Part shown: in pieces, positions 1-64,000 of the stretch | Layout of the letters: every line of letters starts with the position of its first letter | Numbering within the stretch: the first letter of the stretch is position 1 | Source: Halomarina oriensis | Lineage (GTDB): Archaea; Halobacteriota; Halobacteria; Halobacteriales; Haloarculaceae | Reading direction: 5' to 3' | DNA length: 64,000 nt | NCBI RefSeq assembly: GCF_009791395.1 | Contig: NZ_WSZK01000015.1 | Span: 186,001-250,000 of the forward strand | The notes under the pieces: model-generated | What the model was told of the DNA's origin: nothing | Databases searched by the model: none | The model's input: the letters and a program-made list of their open reading frames with translations, nothing else | Position numbers and translations under genes: made by a program

Positions 1-1
1 C

Positions 2-172
2 GAGAGTGAGAACTACGTCCCGCACGTCACGCTCGGGCGTGGCGGCGACGCGGGGGCGGGTACGTCGTTCTGTGAGCGCGAGGTGGAACCGGTCGAGTGG
101 CAGGTCTCTGACCTGCTGCTGTGGTCGAACCGCTGGCGTGAACCCGTGACGTCACTGGCGCTCGGGCGGTAG
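2..172 (+). CDS. 2H phosphoesterase / 2'-5' RNA ligase-like protein, C-terminal fragment
   Basis: Only the last 56 residues are inside the window; the gene starts upstream. The fragment reads in frame from base 2 and contains HVTLGR, the second of the two HxTx motifs that define the 2H phosphoesterase / 2'-5' RNA ligase superfamily, followed by the usual C-terminal hydrophobic strand (SDLLLWSN). Members act on 2',3'-cyclic phosphates or 2'-5' linked nucleotides. The first HxTx motif lies outside, so the assignment rests on one motif and the tail. A complete 2H protein (ThpR-type) also occurs at 36460-37086. The gene converges on the helicase on the other strand. Confidence 0.6.
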   Translation, partial: ESENYVPHVTLGRGGDAGAGTSFCEREVEPVEWQVSDLLLWSNRWREPVTSLALGR

Positions 173-209
173 TGGACTCTAATCGAGGCGCTCCGGTCGC
201 GGCGGTCCC

Positions 210-2561
210 CTACGGTCGCGGCGGCGACCCGTCCCACGCCTCCATATCCGAGTAGAAGTTGAGCATGGCGAACTTCAGTTTCGACGGGTCGATATCTATC
301 TGTTCGACGCGCTCCTCGGCCGGGAACGCCTCCTTGACGCTGTACTTCTTCATCTCGCGGCGAGCGCGTTTCGTGTAGCGCTCGTCGAGCAGGATCCGCA
401 CGCCGAAGTCCGCCGGCGAGCGCACGACCCGCCCGAGCGCCTGTCGGGTCTTGCGGACCGTCGGCACCTCGACGGCGTACTGCCAGCCCACGTCCGTCCC
501 GTCGAACGCCGTCTCGTAGGCGTCCTGCACCGCGTTCATCCGGTCGTCGAGGTGGGGGTAGGGCACGCCGACGACCACGACGGTCCGGGCGTCGTCGTCG
601 TCGAAGCTCACCCCCTCGGCGAGGGTGCCCCACAGCGAGGTGAACAGCACGCCGTCGTCGTCAGCGGTGAACCGCTGGCGCAACTCCTCGGCGCGTTCGC
701 CGGGCCGGTCGAGGTAGCGTGTCGCGTCGATTCCGGCCGTCCCGAGCAGGTCGTGGTAGCGCTCTGCCTCCCGATAGCTGGGGAAGAACGCGAGCGTGTT
801 CCCCGGCGTGAATTTGACGGCGTCCGCCAGCGCCGAGGCGACCCGCGTCTGCGTGTCGCGCTCCTCGCGTTTCGAGGCGAACAGCGCCGGGATGTCCACC
901 GCGTACGTCCGGCGGCGCTCCTCGGGGAACACCGCGCCGTACGCCATCTCGACCGGCCCGTCGGTGTCCGGGTCGTCGTTCTCGTCGCCGGCCTCGCCCA
1001 AATCGGCCCCCGACAGCCCCAGCACGTCGCCGAGCACGTCGAACGGTCGGAGCGTCGCGCTCATCAGGACGCTCGCGTGGAGTTCGTCGAACAGCGGTTC
1101 CGTGACACGACGCGGGATGCAGGTGTACAGTTCGGCGCGGCCGTAGATGGCGTCCTCGGCGGTCCCGCCGTCGGTCTGCGCCTGTCCGTTTCCGTTCGCA
1201 TCGACCGCGGCCCGTTCCCCGGCATCGTCGTCGCTTCCGTTGGCGTCGAAGCGGCCCGGTTCCCGCACGGAGACGACGGGGTACTGGCCCTCCTCGTCGG
1301 AGTCGCGCAACCAGTCGTCGACGAACGTCGCCGCCTGGAGGACGCGACACTCCTTGCGGGTCCGCGTCTCACCGTCCTTGTACGCCTCGTGGTACTGCCG
1401 GTCGAGGTCCTTCCCGAGTTCCAGCGCCACGTCGAGGTCCTCGTGGATGCCCTGGCCCGTGTAGGCGTCGAGGAAGGCGAGCGTCAGGTCGTCTCGGCCC
1501 CGGTCGTTGGTGATCGAGAGGTCGTACCAGTCCTCGCCGACCTCCTCGCGTTCGCCGTAGGCCAGCGCCTCCTCGTAGGTGGTCACGAGCGCCTCCCGGA
1601 ACGCGCTGACGACGTTCTCGGCCGGTTCGACGCGTGGGTCAGCGGTCTCTGCGAGTTCCGCCAGCGCGCTGTCGAGCGTCGGTTCGGCGAGCGCACGGGT
1701 CGCGTGGTCGCGGGCGGCGTCCTCGACGTTGTGCGCCTCGTCGAAGACGACGACGACGTCCTCGGGGTCCCTGCCGAGCCACCGGAAGAACTGCTCGCGG
1801 ATCATCGGGTCGAGCAGGTGGTGGTAGTTACAGACCACGAGATCGACGCCCTCCATCCCCTCTTTCAGCAGTTCGTAGCCACAGAACCCCTCCTCGTGGG
1901 CGTGTTCGTAGATGTCGTCGGGCGTCCGCACGTCCTCGAACAGCCACTCGTAGAACGGGTCGGTGTCGGCGACGAGGTTCTTGCGGTAGTACTCACAGAC
2001 CGACTGCTCGCGCAGTTCTTCGAGTTCGGTTTCGAGGGCCGTCATCTCGTCCATCACGGCCTGTCGGCTGGCGGTGGCTTCGTCGGCGGCCGCACCGCCC
2101 GTACCGGGCGACTCCGCGCCCTCCTGGGCTTCGTCGAGCAACTCGTCGCTCATCTCGCCCAGTTCGGCGCGGTCCTGTTCGACCTCCACGAGTTCCTTCG
2201 TGGTATCTCGAAGCGCCTGACACTCCTCGTAGCCCACGTCGATGTGACACATCGAGGACTTGCCTCGGAAGACGACGGTGCGGATGGGTTCTTTGCGGGT
2301 GATGGCGCGAGCCTCCTCGATGAACTGGCGGGTCTGCTGGTGGACGTTCGTCGTGATGACCACCGTCTTGTCCGTCCGCCGGGCGTGTTCGAGCGCGGGG
2401 ACCAGCGCCGCGAGGGTCTTGCCCGTGCCACAGGCCCCCTCGAACAGCACGTCACGGCCGTCGTCGAGCGCCCCCGAGATGGAGTCCATCGCCTCTCGCT
2501 GGTGGTCGTACGGACTCCCGTACGGGAAGAATCGGAGGTACTCGGGCGACGACTGGCTCAC
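210..2561 (-). CDS. XPD/Rad3-type superfamily 2 DNA helicase (Fe-S)
   Basis: ATP-dependent DNA helicase of the XPD/Rad3/DinG family, 783 residues, likely in nucleotide excision repair or resolution of blocked replication. A Walker A motif (GACGTGKT) lies near residue 43 and a DEAH box (VVFDEAHN) near residue 272. Between them are four cysteines (in MCHID, EECQAL, SVCEYY and GFCGYE) placed like the [4Fe-4S] cluster ligands of XPD. Motif VI (QALGRVVRSP) is near the C-terminus. Between the first and last cysteine pairs is an acidic, Ala/Glu-rich spacer typical of haloarchaeal proteins. The start is GTG, and a TATA-like element lies 25-31 bases upstream. A second Fe-S helicase of the same superfamily lies at 56634-58371. 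Confidence 0.9.
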   Translation of the reverse strand: MSQSSPEYLRFFPYGSPYDHQREAMDSISGALDDGRDVLFEGACGTGKTLAALVPALEHARRTDKTVVITTNVHQQTRQFIEEARAITRKEPIRTVVFRGKSSMCHIDVGYEECQALRDTTKELVEVEQDRAELGEMSDELLDEAQEGAESPGTGGAAADEATASRQAVMDEMTALETELEELREQSVCEYYRKNLVADTDPFYEWLFEDVRTPDDIYEHAHEEGFCGYELLKEGMEGVDLVVCNYHHLLDPMIREQFFRWLGRDPEDVVVVFDEAHNVEDAARDHATRALAEPTLDSALAELAETADPRVEPAENVVSAFREALVTTYEEALAYGEREEVGEDWYDLSITNDRGRDDLTLAFLDAYTGQGIHEDLDVALELGKDLDRQYHEAYKDGETRTRKECRVLQAATFVDDWLRDSDEEGQYPVVSVREPGRFDANGSDDDAGERAAVDANGNGQAQTDGGTAEDAIYGRAELYTCIPRRVTEPLFDELHASVLMSATLRPFDVLGDVLGLSGADLGEAGDENDDPDTDGPVEMAYGAVFPEERRRTYAVDIPALFASKREERDTQTRVASALADAVKFTPGNTLAFFPSYREAERYHDLLGTAGIDATRYLDRPGERAEELRQRFTADDDGVLFTSLWGTLAEGVSFDDDDARTVVVVGVPYPHLDDRMNAVQDAYETAFDGTDVGWQYAVEVPTVRKTRQALGRVVRSPADFGVRILLDERYTKRARREMKKYSVKEAFPAEERVEQIDIDPSKLKFAMLNFYSDMEAWDGSPPRP

Positions 2562-2585
2562 TGGCAGTGAGTTGTGCGCCCGGCG

Positions 2586-2592
2586 CTAAAAT
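2586..2592 (-). promoter_or_regulatory. TATA-like element of the 210-2561 helicase gene
   Basis: The minus strand reads GATTTTAG, 25-31 bases before the GTG start. This is the spacing expected of a leaderless haloarchaeal transcript and supports that start. Between this site and 2786 there is no gene. The gap holds two short palindromes: AGGTGT-GA-ACACCT at 2646-2659 and GAGGCGCCTC at 2702-2711. Confidence 0.5.
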
Positions 2593-2786
2593 CCCTCGCC
2601 CCTCGCAGTTTGGAAGGTCTCTCTCGTTCGGGTGTCGTGGCAGGAAGGTGTGAACACCTCGAAACCCCCCACCGGGACGACTCGCGCTGAGGGCTTTCGA
2701 GGAGGCGCCTCAACAACGATTCCAGGCAGGGTCTTCGTGTGGTCTGTATCGACGAACTGGGGTACAGCGAGACTCGATACTCCCGG

Positions 2787-3734
2787 TCAAACCTCGGGTT
2801 CGATGTACACCTTCCGCACCTGCGGTTCGCGCTCGATGATGGTGTCCTCGATGCCCGTGATGGCGTCGTCGATACCCTCCACGTCGAGGCTGTCGTCGAA
2901 GCTCACGTCGGCGGTGACGATGAGTTCCTCCGGCCCGAAGTAGACCGTCCGGAACTCGTCGATGTGCTCGACGCCCTGCCACTCGCGGATGATACTGCGA
3001 AGCTGCTCCTCCTCGTCCGACGGGAGTGACTCGCCGATGAGCAGCCGCTTGTTCTCCCACGCCAGCGCGAGCGCGAAGCCCATCAGCATCAGGCCGATGA
3101 CGACCGACCCGATGGCGTCGTATACGGGGTTGCCCGTGTACCGCGAGAGGAAGATAGCCAGCATGGCGATGCCCGCCCCACCGAGCGCGATGGAGTCCTC
3201 GGTGAACGCGGTGAGGGTGGTCACGTCGCTGGTCTTGCGAAACGCCTCGCGGAGCGTCTCCCACTCGTGTTCGACCATCTGCTTCGAGAGGCCCTGATAC
3301 GCCTTGTAGAGCGCCCACGTCTCGAAGATAATCGCGCCGGTGAGGACGATGTAGTTGACCCAGACGCTCGGAATCTGTGCGCCGACGACTGGAAGGGTCA
3401 CGCTCCCCGTCGCCACCTCGCCACCGTGCATGATGGCGTGGTAGCCGTGTTTCAGCGACTCCCAGCCGGCGATGCCGAACAGGAGGACGGCGACGAGAAA
3501 GGAGTAGAAGAACTGTGCCTTGCCGTACCCGAAGGGGTGGCTCTGGTCGGCCTCGCGGCCGCTGTAGCGGATGCCGAACAGGAGGAACACCTGGTTGCCC
3601 GTGTCGGAGATGGAGTGGTACGTCTCCGAGAGCATGGAGGGACTCTGGGTGAGGAGGTAGCCCCCGAACTTCATCACGGCAATCGCCCCGTTGGCGATGA
3701 GCGCGGCGAGAACGACCGACTTGCTGCTTGCCAT
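2787..3734 (-). CDS. CDF-family cation efflux transporter
   Basis: Cation diffusion facilitator, a proton-coupled exporter of divalent metals such as Zn, Fe, Mn or Co, in the cytoplasmic membrane. 315 residues. The first helix follows the start (VVLAALIANGAIAVMKF) and carries the family's early Ser/His motif region (SMLSETYHSISDTGNQ). Several further helices follow, then a soluble C-terminal domain (from about residue 225) with the ferredoxin-like fold typical of CDF proteins (IREWQGVEHIDEF). The frame stays open far upstream, but that part overlaps the divergent phosphodiesterase gene and lacks halophile composition, so MASSKS is taken as the start. The metal cannot be told from the sequence. 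Confidence 0.88.
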   Translation of the reverse strand: MASSKSVVLAALIANGAIAVMKFGGYLLTQSPSMLSETYHSISDTGNQVFLLFGIRYSGREADQSHPFGYGKAQFFYSFLVAVLLFGIAGWESLKHGYHAIMHGGEVATGSVTLPVVGAQIPSVWVNYIVLTGAIIFETWALYKAYQGLSKQMVEHEWETLREAFRKTSDVTTLTAFTEDSIALGGAGIAMLAIFLSRYTGNPVYDAIGSVVIGLMLMGFALALAWENKRLLIGESLPSDEEEQLRSIIREWQGVEHIDEFRTVYFGPEELIVTADVSFDDSLDVEGIDDAITGIEDTIIEREPQVRKVYIEPEV

Positions 3735-3804
3735 CGTCTCACCGTTCCGGGGGGACGGCAAAGAGTTACCGGAGATTGATGTAGCGGGCCGTCGCAGTCG
3801 CCGT

Positions 3805-4302
3805 ATGATTACGGTGGTCTCCGACACACACGGCCGAGACGGACACCGACTGACGGGTCGTACGCTCGACGCCGTCCGCGAGGCCGACCACGTCCTCCAC
3901 GCGGGCGACTTCAACACCGAGGCGGTCCTCGACGCCTTCCGGGAGGAGGCAGCGTCGTTCCACGGCGTCCACGGGAACAACGACACACCGGGCGTCCGCG
4001 AACGCCTGCCTCGCCGACGAACGGTCGACTTCGGCGACCTCCGTATCGCCATGGTCCACGGCCACGAACACACCGACACGTCGCTGGCACTCTACGGGAG
4101 ACAGGAGAACGCCGACCTCGTCGTCGTCGGCCACTCACACCGACCCGACTTCCGGTCCGTCGCCGACGTGCCGGTGTTGAACCCCGGCAGCCACGCCGAA
4201 CCGCGCCGCTATCACCGAGCGCACGCCGAACTCGAACACGACCCGCTCCGGGGCCGCCTCGTCCAGCCGGACGGAACGGAGCTCTCCCGGTTCGAGGTGT
4301 AG
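3805..4302 (+). CDS. YfcE/MJ0936-type metallophosphoesterase
   Basis: Small calcineurin-like phosphodiesterase, 165 residues, of the archaeal MJ0936/YfcE group, which hydrolyses phosphodiesters with two metal ions. Metal-binding motifs are in order: DTHGR (residues about 7-11), AGDFN, GNND, HGHE and GHSH, then a C-terminal NPGS motif. The start MITVVSDTHG is the family start; an open frame runs upstream to 3691 but overlaps the divergent CDF gene. It is transcribed divergently from that CDF exporter with a 70-bp gap. A perfect hairpin directly follows the stop codon. The physiological substrate is unknown. Confidence 0.88.
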   Translation: MITVVSDTHGRDGHRLTGRTLDAVREADHVLHAGDFNTEAVLDAFREEAASFHGVHGNNDTPGVRERLPRRRTVDFGDLRIAMVHGHEHTDTSLALYGRQENADLVVVGHSHRPDFRSVADVPVLNPGSHAEPRRYHRAHAELEHDPLRGRLVQPDGTELSRFEV

Positions 4303-4306
4303 CGTG

Positions 4307-4325
4307 ACCGCTCTCCGAGAGCGGT
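4307..4325 (+). terminator. Perfect 8-bp hairpin just after the phosphodiesterase stop
   Basis: ACCGCTCT, a 3-base loop, then AGAGCGGT, starting 4 bases after the stop codon. It lacks a following T-tract, so it could be a 3'-end processing or protective structure and not a terminator. The rest of the 4303-4568 gap holds a G-rich stretch, a TATA-like CTTATA near 4408 and the palindrome at 4426-4441. Confidence 0.4.
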
Positions 4326-4425
4326 GAAAGCATGGGAGGGAGGGCTGAGTCCGGTTCGGGGACCGGGGGAGGACCGAAGCTGCATCCGACACGACGTGCC
4401 CCGACAGCTTATACACGACCGAGGC

Positions 4426-4441
4426 TCAAATGGGCGTTTGA
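4426..4441. repeat. Palindrome TCAAAT-N4-GTTTGA (third copy of a shared motif)
   Basis: It reads TCAAATGGGCGTTTGA. It shares TCAAA and CGTTTGA with two palindromes at 58691-58706 and 59016-59033. It lies about 10 bases after a CTTATA element and 127 bases before the 42-residue membrane protein. It may be an operator or an element of an unrecognised transcript. Confidence 0.35.
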
Positions 4442-4568
4442 CCGATAAGCGGTGCGGGCGTCGATGGGCGTCGGAACCGCCGTCTCGCCGTCCGTGGCGG
4501 TGGCCACAGGATGCCACACCCCTCGCGGACCCCGAAACACCTTTGGCCACGACTGTGCGAGCACAGGT

Positions 4569-4697
4569 ATGTTCATCGAGGTCAGTCTGGGGATGCTCAT
4601 CATCCTGGGCGGCGTGATGGCCGTCATCCTCGCGCTCTACTTCATGTTCCGCCGGACCCTCCTGGCGTTCAACGAGGGCGTCAACGAGCGTCGCTGA
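4569..4697 (+). CDS. Small single-span membrane protein (42 aa)
   Basis: Hypothetical 42-residue protein: a short N-terminus, one hydrophobic helix (LGMLIILGGVMAVILALYFM), then a basic/polar cytoplasmic tail ending NERR. By the positive-inside rule the C-terminus is cytoplasmic. Codon use fits the neighbours. The open frame extends upstream to 4452, but that part reads as non-halophilic low-quality sequence, so MFIEVS is chosen. A weak CTTTGG element lies 23-28 bases upstream. It ends 22 bases before the convergent threonine aldolase gene. No family is recognised; it could be a small regulatory membrane peptide. Confidence 0.6.
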   Translation: MFIEVSLGMLIILGGVMAVILALYFMFRRTLLAFNEGVNERR

Positions 4698-4718
4698 CGT
4701 CGCCCCGTCGCTCCCCGG

Positions 4719-5738
4719 CTATCGCTCGCGGAGTCTGTCGAGCGCCGTCTCCACGTCCTCGCGCGAGACGTCCCAGTGGGTGACGAACCGGACGAGGTGG
4801 TCGTCGAACGGGACACCGAGCACGCCCGCCTCCGCACACTCCTCTAAGAACGCCTCGGCGGAGTCGTCGGTCGCTCCCAGCACGATGTTCGTCTCCGGCG
4901 TGTAGGGCGTGACGCCGGGGATGGCTTCCAACCCCTCGGCCAACAGCGCGGCGTGTTCGTGGTCCTCGGCCAGTCGCTCGACGTTCTCCAGTGCGAGCAG
5001 TCCCGGCCCGGCGACGATACCCGCCTGGCGCATCCCGCCGCCGAACAGTTTGCGCACCCGCCGAGCCTTCTCGACGAACGCCTCGCTCCCGGCGAGCATC
5101 GACCCGACGGGCGCGCCCAGTCCCTTCGAGAGACACATCATCGTGGAGTCGACCTCGTGGGTGAGTCGATGCAGCGGGCTGTCGAGCGCCACCGAGGCGT
5201 TGGCGAGTCGTGCGCCGTCGAGGTGGACCGGCACCCCGAGGTCGTGGGCCGCGTCCGCGACGGCGTCGATATCGGTCGGGGCGATGGCCGTCCCGCCCTT
5301 CGAGTTGTGGGTGTCTTCGAGACAGACCAGTCCCGTCCCGGGGCGGTGTCCGTCGGCTTCGACGTACGCTTCGTGGACCTGTGCGGGCGATATCACACCG
5401 CGGTCGTCGCCGTCGACGGGGCGAACCTGCAACCCCGCGTGCTGTGCGAACCCACCCAACTCCCACTTGTAGACGTGGCTCTCGCGTTCGACGATGGCCT
5501 CCTCGCCGCGCTCGGTGTGGACGCGGGCCGCTATCTGGTTGCCCATCGTCCCCGAGGGGACGTAGAGCGACGCCTCGAACCCCAGCAGGTCCGCGACCCG
5601 CGATTCGAGGTCGTTGACCGTCGGGTCCTCGCGGTAGACGTCGTCACCGACGGGCGCGTCGCGTGCGGCCTCGCGCATCGCGTCGCTCGGTCGGGTCACC
5701 GTGTCACTCCGCATGTCGATGGGTCGCTCCTCGCTCAT
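4719..5738 (-). CDS. L-threonine aldolase (beta-eliminating lyase family)
   Basis: PLP-dependent low-specificity threonine aldolase, 339 residues, cleaving threonine or allo-threonine to glycine and acetaldehyde. The family N-terminus DMRSDTVTRPS is present. So are the glycine-binding segment SGTMGNQIA, the histidine that stacks on PLP (ESHVYKWE), the PLP aspartate (HLDGARLANA) and the Schiff-base lysine in LSKGLGAPVGS. The R-rich FGGGMRQAG segment follows. The start MSEERP is chosen because upstream codons run into the promoter region of the divergent aminopeptidase gene. Confidence 0.92.
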   Translation of the reverse strand: MSEERPIDMRSDTVTRPSDAMREAARDAPVGDDVYREDPTVNDLESRVADLLGFEASLYVPSGTMGNQIAARVHTERGEEAIVERESHVYKWELGGFAQHAGLQVRPVDGDDRGVISPAQVHEAYVEADGHRPGTGLVCLEDTHNSKGGTAIAPTDIDAVADAAHDLGVPVHLDGARLANASVALDSPLHRLTHEVDSTMMCLSKGLGAPVGSMLAGSEAFVEKARRVRKLFGGGMRQAGIVAGPGLLALENVERLAEDHEHAALLAEGLEAIPGVTPYTPETNIVLGATDDSAEAFLEECAEAGVLGVPFDDHLVRFVTHWDVSREDVETALDRLRER

Positions 5739-5845
5739 GGTCCGTGCTACCGGGCCGGTGGGCAAATACGCCGTGGTCCGGCGGCGGGTCGTGACGGCCA
5801 CCCTCGACGGTCCGGCGGTTCCGAAAGCCGTTTTGACTCCCCCGA

Positions 5846-5851
5846 GGAGGT
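5846..5851 (+). promoter_or_regulatory. Shine-Dalgarno GGAGGT of the M29 aminopeptidase
   Basis: A perfect GGAGGT lies 6 bases before the ATG at 5858. Most first genes in this window look leaderless, so this strong ribosome binding site stands out and fixes the start. Confidence 0.65.
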
Positions 5852-5857
5852 CGACAC

Positions 5858-6961
5858 ATGGACCCACGCATTCGGGAACACGCACAGATCGTCGTCGAGC
5901 ACTCCACCGAGATGGAAGCCGGCGACAACGTCGTCATCGACGCCCACCCCGTCAGCGAGGACCTCGTGACGGCGCTTCACGAGGCCATCGCGGACGTCGG
6001 CGCGAACCCGCTGGTCATCCAGGAGCGCCTCGGCGAACGCTTCAAGCGCGCGTACCTCCGTAACCACGACGGCGAGTTCGACGACGAGGCCTTCCCGGAC
6101 CACGTGATGGCGCTCTACGAGGCGATGGACGTCTACATCGCCGTCCGCGCCTCGGACAACGCGACCCAGACCGCAGACGTCGACCCCGAGACGAACCAGG
6201 CGTACAACCAGCTCACCCAGCCCATCCTCGAAGAACGACTGGGCAAGACCTGGTGTCTCACGCAGTACCCCGCCGCCGCCAACGCCCAGCTCGCCGAGAT
6301 GTCCACCGACGGCTACGAGAACTTCGTCTGGGACGCCATCAACCGCGACTGGGACGAGGTCCGCGAGTTCCAGGCCGAGATGGTCGAGATTCTCGACGAC
6401 GCCAGCGAGGTGCGCATCGTCTCCGGCGAGACCACCGACGTCACGATGAGCGTCGAGGGGATGCACACGCTCAACGACTTCGGCGAGGCCAACCTCCCCG
6501 GCGGCGAGGTGTTCACCGCGCCCGTCCCCGACAGCGTCGAGGGCGAGGTGTTCTTCGACAAGCCCGTCTACCAGCAGGGCCGCGAGATTACGGACGTTCG
6601 CGTCGTCTTCGAGGGCGGCGAGATCGTCGAGTACGAGGCCGGCAAGAACGAGGAGGTACTCGACAACATCCTCAACACCGACGAGGGGGCGCGTCGCCTC
6701 GGCGAACTCGGCATCGGCATGAACCGCGCCATCGACCAGTTCACCTACAACATGCTGTTCGACGAGAAGATGGGCGACACCGTCCACATGGCCGTCGGCC
6801 GCGCCTACGACGCCTGCGTGGGGGAGGGACAGGAGACCAACGAGTCCGCGGTCCACGTCGACATGATCGTCGACATGAGCGAGGATTCGTACATCGAGGT
6901 CGACGGCGAAGTGGTCCAGCGCAACGGCACGTTCCGGTTCGAGGACGGGTTCGAGGGGTAG
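5858..6961 (+). CDS. M29 family aminopeptidase (AmpS/PepS type)
   Basis: Cytoplasmic metallo-aminopeptidase of family M29, 367 residues (family about 370-410), releasing N-terminal residues from peptides with a dinuclear metal site. Family motifs: LPGGEVFTAP with candidate ligand Glu217, ELGIGMNRAID, an AVGRAYD segment, and SAVHVDMIVD with His333 and Asp335 as candidate ligands. The strong ribosome binding site supports the start. It probably acts with the S9 peptidase and the Dpp importer encoded further on in peptide catabolism, but that link is inference. Confidence 0.92.
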   Translation: MDPRIREHAQIVVEHSTEMEAGDNVVIDAHPVSEDLVTALHEAIADVGANPLVIQERLGERFKRAYLRNHDGEFDDEAFPDHVMALYEAMDVYIAVRASDNATQTADVDPETNQAYNQLTQPILEERLGKTWCLTQYPAAANAQLAEMSTDGYENFVWDAINRDWDEVREFQAEMVEILDDASEVRIVSGETTDVTMSVEGMHTLNDFGEANLPGGEVFTAPVPDSVEGEVFFDKPVYQQGREITDVRVVFEGGEIVEYEAGKNEEVLDNILNTDEGARRLGELGIGMNRAIDQFTYNMLFDEKMGDTVHMAVGRAYDACVGEGQETNESAVHVDMIVDMSEDSYIEVDGEVVQRNGTFRFEDGFEG

Positions 6962-6992
6962 CGAGGCACGAGTGAAACGAGCGCCTCGGGAC

Positions 6993-7024
6993 ATCCGAAC
7001 GGTGAACGAAGTGAGCCGTGAGGA
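6993..7024 (+). repeat. Degenerate intergenic repeat, copy 1
   Basis: A 32-base unit beginning ATCCGAACGGTGAACGAAGT that recurs at 7145-7176 with 6 mismatches. A more degenerate copy lies near 7059-7089. It follows the aminopeptidase stop. It fits the haloarchaeal habit of GAGCG/AACGAAGTGAG-type intergenic repeats. Confidence 0.5.
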
Positions 7025-7144
7025 GAGCGAGGATTTCGGTTCGCTCAACCCTCGCCTACTGAGCGGTGAGTGTTAGCGAACCGTGAAGACGGATTCGGGA
7101 AGTAGCGAGATTCTCGTTCCTTTCGGTCACTCCGAACCACGGGA

Positions 7145-7176
7145 ATCCGAGCGGTGACCGCAGGGAGCCGCGAGGA
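7145..7176 (+). repeat. Degenerate intergenic repeat, copy 2
   Basis: Begins ATCCGAGCGGTGACCGCAGG and matches 26 of 32 bases of the copy at 6993-7024, in the same orientation. It lies just before the convergent cutA stop. The 243-bp gap 6962-7204 holds these repeats and no gene. Confidence 0.5.
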
Positions 7177-7204
7177 CGGTCCGTAGCCCGACCGCGGTTC
7201 CAGC

Positions 7205-7513
7205 CTATCGCGTCTCCTCGGTGATCCACGCCAGAAACTCGTCGGTGCCACCGATTTCTGAGTAGGTGATTCCCGGCAGGTCGTCGCTGTGGAGGTCCCG
7301 AACGAGGTCACAGAGCGCCTCGAAGTGCTCCTCGACGGTGAACGCCCGGACCGTCCAGTACTCCTCGTCGTACACCGTTCCTTCCCAGTGGTAGTGACTC
7401 GGCCCGCCCGAGAGACGCGTCCCCGCGGCGAGTCGCTCCTCGACGATGGCTCTGGAGATACGTTCGGCTTCGCGTTCGCCCGGCGCGCCGATGTCGACGG
7501 CGACGTGCGTCAT
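7205..7513 (-). CDS. cutA: CutA1 divalent-cation tolerance protein
   Basis: Small trimeric PII-like protein of the CutA family, 102 residues (usual 100-115). Family features: the N-terminal strand followed by an alanine/glutamate-rich helix (AERISRAIVEERLAAGTRL), the WEGTVYDEEYWTVRAFT strand pair, and the C-terminal PGITYSEIGGTDEFLAWI segment in which the last Trp packs the trimer. CutA has been linked to copper and other metal tolerance, but its biochemical role is unsettled. It lies 43 bp downstream of the S9 peptidase on the same strand and may be cotranscribed. Confidence 0.9.
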   Translation of the reverse strand: MTHVAVDIGAPGEREAERISRAIVEERLAAGTRLSGGPSHYHWEGTVYDEEYWTVRAFTVEEHFEALCDLVRDLHSDDLPGITYSEIGGTDEFLAWITEETR

Positions 7514-7556
7514 GCGGACGGTTCGGCCGGGCGCATGGTGAGTCTACCGCCGGACG

Positions 7557-9596
7557 TCACTCCCCGTCGTCTTCGGCGTCCGACTCCTCGGCGCTGCTCA
7601 GCCCGTCGTCGCCGCGGTCCAGCGCCCGCTCGACGTCGTGGTGGTCGGAGTAGCCGTCGAACCACCGGACGGTGCGTTCGAGGCGGTCGACGACGTGCGA
7701 CGGTTCGCCCGAACGCGACAGTTCGTGGCCCTCGCGCGGGTAGCGTACGAGACGCGTGTCGACGCCCTGCTTTCGCAAGAACAGGTAGAGCATCTCGCCG
7801 TTGTTGACGGGGACGCGGTAGTCGTCGTCGGCGTGCATCACGAGCGTCGGCGTCGTCACGTCCTCGACGTGGGCGACGGGGGAGTGCTCCCAGAGGAACT
7901 CGGGGTCCTCCCACGGCGTCGTCGAGAAGTCCATCTCTATCAGTTGGAACGCGTCGGTCGACCCGTAGAACGACGAGAGGTCGTAGACGCCGCGCTGGGC
8001 GACCGCACCCGCAAAGCGGTCGGAGTGGCCCACTATCCACGCGGTCATGTAGCCGCCGAAGGAGCCACCCGTGACGAACTGGGCGTCCTCGTCGACGCCG
8101 TACTCCTCGCAGACGACGTCCGCACCGGCGAACACGTCCTGCATCGTCACGTCACCCCAGTCCCGGTCGATGCCCATCGCGTGGTCCTCGCCGTAGCCCG
8201 TCGACCCCCGTGGATTGCACCAGAAGACGACGTAGCCCCGCGCCGCGAGCAACTGGAACTCGTGGAACATCGTCCCCGAGGTGGACCACATGACGTGAGG
8301 ACCGCCGTGAATCTCGACGGCGAGCGGGTACTCCTCGTCCGGGTCGTAGTCGGGCGGGGTCAGCACCCAGCCCTGCACGTCGTTCTCATCAGACGTGAAC
8401 CAGAACTCCTCGGGTTCCTGGACGTCACGCTCGGCGAGCAGGTCGGCGTTCACCTCGCTGAGTCTCGTCGTGTCCCCATCGACGAGCGAGAACACGTCCC
8501 CGCGGTGGTCCCACTCCGAGCGCGTGAACGCGACGCGACCGTCCTGCACGGACAGCCCCGAGAGTTCGCCCTCGCTCACGAGTACGTCGCAGTCGGCGTC
8601 GTCCTCGATGGCCGCGCGACGGGCCACGAGGGCCCCCTCGTCCGGCGTCAGGAAGTACAGCAGGTCGCCGTCGAACTGGAACCCGGCGGGCGCGACGGTG
8701 CGGTCGAGTGCGCCGGTGGGCGTGACCGTCTCGCCCGTCTCGCGGTCGATTACCTCCAGTTCGGTCTGACGCATGGCGGCCTTCTCCTCGGGCGTCCGGG
8801 GGTACGCCACCAGACCGTCTTCGGTGGCCGCGATGGTCGCCACCCACCCCGTCGTCCGGACGAGTGTCTCCGCCTCGCCGCTGGAGAGGTCCAGCGCGTC
8901 GATATCGTAGACGATGGAGTCGTCGGGGTCCTCGTCGCGGTTGACCGCGTAGTAGAGCGTGTCACTGTCCCCGAACTCGGGGGCCGAGAAGTCGAACTCG
9001 CCGTCGGTGTGGCGGGTGACGTCCCCCTCGGACTCCTCGCCGGCGTGGCCCACCGTCACCGTGTAGAGATGCGAGCGCAGGCCGTCGAAGTACTGTGTCC
9101 CGGCGCGGTAGACGGTTCGGTCGATGACCCGCGGGTCCGGGGCCTCGCGTTCGTACTCGGGGGCCTCGCTCGCGTCCAGGTCCAACTCCTTGTCGCGTTC
9201 CTCGGCGGTCGCACGTTGGACGAACGCGACGTGTTCCCCGTGGGGCGACCACGCGATGGAGCCGACGCCGCCGACCACGTCGGTCACCTGCCGGGCCTCA
9301 CCGCCGTCGGTCGGGAGCACCCACAACTGGGGCGTGTCGGCGTCGCCGCGTGCGCTCGTGAAGGCGAGGCGGTCCCCCGACGGCGACCAGCGCGGTTCGC
9401 CGTCGCTGCCCTCCTCGGCGGTGAACTGACGGGGCGGGCCGTCGCCGGCGGCCGAGACGACGTACACCGTCGTCTCGTACTCGTCGTCGTCGGTTGGCTC
9501 CTTCCGGACGAACGCCACCCGCTCGCCATCCGGCGAGAGTCGCGGGTCGGTCACCTGCACGATGTCGTGATAGTCCGACGCCTCGAATCGCTCCAT
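7557..9596 (-). CDS. S9 family peptidase (acylaminoacyl/dipeptidyl peptidase type)
   Basis: Prolyl-oligopeptidase family serine peptidase, 679 residues. An N-terminal beta-propeller of WD40/TolB-like blades is seen as repeated DPRLSPDGERVAF, EPRWSPSGDRLAF and SIAWSPHGEHVAF motifs. A C-terminal alpha/beta hydrolase follows with Ser512 in GGSFGGYM, candidate Asp592 in DDDYRVPV and His624 in REGHEL. There is no signal peptide, so it is probably cytoplasmic and trims peptides of limited size that enter through the propeller. The start MERFEASDYHD matches the family; the much longer open frame upstream is antisense to the sensor-regulator gene and is not real. Confidence 0.92.
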   Translation of the reverse strand: MERFEASDYHDIVQVTDPRLSPDGERVAFVRKEPTDDDEYETTVYVVSAAGDGPPRQFTAEEGSDGEPRWSPSGDRLAFTSARGDADTPQLWVLPTDGGEARQVTDVVGGVGSIAWSPHGEHVAFVQRATAEERDKELDLDASEAPEYEREAPDPRVIDRTVYRAGTQYFDGLRSHLYTVTVGHAGEESEGDVTRHTDGEFDFSAPEFGDSDTLYYAVNRDEDPDDSIVYDIDALDLSSGEAETLVRTTGWVATIAATEDGLVAYPRTPEEKAAMRQTELEVIDRETGETVTPTGALDRTVAPAGFQFDGDLLYFLTPDEGALVARRAAIEDDADCDVLVSEGELSGLSVQDGRVAFTRSEWDHRGDVFSLVDGDTTRLSEVNADLLAERDVQEPEEFWFTSDENDVQGWVLTPPDYDPDEEYPLAVEIHGGPHVMWSTSGTMFHEFQLLAARGYVVFWCNPRGSTGYGEDHAMGIDRDWGDVTMQDVFAGADVVCEEYGVDEDAQFVTGGSFGGYMTAWIVGHSDRFAGAVAQRGVYDLSSFYGSTDAFQLIEMDFSTTPWEDPEFLWEHSPVAHVEDVTTPTLVMHADDDYRVPVNNGEMLYLFLRKQGVDTRLVRYPREGHELSRSGEPSHVVDRLERTVRWFDGYSDHHDVERALDRGDDGLSSAEESDAEDDGE

Positions 9597-9713
9597 GGTA
9601 GCGTGGGTCGAACCGGGATGCCCTGTACGCTTCGGTCGCCGGTTGCGGGCCGGGGAGCGGACGACCGGACGACACGCGCAAGCCTCAAGCGTTTGCCCTC
9701 GTAGAACCGGTAG

Positions 9714-11606
9714 ATGAATCGGCAGGTCCGCATCGCCGTCCGGGGCGCGGTGTCGGAGGCACTCGTGGCGCGACTCACCGACGGCGAGTTCGTCGTGGAC
9801 GGCGACGGTGACGTCGACTGCGTGGTGGCGACACTGGACGCACTGAACGACCGAACGGAACCGACCGCCGACGACCGGGACCGTATCGGCGGGCGTCGGC
9901 CGGGTCGGACGCCCGTCGTCGCGCTCTCCCCGGAAGCGTCCGCGCAGGCCGCCGCACTCGATGCGGGTGCCGACCGCTGTGTGACGCTCACCGAACGGTC
10001 GGCGACGGACGCGCGGAACGTCGCTGCCGCGGTGCGACACGTCGTCGACCCGACCGACTACGACCGACTCGTCCACGAGTCGCTGGACGCGCTGGCGGAC
10101 TTCTTCTTCCTGTTCGACACGGAGATGCGACTGCTCGTCTGGAACGACGCCGTCCGCGAGGTGACCGGCTACTCCGACGCCGAACTCGCGGAGATGAACC
10201 CGCTCGACCTCATCAGCGAGGAGGACGTGGTCGAGGTTGCGACCGCCATCCAGCGTGCCATCGGTGAGGGCCGGGCGACCGAGGAGGGCGACATCCTGAC
10301 GAAAGACGGCGAGCGCATCCCCTACGAGTTCACCGGCACCGCGCTGACCGACGCCGACGGAGACATCCTCGGTGTCTCCGGCATCGGGCGCGACGTGAGC
10401 GAGCGCTACCGCCGCGAGCGGACGCTCGAACGACAGGCGGAGTCCCTGGAGACGCTCAACCGCATCAACGAGGTCATCCGGAACGTCAACCAGGACCTCG
10501 TCCGCGCCCAGACCCGCGAGGACGTCGAACGGGCCGTGGTCGACCGGTTGGCCGCCGAGTCGGGCTATCGGTTCGCGTGGGTCGGCGAGTACGAGGCCGG
10601 ATGCGACCGGGTCGTGCCCCGGACCTGGGCGGGCGAGTGCGACACGCCGTTCGAGACCGACGACGACGAACGACAGACGGCCGAGGACGCCGCGGCCACC
10701 GTCGCCGTCCACGAGGGGTCGATGCAGGTGACACACCCGTCGGCCACCGACACGGTCGAACCGCTCGGCGGGCACGAGGTGGCGGCGGTGGCCGCCGTCC
10801 CTCTCGTCTACCGGGGGGTGACCTACGGCGTCCTCTGTGTCTACGCCGACCGCTCGGACGCCTTCGACGGGACGGAGCGAGCGGTGTTCCGCGAACTCGG
10901 GGAGACCATCGCCTACGCCATCGGGGCGGCCGAACGCCGGCGGGCGCTGGTCGCCGATACGGTCGTCGAACTGGAACTGGTCGTCGACGAGGTCGACGGC
11001 ATCCCGCAGGCGGCGACCACCGTGGACGCCGCAGTGTCGTTCCGGGGGGCCGTCCCCGAGAGCGGCGAGTCGCTCTCGCAGTTCTACCGCATCGACGGCG
11101 ACATCGACGGCGTCGTCGAGGCGGTTCCCGACGGCACCGACCTCTCGGTCGTCCGAACCGACGACGACGGCGGCGTCGTGCGCGTGACCGGTGACGGCTC
11201 GTTCAGCAGTCTCTTCGCGGACTACGGCGGGACCATCAGTCGCGTCCACGTCGAGGACGGAGGGTTCAGACTCGTCGCGGTGTTCCCCCAGCGGACCGAC
11301 GTCAGGAGCGTCCTCGACGCCGTCCGCGAACGCCTTCCGAGTGCGAAACTGGTCGCACGGCGCGAGCGCGAACGGAGCGACGGCGTGGAGTCGGCGGCCG
11401 CGTTGACCGACCGCCAACTGACCGTCCTCACGACGGCTTACCACCTCGGCTTCTTCGACTCGCCGCGGGCGAACACCGGCGGCGAGGTGGCAGAGGAACT
11501 TGGCATCTCGACGCCGACGTTCCACGAACACATCCGTATCGCCGAGCGGAAACTCGTCGAGGCGTTCCTGACGGCTGACGACACCGGGGACGAGCGGCCA
11601 CGCTGA
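9714..11606 (+). CDS. PAS-GAF bacterio-opsin activator-type regulator (HTH_10)
   Basis: One-protein sensor-regulator of the Bat family, 630 residues. About residues 1-120 resemble a degenerate receiver domain (PVVALSPEASAQAAALDAGA). A PAS domain covers about 125-245 (FFLFDTEMRLLVWNDAV) and a short coiled coil about 245-265. A GAF domain lies at about 265-420 (VAAVPLVYRGVTYGVLCVYA) and the bacterio-opsin activator linker at about 420-560. An HTH_10 DNA-binding domain closes the protein (LTDRQLTVLTTAYHLGFF). Such proteins sense light, redox or small molecules and control transcription directly. It is divergent from the S9 peptidase with 117 bp between. The same fold order, enlarged, recurs at 26016-28868. 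Confidence 0.88.
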   Translation: MNRQVRIAVRGAVSEALVARLTDGEFVVDGDGDVDCVVATLDALNDRTEPTADDRDRIGGRRPGRTPVVALSPEASAQAAALDAGADRCVTLTERSATDARNVAAAVRHVVDPTDYDRLVHESLDALADFFFLFDTEMRLLVWNDAVREVTGYSDAELAEMNPLDLISEEDVVEVATAIQRAIGEGRATEEGDILTKDGERIPYEFTGTALTDADGDILGVSGIGRDVSERYRRERTLERQAESLETLNRINEVIRNVNQDLVRAQTREDVERAVVDRLAAESGYRFAWVGEYEAGCDRVVPRTWAGECDTPFETDDDERQTAEDAAATVAVHEGSMQVTHPSATDTVEPLGGHEVAAVAAVPLVYRGVTYGVLCVYADRSDAFDGTERAVFRELGETIAYAIGAAERRRALVADTVVELELVVDEVDGIPQAATTVDAAVSFRGAVPESGESLSQFYRIDGDIDGVVEAVPDGTDLSVVRTDDDGGVVRVTGDGSFSSLFADYGGTISRVHVEDGGFRLVAVFPQRTDVRSVLDAVRERLPSAKLVARRERERSDGVESAAALTDRQLTVLTTAYHLGFFDSPRANTGGEVAEELGISTPTFHEHIRIAERKLVEAFLTADDTGDERPR

Positions 11607-11817
11607 ACGCCGGGAGACCGGAACCGTCGACCCACCCGGTCGTGGTACGTCCCGACACACCAGAGATGTTAGTACCGACGCTCATTGTCACGCGGTCCGT
11701 CGACACGGACGAGACGACCCGCCGACACGACCGTCACGGACTCGGGCCGACCAAGGCCCACCGGCGAGTCGCTTCTTCGTTCGTCGGCATTGGTTGAATT
11801 ATTCCGATACCGGTTCG

Positions 11818-11824
11818 TTTTTAA
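11818..11824 (+). promoter_or_regulatory. TATA-like element of the subtilase gene
   Basis: TTTTTAA lies 24-30 bases before the ATG at 11848. It fits a leaderless transcript and argues against the alternative in-frame ATG at 11794, which lies upstream of it. Confidence 0.6.
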
Positions 11825-11847
11825 CTTACGTGTACGTCATCCATCGC

Positions 11848-13314
11848 ATGTCACGCGATACGGGACGTGATGACACGCACCGCGACGGGAGTGACCGGAC
11901 TGCGAGCAGACGGTCTGTGCTGGCGGCGGCGGGCGCACTCGGGGCGAGTGTCGCCCTGCCGTACACGAGCGGCCGGGCGAGCGCCGGGTTGGGGGACCTC
12001 GTCGACGACACGCTCGACACCGCGAGCGACGCGCTTCAGGAGACGCTCGTCGTCTTCGAGTCGAACGCCGACGTGGGTCTGCTCGACCGCCTCTCGCTGA
12101 CCGACGGCTTCCTCGCACTCGACGTGCTGCCGGTCGGCTACGCGCTGTTGACCGGACCACAGATCGAGGAGGTGGCCGGGTGGGAGGCCGTTCGCTACGT
12201 CGAGGCCAACCGCGAGTTGGACTACCACAACGCCGACGCCCGCGAGGTGACGGGGGTCTCCGGCGTACGGAACGACCTCGGCTACGACGGGTCGTCGGTC
12301 CACACGGCCGTCATCGACTCCGGCGTCGCCGGCAGTCACCCGGACCTCGACCACGCCGTCGAGAACAACTACCGCTGGGTGGGCAACCCGCTGGGTGAGC
12401 CGACGCTGTGGGTGCCCGTCGGCGGCCTCGACTCCGACGACATCGGCCACGGGACCCACTGCTCCGGCACCATCGCGGGCGACGGCACGCGGTCCGACGG
12501 CGAGGACGCCGGGATGGCCCCCGGTGCGTCGCTGACCGTCTACTCCTCGGGGGCGGCGGTCTCCATCCTGAAAGCGGCCGCCGCGTTCGACCACCTGCTG
12601 GCGAACCACGCCGACGAGGTGAGCGTCGTCTCGAACTCCTACGGCGCGGCCAGCGCGGACGACTACAACCCCGACGGGGCGCTCCAGACCGCGACGTGGG
12701 AGACGTTCGACGCCGGTCTCCTGCCGGTGTTCTCGGCGGGGAACAGCGGCCCCGGCAACGACACGCTCAACGACTACGCGAAGGCCCCACACGTGCTCTC
12801 GGTCGCCGCGACGGACGACCAGCGAGCGGTCACGGACTTCTCCTCGCGCGGGCGTGCGGCGTCGACCGGCGCGAACTACGACCGGGAGACCGCACTCGAC
12901 AACCTCCGGGCGTACTACGATTCGGGGAGCGCCAGCGGACCGGTCGGTCTCTACCGCAACGGCGTCGGCGCGCCGGGCAACCAGGTCACTTCGACGATGT
13001 CGCCGCTGGACGTGCTGAACGTGCAGGGCGGGGACACCGACCTCTACTACGCCACCATCTCGGGCACCTCCATGTCCTGTCCGGTCGTCAGCGGGACGGC
13101 GACCCTGCTTATCGACGCCGCCCAGCAGGAGGGCCACGGAACGCCCGCACCCATCGACGTGTTGAACACGCTCGAAGCGACCGCGTACGAGGCGGTGGAC
13201 GGCCACAACCCGGCGAACATCGGGGCTGGCTTCATCGACGCCGAGGCGGCCGTCCAGCGTGCGGCCAACGGGAACGTCGCCGGCTTCGGCGACGTGACGC
13301 TCACCCAGCCCTGA
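11848..13314 (+). CDS. Halolysin-like extracellular subtilase (S8)
   Basis: Secreted serine protease, 488 residues. A Tat signal peptide (ASRRSVLAAAGALGASVAL) is followed by an I9-like propeptide (about residues 45-130, ending VRYVEANRELDYH). The S8 catalytic domain has Asp157 (AVIDSGVA), His201 (IGHGTHCSG), the oxyanion Asn region (FSAGNSGPG) and Ser408 (SGTSMSCPV). Halolysins fold before Tat export and mature in the brine. No C-terminal PPC or polycystic domain is seen, so it is shorter than many halolysins. The start at 11848 is chosen for the TATA spacing. It ends 70 bp before a convergent regulator gene. Confidence 0.93.
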   Translation: MSRDTGRDDTHRDGSDRTASRRSVLAAAGALGASVALPYTSGRASAGLGDLVDDTLDTASDALQETLVVFESNADVGLLDRLSLTDGFLALDVLPVGYALLTGPQIEEVAGWEAVRYVEANRELDYHNADAREVTGVSGVRNDLGYDGSSVHTAVIDSGVAGSHPDLDHAVENNYRWVGNPLGEPTLWVPVGGLDSDDIGHGTHCSGTIAGDGTRSDGEDAGMAPGASLTVYSSGAAVSILKAAAAFDHLLANHADEVSVVSNSYGAASADDYNPDGALQTATWETFDAGLLPVFSAGNSGPGNDTLNDYAKAPHVLSVAATDDQRAVTDFSSRGRAASTGANYDRETALDNLRAYYDSGSASGPVGLYRNGVGAPGNQVTSTMSPLDVLNVQGGDTDLYYATISGTSMSCPVVSGTATLLIDAAQQEGHGTPAPIDVLNTLEATAYEAVDGHNPANIGAGFIDAEAAVQRAANGNVAGFGDVTLTQP

Positions 13315-13383
13315 GCGGGTCCCGACAGGCGTCGGGGACGGCCCTCTCGGGACCGTCCGCCGTCGCTCCCGTCGAGAGTCGTC

Positions 13384-13977
13384 TCAGGTTCTGGTCTCCG
13401 GTGGGTGTTCGCGTGCGCCGAGTCGCATCCGGTAGTAGTCGTCGTAGCAGTGACCGACCGAGGAGACGGCGAGGACGACGCCGAGGAACAGCGACCACGA
13501 GAGCGGCGAGACGAGCGTGAACGGCGGGAGACCGACCGCGGCAGCACCGAAGCAGACGAACGACAGCGCCGAGAGACCGAGATAGTAGAGCCCCCACGGG
13601 ACGGTCCACGGCGGGAGTACGTCCACGTAGAAGTTCGTCGACGCGGTCTGCCGGGAGAGTCCCACGACTCCGCGCCGGGAGTCGTAGTCCACGAACCCGC
13701 CGTCGTTCATCTTCGGCAGGTGGAACTGGTGGAGCGCGTTCTGGACACGTTTCCGGTCGGTGTAGTCCAACTGGGTCACCTCGACCTCGTTCTCCCAGGC
13801 GGCGACGTGTTCGGCGAGGTCCCGGAGGTCGGTCTCCCGACCCAGCCACTTCAGGTAGTGGATGACGTACCGCCGCCGGCGGTTGCTCAACACGTCGAGT
13901 ACCGCCTCCCGTTCGAACGGCCGTTCCTCGTCGTCCGCCACCCCACGGGCGGCGATGGTAGCTCTCGTCATACGCAT
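13384..13977 (-). CDS. DUF7344-type wHTH protein with two membrane spans
   Basis: Haloarchaeal winged-helix protein, 197 residues. The N-terminal half carries VLDVLSNRRRRYVIHYLK and DYTDRKRVQNALHQFHLPKM, the signature of the ArsR-like domain called DUF7344. Two hydrophobic segments follow (GLYYLGLSALSFVCFGAAAV and SWSLFLGVVLAVSSV). It is probably a membrane-anchored transcription regulator; the signal and targets are unknown. A TATA-like element at 14003-14008 fits this start; an ATG two codons later (13971) is also possible. Confidence 0.72.
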   Translation of the reverse strand: MRMTRATIAARGVADDEERPFEREAVLDVLSNRRRRYVIHYLKWLGRETDLRDLAEHVAAWENEVEVTQLDYTDRKRVQNALHQFHLPKMNDGGFVDYDSRRGVVGLSRQTASTNFYVDVLPPWTVPWGLYYLGLSALSFVCFGAAAVGLPPFTLVSPLSWSLFLGVVLAVSSVGHCYDDYYRMRLGAREHPPETRT

Positions 13978-14002
13978 CGTCTGAGCCGGGCGAGTCGCAC
14001 AT

Positions 14003-14008
14003 GTATAG
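14003..14008 (-). promoter_or_regulatory. TATA-like element of the wHTH membrane regulator
   Basis: The minus strand reads TCTATACA, 26-31 bases before the ATG at 13977. Confidence 0.5.
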
Positions 14009-14324
14009 ATATTGACAGCCGAGGCCGACTCACGCCGGCTCCCGGAACGTCAATACCGAGCCCGAATCCTCGATGGCTCCGTATTGGTTTCACCGGTAGT
14101 GCGTCCGAACGACCGTAAACCGTCTCTTCTCGGTTCACGGGGTCGCTATTCGAGCGGTGACCGAGCGCTAGAGACGGCCGTTCGAACTCGTAGGCCGAGT
14201 ATTGAGCCACGAATCGGAGCCCGAACCGACCGAACACGTCCTCTGTCGGCGGGGCTGTCGGTGTATATCGACGTAGGTAGCGCCGAACGTCTGATTCGTC
14301 CGCCGACGAGCGGGCAGAAGACAC
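14009..14324. other. Divergent intergenic region without a gene
   Basis: No convincing coding frame was found on either strand. It is less GC-rich than its surroundings. The only regulatory candidate is TGTATATCG near 14264, about 55 bases before the DUF1102-type gene, which would give a short 5' leader. Confidence 0.5.
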
Positions 14325-14972
14325 ATGCAACGACGAAAGTTCCTACTCGGTGCCGGCTCACTCGCAGCCGGCGCGGCAGCGGCGATGGGTACCGGCGCGT
14401 TCACGCACACGGCAGCACGGCGGGGCGCGAGTTTCAAGATAGCGACCGACGAGAACGCGTTCCTCCAGTTGACCGCACCGAACACACTGGAGAACGGGGA
14501 GTACGCCGACGACTCCACCGAGAGCGTCCTCCCTGGAGACCAGCTCACGCTCACCTTCGACGAGAACGCGGAAGTGACCGGAACCGGTCTGAACGCCGAT
14601 GCACAGCAGTGGTTCGACGAGGTGTTCCAGATAGCGAACCACGGGACCAAGAGCGTCAACGTGTTCGTAGACGACGACGAACTGACGCACTCCGACCGTA
14701 TCGTCTTCTACACGGGCGACACCGACGGCGAACCGGTCCTGGAGAACCCCGACGAGGGGTTCTCGCTCAGCGGGTACTCACCCTCGGCAGAGGGACCGTT
14801 CTCGGCGGACGACGACGAGACGGCTGTGAACAACGACCCCGGTTCGTACTGGGTCACGCTGGGACCGGGTGACGCCGTCGCCATCGGCGTCTACGTCGAC
14901 ACGAGGGACCTCGAGACGGTGCAGGACCTCACCCCCACCGACGAGGAGGTCGTCATCAAGGCCGAAGGATGA
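14325..14972 (+). CDS. Tat-exported DUF1102-type protein
   Basis: 215-residue exported protein with a Tat signal (QRRKFLLGAGSLAAGAAAA) and no lipobox cysteine near the cleavage region. The mature part is acidic and beta-rich (LTFDENAEVTGTGLNADAQQ, NHGTKSVNVFVDDDEL, DAVAIGVYVDTRDL). This pattern matches the haloarchaeal DUF1102 family, camelysin-like beta-sandwich surface proteins often found with archaeal signal peptidases. Function is unknown. It is encoded alone, with a 347-bp upstream gap and 180 bp before SRP54. Confidence 0.65.
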   Translation: MQRRKFLLGAGSLAAGAAAAMGTGAFTHTAARRGASFKIATDENAFLQLTAPNTLENGEYADDSTESVLPGDQLTLTFDENAEVTGTGLNADAQQWFDEVFQIANHGTKSVNVFVDDDELTHSDRIVFYTGDTDGEPVLENPDEGFSLSGYSPSAEGPFSADDDETAVNNDPGSYWVTLGPGDAVAIGVYVDTRDLETVQDLTPTDEEVVIKAEG

Positions 14973-15152
14973 CCCGATAGCCCGTCGCCCAGCGACGGCA
15001 CGGAGCGCGTTCACTCCGACGCAGTCGGTCTCACACTTCTCCGACGAGCGGTCCTCGACGGGCCCTTCACCGTCGAGACATCGTTCGCCGGTCGACGCGC
15101 CACTACGGTGAGCAAAGCCTTTACCGACGTCGTCGCGTATCTCCGCTCAACG

Positions 15153-16541
15153 ATGGTACTCGACAATCTCGGTAGCTCTCTCCGGGGCACCCTGAACCAG
15201 CTTCAGGGCAAATCCCGCCTCTCGGAGGAGGACGTCGCCGCGGTGGTCAAGGAGATACAACGTTCGCTCATCGAGGCCGACGTGGACATCGCGCTGGTGC
15301 AGGACCTCTCGGACTCGATTCGGGAGCGAGCGCTCGAGGAGGAACCACCCGCCGGCACGACGGCCCGCGACCACGTCCTCAAGATCGTCTACGAGGAGAT
15401 GGTCGCACTGGTCGGCGACTCCACCGACCTCCCGCTCGAATCCCAGACCATCCTCCTCGCGGGGCTTCAGGGGTCGGGGAAGACCACCAGCGCCGCGAAG
15501 ATGGCGTGGTGGTTCTCGACGAAGGGCCTCCGCCCCGCGGTCATCCAGACCGACACGTTCCGACCCGGCGCGTACGAGCAGTCCCGCCAGATGTGTGAAC
15601 GCGCGGAGGTCGACTTCTACGGCGACCCCGACGAGGAGGACCCCGTCGAAATCGTTCGCAAGGGGTTCGAGGAGACCGCAGACGCCGACGTCCGCATCGT
15701 CGACACCTCCGGGCGCTCCGGCCTGAACGAGGAACTCATCGAGGAACTGAAAGAGATCGAGGGGTTCGCGGCCCCCGACCGCAACCTGCTCGTCCTCGAC
15801 GCCGCCATCGGGCAGGGCGCGAAAGACCAGGCCCGCGCGTTCGGTGACGCGGTCGGTATCGACGGCGTCGTCATCACGAAACTCGACGGGACGGCACAGG
15901 GTGGTGGTGCGCTCGCCGCCATCAACGAGACGGACTCCTCTATCGCGTTCCTCGGGACCGGTGAGACCGTCCAAGACATCGAGCGCTTCGAGCCCAACGG
16001 CTTCATCTCCCGACTGCTCGGGATGGGCGACCTCAAGCAGTTGGCCGAGCGCGTCGAGCGGGCCATGCAGACCACCGACGGCGAGGACGACTGGGACCCC
16101 GAGGACATGATGCAGGGCAACTTCACCCTGTACGACATGCGCAAGCAGATGCAGGCGATGAACAACATGGGCCCGCTCGAACAGGTGATGGACATGATTC
16201 CGGGCTTCGGCGGCGGCCTCATGGACCAGTTGCCCGACGACGCGATGGACGTCACGAAGTCGCGGATGCTCGACTTCGAGGTCATCATGGACTCGATGAC
16301 CGAAGAGGAGTTGGAGAACCCACGCGTCGTCGGCGCCGAACGCACCGAACGCATCGCCCGCGGGTCGGGCAAGAGCACCGAGCGCATCCAGGAACTGCTC
16401 GAACAGCACCAGATGATGGAGCGGATGATCAAACAGTTCCAGGGGATGGGCGACGGCGACATGCAGCGCATGATGAAACGGATGGAACAGCAGGGCGGCG
16501 GTGGCGGCGGGATGGGCGGGATGCCGCCGTTCGGCGACTGA
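15153..16541 (+). CDS. srp54: Signal recognition particle 54 kDa protein
   Basis: GTPase subunit of SRP that binds 7S RNA and signal sequences, 462 residues. The N domain spans about residues 1-95. In the G domain, the P-loop [15 protein letters not shown] is near residue 107, [12 protein letters not shown] is G3 and [11 protein letters not shown] holds G4. The methionine-rich M domain ends in a Met/Gly/Gln-rich tail. The frame is open upstream from 15108, but [12 protein letters not shown] is the family start and CCTTTAC about 30 bases upstream could be its promoter. Its receptor FtsY is encoded at 32308-33555. The 7S RNA gene was not seen. Confidence 0.95.
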
Positions 16542-16731
16542 GGTTCTACTGTAGCGGGGCCACGACAGCGGTGTGACGGTAGTACCGAACGCCGCAGAAG
16601 CCCTCGTACGCCCGGGTCGATGCTCTCCGTTGCGCCCTTCGTCCGTTTCCCGCGCTCCAGTGCTTCCGTCGAGCGTCGTTTCCCCGAGCGTACTCGCCGT
16701 TGTCCACCAAGGACCGCACCGTCCCCGGCTT

Positions 16732-17532
16732 TCACGCGCCGTTGAGCACCGCCACCACGTCCGCGAGGACCGACGAATCCTCGACGGTGTGGGGACCGGA
16801 GAGCGGCGAGACGCTGACCGCCCCCTCGACGATGGCGTGCCGGTCGCTGTCGACGGGGTAGGTGTCGCCGTGGGCGTCGAGGTCCGGATACGCCTCCTCG
16901 CGGCCGTCGGCGCTCGCCCAGAACGTGTCGACGAGGTGGTGGGCGTCGCCGTCGGCCTCGACGGTCGTGTCGTAGTCGGCGGAGGGTCGGGTGACGCGCA
17001 TCGTCGGCATCGTCTCGGGGCGGCCCGTCGGGGCGTTCAGGTTGAGCACGTCGACGCCCTCGAACACGTCGGCCTCGCAGGCCCGTTCGACCAACCGGCG
17101 GGCCACGTCGGCCGGCCCGGAGAAGTCGAACGCCTGCGGCGGGTGCGGGAAGAACTCCTCGGGGTGGTACGCCGAGACGGCGACGGCGGGGACGCCGAGG
17201 AACCCGGCCTCCATCGCGGCACCGACCGTCCCCGACCGGCCGAGAACGTACGCGCCGACGTTCGGGCCGTGGTTGCACCCGGAGACGACGAGGTCGAACT
17301 CCCGGTCCAGTCCACGGAGACCGTAGGCGACACAGTCGGCGGGCGTCCCCGTGACCGCGACGGCGTCCTCCCGGTCGGAGACGGCGACGGTCCGCGAGCG
17401 GGCACGGCCGACGCCGCTCCGGTCGGTGGCGGGAGCGACCACCGTCACCTCGCCGAGCGTCGAGAGGGCGGCACGGAGAGCGGCCAGACCGGGGCTCTCG
17501 ACCCCGTCGTCGTTCGTCAGGAGGAAGTTCAT
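16732..17532 (-). CDS. surE: 5'/3'-nucleotidase SurE
   Basis: Metal-dependent nucleoside monophosphate phosphatase of the SurE family, 266 residues (usual 245-280). The catalytic N-terminus LLTNDDG supplies the paired metal-binding aspartates. Further motifs are APATDRSGVG, VTGTPADCV, SGCNHGPNVG (metal-binding Asn) and SGTVGAAMEA. The start MNFLLTNDDG is the family start, 15 codons inside the open frame. The gene stands alone. The 190-bp gap between the srp54 stop and the surE stop (16542-16731) holds no recognisable gene. Confidence 0.94.
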   Translation of the reverse strand: MNFLLTNDDGVESPGLAALRAALSTLGEVTVVAPATDRSGVGRARSRTVAVSDREDAVAVTGTPADCVAYGLRGLDREFDLVVSGCNHGPNVGAYVLGRSGTVGAAMEAGFLGVPAVAVSAYHPEEFFPHPPQAFDFSGPADVARRLVERACEADVFEGVDVLNLNAPTGRPETMPTMRVTRPSADYDTTVEADGDAHHLVDTFWASADGREEAYPDLDAHGDTYPVDSDRHAIVEGAVSVSPLSGPHTVEDSSVLADVVAVLNGA

Positions 17533-17697
17533 CGCGCCCTCCCGTCGAGGAGAGCGACCTGACTCGTCATACGACACGGTTCGTGTCGGTTACAAAATCG
17601 GTGTCGTTCCGTGGTCGGTGCGTCGATTGCTTCGGCTGACGAATCGTCCCGAGCGGTTCGTCGACCCGTCCCGGCGGGCGGTTCCGACCGCAGTCGG

Positions 17698-17705
17698 CTT
17701 TTTGT
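17698..17705 (+). promoter_or_regulatory. TATA-like element of the mgtE-like pair
   Basis: CTTTTTGT lies 25-32 bases before the ATG at 17730, consistent with a leaderless transcript for the two-gene unit. Confidence 0.5.
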
Positions 17706-17729
17706 CGCCGGCGCGCATCGACTCGCCCG

Positions 17730-18302
17730 ATGACCGTCGGCGACGTCGCACGTGAGGCCTACCGCGAAGGACTGCCGGCGCTGTCCGCGAGCGCCGTCGG
17801 CGGCCTCCTGGCGGGCGTCGCGCTCAGCGGGATGCGCGCCGAGTTCGACGCCGTCGCCGGCTTGCTGGTACTCGTTCCGGCCCTGCTGGCGACCCGCGGG
17901 AACGTCTACGGGTCGCTCGGCGCACGCATCGCCACCGCGCTCCACCAGGGACTGGTCGAACCGCGACTCCGTGGGAGCGACGAACGACTCCGCGCGGCCG
18001 TCCTCGCCGCGCTCGGCAACGGCGTTATCGCCAGCGGCTTCTCCGCCGTCGTCGCGTGGGGAGCGCTCGTCGCGCTCGCCGCCCCGCACACCAGTCTGCT
18101 CGCCCTGACGAGCATCGCCGTCCTCGCCGCGTTCCTCTCGGGTATCGTGCTGGCCGTCGTCGTCGTCGTCGTCGTGTTCGGCGGGTTCCGACGCGGCATG
18201 AACCCCGACACGCTCGTCGGCCCCATCGTCACGACTGCGGGCGACGTCTTCGGCGTCCTGTTCCTCTGGCTGTCGGTTCAACTCGTCACCGGAGGGATCT
18301 GA
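17730..18302 (+). CDS. MgtE-like divalent cation transporter, membrane half A
   Basis: 190 residues, essentially one MgtE membrane domain (PF01769-type). About five hydrophobic helices contain the characteristic LLVLVPALLATRGNVYGSLG segment (residues about 46-65) and a conserved TTAGDVFG segment before the last helix. The cytoplasmic N domain and CBS pair that gate bacterial MgtE are both absent. Its partner begins 1 base after its stop codon, so the two are expected to assemble as a heteromer, probably for Mg2+ or a related ion. Eukaryotic SLC41 proteins carry two such domains in one chain. Confidence 0.82.
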   Translation: MTVGDVAREAYREGLPALSASAVGGLLAGVALSGMRAEFDAVAGLLVLVPALLATRGNVYGSLGARIATALHQGLVEPRLRGSDERLRAAVLAALGNGVIASGFSAVVAWGALVALAAPHTSLLALTSIAVLAAFLSGIVLAVVVVVVVFGGFRRGMNPDTLVGPIVTTAGDVFGVLFLWLSVQLVTGGI

Positions 18303-18303
18303 C

Positions 18304-18858
18304 GTGGCGACGGAGTGGACCGTCCGGGCCATCACGCGGGCGACGCTCCCCATCCTGCTCGTGTTGACGCTCGTCGCCGTCGCCAGCGGCCTCGTCCTCG
18401 GCGGGTTCGAGGAGACGCTCTTGGAGTACCCGTCGTTGCTCGTACTCGTCCCGGTCACCATCGGCTCTGCGGGAAACCTCGGGAGCGTGCTGGCGTCGCG
18501 GCTCTCGACGGCGTTCCACCTCGGGACGCTCTCGTTCGGGGCCGACGAGACGCTGCTGGGCAACGCGATCGCCACCGTCGCGCTGTCGCTGACCGTCTTC
18601 CCCGTCATCGGGGCCGGTGCGTGGCTCCTCACGTCGCTCCTGACCGAGAGCGGCCTGACGTTCACGACGGTGCTCGTCGTCGCCGTCGTCTCCGGTGCCG
18701 TCCTCGCGGTGCTGGCGGTGCTCGTCACCGTCACGACGGCCTACGCCGCCTACCAGTTGGAACTGGACCCCGACGACGTGGTCATCCCCGTCGTCACGAA
18801 CACCTGCGACGTGCTCGGCGTGCTCGTGCTGTTCGCCGTCGTGCAGGTGGTCGTCTGA
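18304..18858 (+). CDS. MgtE-like divalent cation transporter, membrane half B
   Basis: 184 residues, GTG start one base after the upstream stop. It is homologous in layout to half A: LLVLVPVTIGSAGNLGSVLA and a conserved TNTCDVLGV before the final helix, with about five membrane spans and no CBS or MgtE N domain. The two halves diverge in sequence but align in both motifs, suggesting an old duplication. Translational coupling would give equal amounts of both. The substrate ion is inferred from the family only. Confidence 0.82.
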   Translation: MATEWTVRAITRATLPILLVLTLVAVASGLVLGGFEETLLEYPSLLVLVPVTIGSAGNLGSVLASRLSTAFHLGTLSFGADETLLGNAIATVALSLTVFPVIGAGAWLLTSLLTESGLTFTTVLVVAVVSGAVLAVLAVLVTVTTAYAAYQLELDPDDVVIPVVTNTCDVLGVLVLFAVVQVVV

Positions 18859-18912
18859 ACGACGGGACCGCCCCGTGCTCGCCGGCGGGTCCTCCCCGCT
18901 CGAACCTCGTGG

Positions 18913-18936
18913 TCTCGCTCGCTACGCTCGTTCCGA
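18913..18936 (+). repeat. Dispersed haloarchaeal repeat, copy 1
   Basis: A 24-base unit containing CTCGCTACGCTCGTTCCGA. It matches 38376-38399 at 22 of 24 bases in the same orientation. Related CTCACTCGCTTCGCTC strings occur near 25309. It lies in the 184-bp gap after the MgtE pair, which otherwise holds no gene. Confidence 0.5.
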
Positions 18937-19042
18937 CTCACGGCGCTCGGCACGCTTCGCCGTTCGGTCCGGCGGCCGAACAAAACGAGTCGGAGGCGGG
19001 AGCGACAGCGACCGAGGCCCCAGACGGCCCCGTCCGTCCGCC

Positions 19043-19846
19043 CTACGGCCGCCACACCGAGTCGGGGTCCACCCGACCGGCGAGCACCGCGTTGATGACG
19101 ACGCCCAACAACACCGCCAGACCACCGACGTAGAGCCACGTGAGGAAGATGAGCAGTCCACCGACGACGCCGTAGAGGTGGACGCTCTGGGAGACGGTGG
19201 CGTACAGGCGGAAGAACACCGCCGAAACCGTCCAGAGACCGGCGGCGAACACCGCGCCGGGCAGGGCCTCGCGTGGCGAGATGTCGACGCCGGGGAAGAC
19301 GTAGTACAGCGGGAAGAAGCCGACGACCAGTGCGACGAACAGGACGACCGGCGCGAGCAGCGCCCAGAACGTCCCCTGGACGAGCAGTGACAGCACGACG
19401 CCGACGCCGATACCCAGCGAGAACGCCAGCGGCGTCGTCACCGTGGCGATGGCCACCTCCTCGACGCGCCGGAGGAACGACCCCCGCTCGCGCGTGCCGT
19501 ACACCTCGTCGAACGCCGTGTTCGTCGTGTTGAGCGTCCGCGTGACGCTCCAGGCGAGGATGAGGAACGCGAGCACGACGGCACGCAGACGGCCCGACTG
19601 GGCGCTCGTCGTCGAGAAGAGCAACGACTGCAACTGCCCGCTCTGGAAGCCCACCACCGAGGAGAGCGTCGAGAGGGCCTGTTCGAGACCCCCGACGAGC
19701 GACAGCGCGACGACCAGGAACAGACCCAGCGGGATGAGCGTGTTGAACGCGTGGAAGCCGAGGCTCGCCGCTTTCACCGATACCTGTTCCTCGCGGGCGA
19801 CGGCGACGGCGGTCCGAAGCGCCGTCCGATACGCACCTGTGTCCAC
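19043..19846 (-). CDS. YihY/BrkB-family membrane protein
   Basis: 267-residue integral membrane protein with about six helices. The family N-terminus VKAASLGFHAFNTLIPLGLFL and the RTLNTTNTAFDEVYG segment are both diagnostic of YihY/UPF0761 (once called ribonuclease BN in error). A conserved Pro/Tyr-rich loop (FPLYYVFPGV) and the final FLTWLYVGGLAVLLGV helix follow. The molecular role is unknown; it has been suggested to be a transporter. A CTTTTTGTA element lies 22-30 bases before the start, supporting a leaderless gene. Confidence 0.88.
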   Translation of the reverse strand: MDTGAYRTALRTAVAVAREEQVSVKAASLGFHAFNTLIPLGLFLVVALSLVGGLEQALSTLSSVVGFQSGQLQSLLFSTTSAQSGRLRAVVLAFLILAWSVTRTLNTTNTAFDEVYGTRERGSFLRRVEEVAIATVTTPLAFSLGIGVGVVLSLLVQGTFWALLAPVVLFVALVVGFFPLYYVFPGVDISPREALPGAVFAAGLWTVSAVFFRLYATVSQSVHLYGVVGGLLIFLTWLYVGGLAVLLGVVINAVLAGRVDPDSVWRP

Positions 19847-19867
19847 ACCCTCAGTTCGGCGTGATGG

Positions 19868-19876
19868 TACAAAAAG
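19868..19876 (-). promoter_or_regulatory. TATA-like element of the YihY-family gene
   Basis: The minus strand reads CTTTTTGTA, 22-30 bases before the ATG at 19846. Confidence 0.45.
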
Positions 19877-19918
19877 ACGAACCGTGTTCGGACGGTGCTC
19901 GTCGTCGGACCGGCGCGG

Positions 19919-20260
19919 TCAGGCCATCGCGCGACACGTCTCCGCACACTCACGGAGGACGCGCGCACAGGTCTGGCAGTGGTCGTGGTCGTGGCGCTCA
20001 CACTCGTCGGCACACGCCTCACAGGCGTCCGCACAGACCGCCGCGAGGTCACCGCTGTAGTCCGAGTCCCGTGCCATGAACCGGGCGTGAGTGCTGGCGA
20101 CGTCGGCGACGTCCCGACAGAGGCGGATACACTCGGCCATCTCCTCGCCGTGGCCGGCGCACTCGTCGGCACACCACTCGCAGGCCTGGGTCGCCTCCAG
20201 ACAGTTGTCGAGACACTCCTTCTGGTCGTCGTTCAGGTGGTCGATATCGTCGAGCGCCAT
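19919..20260 (-). CDS. Cys-rich four-helix-bundle protein (Csp/DUF326-like)
   Basis: 113 residues with 15 cysteines, most in CxxxC or CxxC pairs facing along predicted helices (CLDNC, CEWCADEC, CIRLC, CADACEACADEC, CQTC, CAETC), plus HDHDH. This is the pattern of the DUF326 family, which includes the bacterial Csp copper-storage proteins whose four-helix bundle binds many Cu(I) ions. There is no signal peptide, so it resembles the cytosolic Csp3 type. Copper storage here is inferred from the family. A membrane protein and a YdjM-like gene flank it with no evident operon. Confidence 0.82.
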   Translation of the reverse strand: MALDDIDHLNDDQKECLDNCLEATQACEWCADECAGHGEEMAECIRLCRDVADVASTHARFMARDSDYSGDLAAVCADACEACADECERHDHDHCQTCARVLRECAETCRAMA

Positions 20261-20341
20261 ACCACGAGGGTGACAGCGAGTCGTCGTCCGCGTTCGGCTT
20301 GCCGAAGCAGGTAGCCGGAGGAGCGCGACCGGTCCCCGCCC

Positions 20342-20980
20342 TCAGTCGTCGCTCGGGGGCGACCCGTGTGTACGGTGGACTACCGCGAACCGGGCGGGCA
20401 GGTACTCGACGAACGCCGGCGGGACGAGGTGGGCGAGGCGCGCCCAGTACTCCGCGAGGCGACGACGGAGCAGCGTGTAGCCGGTGGCGATGGCGAGCAG
20501 TCCGGCGACGGCGAGGGCGACCGGCCCGTCGCCGACCAGCAGCGCGGGGGCCGCGACCAGTGCCGCGAGCGCGAGGTCCGCGGGAGCGCCGTCGTAGGGG
20601 ACGAGGCGGCGCGGCCGGAGCCAGCGACCGTGGAAGTGGCTGTAGACCGCCCGCTCGGAGGTGGCCTGCCAGGGCCTGAGTTCGAGGCCGCCACCGAGGA
20701 CGTCCATGGCGGCGTGCGTGCCCACGGCCGCGAAGAACACTGCGAGAGCGACCAGTTCGACCGACGGTGAGAGGAACGCGAGGGCGACCGCTCCGGCGGC
20801 GAGGAGCGGCCCGTACACCGGGAAGTGGAGCGTTCGGCGATGCCCGACGTAGAGGTCGAGGTCGGGGGCGAGGCCACCCAGTGCACCCGCGAGGACGGCG
20901 ACCGGCGTGGCCGCCGGAACGAACAGCGTGGCGACCACGCCCAGCACGATACCCACGAGCACGTGGGTCATCACCATCAT
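20342..20980 (-). CDS. YdjM-type membrane-bound metal-dependent hydrolase family protein
   Basis: 212 residues with about five to six hydrophobic helices. The family pattern is a His in the first helix region (MTHVLVGIVLG), then LGGLAPDLD and GHRRTLHF, then a His in AAVGTHAAMDVL. Together these form the putative metal site of the YdjM/YfhO-like (COG1988) family. The biochemical activity of the family is not established. The C-terminus is soluble and ends with a polar tail. Several ATGs cluster at the start (MMVMTH), so the exact first residue is uncertain by three codons. Confidence 0.8.
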   Translation of the reverse strand: MMVMTHVLVGIVLGVVATLFVPAATPVAVLAGALGGLAPDLDLYVGHRRTLHFPVYGPLLAAGAVALAFLSPSVELVALAVFFAAVGTHAAMDVLGGGLELRPWQATSERAVYSHFHGRWLRPRRLVPYDGAPADLALAALVAAPALLVGDGPVALAVAGLLAIATGYTLLRRRLAEYWARLAHLVPPAFVEYLPARFAVVHRTHGSPPSDD

Positions 20981-21060
20981 CGACGCCCGTATGGGCTTGA
21001 ACTGTAAATCCGTATCGACGGGGATAGCTCTTAGCCCGCAGACGACCTACCCCACACTCG

Positions 21061-21702
21061 ATGGCGACCGAGTGGCGACGAGTCGAACTCCAGCGGGCTA
21101 TCAGCCGCCTCTTACAGGTCGCTATCGGCGTCCTGTTGCTCGTCGGACTCCTCGCCGGCAACCTCGGCATCGTCGTCAACGCCGTCGTCGCCCTCGGCGT
21201 GACGTTCCTCCCGGCGGTGCTCGAACGCGACTACTCGCTCCCGCTGAACTCGACGCACACGCTCTGGCTGACGCTGGCCGTCTTCCTCCACACCCTCGGG
21301 ATGACCGGCCTCTACCGCGAGGTGTGGTGGTGGGACCACGTCACCCACACGCTGTCGGCCACGGTGGTCGCCGCCGCGGGCTACGCCGCCGTCAGCGCCC
21401 TCGACGAGTACTCCGACGCCGTCCGGTTCACCGACCGGTTCCTCTTCGTGTTCATCGTCCTGTTCACCGTCGGTCTCGGCGTGTTCTGGGAGGTCCTGGA
21501 GTTCGCCGCCCGTGAACTCGCCGACGTCGTAGGGGCAGACCCCGTCCTCGTCCAGTACGGCCTCGAAGACACCATCGTCGACCTCGTGTTCGACATGGTC
21601 GGCGCGGTGTTGCTCGCGCTGTTCGGGACGAACGAACTGTCGGACCTCGTCGAGGACCTCACCGAGCGCTACGACGGCGCGTGGAACTCCCGGACGAAGT
21701 GA
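21061..21702 (+). CDS. Polytopic membrane protein, DUF2238/YjdF-like
   Basis: 213 residues with about five or six membrane helices. Motifs WWWDHVTHTLSA, FWEVLEFAARELADV and DTIVDLVFDMVGA place conserved His, Glu and Asp residues at membrane edges, as in the DUF2238/YjdF family. Function is unknown. It precedes a molybdopterin oxidoreductase by about 65 bp on the same strand, so cotranscription is possible. A weak CTCTTAG element lies about 30 bases before the start. Confidence 0.68.
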   Translation: MATEWRRVELQRAISRLLQVAIGVLLLVGLLAGNLGIVVNAVVALGVTFLPAVLERDYSLPLNSTHTLWLTLAVFLHTLGMTGLYREVWWWDHVTHTLSATVVAAAGYAAVSALDEYSDAVRFTDRFLFVFIVLFTVGLGVFWEVLEFAARELADVVGADPVLVQYGLEDTIVDLVFDMVGAVLLALFGTNELSDLVEDLTERYDGAWNSRTK

Positions 21703-21767
21703 ACGCCAAGCCGGCGACGGCACGGCCCGCCGCCGAGCATAAGCCGCCGTGTCACCTACTCACAGCC

Positions 21768-22838
21768 GTGCGATTCGAACCCCGCCCGCGCGTCGTCGAC
21801 TGGAGCATCCTCGGTGTGCTCGTGCTCGTCCTCTGCTCGGGAGTCGTGAGCCTCGCCACCGGGAGCGTCCGCGACGGCTGGGTGTTCTTCGCCCACGGCG
21901 CGGGCGGACTGACGCTCGTCGTCCTGCTGTTCTGGAAACTCCGGCGCGTCCGCCCACGGGTCTCGGCGGGCGTCCGGTCGGGGTCGGGCCGCGTCCTGCT
22001 CTCGGTCGGTCTCGCCGTCCTCGCGCTGGCCGCCCTCGGGACGGGCGTCGCGTGGGTGCTCGGTGCGAACCTCGACCTCTGGGGGTGGACGTTGCTCAAC
22101 CTCCACATCGGCCTCGGCCTCCTCGTCGTCCCGATACTGCTCTGGCACGTGCTCGCCCGCGCCCGTGCGCCCGCCAGCGAGGACTGGGAGGGCCGACGGA
22201 CGATGCTCCAGTACGCCGGACTGGCGCTGGCGGGGGCGCTCGTCTGGCGTGCCCAGCAGGCCGTCGTGGCCGTCCTCGACACCGCGGGCGCGGACCGACG
22301 ATTCACCGGGTCGAAACCCGAAGGCGGGTCGGGCAACCGCTACCCCGTGACCAGTTGGGTGCTCGACGACCCCGACCCGGTCGACACCGACGACTGGCGA
22401 CTCCACGTCACCGGCAGCGTCGAACGGCCGTTCCGGGCGGACTACGCGGCGCTGACGAGCGAGGAAGCGAGCGCGACACCGACCGTCCAGCGAGCGCTGC
22501 TCGACTGCACCAGCGGCTGGTACGTCGAGCGCGACTGGCGGGGGGTCCGGGTCGCGGACCTGCTCGACGCCGCCGAGACGAACGACGACGCCACGTGGGT
22601 GACGTTCCACTCGGTGACCGGCTACCGGTTCGGGTTCCCCGTCGAGGAGGCCCGCGAGTTGCTCCTCGCCACGCACGTCGACGACGAGCGGTTGACCCAC
22701 GGCCACGGCTTCCCGCTCCGACTCGTCGCCCCCGACCGTCGCGGCTTCCAGTGGGTGAAGTGGGTGACGGCGGTGGAGGTCCGGGACAGTCGGGACTGGG
22801 GGCAGTGGGTCGCCATCTTCGTCAGCGGTGTCGACTGA
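21768..22838 (+). CDS. Membrane-anchored molybdopterin-dependent (sulfite oxidase-type) oxidoreductase
   Basis: 356 residues. The N-terminal third has four or five helices resembling a cytochrome b561/DUF4405 membrane unit (SILGVLVLVLCSGVVSLATG to YAGLALAGALVW). The C-terminal domain from about residue 170 is the oxidoreductase molybdopterin-binding fold, with the Mo-ligand cysteine in ALLDCTSGWYVERDWRG and the late motif GFQWVKWVT. Electrons would pass between the membrane haem unit and the Mo site; the substrate is unknown. The GTG at 21768 is chosen because it begins at the first helix and avoids overlap with the upstream gene; an open frame runs back to 21681. Confidence 0.8.
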   Translation: MRFEPRPRVVDWSILGVLVLVLCSGVVSLATGSVRDGWVFFAHGAGGLTLVVLLFWKLRRVRPRVSAGVRSGSGRVLLSVGLAVLALAALGTGVAWVLGANLDLWGWTLLNLHIGLGLLVVPILLWHVLARARAPASEDWEGRRTMLQYAGLALAGALVWRAQQAVVAVLDTAGADRRFTGSKPEGGSGNRYPVTSWVLDDPDPVDTDDWRLHVTGSVERPFRADYAALTSEEASATPTVQRALLDCTSGWYVERDWRGVRVADLLDAAETNDDATWVTFHSVTGYRFGFPVEEARELLLATHVDDERLTHGHGFPLRLVAPDRRGFQWVKWVTAVEVRDSRDWGQWVAIFVSGVD

Positions 22839-22839
22839 C

Positions 22840-23310
22840 TCAGACGTCGGCAGAAGGCTTGCTCGGTGAGTCGATGCGGGCCGAAAGTAACTCACGGACA
22901 CCGAGTACGACGAACACACCGAAGACGGCGGCGACCAGCGGGCGCTCTGCGACGGCGAGTTCGTAACCGGCTGCGAGGGAGTTACCGAGCACGAACGCCA
23001 GCCATCCGGCGACGAGCGAGTCGGTTGCTTCCCGGACACCGAACGCGGCGAGCGCTCCGAACAACGAGAACCCGAGGGCGAGAAAGCCGACCCGCACCGC
23101 GACCAAGCCGACGATACCGACAGAACCGGCGGCGACGGCGGTTGCGGTCCGTTCACCGAACCGCTCGGTAACGAACGGGAGAGATGCGACGATGACGAGG
23201 AACCCGACTATCGGGAGAGTGACGACGAAGAAGTCGAGAAAGAGGCCAGCCAGTGTAGCGAACGTGGCGAGGCTGAGCGACTGTACGACGTGTTGACGGC
23301 GGGACACCAT
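22840..23310 (-). CDS. Hypothetical four-helix membrane protein
   Basis: 156 residues with four or five hydrophobic helices (FATLAGLFLDFFVVTLPIVG, AAGSVGIVGLVAVRVG, FSLFGALAAFGV, PLVAAVFGVFVVLG) and a short polar C-terminus. Base composition is slightly less GC-rich than the neighbours. No family is recognised. It converges on the molybdopterin oxidoreductase with one base between the stop codons. Confidence 0.7.
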   Translation of the reverse strand: MVSRRQHVVQSLSLATFATLAGLFLDFFVVTLPIVGFLVIVASLPFVTERFGERTATAVAAGSVGIVGLVAVRVGFLALGFSLFGALAAFGVREATDSLVAGWLAFVLGNSLAAGYELAVAERPLVAAVFGVFVVLGVRELLSARIDSPSKPSADV

Positions 23311-23348
23311 ACACCGAAGCTATCGTCACGGGGACAAGAGTGTTAACG

Positions 23349-23972
23349 TCACTCCGTAGCGGCGAGAATCGATTCGGCGTCCGGGAACGGCCCCTCCACA
23401 CGGAGTGCCGTCATCCCGGCCCCTCGTGCGCCCTCCACGTCGTCGTCGCTGTCGCCGACCATCACGTACGTCTCGGCATCGACGGCCCGCCGGACCGCCT
23501 CGAAGGGGTCCGCGGCGGGCTTGTGCGCCCCCACGTCGTAGGAGGTGACGACCGTCTCGAACGGGGCGAGCAGGTCGTGAGCGGCGAGTTTCGCCCGCTG
23601 GACGCGTCGGACGCCGTTCGAGCAGACCGCCAGCGGGTGGCCGGCGGCGGTCAGCGTGTCGAGCGTCCCGCGGACGCCGTCGGGGACGGACGAGCGTTCA
23701 CACTCCCGGTCGACCAGCGTGACGGCGAGCGCCGTCGGGTCGGCGTCCAAGTCGAACCGCTCGCAGGTCTCCACGAACGCGACACGGTACGGTTCGGGCG
23801 TGAACGACCCGAACGCGGCGAAGAAGCGCTCGCTGTAGTGTGTGACCCACCGGTCGTCGGTCCGACCGAGTTCGTCCTCGAAGGCCGCCGCGACGAGCGT
23901 GTCGTACGCCGGGTACTGCAGGAGCGTCCCGTCGAGGTCGAAGAGGACGGCGGGGTCGGCCGGGTCGCTCAT
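23349..23972 (-). CDS. HAD-superfamily hydrolase
   Basis: 207-residue haloacid dehalogenase-like phosphatase. Motif I is VLFDLDGTL with the nucleophile Asp12 and acid/base Asp14. Motif II is AVCSNG, motif III lysine lies in AHKPAADPF, and motif IV is MVGDSDDDVEGARGAGM. A helical C1 cap lies between motifs I and II. It resembles phosphoglycolate/pyrimidine 5'-nucleotidase-like members; the substrate cannot be assigned. The ATG overlaps the stop of the upstream RNA-binding protein gene by one base, so it is the last gene of a three-gene operon. Confidence 0.88.
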   Translation of the reverse strand: MSDPADPAVLFDLDGTLLQYPAYDTLVAAAFEDELGRTDDRWVTHYSERFFAAFGSFTPEPYRVAFVETCERFDLDADPTALAVTLVDRECERSSVPDGVRGTLDTLTAAGHPLAVCSNGVRRVQRAKLAAHDLLAPFETVVTSYDVGAHKPAADPFEAVRRAVDAETYVMVGDSDDDVEGARGAGMTALRVEGPFPDAESILAATE

Positions 23973-24433
23973 CAGTTCCGGTCGGCCCCGTCCTGCGTCG
24001 GGTCGCGGGCCGCTCGCTCGGCCAGTTCGTCCATCGGGACGCCGTCCTCGGTGGGCGGCGCGACGTACTCGATGTACGTCTCGGCGTCGGGGTCGTGGAC
24101 CGTCACCTCGACGAAGACGTCGCCCAGTTCGCCCTCGCTCCCGACGGCGAAGTTGACCGTGCCGACGTACGCTGCCTGCTTCTTCAGACGGAAGGTGAAC
24201 GTGTCTCCTTCGAGGGTGTCCTCGAACGTGTTCCGGGCGGTGTCGAGGATGGCCTGCTCGCGTAGCAGGTCCGAGAAGTGGTCCAGCGAGTGGGCCTCGC
24301 CGACGAGTTCGCCCGGTTCCTCCCGGAGGTCGGCGTTCGGGAACAGTTCGTGAATCGCGTCGGCGACCCGGTCGGTCACCTCGGTCGGTTCGACGGGTGC
24401 GCGAACTTCCACGTCGACGCTGTAGACCGTCAT
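23972..24433 (-). CDS. RNA-binding domain protein (COG1325/DUF54)
   Basis: 153-residue archaeal protein of the COG1325 family, annotated elsewhere as an exosome-linked RNA-binding protein. Features: an N-terminal VDVEVRAPVEPTEVTDRVADAI strand-helix unit, then DLLREQAILDTARN, and KKQAAYVGTVNF, the conserved strand with basic residues. The acidic C-terminal tail is haloadaptive. It is the middle gene of an operon with 4-bp ATGA overlap with the upstream P-loop kinase gene and 1-bp overlap with the downstream HAD gene. Any RNA-processing role is inferred. Confidence 0.8.
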   Translation of the reverse strand: MTVYSVDVEVRAPVEPTEVTDRVADAIHELFPNADLREEPGELVGEAHSLDHFSDLLREQAILDTARNTFEDTLEGDTFTFRLKKQAAYVGTVNFAVGSEGELGDVFVEVTVHDPDAETYIEYVAPPTEDGVPMDELAERAARDPTQDGADRN

Positions 24434-24981
24434 TCGTGATCGCCGTCGAGGATGGCTTCGACTCGCTCGTGGAACGCCTCGAGGGAGCCGTCGTTGTCGA
24501 CGAGCACGTCCGCCCGGAGAATCGCCGCCCCCATCCCGAAGCCGAGTTCACGCTCGTCGCGGGCCTTCAGCGACTCCCCGCCGTCGTCGGCGCTGGTGTC
24601 CCGCGCCCGCAGGTCGACACGGTCGAGGCGGTCGTCGAAGTCGGCTTTGATGCCGACGAGCAGGAAGTCCTCGCCGTACTCCTCGCGGAACCGCATCGCC
24701 TCGACGTCCGAGCGGATGCCGTCGACGACGACCGTGTCGTTCCACGCCAGGGACTTCTCGACGAGCGGGAGCGACCGTTCGGCGATGGCGAGTTTCCCGT
24801 CTTCCTCTCGTAGTTTCTGTGCGACCGCACCGTGGTGGTCCGCGGGGTCGAGGCCGCGTCGACGACACTCCGCGCGGATGACGTCGCCCATCACGACGAC
24901 CGGGACGTCGCGTTGACGAGCGACTTCGGCGAACTCGCCCTTCCCGCTCCCCGGCAGTCCGACCGTACCGATGACTCTCAT
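24430..24981 (-). CDS. UPF0200 P-loop kinase-like protein
   Basis: 183-residue nucleotide-binding protein of the archaeal UPF0200 family, related to dephospho-CoA and adenylate kinases. The P-loop GLPGSGKGE lies at residues about 8-16. A conserved VVMGDVIRAE segment, VVVDGIRSDVEAMRF (Walker B region) and a lid-like RDERELGFGMG follow. The phosphoryl acceptor is unknown. The start MRVIGTVGLPG is the family start; the upstream open frame runs through tRNA-Arg and is not real. It is the first gene of the kinase / RNA-binding / HAD operon. Confidence 0.85.
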   Translation of the reverse strand: MRVIGTVGLPGSGKGEFAEVARQRDVPVVVMGDVIRAECRRRGLDPADHHGAVAQKLREEDGKLAIAERSLPLVEKSLAWNDTVVVDGIRSDVEAMRFREEYGEDFLLVGIKADFDDRLDRVDLRARDTSADDGGESLKARDERELGFGMGAAILRADVLVDNDGSLEAFHERVEAILDGDHE

Positions 24982-25043
24982 TTGCCGGCCGTACGGGAAC
25001 GGCTCCGTAATACCCATCGGTTCCGAGGGGGGAACCCGACCGC

Positions 25044-25050
25044 TTTTTGT
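25044..25050 (+). promoter_or_regulatory. TATA-like element of tRNA-Arg
   Basis: TTTTTGT lies 24-30 bases upstream of the tRNA 5' end. Confidence 0.5.
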
Positions 25051-25073
25051 GCGACGACGTGGACCGGCCGATA

Positions 25074-25147
25074 GGGCACGTAGCTCAGTCGGACAGAGCG
25101 TCGGACTTCTAATCCGATGGTCATGGGTTCGAATCCCATCGTGCTCG
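25074..25147 (+). tRNA. tRNA-Arg (anticodon UCU)
   Basis: A complete cloverleaf can be drawn: acceptor GGGCACG / CGTGCTC (one G-U pair), D-stem GCTC/GAGC, anticodon stem TCGGA/TCCGA with loop CTTCTAA giving anticodon TCT, a 5-base variable loop, T-stem ATGGG/CCCAT with loop TTCGAAT, and discriminator G. No intron is visible and CCA is not encoded. It reads AGA codons, which are rare in the high-GC genes of this window. Its 3' end is repeated twice downstream. Confidence 0.95.
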
Positions 25148-25244
25148 TGAGCGTGTTGTAAGCGGACGCGAACAACCGCGAACGCACCACGTGGGATTCG
25201 AACGAGGCGAGTCGCGCGCAGCGAAGCGAGCACGTCTCGACGTT

Positions 25245-25265
25245 GTTCGAATCCCATCGTGCTCG
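25245..25265 (+). repeat. Direct repeat of tRNA-Arg 3' end (att-like), copy 2
   Basis: 21 bases identical to 25127-25147, that is the T-loop, T-stem 3' strand, acceptor 3' strand and discriminator of the tRNA (GTTCGAATCCCATCGTGCTC plus G). Duplicates of tRNA 3' ends are what tyrosine integrases leave when an element inserts into a tRNA gene. Confidence 0.7.
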
Positions 25266-25324
25266 CTCACTGCGTTCGCTCCCACGATGTAGTCCCCCTC
25301 ACTCGCTTCGCTCACTCGCGGGAC

Positions 25325-25341
25325 TCCCATCGTGCTCGTGA
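25325..25341 (+). repeat. Direct repeat of tRNA-Arg 3' end (att-like), copy 3
   Basis: 17 bases (TCCCATCGTGCTCGTGA) identical to 25134-25150, so the match runs 3 bases past the tRNA end. No integrase gene lies between the copies. The 25148-25366 gap is otherwise made of GAGCGAAGCGAG-type repeats and holds no gene. Confidence 0.6.
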
Positions 25342-25366
25342 ATCCGCCGAGCGACAGCGAACCGGC

Positions 25367-25522
25367 TCACCGCCGAACGTCGACGACGAGCGTCGACTGC
25401 AGCCAGGCGTCGGACTCGGTCGGGTCGACCAGCAGAGCGACGGTGCCCTCCGGCGTCGGTCGGACGTAGAGCGTCGTCGTGATTTCGACCGGCGTGTCGA
25501 GGTCGGTCTCGTCGATGGGCAT
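25367..25522 (-). CDS. Small acidic hypothetical protein (51 aa)
   Basis: 51 residues beginning MPIDETDLDTPVEITTTLYV and ending STLVVDVRR. It is acidic, predicted mostly beta, with no membrane segment. The open frame continues 27 codons upstream, but that part overlaps the HalOD1 gene and reads as shadow sequence. It lies 16 bp downstream of the HalOD1 gene on the same strand, so the two probably form an operon. No family is recognised with confidence; a two-gene partner of HalOD1 proteins is an inference from position. Confidence 0.55.
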   Translation of the reverse strand: MPIDETDLDTPVEITTTLYVRPTPEGTVALLVDPTESDAWLQSTLVVDVRR

Positions 25523-25538
25523 CGCTCGGTCGGGGGGT

Positions 25539-25868
25539 TCAGCGGTCGCCGTCTCGCTCGACGGTCGCTCGCTCGTCCAGTATCTCGCCGACCGACTCGA
25601 CACGGGCGGTGACCCCGTCGCCGGCGTCGTGTGTGACGGTCACCCGGTAGCCCCCGACCGGGAACGACACCCGGCCCGACCGCGGCGCGTCGCCCCCCAG
25701 GTCACCGAACAGTTTGTCCAGTCCACTCGGGTCGACGTGCTCGAACAGACAGACGTCGAGGTCGACCGCATCGACACCGTTGGCCCGCGCGAGCGCCGCT
25801 GCAACCACCTCACTCGGCCGAACCCTCGACCGCTCCAACTCCACGACCATTCGCACCTGCTGGTCCAT
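25539..25868 (-). CDS. HalOD1 output-domain protein
   Basis: 109 residues forming one HalOD1 domain, a haloarchaeal output module normally found fused to receiver domains or standing alone. The match lies in VVAAALARANGVDAVDLDVC, the VDPSGLDKLFGD segment and a final beta hairpin with the VSFPVGGYRVTVTHDAG motif. It probably acts in signalling, by an unknown mechanism. Two starts are possible: ATG at 25868, used here, or an in-frame GTG at 25892 that has an AATACAT element 23-28 bases upstream. It lies 147 bp beyond the end of a large sensor-regulator gene on the same strand. Confidence 0.75.
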   Translation of the reverse strand: MDQQVRMVVELERSRVRPSEVVAAALARANGVDAVDLDVCLFEHVDPSGLDKLFGDLGGDAPRSGRVSFPVGGYRVTVTHDAGDGVTARVESVGEILDERATVERDGDR

Positions 25869-26015
25869 ACTGTCTCGACCGTAGTAATTCACGACCGAAA
25901 CAGTTCACAGTTGATGTATTGTGTCGTGCCGTGAAAGAATTAACTATCGTAAATTCGGACGGCTAATCACGTTCCGAGAAGTTACACGGAGGTTCGACGT
26001 CGGTTCGTGGTGGCG

Positions 26016-28868
26016 TCAGTCGCCGAACAGCAGTCCGAACAGGCTCCGCTCGGCCGCACGGAGGTGGCGGTTCACCGTCGGCTGTGTCACCCCGAGCAGT
26101 TCGGCCACCTCCTGGCCGTTGCTCTTGCGCGGCCACTCGAAGAACCCCGCGGAGTAGGCGGTTTCGAGCACCTCGGACTGGCGGTCGGTGAGTCGTGAGC
26201 GGACCTCGCCCTCGAACGCCTCCGAGGAGCGGACCGGTTCGTCGCGCTCGTGGCGCGAGACGAGTTCGACGCGCCCGAACTGGCCTTCCAGGTACCCCAC
26301 GAGGCCGCGGACGTCGGTGGTCCGTGGGACGCGAAGGGTCACCGTCGCCGCGCCGTCGTCGACGTCGACGCGTTCGAACACTGCGCCGCGGTCTAAAATC
26401 GTCGAGACGAACGTCGACTCGCGGGCGGTACACTCGAACCGGCAGGTGTCGTCGGTCGAAGAGAGGTGAGTCAACCGCTCGATGGTCGGCGACGCGTCGG
26501 CGTGGGGGCGTATTCGCTCGAAAGCGATGCCGCTCGCGGTGAAGAACAGGTGGACCCGGCCGTCGAGTCGCCGCACCGCGTTCTCCAGGTGGAACTCGCC
26601 GTCACTGCCGTCGACGAACCCGAACAGCGGCGCGTCGAGGTCGGGGAGGTCGAGGGTGAGTTCCACCGAGCGGTCGCCGGTCAGCGCCTGCTTCCGTTCG
26701 ATGGCGTTGACGGCGTAGCCGATGCTCTGGCCGAGTTCCGACAGCACCGTCACCTCCATCTCCTCGAACGCGTTGGGCGTGTCGGCGTAGAGGCTGAGGA
26801 TGCCGTACTGGGTGTCCCGGTGCTGGACCGGGACCGCGAGACACGACCGGAACCCACGCGAGAGCGCTGCCCCGCGCCACGGTTCGAACTCGGCCGCCCG
26901 GAGGATGCTGTTCTGGACGGCCGGCGACCCGCTCTCGATGGCGCGGCCGGCCGGCCCCCGTCCGGTCGGCGCGTCGTCGGCCGTCACCGTCACGTCGGTC
27001 AGATACCCCTTGCCGTCGCCGGCCGAGGCGACGGGGCGAACCTCGTCGGTCGCGCCGTCGTGACGACCGAACCAGACGAACCGGAACGGGTCGATGGTCG
27101 CCAGTTTCTCACAGACGAGTCGTTCGACCTCCTCGTGGGAGTCCGCCTGGACGAGCACCCTGGTTATCTCGCGGATGGCGCGGTTGATGCGGTTGACCCG
27201 TTCGAGTCGGTCGTTCTTCGCTTCGAGGCGGTCGCGCTGCTGGCGGAGGTCGGCCTCGCGGGCGGCCCGGTCGAGCGACGAGCGAGCGTTCGCACAGAGC
27301 AGTTCCGCCGCGAGGAGGTCGGTCTCCTCGAACGCGTCGGGCCGAGGGGAGAGCGTCACGAAGACCCCGTGTTCGCCCAGGGGGAACGCCGCCAGACTCC
27401 CGACGGTGACCTCGCCCACCGGGTCGAAGTCGGGTCGGACGATTTCCTCGCCCTGGATGAACGCCTCCCAGACGGGGTTGCTCGACGCGTCCGCGAACAG
27501 CGAGGACGCGGCGCCCGACAGCGTGGCGTCGGCCTCGGCGGTGAGCGTCAGTTCGCCGCTCTCCTCGTCGTAGAGCGTGATGTACGACTGCTGGAGGCCG
27601 AGGACGTCCGCCGCCGCCTCGACGACCGTCTCACAGACCGCTTCCCTGGTCGTCGCCTCCGCGAGTCGCTGAGCGCGTTCGTTGAGTGCCTCGAACTGGC
27701 GGACGCGGTCCTCCCGGCGCTGGTCCGCACGCTTCCGGTCGCTCACGTCCCGGAAGTACACGGACAGTCCCGTCTCGGAGGGGTACGCGTTCACCTCGAA
27801 CCAGGCCTCCAGTGGCGGGTAGTACTCCTCGAAGGTGACCGACTCCCCGGTACGTCGCGCCCGCTCGTACTCCGTCTCGAACGCCGTCCCCACCGCCTCG
27901 GGGAACGCCTCCCAGAGGACCGCTCCGACGAGGTCGGACGCGGGCCGTTCGAGGAGCGTGGCCGCCCGCTCGTTGACGTAGGTGAACCGCCAGTCGGTGT
28001 CGATGGCGAAGAACGCGTCCGTGACGCGTTCGAGGATGCCGTCGAGTTCCCGTTCGAGCCGTCGCCGTTCGGAGACGTCCCGGACGACTCCCACCCGGCC
28101 GACGTCGCCGGCGTCGGTGGTGAACGGCGAGACACGCGCCTCGATGGGAACCGCCCGCCCGTCGACGGTCGGGAGGTCCGCCTCGAACGTGACGGCGTCG
28201 CTCGTCTCGTCGAGCGCCTCCCGGAGGCCGTCGATGGCGTCCCCACCGATTCGGTCGGTCACCGTCGAGGACCGCTCGCCGAGCAGTTCCTCGCGGCTGA
28301 ACCCGGTGAGTTCGGCGTACGCGTCGTTGACCGCGACGAACCGCTCGTCGCTGTCGAGCGCGTAGACGCCGTCGCTGATGGTATCGAGGATGGCCGCGTG
28401 TTCCGACCAGTCGTGGGCCGGCGTGGTCTCACGGGGCGTCGGGTCGACCGGAGGGTCCTCCTCAAGCGGCCGCTCGACCGGCGTCGGGTCGCCGAGCGCG
28501 TTCCGGAGCGCCCCCACGACGATGTGCGCGGCGGACCCGCTCTGGCGGTCGACGACGGTCGTGACGCCGGCGTCGTAGGCGGCGTCGACCGCGTCGGCCG
28601 ACGGGTCGGCGGCCAGCCACACCGTGTGGAGCCCCGGGTCCGTCTCCCGAACCAGCGCGAGGAGTTCGGTAGCCGTCGTCCCCGAGAACGCGTCGGTGAC
28701 GACGACGGCCCCGACGTCGCCGGCGTCGAGTTCGGCGCGGCACCCCTCGACGGTCGTCACGGGCGAGACCGTACGCTCCTCGAGCGCCGCCCGGAGCGTC
28801 GAGAGGGTCGTCTCCGCGTCGTTGCTCGTCGGGTCCGGTGTCCCGTAGAGCACGCTGGATTCGGTCAC
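26016..28868 (-). CDS. Large receiver-like/PAS/PAS/GAF/GAF bacterio-opsin activator-type regulator
   Basis: About 950 residues. Domains in order: receiver-like domain (about 1-125, GAVVVTDAFSGTTATELLAL), PAS (about 150-270, GVYALDSDERFVAVNDAYAE), PAS (about 275-390, FFAIDTDWRFTYVNERAATL) and GAF (about 415-560). A coiled coil, a second GAF (about 590-725, CLAVPVQHRDTQYGILSLYA), the bacterio-opsin activator linker and a C-terminal HTH_10 (LTDRQSEVLETAYSAGFFEW) follow. It should sense several small-molecule, light or redox signals and bind DNA itself. The GTG start giving VTESSVLYG is chosen because the longer frame is low-complexity and antisense to a broken gene at 29044-29273. Confidence 0.87.
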   Translation of the reverse strand: MTESSVLYGTPDPTSNDAETTLSTLRAALEERTVSPVTTVEGCRAELDAGDVGAVVVTDAFSGTTATELLALVRETDPGLHTVWLAADPSADAVDAAYDAGVTTVVDRQSGSAAHIVVGALRNALGDPTPVERPLEEDPPVDPTPRETTPAHDWSEHAAILDTISDGVYALDSDERFVAVNDAYAELTGFSREELLGERSSTVTDRIGGDAIDGLREALDETSDAVTFEADLPTVDGRAVPIEARVSPFTTDAGDVGRVGVVRDVSERRRLERELDGILERVTDAFFAIDTDWRFTYVNERAATLLERPASDLVGAVLWEAFPEAVGTAFETEYERARRTGESVTFEEYYPPLEAWFEVNAYPSETGLSVYFRDVSDRKRADQRREDRVRQFEALNERAQRLAEATTREAVCETVVEAAADVLGLQQSYITLYDEESGELTLTAEADATLSGAASSLFADASSNPVWEAFIQGEEIVRPDFDPVGEVTVGSLAAFPLGEHGVFVTLSPRPDAFEETDLLAAELLCANARSSLDRAAREADLRQQRDRLEAKNDRLERVNRINRAIREITRVLVQADSHEEVERLVCEKLATIDPFRFVWFGRHDGATDEVRPVASAGDGKGYLTDVTVTADDAPTGRGPAGRAIESGSPAVQNSILRAAEFEPWRGAALSRGFRSCLAVPVQHRDTQYGILSLYADTPNAFEEMEVTVLSELGQSIGYAVNAIERKQALTGDRSVELTLDLPDLDAPLFGFVDGSDGEFHLENAVRRLDGRVHLFFTASGIAFERIRPHADASPTIERLTHLSSTDDTCRFECTARESTFVSTILDRGAVFERVDVDDGAATVTLRVPRTTDVRGLVGYLEGQFGRVELVSRHERDEPVRSSEAFEGEVRSRLTDRQSEVLETAYSAGFFEWPRKSNGQEVAELLGVTQPTVNRHLRAAERSLFGLLFGD

Positions 28869-29043
28869 GGCAGGTGTCGTCTGGATAGGAGGGCACACGA
28901 GAAACCACGACAAAAAACTAGCGGGGGCCGACGCCGTTCGTTGCGGATAGGTTCTCAGTGGCCGGATCGTCGAACCCACCCGTCGATGGCCGGGGACGCG
29001 AGACGACGTGTGCGACGGACCGGTCGGCGGCGGGGAGGAAAAC

Positions 29044-29273
29044 GTGCGGTGGCGGTGGTCGCACCTCGTCGACGCCGTGACGAACCCGAAGTGGGCGTTC
29101 GTCGAACATCGAGGGCGTCGACATCGATCAAGAGCGACTGCTCTCGCACGTCCTCGTGGGCGGAGCGGACGGTGCTGTTCTGGCTGTCCTCGCCAGCACT
29201 CGCCGTCTACAACGCCGTCGTCGTCTACGTACACGTCGTCGCGGACCTGCTCCGTGACGCGGCACTCGCCTGA
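29044..29273 (+). pseudogene. Broken small membrane protein gene (two +1 frameshifts)
   Basis: Three short stretches in successive frames join into one plausible protein. The first starts GTG and reads WRWSHLVDAVTNPKWAFVEH, the second EGVDIDQERLLSHVL, and the third WAERTVLFWLSSPALAVYNA followed by VVVYVHVVADLLRDAALA and a stop. Removing one base near 29110 and one near 29156 gives exactly 76 codons (75 residues plus stop) with halophile-like composition and a single membrane helix near the C-terminus. Its function is unknown. It may be a decayed gene or an intact gene with sequence errors. It runs divergently from the large sensor-regulator. Confidence 0.6.
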
Positions 29274-29312
29274 GACCGCGAGTCGAGAGGAGAGCGAGAG
29301 CGCGACCGGGAC

Positions 29313-32093
29313 TCAGTACGACCGGGAGACGACCGTCGTCCCCGCGTCGTCGGTGACGGTCACCGTGTCGCCGCCGTTGTTCCAGACCGGGCCGCTGGCC
29401 GACCAGTAGAGGTCACTCGCGGTGTCGCTCCCGCTGCCGGTGTGGAGCGTCACCTGCGCACCCGCCGCGAGCGAGAACGACGGGAAGGTGTAGGTCTTGC
29501 CGACCGAGTCGGAGACCTGCCAGTCGGTCAGGTCGAGCGCCGCCGTCCCGGTGTTCTCGAAGACGACGTACTCGTCGTTCATGTTGTTCCGGTCGTTACC
29601 CTGCGCGTCCTCGTGAATCTGGGCGATTGCGAGGTCACCGGACCCGGAGTCACCGTCACCGCCCTCGTCGTCGGGGTACGTGTACTCGTCGACCACCGCG
29701 CCGGTGTCGTCGGCGAGCGTCGCCGTGTCACCCCCGTTGTTCCAGAGCGGCGAGCCGTTACCCCAGTAGAGGGCCGTCGCGGTGTCGCTCCCGCTCCCGG
29801 TGTGGACCGTCACCGTCGCACCCGCATCCAGCGAGAACGTCGGGAACGTGTAGACGTGGTCGGCGGCGTCCGAGAGCGTCCACCCGGTGAGGTCGACGCT
29901 CGCGCCCCCGGTGTTCTCGAGGACGACGTACTCGTCGTTCAGGTTGCTGCCGTCGTCGCCGGCGGCGTCGTAGTTGACCGTCGTGACGGTGACGCCGTCG
30001 CCGGAACCCCCCGTGTCGCCGCCGTCGTTCGTGTCCGAGTACGCCGAGAACAGCGGGAACGAGCCGTCGAAACTCGTCGTGGCCGGCACCGACGAGTCGC
30101 CGTTCACGTTGCTGGAGGCGTCGGTGACGCTGTCGGCGTTGAGTCGCAGGTCCGACCCGAGCGCACTGGCGACGGCGTCGAGGTTGCTCCGTGGCCCGGA
30201 GAAGACGTCCCCGCTGCCGAGCAGGACGACCGCACCGCCGGCGTCGCGGAACGCGGTCAGCGCGTCGAGTTCGGCCCGCGTGAACGCTTCGGGTGGCGTC
30301 GTGACGACGTACGCCCGCGCCCCGGAGAGGTCGGCGTTCGCCACGTCGTTGACCTGCTCGAAGCCGAGGCCGACGCCTTCGAGGTAGCGCTTGTAGTACG
30401 CGGCGTCCTCGACGGAGAGCGCGTAGTCCGCGCCGAACTGGCCGTGGCCACCGTCGACGACGACGTCGCCCGTGCGGTCGGTCAGCGAGTCGATCAGGTT
30501 CGTCAGGAAGACGAAGTTCTCGTAGCTGCTGGTGTCGACGGCGTAGCCCTCGGCGGACTCGTAGGACTCGTCGACGAACGGCGACCCGACCATCGCCACG
30601 TTCGCCGCGGCGTCGACGGCCGCCAGCGGCAGGTCCCCCGAGTACGACTGCCCGCCGCTGTAGACGGTCTGGCTCGCCGTCGACTCGGCGCTGACCGGGA
30701 CGCGGGAGGCGTCGACCGCACCCGAGTCCGTGCGTACCGTCGCGGGAGTGGGGAAGAACAGGTCGGTGACGTCGCGGTTGCGAATCTCGCTCGAACTCGC
30801 GGGGTCGGACGCCGCCCACAGACCGAGGCCGGCGTCGCGGGCGGCCTGTTCCTCGGCGCGGAACGCGTCGTGCCGCGAGAGGCCCGAGTCGTAGACACGA
30901 GTGAGGCCGTCGGTGACTATCTCCTCGTTGTAGAGCGTGTCACGCGACCCGGAGCCGTCGGCGTCGTAGTAGAGGTACGCCAGGACACGGCCGAACGCGT
31001 CACGGGTCGGCTCCTCGGGGTCGAAGGCGACGTCGACCGTCTCCCCAGACAGGCGGGCCGTCGCGTAGTCGGTCGCCTGCTGGCCGTAGTCGGCGAGCGT
31101 CGGCAGGTCCTCGATACCCTCCCACTCCTGGGTCCGCTCGTACTGCTGGTTCGCGGACTTCTCGGGCGTGTCGATACCGAGCACCCGGATGGACTCGACG
31201 GTGCCGTCGAGGTCGACCTTCACCGTGTCGCCGTCGAGGACGTCGGTGACGGGTGCGGCGTAGGTCCTCGACTTGTCCAGTTCGAGGCCGTCACGGTCGG
31301 CGAAAAAGGGGAACGCGGTGTTGAAGTTCGTCGTCGTCGGCTGGAACGTCGAACCGGCGTTGTTCGTCGAGTCGACGACCTGGTCGTCGTTGAACCGGAA
31401 GCCGGCACCGACGGCCTGCGCGACGGCGTTGGCGTTGGCCGTCTCGTCGTAGTTCGAGTAGTCCGCCTGGTCGTGGAGGAAGAGAACGCCCCCGCCGGAG
31501 ACGAAACTCGCCATCGCGTCGAGTTCGCTCGACGAGAACGCCGTCGACGGCGAGGTGACCACGGCGGCGTCGGCGTTCGAGAGGTTCCCGACGAGGTCCG
31601 AGGTTCCCTTCACGAGGTAGCCGTTCGACTCGGCGTAGTCCTCGAACGTCGAGAACTGCGAGAGGTCGTAGTACTGGCCGTGCCCCGAGTCCCAGTAGAC
31701 CGTCCCCGACCCGCCCAGTAGGTCGTCCCAGACGTTGAGCAGGAACTCCTCGTTGCCGTTCTGCCAGTTCGTGCCCCCCGCGACGAACGGACAGCCGACG
31801 CCGACGACGGTCCCGTCGACGGCGACCAGCGGAACGTCCGTCGAACTCGGGTACGAGACGGCGTCCCCGTCGCCGTCCTCGTCCGTGTTCGTCGCCGACG
31901 ACTCCGCCCACACCGCGACCAGCGAGTCGTCGGTTAGCAGCCCGCCCGAGGCGTCGAGCAGACTCGCCGTCGAGTCGAACACCAACGACGGAACCGTCGT
32001 CGCCGCCTCGACGCGCCCCACCGCGTCGGCCCCCACGAGTTTGCTCCCGAGTGCTGTCCCCGCAACCGTCGAAAGGAACGTGCGTCGTTGCAC
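29313..32093 (-). CDS. Exported nuclease-like protein with SNase and twin lamin-tail domains
   Basis: 926 residues, secreted. An N-terminal signal (QRRTFLSTVAGTALGSKLVG) has Tat character. A Rossmann-like domain with DSGHGQYYDL lies at about residues 60-230. A thermonuclease (SNase) domain follows at about 285-430, with GDTVKV, the catalytic-type Arg and Glu in IRVLGIDTPE, and the second Arg in DAFGRVLAY. A second Rossmann-like domain at about 480-650 has the matching DGGHGQF. Two lamin-tail (LTD) domains lie at about 700-805 and 820-926, each with NDEYVVLENTG or NDEYVVFENTG and a WNNGGDT motif. It probably degrades extracellular DNA and binds the envelope or DNA through the LTDs. A leaderless TATA lies 24-29 bases upstream. 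Confidence 0.85.
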   Translation of the reverse strand: MQRRTFLSTVAGTALGSKLVGADAVGRVEAATTVPSLVFDSTASLLDASGGLLTDDSLVAVWAESSATNTDEDGDGDAVSYPSSTDVPLVAVDGTVVGVGCPFVAGGTNWQNGNEEFLLNVWDDLLGGSGTVYWDSGHGQYYDLSQFSTFEDYAESNGYLVKGTSDLVGNLSNADAAVVTSPSTAFSSSELDAMASFVSGGGVLFLHDQADYSNYDETANANAVAQAVGAGFRFNDDQVVDSTNNAGSTFQPTTTNFNTAFPFFADRDGLELDKSRTYAAPVTDVLDGDTVKVDLDGTVESIRVLGIDTPEKSANQQYERTQEWEGIEDLPTLADYGQQATDYATARLSGETVDVAFDPEEPTRDAFGRVLAYLYYDADGSGSRDTLYNEEIVTDGLTRVYDSGLSRHDAFRAEEQAARDAGLGLWAASDPASSSEIRNRDVTDLFFPTPATVRTDSGAVDASRVPVSAESTASQTVYSGGQSYSGDLPLAAVDAAANVAMVGSPFVDESYESAEGYAVDTSSYENFVFLTNLIDSLTDRTGDVVVDGGHGQFGADYALSVEDAAYYKRYLEGVGLGFEQVNDVANADLSGARAYVVTTPPEAFTRAELDALTAFRDAGGAVVLLGSGDVFSGPRSNLDAVASALGSDLRLNADSVTDASSNVNGDSSVPATTSFDGSFPLFSAYSDTNDGGDTGGSGDGVTVTTVNYDAAGDDGSNLNDEYVVLENTGGASVDLTGWTLSDAADHVYTFPTFSLDAGATVTVHTGSGSDTATALYWGNGSPLWNNGGDTATLADDTGAVVDEYTYPDDEGGDGDSGSGDLAIAQIHEDAQGNDRNNMNDEYVVFENTGTAALDLTDWQVSDSVGKTYTFPSFSLAAGAQVTLHTGSGSDTASDLYWSASGPVWNNGGDTVTVTDDAGTTVVSRSY

Positions 32094-32116
32094 ACGTCAG
32101 TCCTGTTCGTTCATTA

Positions 32117-32122
32117 CATAAA
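32117..32122 (-). promoter_or_regulatory. TATA-like element of the SNase/lamin-tail gene
   Basis: The minus strand reads TTTATG, 24-29 bases before the ATG at 32093. The rest of the gap 32123-32307 holds no gene. Confidence 0.55.
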
Positions 32123-32307
32123 CGTTCGTATTTCTTCTATAGAGCAGACGGAGATAATCGAAGTCGCACAGGGCTGCACAATCATCGGTCGTCCGGCGGC
32201 ACTACGGGGCGACACACGGGTCGACGTCGGCACGACGCACTCGTGAGGTGTGGCGGCGTGACCGAGCGGTCGCTCGGCGGTCGGGAACGAACGAGGCCGG
32301 TGTCGGT

Positions 32308-33555
32308 TTACTCGCCGAGCAACCGGTCGACGATGCGCTCGGGGTCGAACCGTTCGAGGTCCTCGTAGCCCTGTCCCGTCCCCAGAAAGAGGATGGGTTT
32401 CCCCGTGACGTGGGCGATGGAGATGGCCGCCCCGCCCTTGGAGTCGGCGTCGGCCTTCGTCAGAATCGCGCCGTCGATGGCGGCCGCCTCGTTGAACTGG
32501 CGGGCACGCTGGGTCGCGTCCTGCCCGGCGACGGCCTCGTCGACGAACAGGGTCATGTCGGGGTCGACGACGCGGTCGATCTTCTCTAACTGGTCCATCA
32601 GGTCGTTCGAGGTGTGGAGTCGACCGGCGGTGTCTCCGAGCACGACGTCCACGTCGTGGGCCTCCGCGTACTCGACGGCGTCGTAGATGACCGCCGCCGG
32701 GTCGCCGCCCTGCTGGTGGGTGATGATCTTGCGGTCGAGGGTCTCGGCGTGTTCGCGGAGCTGTTCGTTGGCCCCCGCTCGGTAGGTGTCGCCGTTGGCG
32801 AGCACCGACGACAGTCCACGCGACTCGAACCACTCCGAGAGTTTGGCGATGCTCGTCGTCTTCCCGACGCCGTTGACGCCGGTGAAGATGACGACCATCG
32901 GCTTGTCCGCGTCACGAACCCGCTGTTCGAAGTCGAACTGGCCGACGCTGATGACGTCGACCAGCGCCTCACGAAGGGCGGACTCGACGACCTGTCCGGT
33001 CGACTGGACCTGTGCCCGTGTGGTCCCTTCGACCTCCTCGCGGATGGTCTCGAGTATCTGCCGGGTGACGCTCATCTCCACGTCCGAGGAGAGGAGCGCC
33101 AGCTCCAGCTGTTCGAGCGGTTCGTCGAGATGCTCGGGCCGGATGATGACGCCACCGGTGGCGAACGCCTTCGCACGCTGCCCGAACCCCGCTTTGAAGT
33201 TCTCGCGGTCGTCCTCGCTCGACTGTGCGGGCCCGTCCGGACGGGTCGGGCCCGACTCCGACGACGAGACGGACTGGTCGGTGCTGTCGGCGTCGGCGGA
33301 GTCGCCGGTCGCTCCCCCGTCGGCCGAACCGGTGTCGGTGACCGGGTCGTCGGCCACGGCCCGCTCGTCGGTCGGAGCGTCGTCGACCGACTCGCTCCCA
33401 GCCTCAGCGGCGTCCGGTTCGGGGGACGGGTCGGTCTCGGCCGGAGCGTCGGCCGCGCCGTCTGCCGCCTGCGCTTCCTCTTCGGCCGCCTCCTCGGCGG
33501 CTTCCTCGGCGTCCTCGCGGAACCGGCCGAGTTTCTCCTTCAGTCCGTCGAACAT
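32308..33555 (-). CDS. ftsY: Signal recognition particle receptor FtsY
   Basis: SRP receptor GTPase, 415 residues, which docks SRP-ribosome complexes at the membrane translocon. A basic/amphipathic start (MFDGLKEKLGRFREDAEE) is followed by a very acidic, low-complexity A region to about residue 115. The NG domain follows: P-loop GVNGVGKTTSIAKL, DTAGRLHTSNDLMDQL, TKADADSKGG and the closing GTGQGYEDL and FDPERIVDRLLGE. The long acidic A region is usual for haloarchaeal FtsY. It is the last gene of the L39e operon, 3 bp after prefoldin alpha. Its partner SRP54 is at 15153-16541. Confidence 0.95.
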   Translation of the reverse strand: MFDGLKEKLGRFREDAEEAAEEAAEEEAQAADGAADAPAETDPSPEPDAAEAGSESVDDAPTDERAVADDPVTDTGSADGGATGDSADADSTDQSVSSSESGPTRPDGPAQSSEDDRENFKAGFGQRAKAFATGGVIIRPEHLDEPLEQLELALLSSDVEMSVTRQILETIREEVEGTTRAQVQSTGQVVESALREALVDVISVGQFDFEQRVRDADKPMVVIFTGVNGVGKTTSIAKLSEWFESRGLSSVLANGDTYRAGANEQLREHAETLDRKIITHQQGGDPAAVIYDAVEYAEAHDVDVVLGDTAGRLHTSNDLMDQLEKIDRVVDPDMTLFVDEAVAGQDATQRARQFNEAAAIDGAILTKADADSKGGAAISIAHVTGKPILFLGTGQGYEDLERFDPERIVDRLLGE

Positions 33556-33558
33556 CGC

Positions 33559-34032
33559 TTACTCGTCGTCGCCGTCGCCGTCGTCCTGCTGGCCCATCTG
33601 CTGCTGGAGCTGCTGCATCTGCTGCTGTTGCATCTGCTGGGCCTGCTGTTCGAGCTGGTCGCTCTCGGCTTCGAGTTCGGCGACCTCCTCCTGAACGTCG
33701 GCGATCTGCTCGTCGAGCAGGTCCTTGCGCCGGTTGAGGCTCTCGATGGCCCCGGCCTGGTCGCGCTCTGCGGCGTAGCCGCCACCCAGTTCGACGACGA
33801 TCTCGTCGATGTCGGCGACCTCGGCACGGACGTACGCGCCACCGCCCAGCGGGACCTGCACGGTGTCGCCCGAGTCGAGGCGCTCGACGGCTTCGACGGC
33901 CTCGTCGACCCCGGTCTTCTCCTGACGGATCTCCTCGATCTCCTCGTCGAGGGACTCGATCTCCTGCTCGATGGCCTGCATCTGCTGTTGCAGCTCCTGC
34001 ATCTGACCGCCGCCGCCACCACCCAGGCTCAT
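33559..34032 (-). CDS. pfdA: Prefoldin alpha subunit
   Basis: 157-residue subunit of the hexameric chaperone prefoldin, which holds unfolded proteins for the thermosome. Two long coiled-coil helices (about residues 10-50 and 100-140) flank a beta hairpin (DTVQVPLGGGAYVRAEV). The C-terminus is rich in Gln and Met (QQAQQMQQQQMQQLQQQMG) and ends in acidic residues. The ATG overlaps the stop of the L18a gene by 4 bp (ATGA), which fixes the start at MSLGGGGGG and not in the longer open frame. Confidence 0.92.
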   Translation of the reverse strand: MSLGGGGGGQMQELQQQMQAIEQEIESLDEEIEEIRQEKTGVDEAVEAVERLDSGDTVQVPLGGGAYVRAEVADIDEIVVELGGGYAAERDQAGAIESLNRRKDLLDEQIADVQEEVAELEAESDQLEQQAQQMQQQQMQQLQQQMGQQDDGDGDDE

Positions 34033-34208
34033 GCTGCGGCCTCCACGTCGCCGATCTCGACCTGAGTACGCTTCAGGCCGTGCTTGGAGCCGAACTCGGC
34101 GAGCGTGTGCTCGCGAGCGACCGACTCGTTGATCGCGTCGATGCTCTTGGAGAACGACTTCCATCCATCGCGGCCCTGGAACCGGCCGCTCACAGTAAAC
34201 TGGCTCAT
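34029..34208 (-). CDS. rpl18a: Ribosomal protein L18Ae (LX)
   Basis: 59-residue archaeal large-subunit protein L18Ae/LX. It begins MSQFTVSGRFQGRDGWKSFS and ends in an acidic/Ala tail after LKRTQVEIGDVE. The size and the FxVxGxFxxRxGWxxF opening match the family. It sits between aIF6 and prefoldin alpha, its classic archaeal neighbourhood, with a 4-bp overlap with the downstream prefoldin start and a 68-bp gap from the aIF6 stop. Confidence 0.92.
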   Translation of the reverse strand: MSQFTVSGRFQGRDGWKSFSKSIDAINESVAREHTLAEFGSKHGLKRTQVEIGDVEAAA

Positions 34209-34276
34209 ACGCCACGATGCGGTGGCGAGCGGGAAGAAAGTTCCCTTTCCGGGGTCAGGACGTGTGGGACGCCGTC

Positions 34277-34942
34277 TCAGTCGATGAATCCGAGTGCGGC
34301 CTCGATGCGACCGAGTTCCGGTCCCGTCGTCTCCTGCCCACAGACGTAGCCGTGGGTGTTCGCCACCAGCCCCGAACCGACGAGCGGCGCACCGTAGTTG
34401 ATGGTGCCGATGTCGGCGGGGACGTCCAGTAGCTCTTCGAGGTAGTCGAGTTCCCCGTCGGCGGCCTTCGGGTGACAGAGCACGCCGTCGTCGGTCGCCA
34501 CGGCGGCCGTCCCCACCGTCCGGACGGTGGCGACCTCACCGCGCTCGACGGGCACGCCAAGCGCGTCCTTGACGGTCATGACGGCCTCCCGAGAGAGGTC
34601 CGGGTGGACGTACGCGCCGTAGTCGTTGGCGAGGACGACGTTGCCGGCGGCGTTGATACGACCGGGGAGCGTCTCGACGGGGACGTCGGTCGCGTCCTCG
34701 ATTCGCTCGCGTTCGTAGTCCTCGATGCGACTGCTGACCAGCAGGGCGTTCTCGTTGCCGACGGCGAGTGCGCCGACGGTCGAGGAGCCACCGATGGTCG
34801 TGGGGACCGGGGTGACCTCGAGTTCCTCGGCGAACGAGTCGACGAGGTCCTCGTCGGCGTCCGGTCTCACCAGTAGCAGGTCGTCTGTCGCACACGCGAA
34901 GACGCCGACGTACGACGAACCGAAGAGAGCCGCGCGAAGCAC
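34277..34942 (-). CDS. tif6: Translation initiation factor 6 (aIF6)
   Basis: 221-residue ribosome anti-association factor, which binds the 50S subunit through L14/L24e and keeps it from joining 30S. It is a five-fold beta/alpha propeller of repeats: [67 protein letters not shown] and [15 protein letters not shown]. It begins 2 bp after the L31e stop, so the two are translationally coupled in the conserved L39e-L31e-aIF6 operon. Confidence 0.95.
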
Positions 34943-34944
34943 GC

Positions 34945-35220
34945 CTATGCCGTCTCTACTTCGACGATGCGCTCGCCCTCTTCCTCGAAGCGAGCGGCAC
35001 GGACGCGAAGCTTGCTCGGCGGTTTCTTCCGACCACGCTTCCAGACGGCCTCGTTGACCGAACTGTCGAGGCGGACCTCGTCCGTCTCGACGGCGAACTG
35101 CTTGGCGAGGTGCTCGCGGACGAGCGTCATCGCCTTGTCCGCGCGCTTGTGCTTCGGTTCGGCCTTGACGTCACGGAGCGGGACGGTGACGACGCGCTCC
35201 TCGAAGTCGTTGGCGCTCAT
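34945..35220 (-). CDS. rpl31e: Ribosomal protein L31e
   Basis: 91-residue large-subunit protein near the polypeptide exit tunnel. Family motifs: [11 protein letters not shown] at the N-terminus, the helix [17 protein letters not shown], then [20 protein letters not shown], followed by a C-terminal acidic strand. Its ATG overlaps the L39e stop (ATGA). Confidence 0.95.
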
Positions 35221-35369
35221 TCGTCCGTGTCACTCCGCCGCCAGTGACGGCGCTTCGGGTTTCGCATCGTGTCGCGGTCGGTCTTCATGATGACCCACGC
35301 CGGGACGCGACTGTTCTGACGCTCCAGCTTGGCCAAGCGCTTCTTCTTGGCCTTGGACTTCTTGCTCAT
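35217..35369 (-). CDS. rpl39e: Ribosomal protein L39e
   Basis: 50-residue, very basic protein lining the ribosomal exit tunnel. It begins [20 protein letters not shown] and contains VPAWVIMKT and [11 protein letters not shown], the family core. It is the first gene of a six-gene operon (rpl39e, rpl31e, tif6, rpl18a, pfdA, ftsY) conserved across archaea. A TATA element 25-31 bases upstream marks the operon promoter. Confidence 0.94.
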
Positions 35370-35393
35370 ACTGGCAGGGAGTTCCGCCGGCGT

Positions 35394-35400
35394 GCATAAA
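35394..35400 (-). promoter_or_regulatory. TATA-like element of the L39e operon
   Basis: The minus strand reads TTTATGC, 25-31 bases before the L39e ATG, implying a leaderless operon transcript. Confidence 0.6.
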
Positions 35401-35513
35401 TGGTTGTTCCTTTGTTCGGCGTGTCGTCGACCGCCCGCGACGGGGGCAGAACCGACCGACGACGCCCGAACGCGCTCACGGTCCGGGAGGACTCGACGGA
35501 GCGTGTGACGACC

Positions 35514-36362
35514 TCACACCAACGTCAGTGGGACCATCAACAGCACCCCTGCCGTGACGCCAGCGGCGAGTTCCGGGTAGCCCCGCGACGGCAACCCTTC
35601 GCCGACGTCCAGCGCCTCGGGGACGAACTCCGAGAGGACGAGGTATATCATCGCCCCCGCGGCGAACCCGAAGCCCACCGGGAGGAACTCCCGTGCGACA
35701 CGGACGAAGTAGAACGCGACGACCGCACCGATTGGCTGTGGTAGACTGGAGAATATCGCCCACCACACCATCCGCCAGCGCGAGACGCCCATCGCCTGCA
35801 ACGGGATGGAGATGGCCAGTCCCTCGGGGACGTTGTGGACGGAGATGGCGACAGTCATGAACACCGCCAGCAGCGGCACCGTGAGACCGAGAACCGGGAT
35901 ACCGCCCTCGCCGAGACCGAGGTCGGCGAACGAGACGCCGATGGCGACACCCTCGGGAAAGGAGTGGACCGTCAGCACGCCGAGGATGAGCACGAGTTTC
36001 CGGTAGTCGGCCTCCTCGTACTGCTTGGGGTCGACCTCCGCCCCCTCGATGACCGAGTGGGCGACGACGACCAGCAGGACGCCCGCGAGCAGACCGACGA
36101 CCAGCGGGAGCCACGTCCGGGCCGCGACGGAGAGACCGAGGTCGACGGGCAGCGTCCACGGCTCGGCCTCCGCGAGGCCCTCGCCGACGAGGCCGAACAG
36201 CGACGCGGCGACCATAATACCCGACGCCAGCCCCCACAGCACGACGTTCCAGCGGTCCGACACGGAGTCGACGAGGAAGAACGGCAGCACCCCGACACCC
36301 GTCGCTAGCGCGGTGACGAGTCCGGCGAGGAAGACGAGCGCGAGGGAGGCGAGTTCGACCAC
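35514..36362 (-). CDS. ZIP-family metal transporter
   Basis: 282-residue importer of divalent metals, likely Zn2+, of the ZIP/GufA-like family with about eight helices. The metal-binding HSFPEG (helix 4) and HNVPEG (helix 5) motifs are both present. A short cytoplasmic loop with acidic residues (EGAEVDPKQYEEADYRK) lies before them, instead of the long His-rich loop of many ZIPs. It runs opposite to the CDF exporter at 2787-3734 in function. The start is supported by a TTTATG element 24-29 bases upstream. Confidence 0.9.
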   Translation of the reverse strand: MVELASLALVFLAGLVTALATGVGVLPFFLVDSVSDRWNVVLWGLASGIMVAASLFGLVGEGLAEAEPWTLPVDLGLSVAARTWLPLVVGLLAGVLLVVVAHSVIEGAEVDPKQYEEADYRKLVLILGVLTVHSFPEGVAIGVSFADLGLGEGGIPVLGLTVPLLAVFMTVAISVHNVPEGLAISIPLQAMGVSRWRMVWWAIFSSLPQPIGAVVAFYFVRVAREFLPVGFGFAAGAMIYLVLSEFVPEALDVGEGLPSRGYPELAAGVTAGVLLMVPLTLV

Positions 36363-36385
36363 GAACGAAGTAGGCGGCGGACGAC

Positions 36386-36391
36386 CATAAA
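36386..36391 (-). promoter_or_regulatory. TATA-like element of the ZIP transporter gene
   Basis: The minus strand reads TTTATG, 24-29 bases before the ATG at 36362. Confidence 0.5.
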
Positions 36392-36459
36392 CGTATCAGA
36401 CTTTCGATAATTTTGGCGGGCCTAAACCCCGAGCTCGGCCGTTCAGCGGCGACGACCGC

Positions 36460-37086
36460 TCAGAGCGGGAGTCGGGCGACGGAGTCGTACACCGGGCCGT
36501 CGGGGGTGAGCGTGCTCTCGACGAGGTGAACCGTGTCGACCCGGAATCGCGCCGAGTCGGGAGCGGACTCGGCGACGATTCGCCGGACCTGTTCCCTGTC
36601 GGCGGCGTGGTCCGTCCGGGCGAGCGTCACGTGTGGGGTGAAGTCGTGGCCGTCGGGAGCGAAGCCGAGGCTGGTCGTGGCTAGCTCGACGGCCGCAGCG
36701 AGGCGCGTCAGTTCGGCGGTGCCCTCCTCGACGCCCAGCCAGACCACCGAGACGGAGTCGCCCTCGGGGAACGTCCCGTAGCCCCCGAGCGTACAGTCGA
36801 ACGGCGAGACGCCGGAACCGGCGACGGCCGAGTCGAGCGCCGAAACGAGCGTGTCGAGGCCGGGGACGGCGTCGGTGGGGCCGTCGTGGTCCGTGGCGCT
36901 CGCCGCGCCCGTCGACTCGTCGGCGGCCTCCGCGAGCGTCTCGTCGACGTCACCCAGGAACTGGAGCGTGACGTGGGCCTGGCCGGGGTCGGTCGGTCCG
37001 AGACCGTCGAGTCCGCGGAACGGCTCCTGGGCCGCGGCGACGGCCTCGCTCACCGGGGCACAGTCGACGCCGACGAACGCACGCAT
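36460..37086 (-). CDS. thpR: RNA 2',3'-cyclic phosphodiesterase ThpR
   Basis: 208-residue 2H phosphoesterase that opens 2',3'-cyclic phosphates on RNA ends. Both catalytic motifs are present: HVTLQFLG beginning at His38 and HVTLAR near residue 150. The N-terminus MRAFVGVDC is the family start. An insert rich in Asp, Ser and Ala (about residues 50-75) separates the first motif from the core and is probably a haloadaptive loop. It is divergent from the TPR protein with only 58 bp between. Confidence 0.92.
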   Translation of the reverse strand: MRAFVGVDCAPVSEAVAAAQEPFRGLDGLGPTDPGQAHVTLQFLGDVDETLAEAADESTGAASATDHDGPTDAVPGLDTLVSALDSAVAGSGVSPFDCTLGGYGTFPEGDSVSVVWLGVEEGTAELTRLAAAVELATTSLGFAPDGHDFTPHVTLARTDHAADREQVRRIVAESAPDSARFRVDTVHLVESTLTPDGPVYDSVARLPL

Positions 37087-37144
37087 GGGTCGGCGGGACG
37101 TTCGGGGGCGTAGCCCTTAACCCTGCCAGTCGCCAAACCCGGTC

Positions 37145-37909
37145 ATGACCGACGGTTCCGACCGCGATTCGCAGGACGCGGGTGACGGGGAGCGACCACC
37201 CCACCGGTACTCGGAGGGGCAGGGGTTCGGCGACCCCTACGAGGGGTTCGACCTCGACCCGCCCGAACTCGACGTCGACCTCTCGAAGGTCGACCCCGTG
37301 GACTCGCGGGCGCTCACCGACATGCTCGACGAACGGCAGGTCTCCAACGAGAACGTCGACACCGACCTCCTGGTCGACGTGGGCCTGGAGTACATCCAGA
37401 TCAAGCGCTACGAGCAGGCGACCGAGACGCTCGAACGCGCCGCCCGGCTCACCGACGACGACGGTATCGCCCAGGAGGCGTGGGTGAACAAGGGCGCGGC
37501 CCACGCCGAACTGGAGGAGTACGACGAGGCCATCGGCGCGTACCGCGAAGCGCTGCGTCTCGACGACGACTCCGAGCACGCCGCCACCGCCGAGACGAAC
37601 CTCGCGTACGCGCTGTGGGAGGCCGGCCGGACCGAGCAGGCGCTCGACCACGCCGAGCGTGCAGTCGAGGTCGACCCGCGATTCGGGCAGGCGTGGTACA
37701 ACCGTGGGTTCTTCCTCGCCGAACGCGGCCTCAACGAGGAGGCCGTCGACTCCCTGGACAACGCCATCCGTCTCGGGTTCGACAACCCCGAGGTGCTAGA
37801 GGAGAAGGCCGCCGCGCTCGAACAGCTCGGCGAGGAGGAGGAGGCCGAACGGCTCTCCGAGCAGGCCGACGAGATACGCGAACGTGCGGAACAACGCCTG
37901 GTCGAGTAG
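37145..37909 (+). CDS. TPR-repeat protein
   Basis: 254 residues. An unstructured acidic N-terminus (about 1-75) is followed by at least four tetratricopeptide repeats: VGLEYIQIKRYEQATETLER, WVNKGAAHAELEEYDEAIGA, NLAYALWEAGRTEQALDHAE and WYNRGFFLAERGLNEEAVDS. A charged helix ends the protein. TPRs bind partner proteins; no catalytic motif is seen. Its stop is immediately followed by the ATG of the DUF424 gene, so both are probably made together. Confidence 0.85.
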   Translation: MTDGSDRDSQDAGDGERPPHRYSEGQGFGDPYEGFDLDPPELDVDLSKVDPVDSRALTDMLDERQVSNENVDTDLLVDVGLEYIQIKRYEQATETLERAARLTDDDGIAQEAWVNKGAAHAELEEYDEAIGAYREALRLDDDSEHAATAETNLAYALWEAGRTEQALDHAERAVEVDPRFGQAWYNRGFFLAERGLNEEAVDSLDNAIRLGFDNPEVLEEKAAALEQLGEEEEAERLSEQADEIRERAEQRLVE

Positions 37910-38206
37910 ATGCTGCTGACAGAACGAGAGACACAGGAGGGACTGCTCGTCTCGGTGTGTGACCCCGACGTGCTCGGCGAGACGTTCGAGAGCGGCGAGT
38001 TCTCGCTGACCGTCGAGGAAGAGTTCTACGCCGAGGACGCCGAAGAGGCCGACGAGGACGCCGTCGTCGGTGCGCTCGCACGCGCCGCCGTCGCCAACAT
38101 CGTCGGCCGAGAGGCGGTCGACCTCGCCATCGAGAACGGGTTCGTCGACGAGGCGACCGTCCTCGACCTCGGCGAGACGCGACACGCCCAGTTGCTCCGG
38201 ATGTAA
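37910..38206 (+). CDS. DUF424 family protein
   Basis: 98-residue archaeal protein of the DUF424 (COG2412) family. It begins with a strand region (LLVSVCDPDVLGETF), has an acidic hinge (EEEFYAEDAEEADEDAV), then the conserved ANIVGREAVDLAIENGFVD helix-turn and a final strand. The family is widely conserved in archaea and its function is not settled. There is no gap between the TPR stop and this start. The 242-bp gap that follows carries repeat-like sequence and the sufS promoter region. Confidence 0.82.
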   Translation: MLLTERETQEGLLVSVCDPDVLGETFESGEFSLTVEEEFYAEDAEEADEDAVVGALARAAVANIVGREAVDLAIENGFVDEATVLDLGETRHAQLLRM

Positions 38207-38375
38207 CTATCGAACCGTTCTCCGGTCGTTCTCTCGTGTGTGACGTCGGTAGCGATGGCGCTCCGCTAGTTGGCGGCGTCGCGCTGCTCACGGGTCGCTT
38301 CGTCGCCAGCAGCGACGCTGCTGGCTGCCTGCGGGCCCTTCGGTCCCGCTTTGCTCCCCGTTCGCTGCGCGCGGT

Positions 38376-38399
38376 TCTCACTCGCTTCGCTCGTTCCGA
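38376..38399 (+). repeat. Dispersed haloarchaeal repeat, copy 2
   Basis: Contains CTCGCTTCGCTCGTTCCGA and matches 18913-18936 at 22 of 24 bases. It lies in the gap between the DUF424 gene and sufS, within a run of similar short palindromic strings such as CCAGCAGCGACGCTGCTGG near 38310. Confidence 0.5.
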
Positions 38400-38448
38400 A
38401 CCGCGCTAACCGAAGGTGTGTTACTCCCCCGGCACCGACACACCGGCA

Positions 38449-39726
38449 ATGAGCACACAGGACACGACCCCGCTCGACGTCGAGCGCATCCGTGAGGAGT
38501 TCCCCATCCTCTCGCGGCGGGTCGGTGGCGACGTGACGACACCCGGTGAGGGGCCGGGCGACGAGACGCCGCTCGTCTACCTCGACAACGCGGCGACCAG
38601 CCAGACACCCGACCGCGTCGTCGACGTCATCGCCGACTACTACCGCTCGTACAACGCGAACGTCCACCGCGGCATCCACAGCCTGAGCCAAGAGGCGAGC
38701 GTCGCCTACGAGGAGGCCCACGACCGGGTCGCGGAGTTCGTCGGGGCGAGCGGCCGCGAGGAAATCGTCTTCACCCCCGGCACCACCGAGGGGATGAACC
38801 TCGTCGCCTACGCCTGGGGCCTCGCGGAACTCGGCCCCGGCGACGAGGTGGTCCTCACGGAGATGGAACATCACGCCTCGCTGGTGACGTGGCAACAGCT
38901 CTGTAAGCGCACCGGCGCGGAGGTCAGGTACATCCCCGTCGACGAGCAGGGCTACCTCGACGTGGACGCCGCCGCGGAGCTGATCACCGAGGACACCCAG
39001 ATGGTCAGCGCCGTCCACGTCTCGAACACGCTCGGGACGGTCAACCCCATCGCGGACCTCGCGGACCTCGCACACGACCACGACGCCTACCTGTTCGTCG
39101 ACGCCGCCCAGTCGGTCCCGAATCGCTCGGTCGACGTCTCGGACCTCGGTGCGGACTTCCTCGCCTTCTCGGGGCACAAGATGTGCGGTCCCACGGGCAT
39201 CGGGGCGCTCTACGGCCGCGAACACGTCTTCGAGGAGATGCAGCCGTACCTCTACGGCGGCGACATGATTCGGAAGGTCACCTACGAGGACTCGACCTGG
39301 GAGGACCTCCCCTGGAAGTTCGAGGCCGGCACGCCCAACATCGCCGGCGGCATCGCGCTCGGTGCGGCGTGTGACTACCTCGACGACGTCGGCCTCGACC
39401 GCATCCAGGCCCACGAGGAACAGCTCACCGAGTACGCCTACGACCGCCTCACCGAGTTCGACGACGTCGAAATCTATGGGCCGCCGGGCGACGAGCGTGG
39501 TGGCCTCGTCGCGTTCAACGTCGACGGCGTCCACGCCCACGACCTCTCCTCCATCGTCAACGACTACGGCGTCGCCATCCGCGCCGGCGACCACTGCACC
39601 CAGCCGCTCCACCAGAAGATGGGCGTCGCCGCCTCCGCACGGGCCTCGTTCTACCTCTACAACACCCGCGAGGAGGTCGACGTGCTCGTCGACGCCGTCG
39701 ACGAGGCCAGACAGCTGTTCGCGTAG
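38449..39726 (+). CDS. sufS: Cysteine desulfurase SufS
   Basis: 425-residue group II PLP-dependent cysteine desulfurase that takes sulfur from cysteine for Fe-S assembly. The N-terminal LVYLDNAATSQTP, VHRGIHSLSQEA and FTPGTTEGMNLVA are family hallmarks. The Schiff-base lysine is in FSGHKMCGPTGIG and the persulfide cysteine in IRAGDHCTQPLH. The start MSTQDTT is used because the 11 upstream codons include a poor ribosome region. The scaffold SufU lies 1.8 kb downstream on the same strand, beyond an antisense gene. Confidence 0.94.
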   Translation: MSTQDTTPLDVERIREEFPILSRRVGGDVTTPGEGPGDETPLVYLDNAATSQTPDRVVDVIADYYRSYNANVHRGIHSLSQEASVAYEEAHDRVAEFVGASGREEIVFTPGTTEGMNLVAYAWGLAELGPGDEVVLTEMEHHASLVTWQQLCKRTGAEVRYIPVDEQGYLDVDAAAELITEDTQMVSAVHVSNTLGTVNPIADLADLAHDHDAYLFVDAAQSVPNRSVDVSDLGADFLAFSGHKMCGPTGIGALYGREHVFEEMQPYLYGGDMIRKVTYEDSTWEDLPWKFEAGTPNIAGGIALGAACDYLDDVGLDRIQAHEEQLTEYAYDRLTEFDDVEIYGPPGDERGGLVAFNVDGVHAHDLSSIVNDYGVAIRAGDHCTQPLHQKMGVAASARASFYLYNTREEVDVLVDAVDEARQLFA

Positions 39727-39767
39727 TCACGGCGAGACCGGGCGACGACGCCCGACCGCCCGCCGTC

Positions 39768-41330
39768 TCACTCCTCCGGTTCGTCCGCAGCGAGGAGTCG
39801 CCACGTCGCCAGTGTACCACCCGCGAGCGTCGCCAGCGGACCGAACCCCGGCCCGAACCCGCTCGACTCCTCGGTCGAGTTCCCGTTCGTCGTCGGTGGT
39901 GACGCCGCGTCGTTCGGGGTCGGCGACGTCGAGCCATCGGTGCTCGACGGTGCGGTCGTCCCGTTCCCGGCGGTCGACGACTCCGACTCGGACGTGGTCG
40001 GCGGCGACGCCGAGAGGTCGCTCGCCACCGGTGTTCGGGTCGCCGCCGGGTCCGTCGACGCGTCCTCCGGGGGACTGGCGAACGTGTACAGACCCGCCGG
40101 TGAGGACGACTCGCCGTCCGCGCCGGCGACACCCATACTCGGTGCGGCGAACCCGCCGCTGACCGGCACGGCATCGAAGAACGACGCCTCCGTGGGGGCG
40201 GCGTACCCCGCGAGCACCCCCGGCGCTGCGGGGTCCGAGAGGTCGTACACCCGGACACCGTCGGTGTACCACGAGGTGTAGAGTCGGTCGCCCCGGAACG
40301 TGCAGTTGTGTGCCGTCGTGAGCGTCAGCCCCTCCTCGGGGTTCGGTGCCGACGGCGCGAGGACGGTCAGCCGACGACTCGTCTCCAGCGTCGGGACCCC
40401 CGGCCCGTCCTCGACGAGTCCCGCCTCCAGGTCGGAGATATCCCACAGCGAGACGCCACCCATCCCCTCGACGCCGTCGCCGAACGCCTCGTGACTCACC
40501 GCGAGCACGCCGTCGCCGTTGACGGTGGCGTTGTGGGCGTTCCCCGGCGGGTTGAACATGGCTCGTCGTCGGTCGTTGCCGGAGACGCCCGTCAGGTTCT
40601 CGATAGGGAGGCCGCCGACGCGCCCGACGGGCGACGGCGAGGCCGGGTCGCTCACGTCGAGGACCCACGTTCCCGTCTCCCAGTAGGAGGCGTACAGTCG
40701 GTCGCCGTCGAGCAGCAGGTCGTGGCAGTTCCGGAGGCCCGAGGCGACGTTCGCCAGTCGGTCGTCGGCGTCCACCGGCGACCACGCGGTCACCGCCGAC
40801 GAGTCGCCGCCGTCGTCCATCTCGACGACGACGACCGGTTCCCTGGCGTCGCCGCTACCGGTGAGGTAGGCCGTCGTCCCGTCGAGGGCGACGTTGTGGA
40901 CGGCGTGGTCGGTCTCGTGGAACGAGACGAGTTCGGGCGCGTCGGGCGTGGAGACGTCGAACAGCGCCGCGCCGCGGAGTTCGGTCTCCCCGGCACCGGC
41001 CGGGCCGGCGACGAGCACGTTCGACCCGGAGCGTTCGACGTCCCAGACACCCGTGAGCGGCCCCTGCTCGTGGTCCGCCTGGATGTCACGCCGCTCTGCG
41101 AGGACCGTCGGGGACGCGAGGTCGGAGACGTCGACGACGGCGAACCCGTCGGTGGCGGCGACGTACACCGTCTCGCCGTCGTCGCCGACGGCGGTGTCCA
41201 TCGCTCCGGTGACGGCCACGCGCCCGGCCGGGCCGAACGCGTCGTCCTGCGAACGGGCGACGGCCCCACCGGGGACGGTGCCGAGCGCCGCGAGCGACCC
41301 GAGACCGGCGAGGACGGTTCTCCGGCGCAT
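39768..41330 (-). CDS. Exported LVIVD beta-propeller protein with PGF-type C-terminal anchor
   Basis: 520 residues. A Tat signal (RRRTVLAGLGSLAALGTVPG) is followed by a propeller of LVIVD-type repeats (GFAVVDVSDLASPTVLAE, AALFDVSTPDAPELVSF, TWVLDVSDPASPSPVGRV, GVRVYDLSDPAAPGVLAGY) to about residue 410. A Ser/Thr/Pro-rich, probably glycosylated stalk follows. The C-terminus reads GFGPGFGPLATLAGGTLAT, resembling the PGF-CTERM signal cut by archaeosortase A, though the usual basic tail is replaced by one Arg and acidic residues. It should be a lipid-anchored cell-surface protein. It sits antisense between sufS and sufU. Confidence 0.82.
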   Translation of the reverse strand: MRRRTVLAGLGSLAALGTVPGGAVARSQDDAFGPAGRVAVTGAMDTAVGDDGETVYVAATDGFAVVDVSDLASPTVLAERRDIQADHEQGPLTGVWDVERSGSNVLVAGPAGAGETELRGAALFDVSTPDAPELVSFHETDHAVHNVALDGTTAYLTGSGDAREPVVVVEMDDGGDSSAVTAWSPVDADDRLANVASGLRNCHDLLLDGDRLYASYWETGTWVLDVSDPASPSPVGRVGGLPIENLTGVSGNDRRRAMFNPPGNAHNATVNGDGVLAVSHEAFGDGVEGMGGVSLWDISDLEAGLVEDGPGVPTLETSRRLTVLAPSAPNPEEGLTLTTAHNCTFRGDRLYTSWYTDGVRVYDLSDPAAPGVLAGYAAPTEASFFDAVPVSGGFAAPSMGVAGADGESSSPAGLYTFASPPEDASTDPAATRTPVASDLSASPPTTSESESSTAGNGTTAPSSTDGSTSPTPNDAASPPTTNGNSTEESSGFGPGFGPLATLAGGTLATWRLLAADEPEE

Positions 41331-41503
41331 TCAGCGACCCTCCACGGCGATCGGTCGGTGAGGGCGAGTCGTGTGACGGGGACCTACAGTCATAGTCAGT
41401 GACCGTTTCGCTCGCTGACTGATATATCTCGGCGTTACTGAAACGTGCGTCTGAGCGACCGCCCGGAACCGTTTTCAGCGGGACTCTCGTAGCGTCGGCA
41501 ACG

Positions 41504-41923
41504 ATGGGACTCGGCTCGGACATGTATCGGCAGCAGATACTGGACCACTACAAGAACCCCCGCAACTACGGCGAGTTGCCGGACGCCACGTTCTCCCACG
41601 AAGGCGAGAACCCGACGTGTGGCGACACCATCGAGGTGCACGTCCGGCTCGACGACGACGGTGAGACCATCGAACGGGTCTCCTTCGAGGGCGACGGCTG
41701 TGCCATCTCACAGGCCAGCGCGAGCCTCCTGACACGGGAACTCCCCGGAAAGACACTCGACGAACTCGACGCGATGGACCGCGACGACGTCGTCGACCTG
41801 CTCGGCGTCGACATCTCACCGATGCGCATCAAGTGTGCCGTCCTCGCGGAGATCGTCGCACAGGACGGCGCGAAGATTCACACCGGCGAACTCGAAGTCG
41901 ACACGACGACGACCGAGGAGTAG
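41504..41923 (+). CDS. sufU: Fe-S cluster scaffold / sulfur acceptor SufU
   Basis: 139-residue IscU/NifU N-terminal-like protein of the SufU type. Conserved cysteines are Cys39 (PTCGD), Cys66 (GDGCAIS) and Cys111 (IKCAV). SufU-type proteins carry about 20 extra residues between Cys66 and Cys111, seen here as the LPGKTLDELDAMDRDD insert, and lack the IscU LPPVK motif. It accepts persulfide sulfur from SufS. A TTTTCAG element near 41471 could be its promoter, so it may be transcribed apart from sufS. Confidence 0.92.
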   Translation: MGLGSDMYRQQILDHYKNPRNYGELPDATFSHEGENPTCGDTIEVHVRLDDDGETIERVSFEGDGCAISQASASLLTRELPGKTLDELDAMDRDDVVDLLGVDISPMRIKCAVLAEIVAQDGAKIHTGELEVDTTTTEE

Positions 41924-42053
41924 CCGCCCCCGTTCTCTCACCGTCCGTTCCGGTACGCAGCGGTCGCTACGCCACCGTCGGCACCGGTGGGAGACACGAA
42001 ACAGGGAAACGAGAAACGCGGAGGGCGGGGGTTCCGATGGGGAGCGGCGACGC

Positions 42054-43088
42054 TTACTCGGGTTTCAGCCCCTCGCCGGTGACGCGCATGACGGCCTCGC
42101 CGTCGGGGAGGTTCGGCGCGTCGACGAGTTTGACGATGCGCTTGTTGCCCTTCGACTTCCGGAGGTACATCCGGAACGTCGACTTGTGGCCCAGGATGTT
42201 CCCACCGATGGGCTTCGTGGGGTCGCCGAAGAACGCGTCGGGGTTCGACTGGACCTGGTTGGTGACGACGACGGCCGCGTTGTAGAGGTTCCCGACGCGG
42301 TCGAGGTCGTGGAGGTGCTTGTTGAGTTTCTGCTGACGGGGAGCGAGTTCGCCACGGCCGACGTACTCCGCGCGGAAGTGTGCGGTCAGCGAGTCGACAC
42401 AGAGCAGACGGACGGGGTACTCGTCCTCTTCGTGGTCGCGGGCGATCTCCTGGGCCTTCTCGGCGAGCAGGATCTGGTGGTTGGAGTTGAACGCCTTTGC
42501 GACGTGAATCTTGTCGAGGAACGACTGGAGAAGCTCCTCGCGGGCCGCCTCGTCGTCGGGCGTCCCCTCGATCTCGCGGTCGTCCATCGCCGCCTGGAGC
42601 ACGTCGTCGTCGAGGCCGAACAGCATCTCCTCGATGCGCTCGGGCCGGAACGTGTCTTCCGTGTCGATGAAGATGGTGCTGCCACCCAGCCCGCCCTGCT
42701 CCGGTGGGAGCTGGACGTTCACCGAGAGCTGGTGGGTGATCTGGGACTTGCCGGACCCGAACTCGCCGTACACTTCGGTGATGGACTGCGTCTCGACGCC
42801 GCCGCCGAGCATCTCGTCGATCTCCGGGATGAGCCACTCGAGTTTCCCGATGCGCTCGCGGCGCTGGAGCACCTGTGACCCGGTCTCGAACCCGCCGATG
42901 TCGGCGGCCTCGCGGGCGGCCTGGATGATGTCGTGGGCGGTCGACTCGCCGACGTCGGCCGTGTTCGACAGCTCACCGGGGGAGGCGACGGCGATACCCT
43001 GATACGAGTCGTAGCCGTTCTCCTTGAGCTTCTCCGCTGTCGCCGGACCCACACCGGGGAGGTTCTCGAGGTCTACTGGTCCTGCCAT
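42054..43088 (-). CDS. radA: DNA repair and recombination protein RadA
   Basis: 344-residue archaeal recombinase (Rad51/RecA family) for homologous recombination. The helix-hairpin-helix N-domain includes [20 protein letters not shown]. The polymerisation region precedes the ATPase core, whose Walker A is GEFGSGKSQ near residue 106. Walker B ([20 protein letters not shown]), loop L1/L2 elements ([20 protein letters not shown]) and a basic [12 protein letters not shown] segment follow. The length is typical and no intein is present. A TTTATA element 25-30 bases upstream marks a leaderless promoter. Confidence 0.97.
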
Positions 43089-43112
43089 GAACGTGGCTTG
43101 CGCCCGTCCGGG

Positions 43113-43118
43113 TATAAA
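43113..43118 (-). promoter_or_regulatory. TATA box of radA
   Basis: The minus strand reads TTTATA, 25-30 bases before the radA ATG. Confidence 0.65.
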
Positions 43119-43256
43119 CCCTCGTTAACAGCGTACTGAAAGTGAAACCGCCCGACGATAGTGCGGCGATTCGTCACGCAGGCGAGAACGTATCAGTCGG
43201 AGAGTGGCGGCGAGTGGAAGTAGACCGTGAGAGAGGGTCGGGGCGGCCGCGATGGC

Positions 43257-43709
43257 TCAGGGCATGTCCAGCGCGGCCGCGGTGAGCGCGAGGACGCCGA
43301 AGACGCCCGCGACGGTCAGCACGGACTCGGAGACGCCGACGGTTGCGGGACCGAGGGCTTCGGCGACGACCAGCACGACACCGAGCAGTGTCTGTATCGG
43401 GCGGCCAGCTATCCGACGCGGTGCGTAGCGGAGCGTGAGGGCGAACCCCTCGACCACGCTTCGAACGCGAGCGAGCGGGCCACCCGAGTCCGGCCCGTCG
43501 ACCGCTTTCGCGGCGTCGAACACCGCGTGGGAGACGCGTTCGACCCGACCGGTGTGGACCCGCTGGCCCGTCGTGTCGGCGACTTCGAGGAGCGTGACGT
43601 GCTCGTCGCCGATGCCGACGACGCGGTAGGTGGCTGGCGCGAGCGTGTCGTCACCGACCCCCGACTCGTCGCCCGTCACGCGGACGTGGTCGTACGGGGC
43701 GACGTTCAT
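43257..43709 (-). CDS. Membrane protein downstream of PspAB
   Basis: 150 residues. An N-terminal beta-rich soluble part (VRVTGDESGVGDDTLAPATY, HVTLLEVADTTGQRVHTG), possibly an OB-like fold, is followed by a C-terminal half with two or three helices (IQTLLGVVLVVAEALG, VLTVAGVFGVLALTAAAL). The start at 43709 is chosen because its ATG overlaps the PspAB stop as ATGA; an ATG two codons earlier is also open. The soluble-beta plus helices layout recalls NfeD-like stomatin partners in mirror order, but no family is claimed. It is the last gene of the htpX-pspAB unit. Confidence 0.65.
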   Translation of the reverse strand: MNVAPYDHVRVTGDESGVGDDTLAPATYRVVGIGDEHVTLLEVADTTGQRVHTGRVERVSHAVFDAAKAVDGPDSGGPLARVRSVVEGFALTLRYAPRRIAGRPIQTLLGVVLVVAEALGPATVGVSESVLTVAGVFGVLALTAAALDMP

Positions 43710-44341
43710 CCCCACGGTCGGCCGTCACCCTCGGGCCACAGCGGGTACCAGTACTCTTTCTCCGCTTCGACGGTGAGTTCGCCGTCGAGGAGGCTCTCCA
43801 GTTTGAACTCGACCGACGAGTCCCGGTCGTGACCGCCGGTCGGCGCGAACGGGTAGTACGCCCCACGGCGGAACGAGTAGACCCAGTAGACGACCTGCCC
43901 GGCGTCACCGGGACCGGCACCCGGTCCCGTCGACCCCTTCTCGAAACTGAACAGCGCGGCGAGCAGGCGCGACCCGAACCCCTCCTCGACGAACGTGTCC
44001 GCCGCGAAGTGGATGGAGGTGACGAGGTCCTCGAAGTCGTCGTCCTCGAGGACGACCCACTGGTAGCCGTGGCTGTCGCCGACGAACCGGGCTTTCGTCC
44101 CCGTCTCTATCTCCCCGGCGTCGAGGATGGCCTCGACCTCCTCCATCGTCTCGGCGAACGCCGTCGAGTCGACGTTCGAGAAACAGAGCGCCGCCTCCCC
44201 CGTCGAGTCGTACCGGAGGTCCGCCTCCATGGTCATGTACGCCGTGCTCATCCCGAACAGGTCCTCCGGGGAGGCCGCCCGCGTCGCGTCGGCCTCGGCA
44301 CTGATACCCAGCGCCGAACGGAGGGAGTCGAAGATGCCCAT
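43706..44341 (-). CDS. pspAB: PspA-associated protein PspAB
   Basis: 211-residue protein of the PspAB family, named for its linkage to PspA in actinobacteria and archaea. It begins MGIFDSLRSALGIS and has SPEDLFGMSTAYMTMEADL, CFSNVDSTAFAETMEEVEAI and DDFEDLVTSIHFAADTFVEE, all characteristic of the family. It has no membrane segment; it is thought to act at the inner face of the membrane in envelope stress. The neighbours (HtpX upstream, a membrane protein overlapping by 4 bp downstream) fit that role. No PspA gene lies in the window. Confidence 0.82.
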   Translation of the reverse strand: MGIFDSLRSALGISAEADATRAASPEDLFGMSTAYMTMEADLRYDSTGEAALCFSNVDSTAFAETMEEVEAILDAGEIETGTKARFVGDSHGYQWVVLEDDDFEDLVTSIHFAADTFVEEGFGSRLLAALFSFEKGSTGPGAGPGDAGQVVYWVYSFRRGAYYPFAPTGGHDRDSSVEFKLESLLDGELTVEAEKEYWYPLWPEGDGRPWG

Positions 44342-44438
44342 ACACGGGGTAGCGCCGGGGGTGTCTTAGAGCTACACGACTCGCCGGCCGGTCGGGAGCG
44401 AGAGGAGAGGACCGTCGCCGAACTCGGGCGAGTTCGCG

Positions 44439-45296
44439 TCAGGCCAGTTCCTTCTCGAGCGCACGGAGGCGTTCGACGCGCTTCTCGGTGCTCGGGTGGG
44501 TGCTGAAGACCCGTCCGATGAACCCGCTCTTGATGGGGATGATGAAGAACGCGTTCATCTCCGCCTGCTCGCGCATGTCGTCCTGTGGGACGTTGTCCAT
44601 CTGCCCCGATATCTTCAGCAGGGCCGAGGCGAGCGCCGCGGGGTTGCCGGTGATGACCGCCCCGCCACGGTCGGCGGCGAACTCGCGGTAGCGACTGAGC
44701 GCCCGGATGAGGAAGAACGAGACCACCCAGACGACCAGCGAGGCGATGATAGCGACGATGACGCCACCGTTCTCGCGGCGACCACCGCCGAACCACCAGC
44801 CGAAGCGGACGACGAGGAACGCACACGTCGAGAGGAACGACGCGATGGTCATCACCATCACGTCGCGGTTCTTGATGTGCGCGAGTTCGTGGGCGAGCAC
44901 GCCCTCTAGCTCCTCCTCGTTCAGCGTGTTCATGATACCCGTCGTCACCGCGACGGCGGAGTTACTCGGCGTCCGGCCCGTAGCGAACGCGTTCGGGACC
45001 CGCGAGTTCGCCACCGCGACCTTCGGCTTGGGGACGTCGGCCTGCTGGCTCAGCCGCGACACCATGGCGTGCAGTTCCGGATACTCCTCCTCGCTGACCT
45101 CGCTGGCCCCCATCGAGTAGAGTGCGAGTTTGTCGCTGAAGAAGAACTGTGCGACGAGGAACACACCTACGACGGGGAGGACGTACCAGACACCGGCGTA
45201 CGAGACCGCGCCGACGAACGCGATGTAGAGGGCGAAGAGCAGGAACATGGTGAGCACCATCCGCCCACGCAGTCCCCAGTCGGGTTTCCATTCCAT
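44439..45296 (-). CDS. htpX: HtpX-type M48 membrane metalloprotease
   Basis: 285-residue integral membrane zinc protease for quality control of membrane proteins. Two N-terminal helices (VLTMFLLFALYIAFVGAVSY, VLPVVGVFLVAQFFF) are followed by the HELAH zinc motif near residue 140, a second pair of helices and the third-ligand region REFAADRGGAVIT. The C-terminal SGFIGRVFSTHPSTEKR is the family tail. It is the first gene of an operon with pspAB and a membrane protein, 97 bp apart, and probably handles envelope stress with them. Confidence 0.94.
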   Translation of the reverse strand: MEWKPDWGLRGRMVLTMFLLFALYIAFVGAVSYAGVWYVLPVVGVFLVAQFFFSDKLALYSMGASEVSEEEYPELHAMVSRLSQQADVPKPKVAVANSRVPNAFATGRTPSNSAVAVTTGIMNTLNEEELEGVLAHELAHIKNRDVMVMTIASFLSTCAFLVVRFGWWFGGGRRENGGVIVAIIASLVVWVVSFFLIRALSRYREFAADRGGAVITGNPAALASALLKISGQMDNVPQDDMREQAEMNAFFIIPIKSGFIGRVFSTHPSTEKRVERLRALEKELA

Positions 45297-45377
45297 ACGG
45301 GAACATTGGCGACCGGAGGGTTAAACGTCACCGTCGCCGGGCGGTGGTCGGAACGCGAAAGAAAGGTACGGGCCGTA

Positions 45378-46706
45378 TCAGTCGTCGGCCGGTTGCTCGA
45401 CGCGCTGGCGCTGTTCGTCGTGGAGGAGACAGGCCGCCTCCCAGCCGGCGCTCGTCTCCCGGAGTTCGGGAGCCGTCTGTTCACACGGCGTCTGGAACTC
45501 CTCGTCCAGCAGGTCACGACCCGACTCGTGGTCGTCGCTCACCTCCGCGGTGAGCGCCCGGTCGAGCACGTCCTCGGCCTCGTCGTCCGACAGCCGTTGT
45601 GGGATGTCGAACTCCTCGCGGATACCGGCTTTCAGCCCCTCGTCGTCGAGGACGGACTGTCCGTCCTCGGCGGTCTGTACGTGGCCGTCCCCGGCCGCGT
45701 CCGAGTGGGCCGTCCGGACCGTCTCCAGGTCGAGCGGTCCCTTGCGCATCCGCTGGCGCAGGTCCTGGACCGACCGCCAGTGTCGCTGCTCGAACTCGTA
45801 GCCCTCGGGCGGGATGACGTCCGGACAGCGCGTGTGGAACCGACAGCCAGCGGGCGGGTTCGACGGACTCGGAACGTCACCCGAGAGCGTGATGGACTCG
45901 CCACGCTGGCGCGGGTCCGGCTGTGGAATCGACCCCAACAGCGCCCGCGTGTACGGATGCTGTGGGTTCGAGAACAGCTCCTCGGTGGGTGCGATTTCGA
46001 CGATCTCCCCGAGGTACATCACGGCGACGCGGTCACACACCTCGCGGATGACCCCGAGGTTGTGGCTGATGAACAGCATGGCGAGGTCGAACTCCGCCTG
46101 GATGTCGTTCATCAGGCTCAGGATGTCCGCCTGGATGGAGACGTCGAGCGCACTCACCGGCTCGTCGGCCACGATGAGTTCGGGGTTGACGACCAGCGCA
46201 CGCGCGAGCGCGACGCGCTGTTTCTGGCCCCCGGAGAACTCGTGGGGGTAGCGGTCGATGTCGTCCGCCGAGAGGCCGACGCGTTCGAGCAGGTCCTTGA
46301 CGATCTCGCGTCGACGGTTGCGGTCGGAGATACCGTGGATGAGCAGTGGTTCGCCGACCGACTCGCCGATGGACATCCGCGGGTCGAAACTCGCCGTCGG
46401 GTCCTGGAAGATCATCTGGGCACGACGGCGGAACCGTTTGAGTTCGGCCTTGTCGTACGTCGTGATGTCCTCGCCCTCGAACAGCACGTCGCCCGCGGTC
46501 GGCTCTTCGAGTCGGAGCAGCGACGTCGCAACGGTCGACTTCCCACACCCCGACTCGCCGACGATACCGAGCGTCTCACCGGGCGAGACGCTGAAGTCGA
46601 CGCCGTCGACGGCACGGACGCGCCCGACTTCCTTCTTCAGTACGCCCTGTGTGATGGGGTAGTGTTTCTTCAGCCCCTTCACCTCGAGGAGTGTTCGAGC
46701 GCTCAT
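45378..46706 (-). CDS. dppF: Peptide ABC importer ATPase DppF (extended C-terminus)
   Basis: 442 residues, about 100 longer than usual DppF/OppF. The standard ATPase has Walker A GESGCGKST, a Q-loop in MIFQDPTASFDPRM, signature EFSGGQKQR, Walker B ELIVADEPVSALD and the His switch SHNLGVI. The oligopeptide-type C-terminus has GCRFHTRCPDVIPP, but then an acidic insert of about 95 residues precedes the last two cysteines (CEQTAPEL and AACLL). Four cysteines in this tail resemble the Fe-S ligands reported for some Dpp ATPases. Its start overlaps the dppD stop by 4 bp. Confidence 0.92.
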   Translation of the reverse strand: MSARTLLEVKGLKKHYPITQGVLKKEVGRVRAVDGVDFSVSPGETLGIVGESGCGKSTVATSLLRLEEPTAGDVLFEGEDITTYDKAELKRFRRRAQMIFQDPTASFDPRMSIGESVGEPLLIHGISDRNRRREIVKDLLERVGLSADDIDRYPHEFSGGQKQRVALARALVVNPELIVADEPVSALDVSIQADILSLMNDIQAEFDLAMLFISHNLGVIREVCDRVAVMYLGEIVEIAPTEELFSNPQHPYTRALLGSIPQPDPRQRGESITLSGDVPSPSNPPAGCRFHTRCPDVIPPEGYEFEQRHWRSVQDLRQRMRKGPLDLETVRTAHSDAAGDGHVQTAEDGQSVLDDEGLKAGIREEFDIPQRLSDDEAEDVLDRALTAEVSDDHESGRDLLDEEFQTPCEQTAPELRETSAGWEAACLLHDEQRQRVEQPADD

Positions 46707-47986
46707 CGGTCACCTCCATCGGACCGCACCGACTCATCTGTATCGGTCCCAGCACGACGGCCGGTCGTTCGTCCACCGTCGGTTCGCGCCGTCCGGTTCT
46801 GTGCGGCCGCGAACTCGGTCTGGACGACGCTCTCGTCGTAGCCGTCGCCGTAGAAGACACAGGAGACCTCCTGGTCTGCACCCTCGACGGAGTACATCGG
46901 CGGCTGGTCCCCGGTGAAGCAGTCGTCGACGGCGTGTGGACAGCGCGGCGCGAACCGACAGCCGTCCGGTGGGTTCGTCACGCTGGGCAGCGACCCGCCG
47001 ATGGAGACCATGTCGCCGCCCCGACCGGGGAGACACTCCAGCAGTGCCCGCGTGTAGGGGTGGGCCGGACTCTCGAAGAGGTCGAAGACCTCGCCGCTCT
47101 CCATCACCTTCCCGGCGTACATGACGACGACGCGGTCGGCGATCTCGGCGACGACCCCGAGGTCGTGGGTGATGAACAGGATGGCCATCCCGAGGTCCTC
47201 CTGTATCTCCGCGAGGAGGTCGAGGATCTGGGCCTGGATGGTCACGTCGAGCGCCGTCGTCGGTTCGTCGGCGATGAGTACGTCGGGGTTCGACGCCAGC
47301 GCCATGGCGATGATGACGCGCTGTTTCATCCCGCCGGAGAACTCGTGGGGGTAGTCGTCGAACCGCGCGGCCGCGTCGGGGATACCGACACGGTCGAGCA
47401 GGTCGATGGCCCGCTCGCGGGCCGCCTCGTCGTCGTCGTCGCTGTGAAGCTGGACGGCCTCGACGATCTGCCACCCGACGGTGTAGACCGGGTTGAGTGC
47501 GCTCTGTGGGTTCTGGAAGATGTGGGCGATGTCGCCGCCACGGATCTTCCGGAGCGCGTTGTCGGGCGCTCGAACCATGTCGATGTAGCCACGGGAGATC
47601 CGGTCTCCCGAGCGCTCCTCGACGATGACGAAGTGCTTCTCGTCGCCGGGACGGTCCTCCTCCGGCGGCACGTCGGTCCCCGCCGTCCCGGGAGCGTCGT
47701 CCTCGTGGACGTCGAACACCCGTTTGGGGAACTGGTCGGCGAGTTCGCGGACCGACTCGACGTCGCGGAACTGGACCTCCCCGATGGGGATGTCACCGGG
47801 GGGCATCTGGAGGATCTTCGTGATCGACTCGCTGGTGACGGTCTTGCCGCTGCCGGACTCGCCGACGATACAGACCGTCTCGCCACGGCTGACGTCGACG
47901 TCGATGCCGTCGACCGCGCGGACGGTTCCGTCGTCCGTGTGGAACTGCGTGTGGAGGTTCTTGACGGATATCAGTGGGTCACTCAT
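46703..47986 (-). CDS. dppD: Peptide ABC importer ATPase DppD (with internal insert)
   Basis: 427 residues. Walker A is GESGSGKTV, the Q-loop [11 protein letters not shown], signature EFSGGMKQR, Walker [14 protein letters not shown] and His switch THDLGVV. Between Walker A and the Q-loop there are about 110 residues against about 50 in well-known DppD. The extra part is an acidic segment ([20 protein letters not shown] and on). The C-terminus has the oligopeptide motif [15 protein letters not shown] and a fourth Cys. It pairs with DppF as the heterodimeric motor and lies 6 bp after dppC. Confidence 0.92.
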
Positions 47987-47992
47987 GTGAAA

Positions 47993-49261
47993 TCACTCTT
48001 GTCGTGGGTCGAGCGCGTCTCGGAGCGCGTCGCCGATGAAGTTGAACGCGAGGATGGTGAAAAACAGGAACAGCCCTGGAATCGTCGCCACCCACCACGC
48101 CGTACCGAGGTAGTTTCGCCCGGCCGAGATGGTCGTCCCCCACGACGGAATCGTCGGGTCGCTCAGGCCGAGGAACGCGAACGCCGCCTCCGCGAGGATG
48201 AGCCCCGGGATGGCGAGCGTCGCTGCGGTGATGATGCTGTTCGAGACGTTCGGGACGACGTGTCGACGCACGACGTACAGCGGACTCGCGCCCGCGCTCT
48301 GTGCCGCCTTGAAGTACTCCTCTTCGGTCCGCTGGAGCGCCTCCGAACGCACGATACGCGAGATACCACCCCAGCCGAACAGCCCGAAGATCATGATGAG
48401 CAAGAACAGACTGGGCTCGAAGAGGTACGAGAGCAGGAGGAACAGGAAGAACTGCGGGAACGTCAACTGGATGTCGACGTAGCGCATCAGCAGTTCGTCG
48501 ACCCACCCGCCCATGTACGCCGCCGACGCGCCGATGGCCGTCGCGATGACGATGTTCATCAGCGTGGCGATGAGGCCGATCTGCATCGAGACGCGCATCC
48601 CGAAGATGACGAGTTTCAGGATGTCACGCCCGTCGCGGGTCGTCCCCAGCGGGTGCGCCATCGTCCCCCGACAGACGCTGTCGGTGACCTGCACGAGACA
48701 GTCGCCGCCGGCCGCCGTGCTGACGGTGGTGAACACCGGCGGCAGGAGTTGTGCCTGGAAGTTCGACGTCGGGACGCTGATGAACAGCGGCACGATGGTC
48801 CCCACCAGGAAGATGACGACGAGGTAGACCATGCTGATGACCGCGGCACGGTTCTTGCGGAACTGCCGCCAGTAGTACCGGGTCATCCGCGGGTTCCGCG
48901 CGAGCGGCACCACGGCGTACCAGAACATCACCATCAGCGTCGCCACGAACAGCCAGTCGACGCCCGTGACGTCCCAGACGAACGACCCGAAGTCGAACGT
49001 GGGCGCACCGGTCGCAACCTCGATGCCGAGGACCGTGTACTCGGCCTGCGGACCGCCGCTGATGTACTCTAGTAGCCACTCCGCGAACGGTCCGTTCCGG
49101 ATGGCGTCGTACAGCGCGAGGAGGCCGAACAGGGCGAACGACCCGAGCTTGATGGTCGTCAGCAGCGGTCGACTACCCGAGCGCTGTTCGACCTCGTTCC
49201 AGTCGATGTCCTCGAATCGGCTCGAACCCCGTCGTGTGTTGTCGGTGTCCGCCGCCATCAT
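47993..49261 (-). CDS. dppC: Peptide ABC importer permease DppC (N-terminally extended)
   Basis: 422 residues, about 120 longer than typical DppC. The first 130 residues add two or three helices (LGSFALFGLLALYDAI, WLFVATLMVMFWYAVVPLA) before the usual start motif FRKNRAAVISM. The core permease has five more helices, the periplasmic-type loop with a paired Cys (GDCLVQVTDSVCRG), and the ATPase-coupling EAA loop (EEYFKAAQSAGASPLYVVRR). Its ATG pair overlaps the dppB stop by 4 bp. Confidence 0.9.
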   Translation of the reverse strand: MMAADTDNTRRGSSRFEDIDWNEVEQRSGSRPLLTTIKLGSFALFGLLALYDAIRNGPFAEWLLEYISGGPQAEYTVLGIEVATGAPTFDFGSFVWDVTGVDWLFVATLMVMFWYAVVPLARNPRMTRYYWRQFRKNRAAVISMVYLVVIFLVGTIVPLFISVPTSNFQAQLLPPVFTTVSTAAGGDCLVQVTDSVCRGTMAHPLGTTRDGRDILKLVIFGMRVSMQIGLIATLMNIVIATAIGASAAYMGGWVDELLMRYVDIQLTFPQFFLFLLLSYLFEPSLFLLIMIFGLFGWGGISRIVRSEALQRTEEEYFKAAQSAGASPLYVVRRHVVPNVSNSIITAATLAIPGLILAEAAFAFLGLSDPTIPSWGTTISAGRNYLGTAWWVATIPGLFLFFTILAFNFIGDALRDALDPRQE

Positions 49262-50235
49262 CGGTCACCGTAGCTGATACGCGGGTCCAGCACCGTGTAG
49301 GCGATGTCCTGGAGCAGGTTGCCGACGACGGAGATGAACACCGGGATGAACACCGTCCCCAGCACGAGGTCGGTGTCCTGGTTGATGATGGCGTCGTAGC
49401 TCAACCGGCCGACGCCGGGAATCCCGAACACCACCTCGACGAGCAGCGACGACGCCAGGAGCAGTCCCAGCAGGTCGCCGACCAGCAGCGTCGACAGCGG
49501 CACGAGCGTCGGCCGCAGGATGTGTCGGGAGAGCATCCGCCACCCGGTCGCACCCTTCGCGCGAGCGGTCTTGACGAACTCCGCACGGACGTACTCCAGC
49601 GCCTCGGCACGGGCGTAGCGCATGTTACCCGCGATGGCCCCCGTCGAGAGGACGACGATGGGCAAGAACAGCTGTCGAAGGTTCGCCAACGAGAACGTCT
49701 GTGTGTCCGCGATGGAGGTCTGGAAGATGATCGGGAACCAGCCCAGCGTCTCACCGAAGATGAGCAACAGCATGATACCGAACCAGAAGTTCGGGATACT
49801 GATACCGAAGAACGCCACGAACGTCGCGGCGTAGTCGGTCTTCGTGTACTGGTTGAGCGCCGAGTAGAGCCCGATACCCATCCCTACGACCGTCGAGATG
49901 ACGATGGACGGTGCGGAGTACATGATGGAGTACGGGAGCGACGCGACGATGGCGTCGAGCACCGGCTCCGAACGAGTGTCGGACCAGCCCCAGTTACCCT
50001 GGACGTAGTTCGTCACGTACTCCGTGTACCGGTCCCAGAGTGGTTGGTTCAGTCCTCGGCGCTGCTCGTACGCATCGAGCGCGGCCTCCGGGTCGCCGCC
50101 GCTCTGTGCGGCCTGGAACTGTAGCTGTGCTACCTGCTGGTCTGGCGTGATCTCGAGGAACAGGAACGTGATCGTCAGGATGACGAACGCGACCACTGCC
50201 GCCCACGCGACACGCCGAATAACGTACCACCTCAT
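49258..50235 (-). CDS. dppB: Peptide ABC importer permease DppB
   Basis: 325 residues, six helices, standard DppB/OppB length. The N-terminal helix (AVVAFVILTITFLFLEITP) is followed by the family segment GLNQPLWDRYTEYVTNYVQG. The EAA loop is EYVRAEFVKTARAKGATGW and the C-terminal end LLQDIAYTVLDPRISYG. It lies 62 bp downstream of the binding-protein gene and overlaps dppC by 4 bp. Confidence 0.93.
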   Translation of the reverse strand: MRWYVIRRVAWAAVVAFVILTITFLFLEITPDQQVAQLQFQAAQSGGDPEAALDAYEQRRGLNQPLWDRYTEYVTNYVQGNWGWSDTRSEPVLDAIVASLPYSIMYSAPSIVISTVVGMGIGLYSALNQYTKTDYAATFVAFFGISIPNFWFGIMLLLIFGETLGWFPIIFQTSIADTQTFSLANLRQLFLPIVVLSTGAIAGNMRYARAEALEYVRAEFVKTARAKGATGWRMLSRHILRPTLVPLSTLLVGDLLGLLLASSLLVEVVFGIPGVGRLSYDAIINQDTDLVLGTVFIPVFISVVGNLLQDIAYTVLDPRISYGDR

Positions 50236-50297
50236 TCCTTGATGTCAGTAAATATGTAGATTGGTGCTCGTCAGCCGATACGGGTGTGGGCCGCCGT

Positions 50298-52253
50298 TCA
50301 GCCCTGCTGGAAGTACCAGATGTTCGAGTCCCACCCGCTACCGAACTCGGGTTTGGGGCCCTGAACGTTGTTCTGGTACCCGCCGATGGCGACGCCCATG
50401 TTGAGGAAGTTGAACGGCTGTTCCTCGGACTCCAGCCCGAAGATCTCCGCGTAGATCTCCTGGCGCGTCGACTCGTCGACGGCCGTGGAGGCCTCCTCGT
50501 AGAGGCTCGCGAAGTCGGCTTCCGGTTCGTAGCCGTAGTAGTTGATACCGCCCTGCTTGATGACGAAGTCGCGCGTCTGCGAGGGGGTCCGCGGGTACGT
50601 GTTGAACACGATACCGGTCATGATGTCCCACTGCTCCGGACTGACCGACTGGTCGCGGTTGCCGCCGTTGTACGGGCCGGCCGCGTACTCCGGTTCACCG
50701 CTGAAGTCCGGGTTGTTGGACGGACTGTTGGAGACGTAGTTCTCCAGCATCGAGTTGAACTGGAGGCCCTGGAGTTCGACGTTGAGACCGATCTTGTCGT
50801 ACTCCTGGGCGATGAAGCGGTTCATGTCCTCGGTGGTGTCGCTCCCCTGTGCGTAGACGAGGTTGAGCGTCACCTGCTCGCCGTTGCCGTCGACGATGCG
50901 GTCGCCGTCGTAGGAGTACGACGTCCCTTCGAGGGTCGGTTCGAGCATCTCGCGGGCGAGCTCCGCGCCGTACTCGTCGCCGACACCGGTCTGGACGACC
51001 GTCTCGTCCGAGTACCACTTCGAGAACTTCGGCTGGAAGGTGTGCGCGATGGTCGCGTAGCCGCTCAGGATGTCGTTGGCGATGGTCTCTTTGTTGACCG
51101 CGCGAGCGAGCGCCTGACGGGACTCCTTCTGTCGGAAGACCTCGTAGAAGTTGCCGTTGACCCGCTGGTTGTAGATCATCGAGGTCATGTACGCCTGCGG
51201 GGCGACGTTGATCTCGACGCTCTCCTCCTGCTCGAACTGCTGGACCTGCGTCGTCGGGATGCCAGTCGACGTGATCTCGCCCGTCCGGAGCGCACTGAGT
51301 CGGGTGCTCTGCTCGGGGATGACCTGGAACGTGTAGCTGTTGAAGTACGGGGCACCCTGCCACGCTTCGGGCACGTTCTCGGCCTCGCGCATGTAGTAGT
51401 CCTCGTTGCGCGTCCCGACGAACTGGGACTCGCGCTCCCAGCTTTCGAGGGAGTACGGACCGAGGTTGCCGGCGTAGGCCATCGTCTGGACGTCCTCGTC
51501 CTGTGCGAGGCCCTCGCCGTCGCTGTCGCCACGGTACTTCTCGATGAGGCCCTTCGGCATCGCCGTCTGGCCCCACATGACGGGTTTGAGCGGGAACGCC
51601 GGGTCGACCTGCGGAAGCTGAATCTCGAAGGTCAACTCACCGGTCTGCTCGACGGGAATCCACTCGTCCTGGCGCTGCCAGTCGCTCTGGTTGGGGTAGC
51701 CCGTCCAGTTGTCCTCCGCCTGGAAGACCTCCTGAATCATGTAGACCCAGTCCTCGGCCGTCATCTGGCCGTAGTCGCCACCCCACTGGAGGTTGTCGCG
51801 GAGTTCGACGGTGTACGTCTTGCCGTCCTCCGTCGAGATGTCCGCCCAGAGCGGGAACACTTCGAGGTCGGGGGTGACACCGTACGCGCCGTCCAGAATC
51901 GAACCGATTCGGTCGCCGGACTCGCCGTCCGCGGCGGCCGCACCGAGCAGGTTCAGCGAGACAGCGTCGGTCCCACGCCCGGTGACGTAGTCGCCGCTGA
52001 CCTCACGGGAGGCCTCCGTCGTCGTCGTGGTCTGAGGCGCCTCGGACGTGTCGGGACTGTCGCCCTCCGTGCTGTCGGTGTTGGTGTCTTCGGTCTGTGC
52101 TGGAGTGCCAGTCGAGTCCCCGTCGTTGGGGTCGCCGCTGGAACAGCCTGCGAGTGCCGCGGCACCGCCGATGCCGAGCATCTTGAGCATGTTGCGACGG
52201 TTTGGGAGCCAAACCTGCCTGACACCATCGGATTCCTCGTTACCAGATGGCAT
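50298..52253 (-). CDS. dppA: Peptide ABC importer substrate-binding lipoprotein DppA
   Basis: 651-residue extracellular peptide/solute-binding protein of cluster C (SBP family 5). A Tat signal with a twin Arg (NRRNMLKMLGIGGAAALAG) is followed by the lipobox cysteine (LAGC). An acidic Thr/Ser/Asp-rich linker of about 60 residues comes next and then the binding domains (DLEVFPLWADISTEDGKTY, MAYAGNLGPYSLESWERES, DFSGEPEYAAGPYNGGNRD). It is first in the dppABCDF operon and has a TATA element 25-30 bases upstream. The ligand (di-, oligopeptide or another solute) cannot be told. Confidence 0.92.
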   Translation of the reverse strand: MPSGNEESDGVRQVWLPNRRNMLKMLGIGGAAALAGCSSGDPNDGDSTGTPAQTEDTNTDSTEGDSPDTSEAPQTTTTTEASREVSGDYVTGRGTDAVSLNLLGAAAADGESGDRIGSILDGAYGVTPDLEVFPLWADISTEDGKTYTVELRDNLQWGGDYGQMTAEDWVYMIQEVFQAEDNWTGYPNQSDWQRQDEWIPVEQTGELTFEIQLPQVDPAFPLKPVMWGQTAMPKGLIEKYRGDSDGEGLAQDEDVQTMAYAGNLGPYSLESWERESQFVGTRNEDYYMREAENVPEAWQGAPYFNSYTFQVIPEQSTRLSALRTGEITSTGIPTTQVQQFEQEESVEINVAPQAYMTSMIYNQRVNGNFYEVFRQKESRQALARAVNKETIANDILSGYATIAHTFQPKFSKWYSDETVVQTGVGDEYGAELAREMLEPTLEGTSYSYDGDRIVDGNGEQVTLNLVYAQGSDTTEDMNRFIAQEYDKIGLNVELQGLQFNSMLENYVSNSPSNNPDFSGEPEYAAGPYNGGNRDQSVSPEQWDIMTGIVFNTYPRTPSQTRDFVIKQGGINYYGYEPEADFASLYEEASTAVDESTRQEIYAEIFGLESEEQPFNFLNMGVAIGGYQNNVQGPKPEFGSGWDSNIWYFQQG

Positions 52254-52277
52254 TGGTCACACAAACTGTTGGCCCCA

Positions 52278-52283
52278 CATATA
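52278..52283 (-). promoter_or_regulatory. TATA box of the dpp operon
   Basis: The minus strand reads TATATG, 25-30 bases before the dppA ATG, in a strikingly AT-rich patch. A leaderless dppABCDF transcript is implied. Confidence 0.6.
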
Positions 52284-52415
52284 CCCTTCGATTGATAAAA
52301 ACCAACTTTCATCTCATTTAACAACCATCAGCCACCTCGGAGATTCTATCACAGCCGGACAACGAGCTGCCGATACGGACCACGAATCAGTAATTATCAG
52401 AAACGGCGGTTCTGG

Positions 52416-54032
52416 TTAGAATCCGGTCGCGTTCCCGTCCTTGCGTGGCTCGGTCGCGGCCGACAGGACGCCGTCCCGGTTCCGGGCGAACTGTGCCCCC
52501 CCGAACAGCACCGGTGGGAGTACCTGCACGTCGTGGCCCCGGCGGACTAACCCGTTCTGTATCTCGCCGGGGACCCGTGTCTCCACCGCGAGTCGCCCGG
52601 ACTCCCGGTATCGCCAGCGTGGAGCGTCGAGTGCCTCCTGTGGCGTCATCCCCTCGTCGACGACGTTCGTGACGACCTGGAGGTGACCCTGTGGCTGCAT
52701 GAACCCGCCCATCACGCCGAAGGCGGCCCAGTCGTCCTCGTCGAACTTCAGCAGGCCCGGAATCAACGTGTGGAACGGACGTTTCTCCGGTTCCAGTCGG
52801 TTCGGGTGGTCGTCGTCCAGCGAGAACGACGCCCCGCGGTTCTGGAGGGCGATGCCGGTGTCACCCGCCACGAGGCCGGAGCCGAACCCGGCGAACCGGG
52901 AGTTGATGTAGGAGACGACGTTGCCCTCGTCGTCGGCGACACACAACAGGACGGTGTCGGCGTCCTCGGCGTGGGAGTCGGGCACGCCGAACGAGACGTC
53001 GCTCGACTCGTCGGTCACGTCCGCGGCACGCTTCTTCGCCCACTCCTTCGAAGCGAGCGGCGGCATCTCCTCGTACGCCGGGTCGGTGATGTAGCGGTGG
53101 CCGTCGTGGAACGCCCGTTTCGTCGCCTCGGCGAAACGGTGGTAGCGCTCTACGCCCTCCATCTCGGCGGCGTCCAACTCGCTGGCGATGTTCAGCGCTT
53201 CGAGCGCGATGAGTCCCTGGTTGTTCGGCGGGAGTTCGAACACCTCGGCGCCGTTGTAGGTGGTCGAGACGGGGTCGACGAACTCCGGTTCGAACGCTCG
53301 GAGGTCGTCCATCGTCAGAAAGCCGCCCTCGCGCTGGACCTCCTCGACGATGGCCTCACCGATTCGGCCCTCGTAGACCACGTCCGCACCCTCCTCGGCG
53401 ATGGCTCGCATCGAGGCCCCGAGTCGGTCGAGCGTCGTCACCTCGCCCGCCTCCGGTGCTCGTTCGCCGTCGACGAGGTAGGCGTCCCGAGCGTGGTCCG
53501 ACTCGAACAGTTCTTCCGCGCCGGTCCAGTGGCTGGCGATGACCTCGCTGACCGGATAGCCCTCGGTGGCGTACCGGATAGCCGGTTCGAGCGCCTCGGC
53601 GAGCGTCCGGTTCCCGAAGCGGTCGACGGTCGCCTCCCACCCACGGGCGGTCCCCGGCACCGTGACGGTGTGCGGCCCGGTGAACGGCATCTCGGCGTCT
53701 TCCGGGGCGGTGTCGTCGGCCTCGCTGGCGACGGCCTCGCGGACCTTCTGCCGGGTCGCCTCGCGTGGCGCACCGCCACACGAGCGCATCCCGCCCACCT
53801 CGCCGTCGGCGGTACGATACAGCGCGAACACGTCCCCGCCGAGTCCCGTGGAGGTCGGTTCGGTGACGTTCAGTGCGGCGGCCGTGGCGACGGCGGCGTC
53901 GAAGGCGTTCCCGCCCTCCTCAAGCACTCGCACGCCGGCCTGTGCAGCTAACGGCTGACTCGTTGCGACCACGCCGTTCGTGGCGTAGACGGTCGACCGA
54001 CGCGACCCGAACGTATCGACGTCCCTGTCCAT
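52416..54032 (-). CDS. ggt: Gamma-glutamyltransferase
   Basis: 538-residue Ntn hydrolase that transfers or hydrolyses gamma-glutamyl groups. The N-terminal region has EGGNAFDAAVATAAALNVTE and STGLGGDVFALY, typical of the large subunit. The self-processing Thr is expected in DADTVLLCVADDEGNVVS, followed by SRFAGFGSG, and the C-terminal VMGGFMQPQGHLQ supplies oxyanion residues. No signal peptide is seen, so it is probably cytoplasmic. It lies 162 bp upstream of dppA on the same strand; peptides brought in by Dpp could feed it, though the dpp operon has its own promoter. Haloarchaea use gamma-glutamylcysteine as a thiol. Confidence 0.92.
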   Translation of the reverse strand: MDRDVDTFGSRRSTVYATNGVVATSQPLAAQAGVRVLEEGGNAFDAAVATAAALNVTEPTSTGLGGDVFALYRTADGEVGGMRSCGGAPREATRQKVREAVASEADDTAPEDAEMPFTGPHTVTVPGTARGWEATVDRFGNRTLAEALEPAIRYATEGYPVSEVIASHWTGAEELFESDHARDAYLVDGERAPEAGEVTTLDRLGASMRAIAEEGADVVYEGRIGEAIVEEVQREGGFLTMDDLRAFEPEFVDPVSTTYNGAEVFELPPNNQGLIALEALNIASELDAAEMEGVERYHRFAEATKRAFHDGHRYITDPAYEEMPPLASKEWAKKRAADVTDESSDVSFGVPDSHAEDADTVLLCVADDEGNVVSYINSRFAGFGSGLVAGDTGIALQNRGASFSLDDDHPNRLEPEKRPFHTLIPGLLKFDEDDWAAFGVMGGFMQPQGHLQVVTNVVDEGMTPQEALDAPRWRYRESGRLAVETRVPGEIQNGLVRRGHDVQVLPPVLFGGAQFARNRDGVLSAATEPRKDGNATGF

Positions 54033-54180
54033 GCCAGAGCCACGCGCACACCCCACATGGTTCCGGCGGTTCGGCGACGGTGGACGCGACGACGCGAGCG
54101 GGCCCACCGGTCCCGTGCCGGCCGAGTCGCCGCGACCACGTGACGCGGGAGTTAACCGTCCGAACGCGCTACTCCCGGCA

Positions 54181-55296
54181 ATGAGTTCACGTACGTCGGG
54201 CGAGTTCTGCCCGAGCTGTGGCGACCCCGTCGAGGAGACGGGCCCCCGTCCCGGCAACCCGACCGGTCGGGACGCGAACCTCTGTGACGCGTGCTACTTC
54301 GAGAACTTCGACCTCGTCGACGTCGACGACGAACTGCGTGTTCGCATCTGTGCCCGCTGTGGTGCCGTCTACCGGGGCAACCGCTGGGTCGACATCGGCG
54401 CGGAGGACTACACCGACGTCGCCGTCGAGGAGACCCGCGAGGCGCTGGGCGTCCACGTCGACGCCGAGGAGGTGTCGTGGCTCGTCGACCCCGAACAGGT
54501 CGACCAGAACACCATCGTGATGCACTGTCACTTCTCGGGACTCGTTCGCGGGACGGTCCAGGAGGAGGACGCCGAGGTCCAGGTCCGGTTCGCTCGGGAG
54601 ACCTGTACCCGCTGTTCGCGCATCGCCGGCGACTACTTCGCCTCCGTCGTCCAGGTCCGGGCCGCAGAACGCAACCCGACCGACGAGGAGGTCAAGCAGT
54701 CCATCCAGATGGCCGAGGAGTACATCGAGAGACGCGAGGAGAAGGGCGACCGCAACGCGTTCATCTCGAAGATCGACGAGGGCAAGGAGGGTGTCGACAT
54801 CAAAATCTCGACGAGTCAGATGGGTCGGGCCATCGCCGAGCGTGTCCGCCGCCGGTTCGGCGGGTCAATCACCGACTCCCGCACCCTCGTCACCGAGGAC
54901 GAGGACGGCAACGAGGTGTACCGGGTGACCTACGCCGTCCGCCTTCCCCCCTACCCCGCCGGGACCATCGTCGAACCCGACGGCGACGACCCCGTCCTCG
55001 TTCGCTCGGCCCACGGCAACCTCAAGGGCGACTACCTCACCACCGGCGAGCACTACGAGGCGTCCAGCGAGGAGGGCGTCGCCCCCGACGCGCGGCGACT
55101 CGGCCACGTCTCGGACGGCCGGGAGACCACGCTCGTCGCCGTCGAGGACGACCACGCGGTGCAGGTGCTCGACCCCGACACGTTCGAGACGAAGACCGTC
55201 GCACGGCCCTCCTATCTCGACACCGACGCCGACACCGTGACCGTGTTCAAGAGCCGAGCCGGTCTCCACGTCCTTCCCGAGGACGCGACGCAGTAG
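54181..55296 (+). CDS. NMD3-family ribosome-associated zinc protein
   Basis: 371-residue archaeal homologue of the eukaryotic 60S export adaptor NMD3. Paired zinc motifs lie at the N-terminus: FCPSCGDP, LCDACYF, ICARCGA and TCTRCSR. The eIF5A-like middle domain includes DGRNAFISKIDEG-like and GVDIKISTSQMGRAIAERV, and the C-terminal beta domain has RVTYAVRLPPYPAGT. In archaea it probably acts in 50S maturation or recycling, since there is no nuclear export. The start MSSRTSGEFCPSC is used; the upstream open frame overlaps the divergent ggt gene. Confidence 0.9.
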   Translation: MSSRTSGEFCPSCGDPVEETGPRPGNPTGRDANLCDACYFENFDLVDVDDELRVRICARCGAVYRGNRWVDIGAEDYTDVAVEETREALGVHVDAEEVSWLVDPEQVDQNTIVMHCHFSGLVRGTVQEEDAEVQVRFARETCTRCSRIAGDYFASVVQVRAAERNPTDEEVKQSIQMAEEYIERREEKGDRNAFISKIDEGKEGVDIKISTSQMGRAIAERVRRRFGGSITDSRTLVTEDEDGNEVYRVTYAVRLPPYPAGTIVEPDGDDPVLVRSAHGNLKGDYLTTGEHYEASSEEGVAPDARRLGHVSDGRETTLVAVEDDHAVQVLDPDTFETKTVARPSYLDTDADTVTVFKSRAGLHVLPEDATQ

Positions 55297-55384
55297 CTCT
55301 CCGGTCGCTGGTTTCGCGGCCGGCAGAACGAACTCGCCGGCCGCACTGGAGTCCCCCTTCTCGACTCGCCGACACCTCGATTCG

Positions 55385-55486
55385 CTACGGCTCCGTCTCC
55401 GGGTCCTCGACGCGTTCCCGACCGCGAATCGTGGCGAGTCGCTCCTCCACCGCTTCGTCGAACCTGACGAACGGGTCTACGTCCAT
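55385..55486 (-). CDS. Possible 33-residue acidic protein
   Basis: Short ORF beginning MDVDPFVRFDEAVEERLATI and ending in an acidic/Pro tail. Composition and codon use are halophile-like. A TTTTG element lies 25-29 bases before the ATG, the leaderless spacing seen for other genes here. No family is recognised. It could also be a chance ORF in the gap after the NMD3 gene. Confidence 0.42.
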   Translation of the reverse strand: MDVDPFVRFDEAVEERLATIRGRERVEDPETEP

Positions 55487-55566
55487 GTGCGTGCTAATGA
55501 CTGACGTACACAAAACTCTTACTCCGGCGTCGAAACCGGTTTGAACGTTCGTCCGCTTGCGACGGT

Positions 55567-55650
55567 ATGGACCGTGCTCGTCTCTTCGCGCTGCTGATGG
55601 CGCTGCTGATGCTCTCGTCCAGCATCGTCGGGTTCATCAGCCTGCTGTAG
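55567..55650 (+). CDS. Tiny hydrophobic membrane peptide (27 aa)
   Basis: 27 residues: MDRARLFALLMALLMLSSSI followed by VGFISLL and a stop. A basic head and one hydrophobic helix make a classic single-span micropeptide or a free signal-peptide-like segment. GGTTTGAA lies about 20-28 bases upstream, inside the palindromic AAACCGGTTT at 55533-55542, and may be its TATA/operator. It sits between a divergent small ORF and a Tat lipoprotein gene 56 bp downstream. Function is unknown. Confidence 0.5.
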   Translation: MDRARLFALLMALLMLSSSIVGFISLL

Positions 55651-55706
55651 CGCCTCTCGCGGTCGGCCACCAGAAGACTCATACCGAGCGACAGGTTCGA
55701 CCCGAC

Positions 55707-56606
55707 ATGCGCAGACGGACCTTCCTCGCGACCGGCGCGACCCTCCTCGTCGGTGCCCTCGCCGGGTGTTCCCGCCCCGCCTCCTCCCTCCGGATGACGG
55801 CCGTCACGGACGCCGAACTGCTCGACCGGGTCAGCGCCGGCGGTGACGAACTGAGCGACCGTGACCGCGAACTCGTCGCCGAAACCGTCGCCGACGGGAC
55901 GGCGACGCGGGTCGGGCGTCACCCACCCTTCCACCGGGACCTGCCCGTCGAGTACGAGTCGTCGTTCTACGCCGTCTCGTGGGCGGAGACGGGCGAACGA
56001 CCGGGAACCGCGGTCACGGTCGAGGTCGACTACGACGGCGACGCGAGCGGCCGCCGAACCGTCGCCTACGAGGCCCTCTCCGAGCGCGACCGCTCGCTGC
56101 TCTCCGGACTGTTCCCGCCCCGAACCGAGCGCCGCGAGGACGAGGGCTACGACGTCGGCGTCGGTGGAACCTACACCGAGACCGAGCGCGAGCGGTCGGT
56201 ACTCGTCGACGGCGGGTACGAGGCGGTTCGCTACGACGGGACGGCCTATCCGACGGCCGTCGAGACCGACCCGACGACCCTGACCGTCTATCGCTACGAG
56301 GCGACCGAAATCGCCGCGGACCGCGAGGCGCTGCTCGACCGCGTCCGTACCGACCACCGGTTCGTCCTCGACGACCTCTCGTCGGCCGAACGGGACGTCG
56401 TCGAGACGGCCGTCGAGGACGGCTACAGCAGCGACAGCGAGTCGGCCGGGTTCGAGTCGCTGCTCGACCGGTTCCGCGAGGAGTCGCCCGTCGACTCCCA
56501 CGGCCGCGAGGGGACGGTCGACGCCGAGTACCTCGTCCGCTACCGCGACGAGACGTACTGGGCGGACCTCCACTACGACCCGGAGCGCCTCACCACGGCC
56601 GCCTGA
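55707..56606 (+). CDS. Tat lipoprotein of unknown function
   Basis: 299 residues. A Tat signal RRRTFLATGATLLVGALAGC ends in the lipobox cysteine, so the protein is anchored to the outer face of the membrane. The mature part is acidic and mixed alpha/beta with two similar-looking blocks, each beginning with an AxRDxxLL/ERDVVE-type helix (LSDRDRELVAETVADGTATR, LSSAERDVVETAVEDGYSSD). This suggests an internal duplication. It ends with TYWADLHYDPERL. No family is recognised with confidence. The start is chosen at the first Tat-consistent ATG; the frame is open back to 55557. Confidence 0.72.
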   Translation: MRRRTFLATGATLLVGALAGCSRPASSLRMTAVTDAELLDRVSAGGDELSDRDRELVAETVADGTATRVGRHPPFHRDLPVEYESSFYAVSWAETGERPGTAVTVEVDYDGDASGRRTVAYEALSERDRSLLSGLFPPRTERREDEGYDVGVGGTYTETERERSVLVDGGYEAVRYDGTAYPTAVETDPTTLTVYRYEATEIAADREALLDRVRTDHRFVLDDLSSAERDVVETAVEDGYSSDSESAGFESLLDRFREESPVDSHGREGTVDAEYLVRYRDETYWADLHYDPERLTTAA

Positions 56607-56633
56607 GTGCGACCGTTCGTCGGTGAGAGACCG

Positions 56634-58371
56634 CTACTGCCAGACGTCGCCCAGCGGGTGGTCGTCGAGCGACCGTTGTCGGGAGCGCGAGCGGTTGCGA
56701 CGACCGCCGCCCGACCCGCCGTCACCACCGTCGTCGCCGACGGCTGCCGCCGGGTCGAACGCCGGCAGGGTCGGTTCGCTCATCAGGTCGACCTGCTCGG
56801 CGAACCACGGCGGCATGTCGCTCCTGGCACGCTCGAACAGGTCCAGCAACGACGAGTCCGCGAGGTACGTCGCCCCACTGTCGTCGGGCGCGCGCACCAC
56901 GCGACCGCACGCCTGGATGACGGTTCGCAGGGCCGCGCGGTAGTACCACGCCCACTGGCCGTCTTCGAGGCGCTGAGCGACCCGCGAGTCCCGCGTGTTG
57001 GGGTACGGCGCTTTACAGAGCACCTGCCAGCGAGCGAGGTCGTAGTTCAGGTCCAGGGCCTCCTCCATCTTGACCGAGACGAACAGGTCCGCGCCGTCCG
57101 AGCGTTTCCACGAGTCGAGCGCCGCGTCCCGTCCCGCGGCGTCGTGGGTCCGTACCCGGTCACCGACGCCGAAGTCGTTGAGCAGTCGCACCAACTCCTC
57201 GGCGATGGCGTAGGAGTGGGCGTGGACGAGTCCCTTCTCGTCGGGGTGGCGCTGCATGAGACGGACGACGAGTCGGGCGATGTTGGGAAGCGTCTCCTCG
57301 CGGTGGTCGTAAGTCATCTTCCCCTGTGTCGTGTCGTAGAGCGGTCGGTTCTCGACCGGGAACGTGTGTTCGACGTCGACCAGCGCGACCCGCGAGGGGT
57401 CCAGGCCCGACGAGCGACAGAAGGCGTCCTTGTTCAGGATGGTCGCCGACAGGAGCGCGAACTTCGTGCCACGGTCCCAGACGGTGTGTTTCAGGTAGCG
57501 CTCGGGGTCCATCGGTTTGACGACGACTTTCGACCCCGCCCCGTCGTGCTGGTCGACGACCCACGTCGTCGCGCTCTCGGGGTCACGCGCGTCCTCAACG
57601 AACCACTGGAGTTCGCGGACGAGTTCGGCGATGCGGTCCCGCTCGGCGACCTCCTCCTCGCTCAGTTCGACCTGACTCCGGAGTTCGGTCTGACGCCGCT
57701 TGCAGACCGTCACGAGGCCGTCGGCGTACGTGGCGGCGTCCTCGGTGTCCTCGATTTCGGGGGCCGGTTTCGTCTCCCACATCGGCACCGTCGCCGGGCC
57801 GAGTTCGATGGTCGCGTACATCTCGGCCCACTCCGCGAGGCCGTGGGCCTCGTCTATCACGACGACGTCACGCTGGCCGAACACCTCCGACCCGGCCATC
57901 TGCATGAAGTACGCGAGCGTCATCGCCGCGATGTCCCGGTTGGAGGCGATGTCCCGGTCCGAGAAGTACGGACAGCGGTGTTTGACCGGGCAGTCGAACC
58001 CCCGTTCGCGGGCACACGGGGCCTGGTCGACGGCCGTCGTCGTCTCGCCCGGCAGGAGACACGAGTAGTTGCCCTTCCCGCGGACCACCGAGAGGTCGTC
58101 CAGCAGGTCGTCGCCGCGCGTCGTCCAACTGGGAGACCTGCGGCGTGGTGTAGTACGCCCCGACCGGTTTGGCGGCGTCGTCCTCGCCCGCACGGCGGGC
58201 ACACCCGGCGATGGCGCGGGCGAGCAGTGACTTCCCGCTCCCGGTCGGCGCACGGACGAGGACCACGTCGTTGCCCGCCTCGAACGCCGCACGGATGTCC
58301 GCGAGCGCTCGCTCCTGCGTACCGCGAAACGAGGGCGCGGGGAACTCCTCGACGATGCGGGACGGCTTCAC
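56634..58371 (-). pseudogene. XPD/Rad3-like Fe-S DNA helicase, frameshifted near 58114
   Basis: The N-terminus lies in one frame (MKPSRIVEEFPAPSFRGTQE, Walker A APTGSGKS, AYYTTPQVSQLDDA). The rest lies in another (DDLLDDLSVVRGKGNYSCLL, Fe-S-type cysteines in YSCLL, APCARE, FDCPVKHRC, DEAH box VVVIDEAHG, motif VI QACGRVVRAPDD). Removing one base in the CC at 58114-58115 joins them as LDDARDDLLDDL and gives exactly 579 codons (578 residues). Codon use is normal across the break, so a sequence error or a recent mutation is likelier than long decay. Related archaeal helicases act in repair. Confidence 0.82.
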
Positions 58372-58441
58372 GGTCGGTCCTGCGACGCGACGGGAATAAT
58401 CGCATCGGTCACGGAACGGGTGGCCCGACGGGGTCGTCGGG

Positions 58442-58654
58442 TCACTCTCCCGCGAGCGCCTCGACGTCGCCCGCGGTCACGTCCCGGTCGTCGGGGAGGC
58501 GGTCGATACAGTCGAAACAGAGGAACCACTCCGAACCGTCGGCCAGTTCCAGCGCCAGCCCCTCGCTCGGGCCGGGGTCGAACGACCAGAGGTTGGCGAT
58601 GCCACCGGCGACCCGCACGCGTCGACCACAGCCGTCACACGTCTGCTTGCCCAT
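58442..58654 (-). CDS. Small zinc-ribbon protein
   Basis: 70 residues with two CxxC knuckles, CDGCGRRV at the N-terminus and CFDCIDRLP in the second half, forming a likely treble-clef or ribbon zinc site. Between them lies a strand-rich ANLWSFDPGPSEGLALEL. It resembles small haloarchaeal zinc proteins of unknown function. The start MGKQTCDGC is used; five more codons are open upstream (58669). The palindrome at 58691-58706 lies 37-52 bases upstream of this start. Confidence 0.72.
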   Translation of the reverse strand: MGKQTCDGCGRRVRVAGGIANLWSFDPGPSEGLALELADGSEWFLCFDCIDRLPDDRDVTAGDVEALAGE

Positions 58655-58690
58655 ACGGACAGCAGACACCGCGCCGGTATGAGTGGTCGG

Positions 58691-58706
58691 TCAAACACGC
58701 GTTTGA
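58691..58706. promoter_or_regulatory. Palindromic operator candidate TCAAAC-ACGC-GTTTGA
   Basis: It lies 37-52 bases before the zinc-ribbon gene start on the minus strand. The same half-sites recur at 59016-59033 beside the divergent gene and, with one change, at 4426-4441. Confidence 0.5.
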
Positions 58707-59015
58707 ACCTCCGTCAGCAGTTTATCAGTAGCCCGTGTAGCCGTAGTTGCCGGTCGTCCGCCGGACGAGCCGCCCAGTCCCCTCAGCCGGTCCCGGCCGC
58801 GACCGGTCCCCGTGGTCGCCCGTCGCCGGGCGGCGGAACCGCCTGGCTGCGAGCGACTCCCCGGAGTCGGCCCGTCTTCCCTCGGCGGGTCTTCCCCTCT
58901 CCGACGGTCCCCGTGCCGTCTCCTCCTCCCGTCGGTGTCCCCTCGGCGCACCGACCTCCCCTTTCCCTCTGGTTCGACGGACGGCCCCGACACGTCTCTC
59001 GTCGGTCGAGCCGGC

Positions 59016-59033
59016 CTCAAACCGCCGTTTGAG
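59016..59033. promoter_or_regulatory. Palindromic operator candidate CTCAAAC-CGCC-GTTTGAG
   Basis: A perfect 7-bp inverted repeat with a 4-base centre, 42-59 bases before the beta-propeller gene start on the plus strand. The half-site TCAAAC and 4-base spacing are identical to 58691-58706. Confidence 0.55.
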
Positions 59034-59074
59034 ACTACGGAACCGGTACGGTATCACACCACGTGGTCGGTGGT

Positions 59075-61036
59075 ATGCGTACCTCCATCACCGTCGTCCT
59101 GGTCGCCGCGCTGGTCGTGGCGACGGCCGGCGTGACGGCTGTCGTCGGCCCCGCACTGACCGACTCGCTGACCGCTCCCGAACCGGGGACGGACACCGAC
59201 GAACCGCTCTCGCTGGTCACCTCCGACTCGGACGACTCTTACGCCGCCTACCTCGCCGACGGGAGGAGTCGGGGCGGCTACTACGGTGTCGGGGTCGGTG
59301 GCGTCGCCGGGGGCGGCGACGGTGCGGTCGTCGACACTGCCGCCGGGGCCGAGCTGACCGAGAGCGCCAGTGCGAGCGCCCCCCGTGCCGAGGCGGACGG
59401 TGCCGCCAGCGCCGGCGCGCCCGCCCACTCCTCGACGAACGTCCAGGTCGAGGGCATCGACGAGGCGGACGTCATCGAGACGGACGGCAGGTACATCTAC
59501 TACAGCGGGACGCGCGGCGACGCGACGCAGGTCGTCGCCGCGTTGCCCGCGGACTCGCCGGCCCACGTCGCCAACGTCCCCGAGGGCGGCCGACTGTTCC
59601 TGGTCGGGGAGACGCTCGTCGTCGTCGGCCACCAACGCGTCGCGGGCTACGACGTGAGCGACCCGGAGAACCCCACGCAGGCGTGGGAACGGGCGCTCGA
59701 CGCCCAGGTCCGGACCAGCCGAATGACCGAGGGGCGACTGTTCCTCGTGCTCTCGACGGCACCGCAGGCGTGTCCCGTCGAACCCGTCGAGGGGGCGGAC
59801 GTGGCCTGCACGGACGTGCTCCACCCGCGTGCCCCGATGCCCGTCGACACCACCTACACCGTGACCACGCTCGACCCACACGAGGGAGCCATCGGCGAGC
59901 GCGTCTCGTTCGTCGGCTCCTACCGGTCGGTCGTCTCGATGACCCACGACGCGCTCTACGTCACCTACACCGAACGGACCGACGGGCGCGAGGCGATGCT
60001 GGAGTACCTGCTGGCCGACGGGCGTTCGGAACTGCCCGCCCCCGTCGTCGACCGACTGGAGACGGTCGAGGGCTACGACCTTTCGCCGCAGGCCCGCGCC
60101 GTCGAGGTGCAGGCCACCCTCGACGGCTGGCTCCGCGGCCTCTCACCCGAGATCCGCCACACGAAACAGCGAGCCATCGCCGAGGGCTACGAGCAGTTCC
60201 TCGACGACCGGAAACGCTCGCTGACGACCACCCACCTCGTCCGCGTCTCGACCGACGACCTCTCCGTGGAGGCGACCGGGTCGGTGCCGGGAGAACCGCT
60301 CGACCAGTTCGCTATCGGCGAACACGACGGCCACCTCCGCGTCGCCACGACGGTCGGGGGGAGCGTCGCTCCGTGGAGCGACGTCGAGACCGAGAACGAC
60401 CTCTACGTCCTCGACAGCGAGACCCTGGAGCGGACCGGCGAGGTGACCGGCATGGGTGTGAACGAACGCATCTACAGCGTCCGGTTCGACGGTGACCGCG
60501 GCTACGTCGTCACGTTCCGGCAGGTCGACCCGTACCACGTGCTCGACCTCTCGGACCCACGGAATCCGACCGTCGAGGGGGCGTTGAAACTGCCCGGCGT
60601 CTCGACGTACCTCCACCCGCTCGGTGACGACCAGGTGCTCGGCGTCGGCCAGGAGGACGGCCGCGTCAAACTCGTCGTCTTCGACTCCAGGGACCCCACC
60701 GACCCGACCATCGCTCACGAACGCGTGCTCGACGCCCGCTGGTCGGCGGCCGCCCACAACCACCACGCGTTCCTGCTCGACGCCCGCAAGGAGGTGTTCT
60801 TCCTCCCCACCGAACACGGCGGGCACGTGTTCGACTACTCGCTCGACCGGGTCGCGGACGTCGACGTCGACCGGCCGCGACGCGCCGTCTACATCGGCGA
60901 CCACCTCTACGTCGCCGGCCACAGCGAGTTGGTCGTCGTCGACCAGCGGACGTGGAACGAGACCGCACGCCTCCCACTCCCCGGCGGCCCGGACGACGGA
61001 CGGGGGGACGACGGCGACACGAACGCGACTCGGTGA
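59075..61036 (+). CDS. COG4880-type secreted beta-propeller protein
   Basis: 653 residues. An N-terminal hydrophobic signal or anchor (TSITVVLVAALVVATAGVTA) is followed by an Asp/Gly/Ala-rich linker. The propeller family (distantly WD40-like) has the hallmark VQVEGIDEADVIETDGRYIY near residue 130. Blades contain GYDVSDPENPTQAWER, YHVLDLSDPRNPTVEGAL, YLHPLGDDQVLGVGQE and VVVDQRTWNETARLPL. It is extracellular; the role is unknown, possibly binding of surface ligands. The ATG at 59075 is preferred over a GTG 12 bases earlier because the signal peptide then starts MRTS. Its upstream region carries a palindrome shared with the divergent gene. Confidence 0.85.
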   Translation: MRTSITVVLVAALVVATAGVTAVVGPALTDSLTAPEPGTDTDEPLSLVTSDSDDSYAAYLADGRSRGGYYGVGVGGVAGGGDGAVVDTAAGAELTESASASAPRAEADGAASAGAPAHSSTNVQVEGIDEADVIETDGRYIYYSGTRGDATQVVAALPADSPAHVANVPEGGRLFLVGETLVVVGHQRVAGYDVSDPENPTQAWERALDAQVRTSRMTEGRLFLVLSTAPQACPVEPVEGADVACTDVLHPRAPMPVDTTYTVTTLDPHEGAIGERVSFVGSYRSVVSMTHDALYVTYTERTDGREAMLEYLLADGRSELPAPVVDRLETVEGYDLSPQARAVEVQATLDGWLRGLSPEIRHTKQRAIAEGYEQFLDDRKRSLTTTHLVRVSTDDLSVEATGSVPGEPLDQFAIGEHDGHLRVATTVGGSVAPWSDVETENDLYVLDSETLERTGEVTGMGVNERIYSVRFDGDRGYVVTFRQVDPYHVLDLSDPRNPTVEGALKLPGVSTYLHPLGDDQVLGVGQEDGRVKLVVFDSRDPTDPTIAHERVLDARWSAAAHNHHAFLLDARKEVFFLPTEHGGHVFDYSLDRVADVDVDRPRRAVYIGDHLYVAGHSELVVVDQRTWNETARLPLPGGPDDGRGDDGDTNATR

Positions 61037-61186
61037 CGACGCGACCGGCCCACTATCAACACAGTTACAACTGTCGCGGAGTTCGGACGAGGGAGATTAA
61101 TTTCACGTATCCCGTAGTATAAGTAGGTTGATTGCGGAGAGGTGAGAACTGTGGTCGTCTCCACGAACAGTGGTGACGACTAACAT

Positions 61187-62635
61187 ATGAAACGACGACA
61201 GTTCCTCACGACGACCGGACTCGCGGTGGCGGCCGCCGGAGTTCCGGTCGTCAGCGCTCGAGACGCCGAGATACCGAACCCGAACGCCTACCTCACGAAC
61301 CGACAGCTCTCCCAGCAGCTTCGACTGCTGAACCGCACCAGCCACCTCGTCTCCCTCCGGCGCATCGGCCGGTCGGCGGGCCTCCGTGACCCGCTGTGGG
61401 AGGTCACCGTGGGTGAGGGGGAGACGAACGTCCACCTCATCACGCAGATTCACGGCGACGAACCGGCCGGGACGGACGCCATCGTCAAACTGCTCCAGCA
61501 GATAGTCGCCGAACCCGACCGCTACGAGGACGTCCTGCGGAACCTCACCATCACCGTCGTCCCGCGCGTCAACCCCGACGGCGCGATGTTCGGCTGGGAC
61601 GCGGACGAGGACGGCGACTTCGACCGTATCACCCGTCGTCAGAACACCCAGAGGTGGGACGAGGACGATTCGCGGTACGAACCGTACTACCACTACGCCG
61701 AGAGCGGCACCGACGAGTTGCCCGCGCCGGACCCGCCGCTCGGCTACGACATGAACCGCGACTTCAACATCCTCGACGACCTGGGTCGCACACCGGGCAA
61801 CAGCGGTGGGAAAGGCCACGGAAAGGGGAACGGCAAGGGCGAGAAGAAGGGCCACGGGAAGGGCAACGCGCCCCGCGAGTTCTTCCCCGAGGAGTACTGG
61901 ACCGGAGGCGACGGCCAGTACCGACTCGACCTGCCCTACGAGGGCTACACGCTCCGGTCGAGCGGACTCCGACTGGCCCCGGAGGTGCGCGCCGTGACCG
62001 AGTCGTTCCTCCGAGCGGACCCGGACTACGCCATCACCCACCACCACCAGGGCATCCCCTCCGTCCCCGACACCGACCCGCTCGAACCCTCCATCATGAG
62101 CGTCATGGCGGCGTTCGGCGAGGACTACCTCGATCAGGCCCCGTTCTACGACGGTGAAGGGCCCATCGAGGACAGCGTCAACCCGTTCATCGGCAAGGAG
62201 ACGAGCGACCGCTCGCTGAGCCTCAACAGACTGGTCGCCGACAGACTCGCCACCGTCACCGAGCCGTGGGACGAGTTCGACACGGTGACGCGCTACGGCT
62301 ACGCGACGCTGTGGGGGTCGTATCTCGACGCGCTCTGTCCGCGGACGAACGCGGCGGGGATGCTCTACGAGGTGTCGGGCCAGACCGACGCCGTGGGGTC
62401 GCGTGCCTACGGGCTGAAGGTCGAAGCCTCGCGGGTGGGCTTCGAGGAGACGTTCCTGACGCTCGCGGCCGACCCCGACCTCTCGTCGGTCGACGCCGAG
62501 AGCTACTTCGACCTGCCGCTGTCGGGTGAGTCGTACCCCGTCGACGACCCCGAAGGGACGGGCCGGGCGGCCGCCCGCGCCCGCCACGCGCGACCGACGC
62601 CCACCCCCCCGACCGACGCGTTCCGGCAGGGCTGA
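61187..62635 (+). CDS. Tat-exported M14-type metallocarboxypeptidase-like protein
   Basis: 482 residues. A Tat signal (KRRQFLTTTGLAVAAAG) is followed by an M14-like fold. Zinc ligands His and Glu are in QIHGDEPAG (near residue 90), with a substrate-binding region VVPRVNPDGAMFGWD, DMNRDFN, a third His in ITHHHQG and the candidate catalytic Glu in LYEVSGQ. A lysine/glycine/histidine-rich insert (GKGHGKGNGKGEKKGHGKGN, about residues 206-225) is unusual in an acidic proteome. The C-terminal tail is Arg/Ala-rich. It probably trims peptides outside the cell. The 5' leader region contains TATAAG near 61118. Confidence 0.85.
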   Translation: MKRRQFLTTTGLAVAAAGVPVVSARDAEIPNPNAYLTNRQLSQQLRLLNRTSHLVSLRRIGRSAGLRDPLWEVTVGEGETNVHLITQIHGDEPAGTDAIVKLLQQIVAEPDRYEDVLRNLTITVVPRVNPDGAMFGWDADEDGDFDRITRRQNTQRWDEDDSRYEPYYHYAESGTDELPAPDPPLGYDMNRDFNILDDLGRTPGNSGGKGHGKGNGKGEKKGHGKGNAPREFFPEEYWTGGDGQYRLDLPYEGYTLRSSGLRLAPEVRAVTESFLRADPDYAITHHHQGIPSVPDTDPLEPSIMSVMAAFGEDYLDQAPFYDGEGPIEDSVNPFIGKETSDRSLSLNRLVADRLATVTEPWDEFDTVTRYGYATLWGSYLDALCPRTNAAGMLYEVSGQTDAVGSRAYGLKVEASRVGFEETFLTLAADPDLSSVDAESYFDLPLSGESYPVDDPEGTGRAAARARHARPTPTPPTDAFRQG

Positions 62636-62729
62636 ACGGGACGCGCGGACCGACACCGAACAGGACGTCGTTCGTCGCCGCGACCACCGGGAGGCCAAGG
62701 AGTAAGCGGCCGCCGCCCCTACGTCCGGT

Positions 62730-63672
62730 ATGCGAGTTCTCGTCACTGGAGCGAGCGGGTTCGTCGGCAGTCGCCTCGTTCCGGCACTGGTCGAGGCGGG
62801 CCACGACGTGGTCACACTGGTGCGCACGCCCAGCGAGTACGACCCCCCCCGACGGCGTCACGGTGAAGCAGGGCGACCTGCTGGAGGTCGGAAGCTTCGA
62901 GCACGCGCTGGCGGACGTGGAGGCGGCGTACTACCTCGTCCACTCGATGCAGGCCGGCGAGGAGTTCGAGGAGCGCGACCGGCTCGCCGCACGTCACTTC
63001 GTCGACGCCGCGAACGCGGCGGCCCTCTCGCGGGTCGTCTACCTCAGCGGTCTCGGCGACGACCGCGACCGCCTCTCGGCGCACCTCAAGTCGCGCCGCG
63101 AGGTCGAACGGGTCCTCGGCGAGGGCGAGGCCGACCTCACCGTCCTCCGGGCGGCCATCGTCGTCGGCGACGGGTCGGCGAGTTTCGAAATCGTCCGGCA
63201 GTTGGCCGAGCGCCTCCCCGTGATGGTGACGCCGAAGTGGGTCGACACCGAGTGTCAGCCCATCGCCATCGACGACGTGGTCGCGTACCTCGTCGGCGTC
63301 CTCGCCAGCGAGGCGACGGCGGACAACACCTACCAGATCGGCGGGCCGGAGGTGCTGACCTACCGTGAACTCATCGAGCGAACCGCGGAGGTGACGACCG
63401 GGCGACGACCGTTCATCGTCCCGGTTCCGGTGCTCACCCCACGGCTCTCCTCGTACTGGCTGGCGCTGACGACGGACGCGGAGATGAGCGTCGCCCGCCC
63501 GCTGGTCGACGGGATGCGCAACCCGGTGGTCGTCGACGACACCCGCATCCGGACCGTCGTCGACGTGACGCCCACCTCGTTCGACGAGGCGGTCAGACGG
63601 GCACTCGGACGGGACGAACGGGTCGGCGTCGAACACGCCACCGAACGCGCCGAACCGCGCGGAGCGGACTGA
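62730..63672 (+). pseudogene. NmrA/SDR-type NAD(P)-binding protein, frameshifted at a C8 run
   Basis: The Rossmann start MRVLVTGASGFVGSRLVPAL runs to SEYDPP, where a run of eight C (62843-62850) breaks the frame. The rest continues in the next frame: DGVTVKQGDLLEVGSFEHAL, AYYLVHSMQ, VVYLSGLGDDRDRLSAHLKS, TVLRAAIVVGDGSASFEIVR, TPKWVDTECQPIAIDDVVAY and the C-terminal helices. With seven C the gene has 314 codons (313 residues), the usual length for this NAD(P)H-binding epimerase-like family, often annotated as a nucleoside-diphosphate-sugar epimerase. The substrate is unknown. Its stop directly abuts the next gene's ATG. Confidence 0.85.
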
Positions 63673-64000
63673 ATGGGACGGCTCGAGTTCGGCGAGACGT
63701 GGGTCTACGAGTCCATCGTGACCGCGCTGCCGGGCATCGACGTCTCGCGGCCGTTCGCCATCGGCCTCCAGCTCGTCCTCTTCCAGGTGGGCATCACCCT
63801 GATCTGGTGGGTCTACGACTTCCCGACCGAGACGTTGCTGGCGGGGACCGCCGCCGTCGTCGTCGCCACGCTGGGGAGCGTCGAGATGCTCCGCATCTCG
63901 GACCTCGTCAGGTCCGAACGGCTCCCCGACGCCTACCAGCGACTGCTGTTCGGCTCCAGCATCGAGGTGGTGCTGGCGGTGCTGGCGTTCATCGCGCTGG
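63673..64000 (+). CDS. Hypothetical membrane protein, N-terminal part
   Basis: It begins immediately after the epimerase-like stop and runs off the window after about 109 codons. It starts MGRLEFGETWVYESIVTALP and has hydrophobic segments (FAIGLQLVLFQVGITLIWWV, LLAGTAAVVVATLGSVEML, GSSIEVVLAVLAFIAL), so at least three helices. It is probably cotranscribed with the upstream gene. The family is not identified from this part. Confidence 0.72.
   Translation, partial: MGRLEFGETWVYESIVTALPGIDVSRPFAIGLQLVLFQVGITLIWWVYDFPTETLLAGTAAVVVATLGSVEMLRISDLVRSERLPDAYQRLLFGSSIEVVLAVLAFIAL

Follow-up and report, generated by a model that had tools for sequence, protein, structure and literature searches.

Gene-less hairpin units behind tRNA genes of Halomarina and other haloarchaea: a probable family of cassettes inserted at tRNA 3' ends

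The gene for tRNA-Arg(UCU) in Halomarina oriensis is followed by two partial copies of its own 3' end, which raises the question of what process placed them there. An initial annotation of the locus regarded them as old scars of integration, left at a used hot spot by elements that have since been lost, or as a tandem array of att sites. The window, i.e., the whole 64-kb stretch of DNA that was analysed, belongs to a genome referred to here as G000, and seven other Halomarina species (G001-G007) served for comparison. The repeats themselves were confirmed: the last 21 bases of the tRNA gene (GTTCGAATCCCATCGTGCTCG) recur exactly and in direct orientation at 25245-25265, and the 17 bases that span its end (TCCCATCGTGCTCGTGA, 25134-25150) recur, likewise directly, at 25325-25341, the gaps between the tail copies being 97 and 59 nt, in agreement with the approximately 100 and 60 bp first given. 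Chance does not explain them, as the 21-mer with up to three mismatches was found only at the two known places in the window, with an expectation of 0 from 100 dinucleotide shuffles, and at a single further site, with three mismatches, in the whole genome (4.07 Mb). The absence of an integrase also held, with no Pfam tyrosine recombinase detected anywhere in the window, and only the tRNA reached the Rfam gathering score in this region. A feature that had been overlooked is an inverted piece of the T-arm (TGGGATTCGAAC) at 25192-25203, between the tRNA gene and the first copy, and the segment 25188-25262 can therefore fold into a long hairpin. In our assessment, the repeats are probably the borders of two gene-less units (Table 1) that belong to a haloarchaeal family of cassettes of ~80-130 nt, inserted at tRNA 3' ends via a trans-acting enzyme.

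Table 1. Features of the tRNA-Arg(UCU) locus, in window coordinates
Feature	Positions	Strand	Basis or remark
tRNA-Arg(UCU), putative insertion target	25074..25147	+	ARAGORN; RF00005, 74.9 bits
tRNA-proximal copy of the 21-bp direct repeat: the tRNA-Arg(UCU) 3' tail, which runs from G53/T54 (T-loop) through the discriminator	25127..25147	+	
Unit 1 body, 97 nt, without a gene	25148..25244	+	Aligns to G006 across the entire body, 82%
Unit 1 inverted T-arm copy, CACG-TGGGATTCGAAC, left arm of hairpin 2	25188..25203	-	Inverted repeats; folds with the tail copy
Unit 1 hairpin 2, part of loop, GAGGCGAGTCGCGCGCAGCGAAGCGAGCACGTCTCGACGTT	25204..25244	+	Resembles units at tRNA-Gly, -Tyr, -Ser and -Val of relatives
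Distal tail copy 1, 21/21	25245..25265	+	
Unit 2 body, 59 nt; inverted acceptor-stem arm CACGATG at 25283-25289	25266..25324	+	
Distal tail copy 2; exact over the final 14 nt of the tRNA, or over 17 nt (to 25341) with the TGA that follows	25325..25338	+	

The tails of all 44 RF00005 matches of this genome were compared with their own surroundings. Copies of a tRNA's own tail with a score of at least 13 were found downstream of 15 of the 44 genes and upstream of none, and the tails of other tRNAs gave 26 copies in 1886 comparisons; at a score of at least 18, the respective counts were 8 of 44, none, and 0 of 1886. Overall, a downstream copy, usually 75-175 nt away, accompanies 14-16 of the 41-44 tRNA genes in the genome. 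An identical procedure (score at least 13) yielded 22 of 42 in G005 and 24 of 43 in G006, compared with 14 of 41 in the window's genome, and the sets of tRNA genes with tail copies differ among these three congeners. Four other genera, of which three belong to other families, were sampled on a smaller scale and gave own-tail copies at 4 of 8, 4 of 8, 1 of 10, and 3 of 9 tRNA genes. The picture is one of a family of ~100-base hairpin units: of the tRNA genes examined, between a third and a half carry such a unit precisely at the 3' end. Genes for tRNA-Ala(UGC), -Ser(GCU), and -Leu(CAG) (e.g., L027, L055, and L063) never carried tail copies in three Halomarina genomes, and those tRNA genes that always lack them are possibly the ones that a gene or rRNA follows closely. 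It should be noted that a further tRNA, tRNA-Arg(CCG) at positions 4281-4375 of the window, was reported by ARAGORN and is missing from the 44 RF00005 matches; it is probably a false call.

To describe the family, 78 units were excised from three Halomarina genomes (G000, G005, and G006). Their bodies carry no genes and measure 52-222 nt, with a median of 99.5 nt and a 10-90% range of 80-130 nt. Such spacing is that of a defined unit and not of a random remnant, contrary to the notion of a hot spot from which integrase elements have been lost. The repeated block comprises ~21 nt, from G53/T54 to the discriminator, does not include CCA, and is perfect (21/21) in 39 of the 78 units. Many units open with a run of T, both after the tRNA and after a tail, and in many bodies a first hairpin is followed by an inverted T-arm and a GAGCGAAGCGAG-rich loop, with GAGCGACCGnGG immediately before the tail copy. 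The core of the inverted T-loop is present in 59 of the 78 bodies versus 5.5 in shuffled bodies. A second type, represented at this locus by unit 2, has an inverted acceptor-stem arm instead, and a homolog of unit 2 lies directly behind tRNA-Arg(UCU) in G002. Across 167 usable hairpins from many genomes, pairing of the inverted arm at three successive T-stem positions was 0.89, 0.71, and 0.52 with the local tRNA versus 0.71, 0.40, and 0.26 when shuffled so that arms met the T-stems of other loci; by this measure, the inverted arm and the T-stem of its particular tRNA covary. Fold energies exceed those of shuffled sequences only modestly (mean z of -1.2 for units, -0.3 for upstream sequence, and -0.8 for sequence behind tRNAs without copies). 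Moreover, for 48 of 56 H2 loops the best-matching loop lies behind another tRNA, and a Gly-UCC unit of G005 matches a Ser-GGA unit of G000 at 83% over 81 nt, although similarity between loci is partly compositional because the bodies are of low complexity (GAGCGAAGCGAG). These resemblances suggest that a body can occur with more than one tRNA, a point that is weakened by the low-complexity loops.

Evidence that the units were inserted comes from the comparison of the sequence past the distal tail with the one that adjoins the tRNA in a relative without the unit. Matches between filled and empty junctions were seen repeatedly, with scores of up to 46, versus a maximum of 29 and a next-highest score of 21 among 734 non-orthologous control pairs. 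At tRNA-Leu(CAA), five of the eight Halomarina species are empty and have a conserved downstream sequence right after the tRNA, while G006 and G001 hold different units at that same point, followed by the conserved downstream sequence; the arrangement in G004 is more complex. Two independent gains are a simpler explanation of this locus than many losses, the direction being polarised by parsimony. Similarly, tRNA-Pro(UGG) is empty in G000 and followed by different units in G005 and G006. Individual cases of presence and absence are not polarised, because deletion between 21-bp repeats also generates an empty site. Where arrays are of unequal length, the extra unit adjoins the tRNA at 18 rank-shifted junctions (12 tRNA loci) but not at two others, indicating that arrays grow at the tRNA-proximal end, although the case of Leu-GAG may be one of tandem duplication. 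Recurrent, precise insertion of gene-less units at tRNA 3' ends is thus well supported, and the species comparison, in which units were gained recently and precisely, speaks against calling them old.

These data can be accommodated by a recombinase or transposase that acts in trans, is not encoded by the units, and would recognise their hairpin ends, perhaps as folded single strands, together with a T-arm target. Strand exchange at the T-loop and at the 3' end of the tRNA would let the body enter, with the 21-nt tail present on both sides and the tRNA left intact, and each new unit would enter between the tRNA and the older units to give arrays of the form tRNA-(body-tail)n. The scheme draws on the own-tail copies, the precise gains, the tRNA-proximal order, the conserved inverted arm, and the body parts common to different tRNA genes. 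Because bodies are shared between tRNAs, the tail would preferably be viewed as a duplicated target rather than as a part carried by the unit. More tentatively, the units may constitute a new class of mobile DNA, namely gene-less, structure-defined cassettes of ~100 bp that an unrecognised host recombinase would move between tRNA genes, using the T-arm as the landing site, duplicating the tail, and building arrays that grow beside the tRNA.

The main rival to this enzyme-driven insertion does without a dedicated enzyme. The tail could be copied, along with hairpin DNA from nearby, by replication slippage or template switching at the GC-rich tRNA hairpins, and short repeats could recombine and thereby shuffle bodies between tRNA loci. 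The low complexity of the bodies is in keeping with such an origin, as is an inverted arm that matches the local T-arm, which is what palindrome correction would give. So too are the near-identical units 1 and 3 of the Arg-TCG array in G006, the Leu-GAG repeat in G005, which may be a plain tandem duplication, and the repeat-mediated deletions described in Haloquadratum (PMC3119063). Nevertheless, we consider this origin unlikely, since the bodies at Leu-CAA and Pro-UGG have no visible likeness to the flanking sequence, different units enter at the same base, the 21-nt block is fixed and the length defined, and additions almost exclusively adjoin the tRNA.

Much less probable is the vertical inheritance of the units as conserved functional RNA domains behind tRNA genes, such as terminators, trailers, or regulators of tRNA maturation. 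Hairpins whose stem covaries and the T-run that begins many units, after the tRNA and after the tail, would suit such a role, and the E. coli counterpart discussed below is annotated as a small RNA, rttR. Vertical inheritance is, however, hard to reconcile with the rapid turnover between congeners and with the approximately half of tRNA genes that have no unit, including orthologs that work without one.

Finally, att sites typically show themselves as direct copies of tRNA 3' ends, and the units resemble integrase elements in being bordered on both sides by such a repeat. Tyrosine recombinases (PF00589) are moreover encoded in all eight genomes, with 6-14 matches in seven of them and one in the incomplete G007. 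Two genuine integrase elements, each with an integrase ~0.7 kb from the tRNA, show what such insertions look like in this genus: one of 14.0 kb at tRNA-Arg(GCG) in G006 (within C1:410000-449400) and one of 3.4 kb at tRNA-Leu(UAG) in G000 (within C4:5500-25400). Their att blocks, read by eye, extend over ~44 and ~52 nt, respectively, into the anticodon arm, as opposed to 21 nt from the T-loop in the units, and the G006 element displaced an older tail unit beyond its attR. Separately, tRNA-Arg(GCG) and its unit in G000 are followed after ~1.7 kb by an integrase gene (C1; L345 ~1846-2943), and a search over 20 kb gave no distal att copy. At tRNA-Arg(UCU), copies of the repeats, complete or decayed, occur in most of the seven relatives, and no tyrosine recombinase was found within ~150 kb, or on the available sequence of the same contig, in any of the eight species. 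The initial annotation had itself named repeats in every relative without any element as evidence against it, and the pattern comes close to this. Nor do the neighbouring genes qualify as the relics of cargo they were suggested to be: HalOD1 and a 78-aa open reading frame are not enclosed by the repeats, and H. rubra (G005) has both conserved next to tRNA-Arg(UCU) without an element. Upstream of the tRNA, a kinase gene is conserved in all eight species. The tRNA-Arg(UCU) gene has an intron after approximately position 38-39 in G002 and G007 (L012 and L011) and none in the other six. A proposed search of plasmids and haloviruses for the same attP gave, among the blastn matches listed for the 361-nt locus, only matches confined to the tRNA part. 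With uniform unit lengths and a type-A motif (see below) for which IMG/VR holds no viral copy, classical attL/attR scars of lost tyrosine-integrase elements can be set aside as highly improbable, and from the first interpretation there remain the products of insertion at a tRNA 3' end and the tandem arrays with shared tails.

The wider distribution of the family was examined with a strict motif, designated type A, which occurs in 65 of 391 Halobacteria genomes, a reversed-pattern control giving 0. A scan of 84,980 species returned 101 stretches, and the 80 among the matches listed come only from haloarchaea or unclassified euryarchaeal MAGs, the carriers including Haloferax, Halobellus, Halorubrum, and Haloarchaeobius. 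A same-strand tRNA precedes 95 of 105 type-A copies within 700 nt (median distance 59 nt), and 90 of these 95 reproduce at least 16 of the 21 bases of that tRNA's tail. None of the 2.9 million viral contigs of IMG/VR matched the type-A motif; unit 1 of tRNA-Arg(UCU) is of a different loop type. No autonomous parent element for the units was found. One candidate for a larger parent, a motif copy 8.7 kb from tRNA-Lys, was discarded on finding that it actually follows an intron-bearing tRNA-Trp.

Several known systems share some of these traits. Like elements moved by tyrosine integrases (haloarchaeal IGEs and proviruses), the units enter at a tRNA 3' end, preserve the tRNA, and leave a direct repeat; unlike them, they have no genes, a 21-nt block that begins at the T-loop, and a uniform length. 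Integron cassette and CRISPR arrays also grow from one end at a fixed site, with a repeat after each unit, and a folded single-strand site is possible there too. The placement of new units beside the fixed site was likewise seen here (18 of the 20 rank-shifted junctions). Unlike those arrays, however, the units include no gene cassettes and have no known integrase, and 18 of 23 genomes with units lack Cas1 (present in five; none in G000, G005, or G006), so that casposon-like enzymes or those of CRISPR adaptation are not needed. Casposons insert at tRNA 3' ends with target-site duplication. Their casposase is Cas1, which was rejected as the mover of the units given its absence from most carriers, including G000, and the units are gene-less. 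The bulged hairpins recall MITE or IS200-IS605 derivatives as a resemblance only. No description of the unit family or of the insertion events was found in the open-access literature. The annotators of Haloferax gibbonsii LR2-5 listed 11 partial tRNAs, several adjoining the complete gene (PMC7921747), which are probably the same phenomenon; in the part of that report drawn on here, they appear as remnants, and no unit, insertion event, or family is described (PMC7921747).

What looked like an old att scar at one locus hence becomes an instance of a widespread process that probably inserts DNA at tRNA genes across an archaeal class. Short tRNA-tail repeats in haloarchaea are, by themselves, no evidence of proviruses or islands. 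Should an enzyme be found, genetically tractable hosts, Haloferax among them, would offer dozens of natural landing sites for a site-specific insertion system.

Among known arrangements, the nearest is that of the 178-bp (RtT) repeats at tyrT/tyrV of E. coli (Rfam RF00391). As in the haloarchaeal units, these lie in tandem behind a tRNA gene, each closes with an exact tRNA-Tyr tail (19 nt, including CCA), and each contains a 10-nt inverted piece of the tail, GGGGAAGGAT. They differ in being longer and of different sequence, and they are known here from one E. coli locus, whereas the members of the haloarchaeal family stand behind a variety of tRNA genes and change from species to species. The Rfam model gave four matches at the E. 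coli locus and none in the five Halomarina loci tested. To the best of the authors' knowledge, the origin of the tyrT repeats is unexplained, and they may now gain the context of a family. In addition to the three repeats behind tyrV, a fourth RtT repeat is located between tyrT and tyrV (L196 1564-1695).
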